Origin: Ilumatobacteraceae bacterium
GTDB lineage: Bacteria > Actinomycetota > Acidimicrobiia > Acidimicrobiales > Ilumatobacteraceae
Direction of reading: 5' to 3'
Length of the DNA stretch: 5,129 nucleotides
Assembly (NCBI GenBank): GCA_016650435.1
Contig: JAENVT010000431.1
Coordinates: 1-5,129, forward strand
Part shown: positions 1 through 5,129 of the stretch, in pieces
Position numbering within the stretch: the stretch's first letter is position 1
How the letters are laid out: every line of letters starts with the position of its first letter
Notes under the pieces: generated by a model
What the model saw: the letters and a program-made list of their open reading frames with translations, nothing else
Databases searched by the model: none
Told to the model about the DNA's origin: nothing
Made by a program: the position numbers and the translations under genes

Positions 1-1
1 A

Positions 2-559
2 ACCGACGCGACGGCTGAGCTGATTCGCGAAGTGCTCGCCGACGATCCGCTGCTGACCGTCGCCGCTGGAGCCACGGGCTCGACGCGCGGAAGTGGCGGC
101 ATGGCCTCCAAGCTCGCCGCGGCGAAGATGGCATCGTGGTCGGGGACGCGTGCGGTGATTGCGTCGGCTGACCAGCCAAACGTTCTGGTCGCCGCGGCCG
201 CGGGTGAACTGGTCGGCACGACCTTTCAGCCAGGTGTGCGTCGCATCGCGGCTCGCAAGTTGTGGATCGGCTTCGCCAGCCAAGTCGACGGCGTGATCAG
301 CGTCGACGATGGCGCCCGTCGCGCCTTGGTCGAGCGCGGCACATCGCTGCTGCCCGCCGGTGTCACCGGGGTAGTCGGCAACTTCGACGACGGCGACGTC
401 GTCGAAGTGCGAGATTCGTCGAATTCGCTCGTGGCCAGAGGCATGGTCCTCAGCGATGCGGCGACGTTGCGGGGCATCATCGGCAAGCGAACGAGCGATC
501 TACCGTCGCACGTTGCCCACGAAGTCATCCACCGCGACGACCTCGTCCTGCTGACCTAG
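2..559 (+). CDS. proB: Glutamate 5-kinase, C-terminal half (5' end cut by window edge)
   Basis: Glutamate 5-kinase phosphorylates L-glutamate with ATP to gamma-glutamyl phosphate, the first step of proline synthesis, in the cytoplasm. Only the last 185 residues are present; the family is usually about 370 residues, so roughly the first half lies left of the window. The fragment opens in frame at base 2. Residues 29-38 read RGSGGMASKL, matching the family's GTGGMxTKL nucleotide/substrate-binding motif at the end of the amino-acid kinase domain, and are followed by the TRAVIASADQPNVL strand region. From about residue 97 (GVISVDDGARRAL, then RGTSLLPAGV and VGNFDDGDVVEV) the protein is a typical PUA domain, ending in the usual IHRDDLVLL. 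The reading frame is intact to a TAG stop. It converges with the pspA-like gene across a 62-base gap. proB often follows obg and precedes proA in bacteria; proA does not follow here. Confidence 0.95.
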   Translation, partial: TDATAELIREVLADDPLLTVAAGATGSTRGSGGMASKLAAAKMASWSGTRAVIASADQPNVLVAAAAGELVGTTFQPGVRRIAARKLWIGFASQVDGVISVDDGARRALVERGTSLLPAGVTGVVGNFDDGDVVEVRDSSNSLVARGMVLSDAATLRGIIGKRTSDLPSHVAHEVIHRDDLVLLT

Positions 560-580
560 TCGAGTGTTACGGCCCCACAC

Positions 581-626
581 CGTGAGCCCAGGGTGAGACG
601 GCACGCCGAAGGCGTGCTGGCTCACG
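581..626. terminator. Nested inverted repeats between convergent genes, possible bidirectional terminator
   Basis: An inner perfect hairpin has the 7-base stem GCACGCC (601-607) / GGCGTGC (611-617) with a 3-base GAA loop. An outer perfect 8-base pair, CGTGAGCC (581-588) / GGCTCACG (619-626), encloses it, with a 12-base asymmetric bulge on the left. The structure sits between the proB stop and the convergent pspA-like gene and covers that gene's stop codon (622-624). There is no clear T-run on either side, so it is not a classical intrinsic terminator. The position between convergent genes favours a role in ending transcription or stabilising 3' ends. Confidence 0.45.
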
Positions 627-1419
627 CGGTGCTGGGCTTTGGCTGCTCGTCGGCAGGTGCCGCTGGTGCCGCGCCGACAGCCGGTGTGGCGACCGGAGCG
701 TCGAGACCGAGCTCGGCACGAAGTTCGCTGAGACGGCTGTGAGCCTCGATGTTGGCGGTGGCCTGCTCGACTTCGAGGATGCGCGACTCGACCGACGATT
801 CCTGCAGCTCGGACGAGGCCTTGGCCTTGACGTAGCGAGCCTCGATCTTCTGTTGCACCTCGCTGAGCGTGGGCACGTCGTCGCCGACCGTCTCCTGCAG
901 CTGCGCCATCGCCTTGTTCATCTCTTCTTGCATCTTGGCCTGATCGAGCTGCGAGAGCAGCCGGTTCTTGTCGGCAAGTTTTTGTTGCAAGATGCGGCTG
1001 TTCTGCTGCACCGCGGCCTTGGCCTGATCTGACGCCTTTGCCGACTCGAGCACCATCGTCTTCAGGCCTTCGATGTCTTTTTCGACCTGGATCAACTGGT
1101 TGGCGATGGTCTCTGCAGCGCCGTTGTACTGCGCTGCCTTCGTCGCGTCGCCGGCCTTGTCGGCATCGGAAGCCATCATCAACGCTTGACGTGCATTGGC
1201 GTTGAGCTTCTCGAGCTCTGCCATCTTGCTGTTGAGGCGCAGCTCGCCCTGCTTCTGGTTGGCAATGACGTTGGCGGCTTGTTCCTTCAGCCGCCGGTGC
1301 TGTGCCTGAGCCTCGGCGAGGGCCTGCTCGAGTTGCACGCCTGGGTCGGCGCGATTCTCAAAACTTCGGTTGAGCTTGGCGCCGAGGTACTTCCACCATT
1401 TCCGAAACGTCTTGAACAT
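622..1419 (-). CDS. pspA: PspA/IM30 (Vipp1) family envelope-stress protein
   Basis: This 265-residue protein belongs to the PspA/IM30 family, peripheral inner-membrane proteins of the ESCRT-III superfamily that form coiled-coil polymers on stressed membranes. Residues 1-20 (MFKTFRKWWKYLGAKLNRSF) form a basic, aromatic amphipathic helix suited to membrane binding. ENRADPGVQLEQAL at 21-34 matches the conserved RADP start of the first long helix. Residues 30-235 are almost wholly helical and rich in Ala, Gln, Lys and Glu, with the family's helical-hairpin appearance. Residues 240-265 are an Ala/Pro-rich flexible tail. The ATG at 1419 was chosen because it gives the canonical N-terminus; the frame stays open upstream to about 1776, but that stretch runs antiparallel-free inside murJ on the same strand and resembles nothing in PspA. 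A GGCGGAG ribosome-binding candidate overlaps the murJ stop, about 14 bases before the ATG. It is the last gene of the apparent operon, 11 bases after murJ. The family is secure; the exact stress sensed is unknown. Confidence 0.92.
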   Translation of the reverse strand: MFKTFRKWWKYLGAKLNRSFENRADPGVQLEQALAEAQAQHRRLKEQAANVIANQKQGELRLNSKMAELEKLNANARQALMMASDADKAGDATKAAQYNGAAETIANQLIQVEKDIEGLKTMVLESAKASDQAKAAVQQNSRILQQKLADKNRLLSQLDQAKMQEEMNKAMAQLQETVGDDVPTLSEVQQKIEARYVKAKASSELQESSVESRILEVEQATANIEAHSRLSELRAELGLDAPVATPAVGAAPAAPADEQPKPSTA

Positions 1420-1430
1420 GAGGGCGAATG

Positions 1431-3023
1431 CTACTCCGCCACGGTCGAACTCTGCGCTGGCCGCAGGCGGGATCGGACGTCTTCCAGTTCCGGCGAATGG
1501 AGCGCTGCCAGCATGCCCACGTAGGCCGCCGCGCCGGCAATGGTCGACACCACGACTCGCACAACCGCACCTGGTCCGGAGTTTGCGCCGACCGACCGGG
1601 CGACCACCCAAACGACCTCGGCCATCACCAACGAAGCAAGCCCCATCCGCCACAGGCTGGAGATGATGACCTGTTGGGGGAACTCCGGCAGCTTGTACCT
1701 CAGCACCTGCAACGCCCACACCGCGGAGATCACATAGGCGAGGCCGAACGCCAGTCCGAGGCCGAGCAGGCCCCATCGATCGACGAAGATCAGCGCCAGT
1801 ACGACGTTCAACAGGTTTTCGCCGAGGTTGATGACGAATGGCGTCCGGGCGTCTTGATGTGCGTAGAACACGCGCAGGACGAACAGGTAGACACTGAAGC
1901 CGACAAGACCGAGGGCGAAGCCGGCGAGTGCTCGCGATGTGTTGAGAGCATTGGCCGCGGTGAACTTGCCATGTTGAAACGCCGCACCGACGATCGCCCG
2001 TCGCAACACGAACAGGCCGAACCCTGCCGGCAAGGTGACCAGCGCGATCAACCGGATCCCGAGGGAGGATCTGTCGAGCACCATCTGGCGATCACCGCGT
2101 TTGATCGCGGTCGATAGCTCCGGGAGAAAGGTCGTGGCGATCGACACGGCCAGCAGGCCATGGGGGAGCACGAACCACGTGAACGCCTTGGTGTACGCGT
2201 CCTCGTTTCCGCTGCCGCCGCGTAACAGGTTGCGGATGACGATGATCGCTACCTGGTTGGCAACCACGTAGCCGAGTGCCCACTTCGACAGCGATCGCAG
2301 GCTCTTCACCGCTGGATGACCGAACGACGGGTTGAATCGGAATCGCAACTTGGCCTGAGCAAGCGCCGGCAGCAGCGCGAAGGCCATCACCGCGATGCCG
2401 ACCGTCGCGCCGAGGCCGAGTGTCCAGCGCAACTTGGCGTTGTCGAGGACGTCGGCGAGTTGCGGAATGCGATGTTGGACTGTGTTCGGCACAAGCAGGA
2501 GTGAGACGATGATCGCGAGGTTCGACAGAGCCGGCGCCCATGCCGCAGCGAAGAATCTCCGACGGGCGTTCAGCACGGCAGCACCGATGGCGTTGAGGCC
2601 GTAGAAGAAGATCTGCACGAGGAAGATACGGGCCAGCAGCGTGCCGGCGGCGTGGTACTGCCCGGCGTCGACCTCGCTCGATGTCAGCAACGAGTACATC
2701 CGGAAAATCAGTGGAGCGGCGACAACCGCGATCGCTGTGATGGCGGCGAGCACAATGATGCCGACAGAGATGACAGCCGACGTCGCCTCGTCGTCGTCGT
2801 CGTCGTGGAGCCGGGTGAACAGCGGCACGAGCGTGGCCGACAGCACGCCACCGAGCAACAGCTCGTAGATCATGTTCGGCGTGCCGTTGGCTTGGTCGTA
2901 CGCGTCGGTGACCGGTCCCTGGCTGAGGACAATGCCGAGGACGGCGACTCGCGCCAGACCGGTGATGCGTGAGACAGCGGTGCCAGCCGCAACCGTCACG
3001 TTGGATCGGAGCAGACTGCTCAC
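1431..3023 (-). CDS. murJ: MurJ/MviN-family lipid II flippase
   Basis: MurJ is a MOP-superfamily integral membrane protein that flips lipid II across the cytoplasmic membrane for peptidoglycan synthesis. The 530 residues are strongly hydrophobic and fit about 14 membrane segments, the usual size of a bare MurJ core. Diagnostic stretches are SRITGLARVAVLG (18-30), TDAYDQANGTPN (39-50), GGVLSATLVPLF (58-69), LPHGLLAVSIATTFLPELS (286-304), FQHGKFTA (349-356) and FYAHQDARTP (386-395). Arg19, Arg25 and Asp40 line up with conserved E. coli residues R18, R24 and D39. There is no C-terminal pseudokinase extension such as mycobacterial MviN carries. A run of five Asp plus Glu (74-79) sits in the loop after the second membrane segment. 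The start is GTG, overlapping the stop of the preceding gene as GTGA, which suggests translational coupling; the nearest AGGA is about 17 bases upstream. It might be the main lipid II flippase or a paralogue, which this window cannot decide. Confidence 0.93.
   Translation of the reverse strand: MSSLLRSNVTVAAGTAVSRITGLARVAVLGIVLSQGPVTDAYDQANGTPNMIYELLLGGVLSATLVPLFTRLHDDDDDEATSAVISVGIIVLAAITAIAVVAAPLIFRMYSLLTSSEVDAGQYHAAGTLLARIFLVQIFFYGLNAIGAAVLNARRRFFAAAWAPALSNLAIIVSLLLVPNTVQHRIPQLADVLDNAKLRWTLGLGATVGIAVMAFALLPALAQAKLRFRFNPSFGHPAVKSLRSLSKWALGYVVANQVAIIVIRNLLRGGSGNEDAYTKAFTWFVLPHGLLAVSIATTFLPELSTAIKRGDRQMVLDRSSLGIRLIALVTLPAGFGLFVLRRAIVGAAFQHGKFTAANALNTSRALAGFALGLVGFSVYLFVLRVFYAHQDARTPFVINLGENLLNVVLALIFVDRWGLLGLGLAFGLAYVISAVWALQVLRYKLPEFPQQVIISSLWRMGLASLVMAEVVWVVARSVGANSGPGAVVRVVVSTIAGAAAYVGMLAALHSPELEDVRSRLRPAQSSTVAE
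2788..2805. repeat. Six-copy TCG trinucleotide repeat inside murJ
   Basis: TCG is repeated six times without interruption on the plus strand. On the coding (minus) strand this gives most of the Asp run in the predicted cytoplasmic loop of MurJ (residues 74-79). Length changes would stay in frame and alter only the number of acidic residues. Confidence 0.85.
3020..3023 (-). promoter_or_regulatory. GTGA stop/start overlap (translational coupling)
   Basis: The TGA stop of the small membrane protein gene shares bases with the GTG start of murJ. With the nearest AGGA about 17 bases upstream of the GTG, murJ translation probably depends largely on ribosomes finishing the upstream gene, which would tie the amounts of the two proteins together. 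Confidence 0.7.
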
Positions 3024-3682
3024 GGCGATGGGGATGCCTGTCCTGCGCCGCCGGGGCGCGGGTTGTTGACGTCGTCGAGAGCCAGGCGAAGCGATTCGAG
3101 TTGGGTCACGACGTCGTCGACGGCACTGCCGAGATCTCCGGTGGTATCGGCGCCAACGCTGACCTCGGCGGCGTGTGCCAGTAGCTCGCCGAGGCGGGTA
3201 TTGAGCAGCCGCAGTCGCTGATCGGTGTTGTCGCGTGTCGAACGGATTCGCTGCGCGGAATCGAGTTGGGCTTGCAGCGAGACACGCGTCGCATCGTCGG
3301 TGGACAGCTCCAGACGCGTTCGCAGCGAGACGCTGTCGAGGCGGTTGAGCGCGGCATCAAGTTCATCGCCGCGTTTGGCGATGAACCAGCACTCCTCGAC
3401 TCCGCGCTGCACCTGACGAGTGATCGACTCCATGTTCGAACGCAACGGGCCGGCTGGTGTGGCCGCGACGATTTCTTTGTAGCGGCGTTGCGCGGCCTGC
3501 GCGGCGCTGACCGATCGACGCCACGGTTCGCTGAGCACGAACGGGTCGATCGCGATAGCGCGTTGCGGCGGTCGGCGCCGGCGAAGCACCGCGGTGATCG
3601 CGACGACTGCGGCCACACCTACGGCGACGAGTGCTGCCGTCATGGCCGAACCGACATGCAACAGCCCAACATAGGCAAGCAC
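3020..3682 (-). CDS. Unrecognised single-pass membrane protein with long helical cytoplasmic part
   Basis: I do not recognise the family of this 220-residue protein. Residues about 11-33 form one hydrophobic Ala/Val-rich membrane segment, followed directly by RRRR (34-37), so the positive-inside rule predicts a short outer N-terminus and a cytoplasmic remainder. Residues about 52-205 are charged, rich in Ala, Leu, Arg, Gln and Asp, and look helical or coiled-coil (for example AQAAQRRYKEIV at 61-72 and RLRLLNTRLGELLAHAAEV at 156-174). Residues 207-220 are a Pro/Gly/Ser tail. The longest start is GTG at 3682, 12 bases after the AAA+ gene. An ATG at 3643 (residue 14) would leave just the membrane segment at the N-terminus and is equally possible; neither has a good Shine-Dalgarno sequence. 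The stop overlaps the murJ start by four bases. Location and architecture suggest a membrane anchor or partner for the neighbouring AAA+ or PspA proteins, loosely like PspM of mycobacteria, but no homology is claimed. Confidence 0.8.
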   Translation of the reverse strand: MLAYVGLLHVGSAMTAALVAVGVAAVVAITAVLRRRRPPQRAIAIDPFVLSEPWRRSVSAAQAAQRRYKEIVAATPAGPLRSNMESITRQVQRGVEECWFIAKRGDELDAALNRLDSVSLRTRLELSTDDATRVSLQAQLDSAQRIRSTRDNTDQRLRLLNTRLGELLAHAAEVSVGADTTGDLGSAVDDVVTQLESLRLALDDVNNPRPGGAGQASPSP

Positions 3683-3694
3683 GGTAATCGGTGG

Positions 3695-5107
3695 TCAGGC
3701 ATCGACGGCGGCGATGTCGGCGACAGTCAGCGTGGTGAGCTGTTCGTCGCTCGGATCGCTGAGCGGTGCGACCCTCTGCGCCTGATGCGCAATTGCCGTT
3801 TCGAAGAGGTTGCGCACAAAGCGAGCGTTGCCGAATCCACGCGATCGCGGCTCGGTGCTGACGAAGTGGCGAACTCGAGCAAGGGCATCGTCGCTGCAGC
3901 AGTACTGACTCTTCTCGCCAAGACCCAAGAAGATGGCGACCAGTTCGTCGTCGGTGTAATCGGGGAACGAGATGGTGCGGGTGAATCGGCTCTTCAGACC
4001 GGGATTGGCTTCGATGAAGTCGGCCATCTCCTCGGTGTAGCCGGCGGCCACGATCGCCAGGTCGTCGCGGTGATCTTCCATGAACTTCACGAGCGTGTCG
4101 ATCGCCTCGCGTCCGAAATCGTTGTCACCGCCACGAGCCAGCGAATATGCCTCGTCGATCAGCAACATTCCCCCGAGTGCCGACTGCAATGTCTCCAATG
4201 TCTTGATCGCGGTCTGGCCTACGAAGCCCGCAACGAGCTTCGATCGATCGGTCTCGACTAGATGCCCTTTGTCGACGACGCCGACTGCACGGTAGGTCTG
4301 GCTGAGCAGACGCGCGACGGTTGTCTTGCCGGTGCCAGGATTGCCAGTGAATACAAGATGGTGACTGGTCTCGATCACCGGCAGCCCGCGTTCGGCGCGG
4401 ATTTGTTGCACTTGCAACATGCTTGTGAGTCGGCGAACTTCGGCCTTTACGTTGGCGAGCCCGATCAAGCCATCGAGCTCGGCCATCACGTCGGCGACAG
4501 AGCGCGCCGGTGGAAGCACTGGCTCCGGCGCAACAGGCACCGTCGCGGCAGTCGCCGTTGCGCGCGGCGGGGTGCTGGTGACGGGGGTTGGTTGACGTAC
4601 CGCGTGGTCGGGCTGTCCGGGTCTGGCGACGCCTGCCTCGTCCATCGCCTGCAGCAATCTGGTGCGGTACGCATCGATCGCTTCGATCTCGTCCAACGAG
4701 GGAACGAGGTCGGTAGCCGCGGTGACGTGTGCCAGCCGCAGGGCGTACTCGTAGTAGCGGTTGCTGCGGCGCGTGCCGTCTCGGTGATCCGCTTTCACGA
4801 GAAGATCGAACAACACACTCGGCTCCGACAGCCATGCATCTCGACGACTGAAGAGATCGGTCTCGCGAACATGTGCCGCGCTGGTCAGTAGTGGTGGGTC
4901 GAGCAACGGTCCGATCGTGTCGAGGTAGGCGTCGAGTTCGCTGTCGGTCAGCCGGCCGTCGGCGGCGATGATCGCGGCAACCAAGTTGCTCGCCTCGATG
5001 ACCCCATCGGCGGCATGATCCGCTGTGGGCCGCCCACTCAACGAGCCGAGTTCGGCGGCGATCCCATCGATGAACTCCTCGACGTCTCGTTGCATCGGGT
5101 TGGGCAT
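3695..5107 (-). CDS. CbbX/SpoVK-type AAA+ ATPase with TerB-like N-terminal domain
   Basis: This 470-residue protein has three parts. Residues about 1-160 are helical and TerB-like: AAIIAADGRLTDSELDAYL (44-62) carries the DGxxxxxE pattern typical of TerB, and a weaker second copy, HVTAATDLVPSLDEIEAIDAY, follows at 127-147. Residues 161-203 are a Pro/Ala/Thr linker. Residues 204-470 are an AAA+ module of the CbbX/SpoVK/EccA clade, starting with LDGLIGLANVKAEVRRL (211-227). Walker A is GNPGTGKT (255-262, Lys261); the pore-loop region is LVAGFVGQT (291-299); Walker B is MLLIDEA (314-320, Asp318 and Glu319); the sensor-1 region is AIVAAGY (351-357); NPGLKSRF (368-375) holds the likely arginine finger Arg374; GFGNARFVRN (424-433) is the sensor-2 region. 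All key ATPase residues are intact. The ATG at 5107 is the longest start; a second ATG at 5095 (residue 5) is possible, and neither has a clear Shine-Dalgarno sequence. It is the first visible gene of the operon. Such ATPases remodel protein assemblies; the substrate here is unknown. Confidence 0.88.
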   Translation of the reverse strand: MPNPMQRDVEEFIDGIAAELGSLSGRPTADHAADGVIEASNLVAAIIAADGRLTDSELDAYLDTIGPLLDPPLLTSAAHVRETDLFSRRDAWLSEPSVLFDLLVKADHRDGTRRSNRYYEYALRLAHVTAATDLVPSLDEIEAIDAYRTRLLQAMDEAGVARPGQPDHAVRQPTPVTSTPPRATATAATVPVAPEPVLPPARSVADVMAELDGLIGLANVKAEVRRLTSMLQVQQIRAERGLPVIETSHHLVFTGNPGTGKTTVARLLSQTYRAVGVVDKGHLVETDRSKLVAGFVGQTAIKTLETLQSALGGMLLIDEAYSLARGGDNDFGREAIDTLVKFMEDHRDDLAIVAAGYTEEMADFIEANPGLKSRFTRTISFPDYTDDELVAIFLGLGEKSQYCCSDDALARVRHFVSTEPRSRGFGNARFVRNLFETAIAHQAQRVAPLSDPSDEQLTTLTVADIAAVDA

Positions 5108-5129
5108 GAGACCGCAGGCTACGCCGTGC

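What the first reader, a model, noticed from the sequence alone, without database searches (positions are those of the whole stretch)
622..5107. TerB-AAA+ / membrane helical protein / MurJ / PspA operon as a candidate envelope-stress module
Four minus-strand genes are packed with gaps of 12, -4 and 11 bases. They join an AAA+ ATPase with a TerB-like domain, an unrecognised membrane-anchored helical protein, the lipid II flippase and an ESCRT-III-like PspA. PspA is known to protect stressed membranes and TerB domains occur in envelope-linked stress systems, but this layout with the lipid II flippase in the middle is not one I know as a described system. Inference: the operon couples lipid II export to membrane repair, with the AAA+ protein acting on PspA polymers or the anchor.
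Basis: partly seen in the sequence, partly recalled or inferred. Interest (0 to 1): 0.7.

Follow-up and report, generated by a model that had tools for sequence, protein, structure and literature searches.

The report
PspA operon with CbbX-type ATPase
In a little-studied group of bacteria the gene for the membrane-repair protein PspA keeps company with a ring-shaped ATP-driven motor protein, a new membrane-anchored helical protein and, in some lineages, the cell-wall precursor flippase, which points to a so far undescribed form of envelope-maintenance system.

Summary
The four packed minus-strand genes are real: a CbbX/SpoVK/EccA-clade AAA+ ATPase (3695-5107), a membrane-anchored helical protein of no known family (ORF2, most likely 3020-3643), MurJ (1431-3023) and PspA (622-1419). 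Named relatives are mostly Ilumatobacteraceae.

The order is conserved: of 25 informative loci in that family, 23 have MurJ-PspA downstream of the AAA+ gene and 21 have ORF2. In 148 genomes of the class, all 15 that carry this AAA+ protein with its N-domain have their only PspA in the same cluster; MurJ is inside in 8 of the 15.

Other members of the class, and three Ilumatobacteraceae, carry extra genes between AAA+ and ORF2: a membrane-anchored solute-binding-like protein and an exported solute-binding/VWA protein. The stable unit is AAA+, ORF2 and PspA; MurJ is optional; the window lacks the exported pair.

TerB identity of the N-domain was not supported by sequence. Best reading (inferred): an ATP-driven chaperone for PspA polymers docked by ORF2, with envelope sensing by the exported proteins where present. 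The papers searched did not describe this layout. Verdict: new variant of a known kind, PspA/AAA+ envelope systems.

The parts
3695..5107 (-). AAA+ ATPase, 470 aa, SpoVK/CbbX/EccA clade
   Evidence: PF00004 and PF17866 over cut-off; best NCBIfam hits SpoVK, EccA and CbbX, all below their equivalog cut-offs; CbbX and EccA1 in the PDB by sequence; model aligns best to CbbX
4628..5107 (-).
   Evidence: helices 4-24, 28-50, 55-64, 77-82, 89-94, 98-110, 114-133, 138-158 in the model; no PF05099 match; hhalign against TerB 0.6%
3020..3643 (-). ORF2, 207 aa: one N-terminal hydrophobic helix, then an arginine-rich stretch and a helical domain (residues 41-193)
   Evidence: start by homologues; model mean pLDDT 84.6; window protein has no Pfam or NCBIfam match over a cut-off
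1431..3023 (-). MurJ lipid II flippase, 530 aa
   Evidence: TIGR01695 and PF03023 over cut-off
622..1419 (-). PspA/IM30 (bacterial ESCRT-III family), 265 aa
   Evidence: PF04012 over cut-off
625..702 (-). Ala/Pro-rich C-terminal tail of PspA (about residues 240-265)
   Evidence: alignment and tail comparison
601..617 (-). GC-rich hairpin after pspA, without a T-run, between convergent genes
   Evidence: sequence and fold
2..559 (+). 3' part of proB (glutamate 5-kinase, PUA domain), convergent neighbour, not part of the system
   Evidence: PF01472, TIGR01027 match to profile positions 178-362

Best explanation
The operon encodes a PspA module powered by an AAA+ chaperone. Shown: the gene order and its conservation; intact ATPase motifs; ORF2 as a helical protein with an N-terminal membrane helix (predicted); a PspA with a long tail; exported SBP and SBP-VWA partners in the fuller versions; MurJ optional. 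Inferred: ORF2 docks PspA or the AAA+ ring at the inner face of the membrane; the ring engages PspA, perhaps by its tail, and remodels or recycles PspA polymers on a stressed membrane, as Vps4 does with ESCRT-III. Where present, the exported SBP and SBP-VWA proteins report on the envelope. In the window's lineage MurJ is co-expressed, so lipid II export and membrane upkeep share one supply; contact with MurJ is not required.
For: All 15 of 148 class genomes with the N-domain AAA+ have their only PspA in its cluster. ORF2 is there in 14 of 15. In L030 the AAA+ gene directly precedes pspA, without ORF2 or MurJ. Seven of 11 informative extra loci of the phylum sample also have ORF2-PspA downstream. 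The clade is described as narrow-target chaperones (PMC10659427, passages), and PspA/AAA+ neighbourhoods are read as ATP-dependent membrane remodelling (PMC11237479, passages). Invariant G356-Y357, N368, R374 and R429, and the Walker motif residues, are consistent with a working ATPase (motif names recalled). PspA tails are 17-45 residues in the 15 genomes (median 28) against a median of 15 in 44 others.
Against: No interaction or activity was tested. Four of 11 informative extra loci have the AAA+ without PspA or ORF2 nearby (L045, L046, L055, L056), as do L065 and L075 in the family, which lack PspA nearby. ORF2 and PspA also occur in clusters without this AAA+ (L036, L037, L038, L043). Long PspA tails also occur without the AAA+ (5 loci with ORF2: 30-64 residues; others up to 141), and the test ignores relatedness. 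Two family loci keep AAA+-MurJ-PspA but have lost ORF2 (L060, L066). Tree distances of AAA+ correlate with MurJ as strongly as with PspA (both 0.90).
Confidence: 0.42

Rival explanations
1. The AAA+ protein is a dedicated chaperone for cell-wall precursor enzymes or for MurJ itself, as SpoVK is for MurG; PspA is a separate membrane-repair gene on the same transcript.
For: SpoVK, the closest NCBIfam model (295.1 bits, below its cut-off of 422.95), activates MurG (PMC10659427, abstract and passages). MurJ follows in 23 of 25 informative family loci, also in two that lack ORF2 (L060, L066). AAA+ and MurJ tree distances correlate at 0.90.
Against: MurJ lies outside the cluster in 7 of 15 class genomes while PspA never does. 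L030 pairs the AAA+ with PspA alone.
Confidence: 0.17
2. The AAA+ protein serves the exported SBP/VWA proteins, or a wider VWA-based complex, and PspA is only the local membrane guard of that assembly; the window keeps a reduced version.
For: SBP-VWA lies between AAA+ and ORF2 in 10 of 15 class loci and beside ORF2 where the AAA+ is absent (L028, L036, L037, L038). L075 and L051 show AAA+, SBP and SBP-VWA (in L051 the contig ends there). A MoxR-type AAA and a CoxE-like VWA gene pair lies upstream in part of the loci.
Against: The exported pair is missing in most family loci, including the window type, without loss of AAA+ and PspA. VWA and AAA+ would sit on opposite sides of the membrane (inference from the signal-like N-termini).
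Confidence: 0.15
3. The cluster is a convenient transcript of unrelated housekeeping genes without functional coupling.
For: The convergent neighbour proB is also widely conserved. The tree distances of all genes, proB included, correlate, which joint descent alone explains. MurJ and inserted genes come and go.
Against: The AAA+/PspA link survives changes of every other member and persists at about 41-60% identity, with and without proB nearby.
Confidence: 0.17

Closest known systems
PspA and Snf7 neighbourhoods with AAA+ ATPases in PMC11237479 (passages read)
   Same: A PspA/ESCRT-III-family gene beside an AAA+ gene, sometimes with membrane and solute-binding proteins; read there as ATP-dependent membrane remodelling.
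   Different: Those described are Vps4-like, a protein with two AAA+ domains, or an AAA+ with coiled-coil and beta-propeller. Its main text does not contain the words MurJ, MviN, flippase, TerB, Acidimicrobi-, vWA or von Willebrand. Its supplementary tables were not read.
SpoVK/CbbX/EccA AAA+ clade (PMC10659427, abstract and passages)
   Same: AAA+ core, GY signature, conserved Asn and second Arg; variable N-terminal domains that may recruit a dedicated target; SpoVK acts on the wall enzyme MurG.
   Different: Different N-domain, no match over any of the three equivalog cut-offs, and linkage to PspA, which is not mentioned in that paper (0 occurrences).
Actinobacterial Psp operon clgR-pspA-pspM-pspN (PMC11237479, passages)
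   Same: PspA with a small membrane protein in an actinobacterium.
   Different: No ClgR or PspN seen. PspM is described as having two TM helices and as restricted to mycobacteria and corynebacteria; ORF2 has one (some relatives look as if they have two). ORF2 and PspM were not compared directly.
Vps4/ESCRT-III
   Same: Proposed working principle: a motor acting on a membrane polymer.
   Different: CbbX-clade ATPase with another N-domain instead of an MIT domain.

Membership tests
PspA/IM30 (PF04012) | whole-domain match over the curated cut-off | tested here: met
   102.3 bits against 33.9, profile positions 3-218 of 220
MurJ (TIGR01695) | equivalog score over cut-off | tested here: met
   281.1 against 235.55 bits
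MurJ (TIGR01695) | lipid II flippase activity | not testable with these tools
   needs an assay or complementation
SpoVK/CbbX/EccA AAA+ clade | GY signature at sensor 1 | tested here: met
   G356-Y357 invariant in 27 rows; feature from PMC10659427
SpoVK/CbbX/EccA AAA+ clade | Asn four residues upstream of the first Arg finger | tested here: inconclusive
   N368 and R374 invariant, but which Arg is the finger was not determined
SpoVK/CbbX/EccA AAA+ clade | second Arg finger (sensor 2) | tested here: inconclusive
   R429 and R432 invariant; the assignment to sensor 2 is recalled
SpoVK, CbbX or EccA proper | NCBIfam equivalog cut-off | tested here: not met
   295.1/422.95, 225.9/459.25 and 247.8/466.65 bits
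TerB (PF05099) | sequence-profile match of the N-domain | tested here: not met
   0 of 19 N-domains; hhalign 0.6%; in 60 class genomes the 7 PF05099 matches lie at other loci
TerB (PF05099) | TerB fold | not tested
PspM (Rv2743c) | homology to PspM | not tested
   no PspM sequence was at hand; no PspM model appeared among the NCBIfam rows shown
Vps4/ESCRT-III-like working | AAA+ binds and remodels the polymer | not testable with these tools
   needs biochemistry
Psp envelope stress response | induction of the operon by envelope stress | not testable with these tools
   needs expression data; no sigma-70-like site in the window, and the upstream region is outside it

The most novel reading that the evidence does not exclude
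A trans-envelope control system in which exported solute-binding/VWA proteins work through a new membrane-anchored helical protein and a CbbX-clade ATPase that disassembles or redeploys PspA: a bacterial ESCRT-III polymer with its own dedicated motor, recruited independently of Vps4. The window's lineage has dropped the exported part and locked the lipid II flippase into the operon, tying motor-driven membrane repair to wall-precursor export.
Probability: 0.25. Interest if true: 0.85.

Novelty: new variant of a known kind. Interest (0 to 1): 0.58.

Why it matters
[quoted passage not shown] A conserved, compact operon with one CbbX-clade ATPase beside the genome's only PspA allows a direct test of whether some bacteria power PspA turnover with a dedicated motor. 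It also defines an unnamed membrane protein family (ORF2) and exported partners in a class of actinobacteria, and shows lineages in which the lipid II flippase is locked into a PspA operon.

Tried and rejected

Rows left out: one search used 59 of the 63 PspA matches over cut-off (G030, G078, G090 and G098 were not fetched). In one search, 13 of 88 sequences gave no PspA by the window query, all of them loci without this AAA+. In the family count 4 of 29 loci (L057, L077, L078, L079) were dropped because the contig ends; in the phylum count 2 of 13 (L044, L051). The 1.5 kb insert was identified in L017 only; L067, L071, L073 and L076 have one of similar size. Genome completeness was not told, so absences may in part be gaps in assemblies.
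Full report

Where it comes from. No genome is held for the window. Close ORF2 and AAA+ homologues that carry an organism name are mostly Ilumatobacteraceae metagenome-assembled genomes. A genome scan with ORF2 gave four loci: two named Ilumatobacteraceae, one Actinomycetota, one Acidimicrobiales. The first three keep AAA+, ORF2, MurJ, PspA and convergent proB; the fourth, L004, has AAA+, ORF2 and PspA without MurJ.

Conservation in the family. A sample of 101 genomes of the family of G001 had 46 with an AAA+ match, 27 of them near full length, plus two cut by contig ends. Of these 29 loci, 25 have enough downstream sequence (with L001, L002, L016, L017 and L019 from earlier calls). MurJ and PspA follow in the same direction in 23 of 25, and ORF2 is present in 21 of 25. 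The 23 divide into 12 with the window layout and nothing recognised in between, 5 with an insert of about 1.5 kb between AAA+ and ORF2 (an acyl-CoA dehydrogenase in L017, the one tested), 1 with a fragment of the SBP gene (L019), 3 with SBP-VWA (L063, L064, L069) and 2 without ORF2 (L060, L066). The remaining two are L065 (AAA+ alone) and L075 (AAA+, SBP, SBP-VWA, no PspA in the stretch).

Conservation in the class. Of 148 genomes of the class, 29 had an AAA+ match and 15 of these include the N-domain. PF04012 was found in 65 of 148, 63 over cut-off. In all 15 genomes with the N-domain AAA+, the single PspA match lies in the same cluster. ORF2 was found in 20 of 148 genomes and is in the cluster in 14 of the 15; in G150 the AAA+ gene directly precedes pspA (L030). 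MurJ was found in 142 of 148 and lies between ORF2 and PspA in 8 of the 15. In G047 the cluster's MurJ is the only PF03023 match of the genome; in G052 and G076 the only one lies elsewhere. So AAA+, ORF2 and PspA are the stable part, and MurJ is optional.

The partners missing from the window. A SBP-VWA gene lies between AAA+ and ORF2 in 10 of the 15 loci, with a membrane-anchored SBP-like gene detected beside it in 9. The longer protein has SBP_bac_11 and VWA domains with a conserved DxSGSM motif and, in 5 of 7 aligned copies, a lipobox-like cysteine (motif names recalled). These genes also sit beside ORF2 where the AAA+ is absent (L028, L036, L037, L038). The order AAA+, SBP, SBP-VWA, ORF2, MurJ, PspA is seen in L020, L022, L029, L064 and L069 and, with the SBP gene not detected by my search, in L021; in L063 a second ORF2 precedes the SBP gene. 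L019 keeps a 120-residue piece of the SBP gene between ORF2 and MurJ. SBP-VWA was not found in full in G001, G006, G031 or G047, which have the window layout or a variant of it. I infer that the window form arose by loss of the exported pair, perhaps by recombination between two ORF2 copies. On the opposite strand upstream of the AAA+ gene, a MoxR-type AAA gene was found in 20 of 50 AAA+ loci, in 15 with a CoxE-like VWA gene; the pair was typed by Pfam in L017 only. Some loci end too soon to tell, and so does the window.

Beyond the class sample. A phylum sample of 346 genomes had 79 with a match and added 13 loci with the N-domain. Two run into a contig end. Of the other 11, seven have ORF2 and PspA downstream, six of these with SBP-VWA, and none has MurJ in the cluster; four have neither PspA nor ORF2 nearby. 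The AAA+ family is thus wider than the PspA system.

PspA tail. In the 15 AAA+ genomes PspA ends in a tail of 17-45 residues past the Pfam match (median 28); in 44 PspA of genomes without this AAA+ the median is 15 (range 2-141; Mann-Whitney p 0.0013, not corrected for relatedness). Five of the 44 lie near ORF2 and have tails of 30-64. The tail is compatible with a handle for an AAA+ ring but marks the module rather than the AAA+ itself.

Mechanism. The SpoVK/CbbX/EccA clade is described as chaperones with narrow targets, and SpoVK as an activator of MurG (PMC10659427, abstract and passages). PspA/AAA+ neighbourhoods are read as ATP-dependent membrane remodelling in PMC11237479 (passages). From linkage, PspA is the likeliest target and ORF2 the likeliest membrane dock. 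A chaperone for MurJ or wall enzymes is the main rival because of SpoVK, but in the class sample MurJ is the gene most often missing of those the window shares with relatives. None of this was tested by experiment.

Novelty. An AAA+ partner beside PspA is a known kind. The combination seen here, a CbbX-clade motor with its own N-domain, ORF2, optional exported SBP and SBP-VWA proteins and optional MurJ, did not turn up in the listings of the paper searches or in the passages read. The supplementary tables of PMC11237479 were not read and may list part of it. I therefore score it as a new variant of a known kind.

Noticed in passing
L017 9808-12207 and the upstream side of 20 of 50 AAA+ loci: A MoxR-type AAA gene, in 15 of these loci with a CoxE-like VWA gene (PF05762 in L017), lies on the opposite strand upstream of the AAA+ gene; it also occurs near ORF2-MurJ-PspA in L043 and, MoxR only, near MurJ-PspA in L092. 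In L017 the two match NCBIfam MadB and MadC below their cut-offs.
   Followed up: partly
L031 5440-6003 and L032 5630-6217: Genomes G111 and G114 hold a second, unlinked ORF2 copy, without PspA, AAA+ or SBP-VWA recognised nearby.
   Followed up: no
L063 3365-6809: ORF2 is duplicated on both sides of the SBP and SBP-VWA genes.
   Followed up: partly
L052 6855-9167: A gene with a protein kinase domain and PQQ-type repeats lies on the opposite strand between the AAA+ gene and the SBP gene; genes with a similar start lie there in L051 and L053 (by eye).
   Followed up: no
L037 5579-7287: In a cluster without the AAA+, a Peripla_BP_6 gene and a small gene lie between ORF2 and PspA.
   Followed up: no
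L017 7076-8362: An acyl-CoA dehydrogenase gene is inserted between AAA+ and ORF2; L067, L071, L073 and L076 have a gap of similar size.
   Followed up: partly
L040 9333-10100: A 255-residue protein after SBP and SBP-VWA, with an N-terminus that by eye resembles the longer ORF2 relatives, not found by the ORF2 profile and without a Pfam match.
   Followed up: no
window 601-617: A strong GC hairpin without a T-run lies between the convergent pspA and proB genes.
   Followed up: partly
L080 (G530): The MurJ match is split over three frames, so the gene or the contig carries frame disruptions.
   Followed up: no
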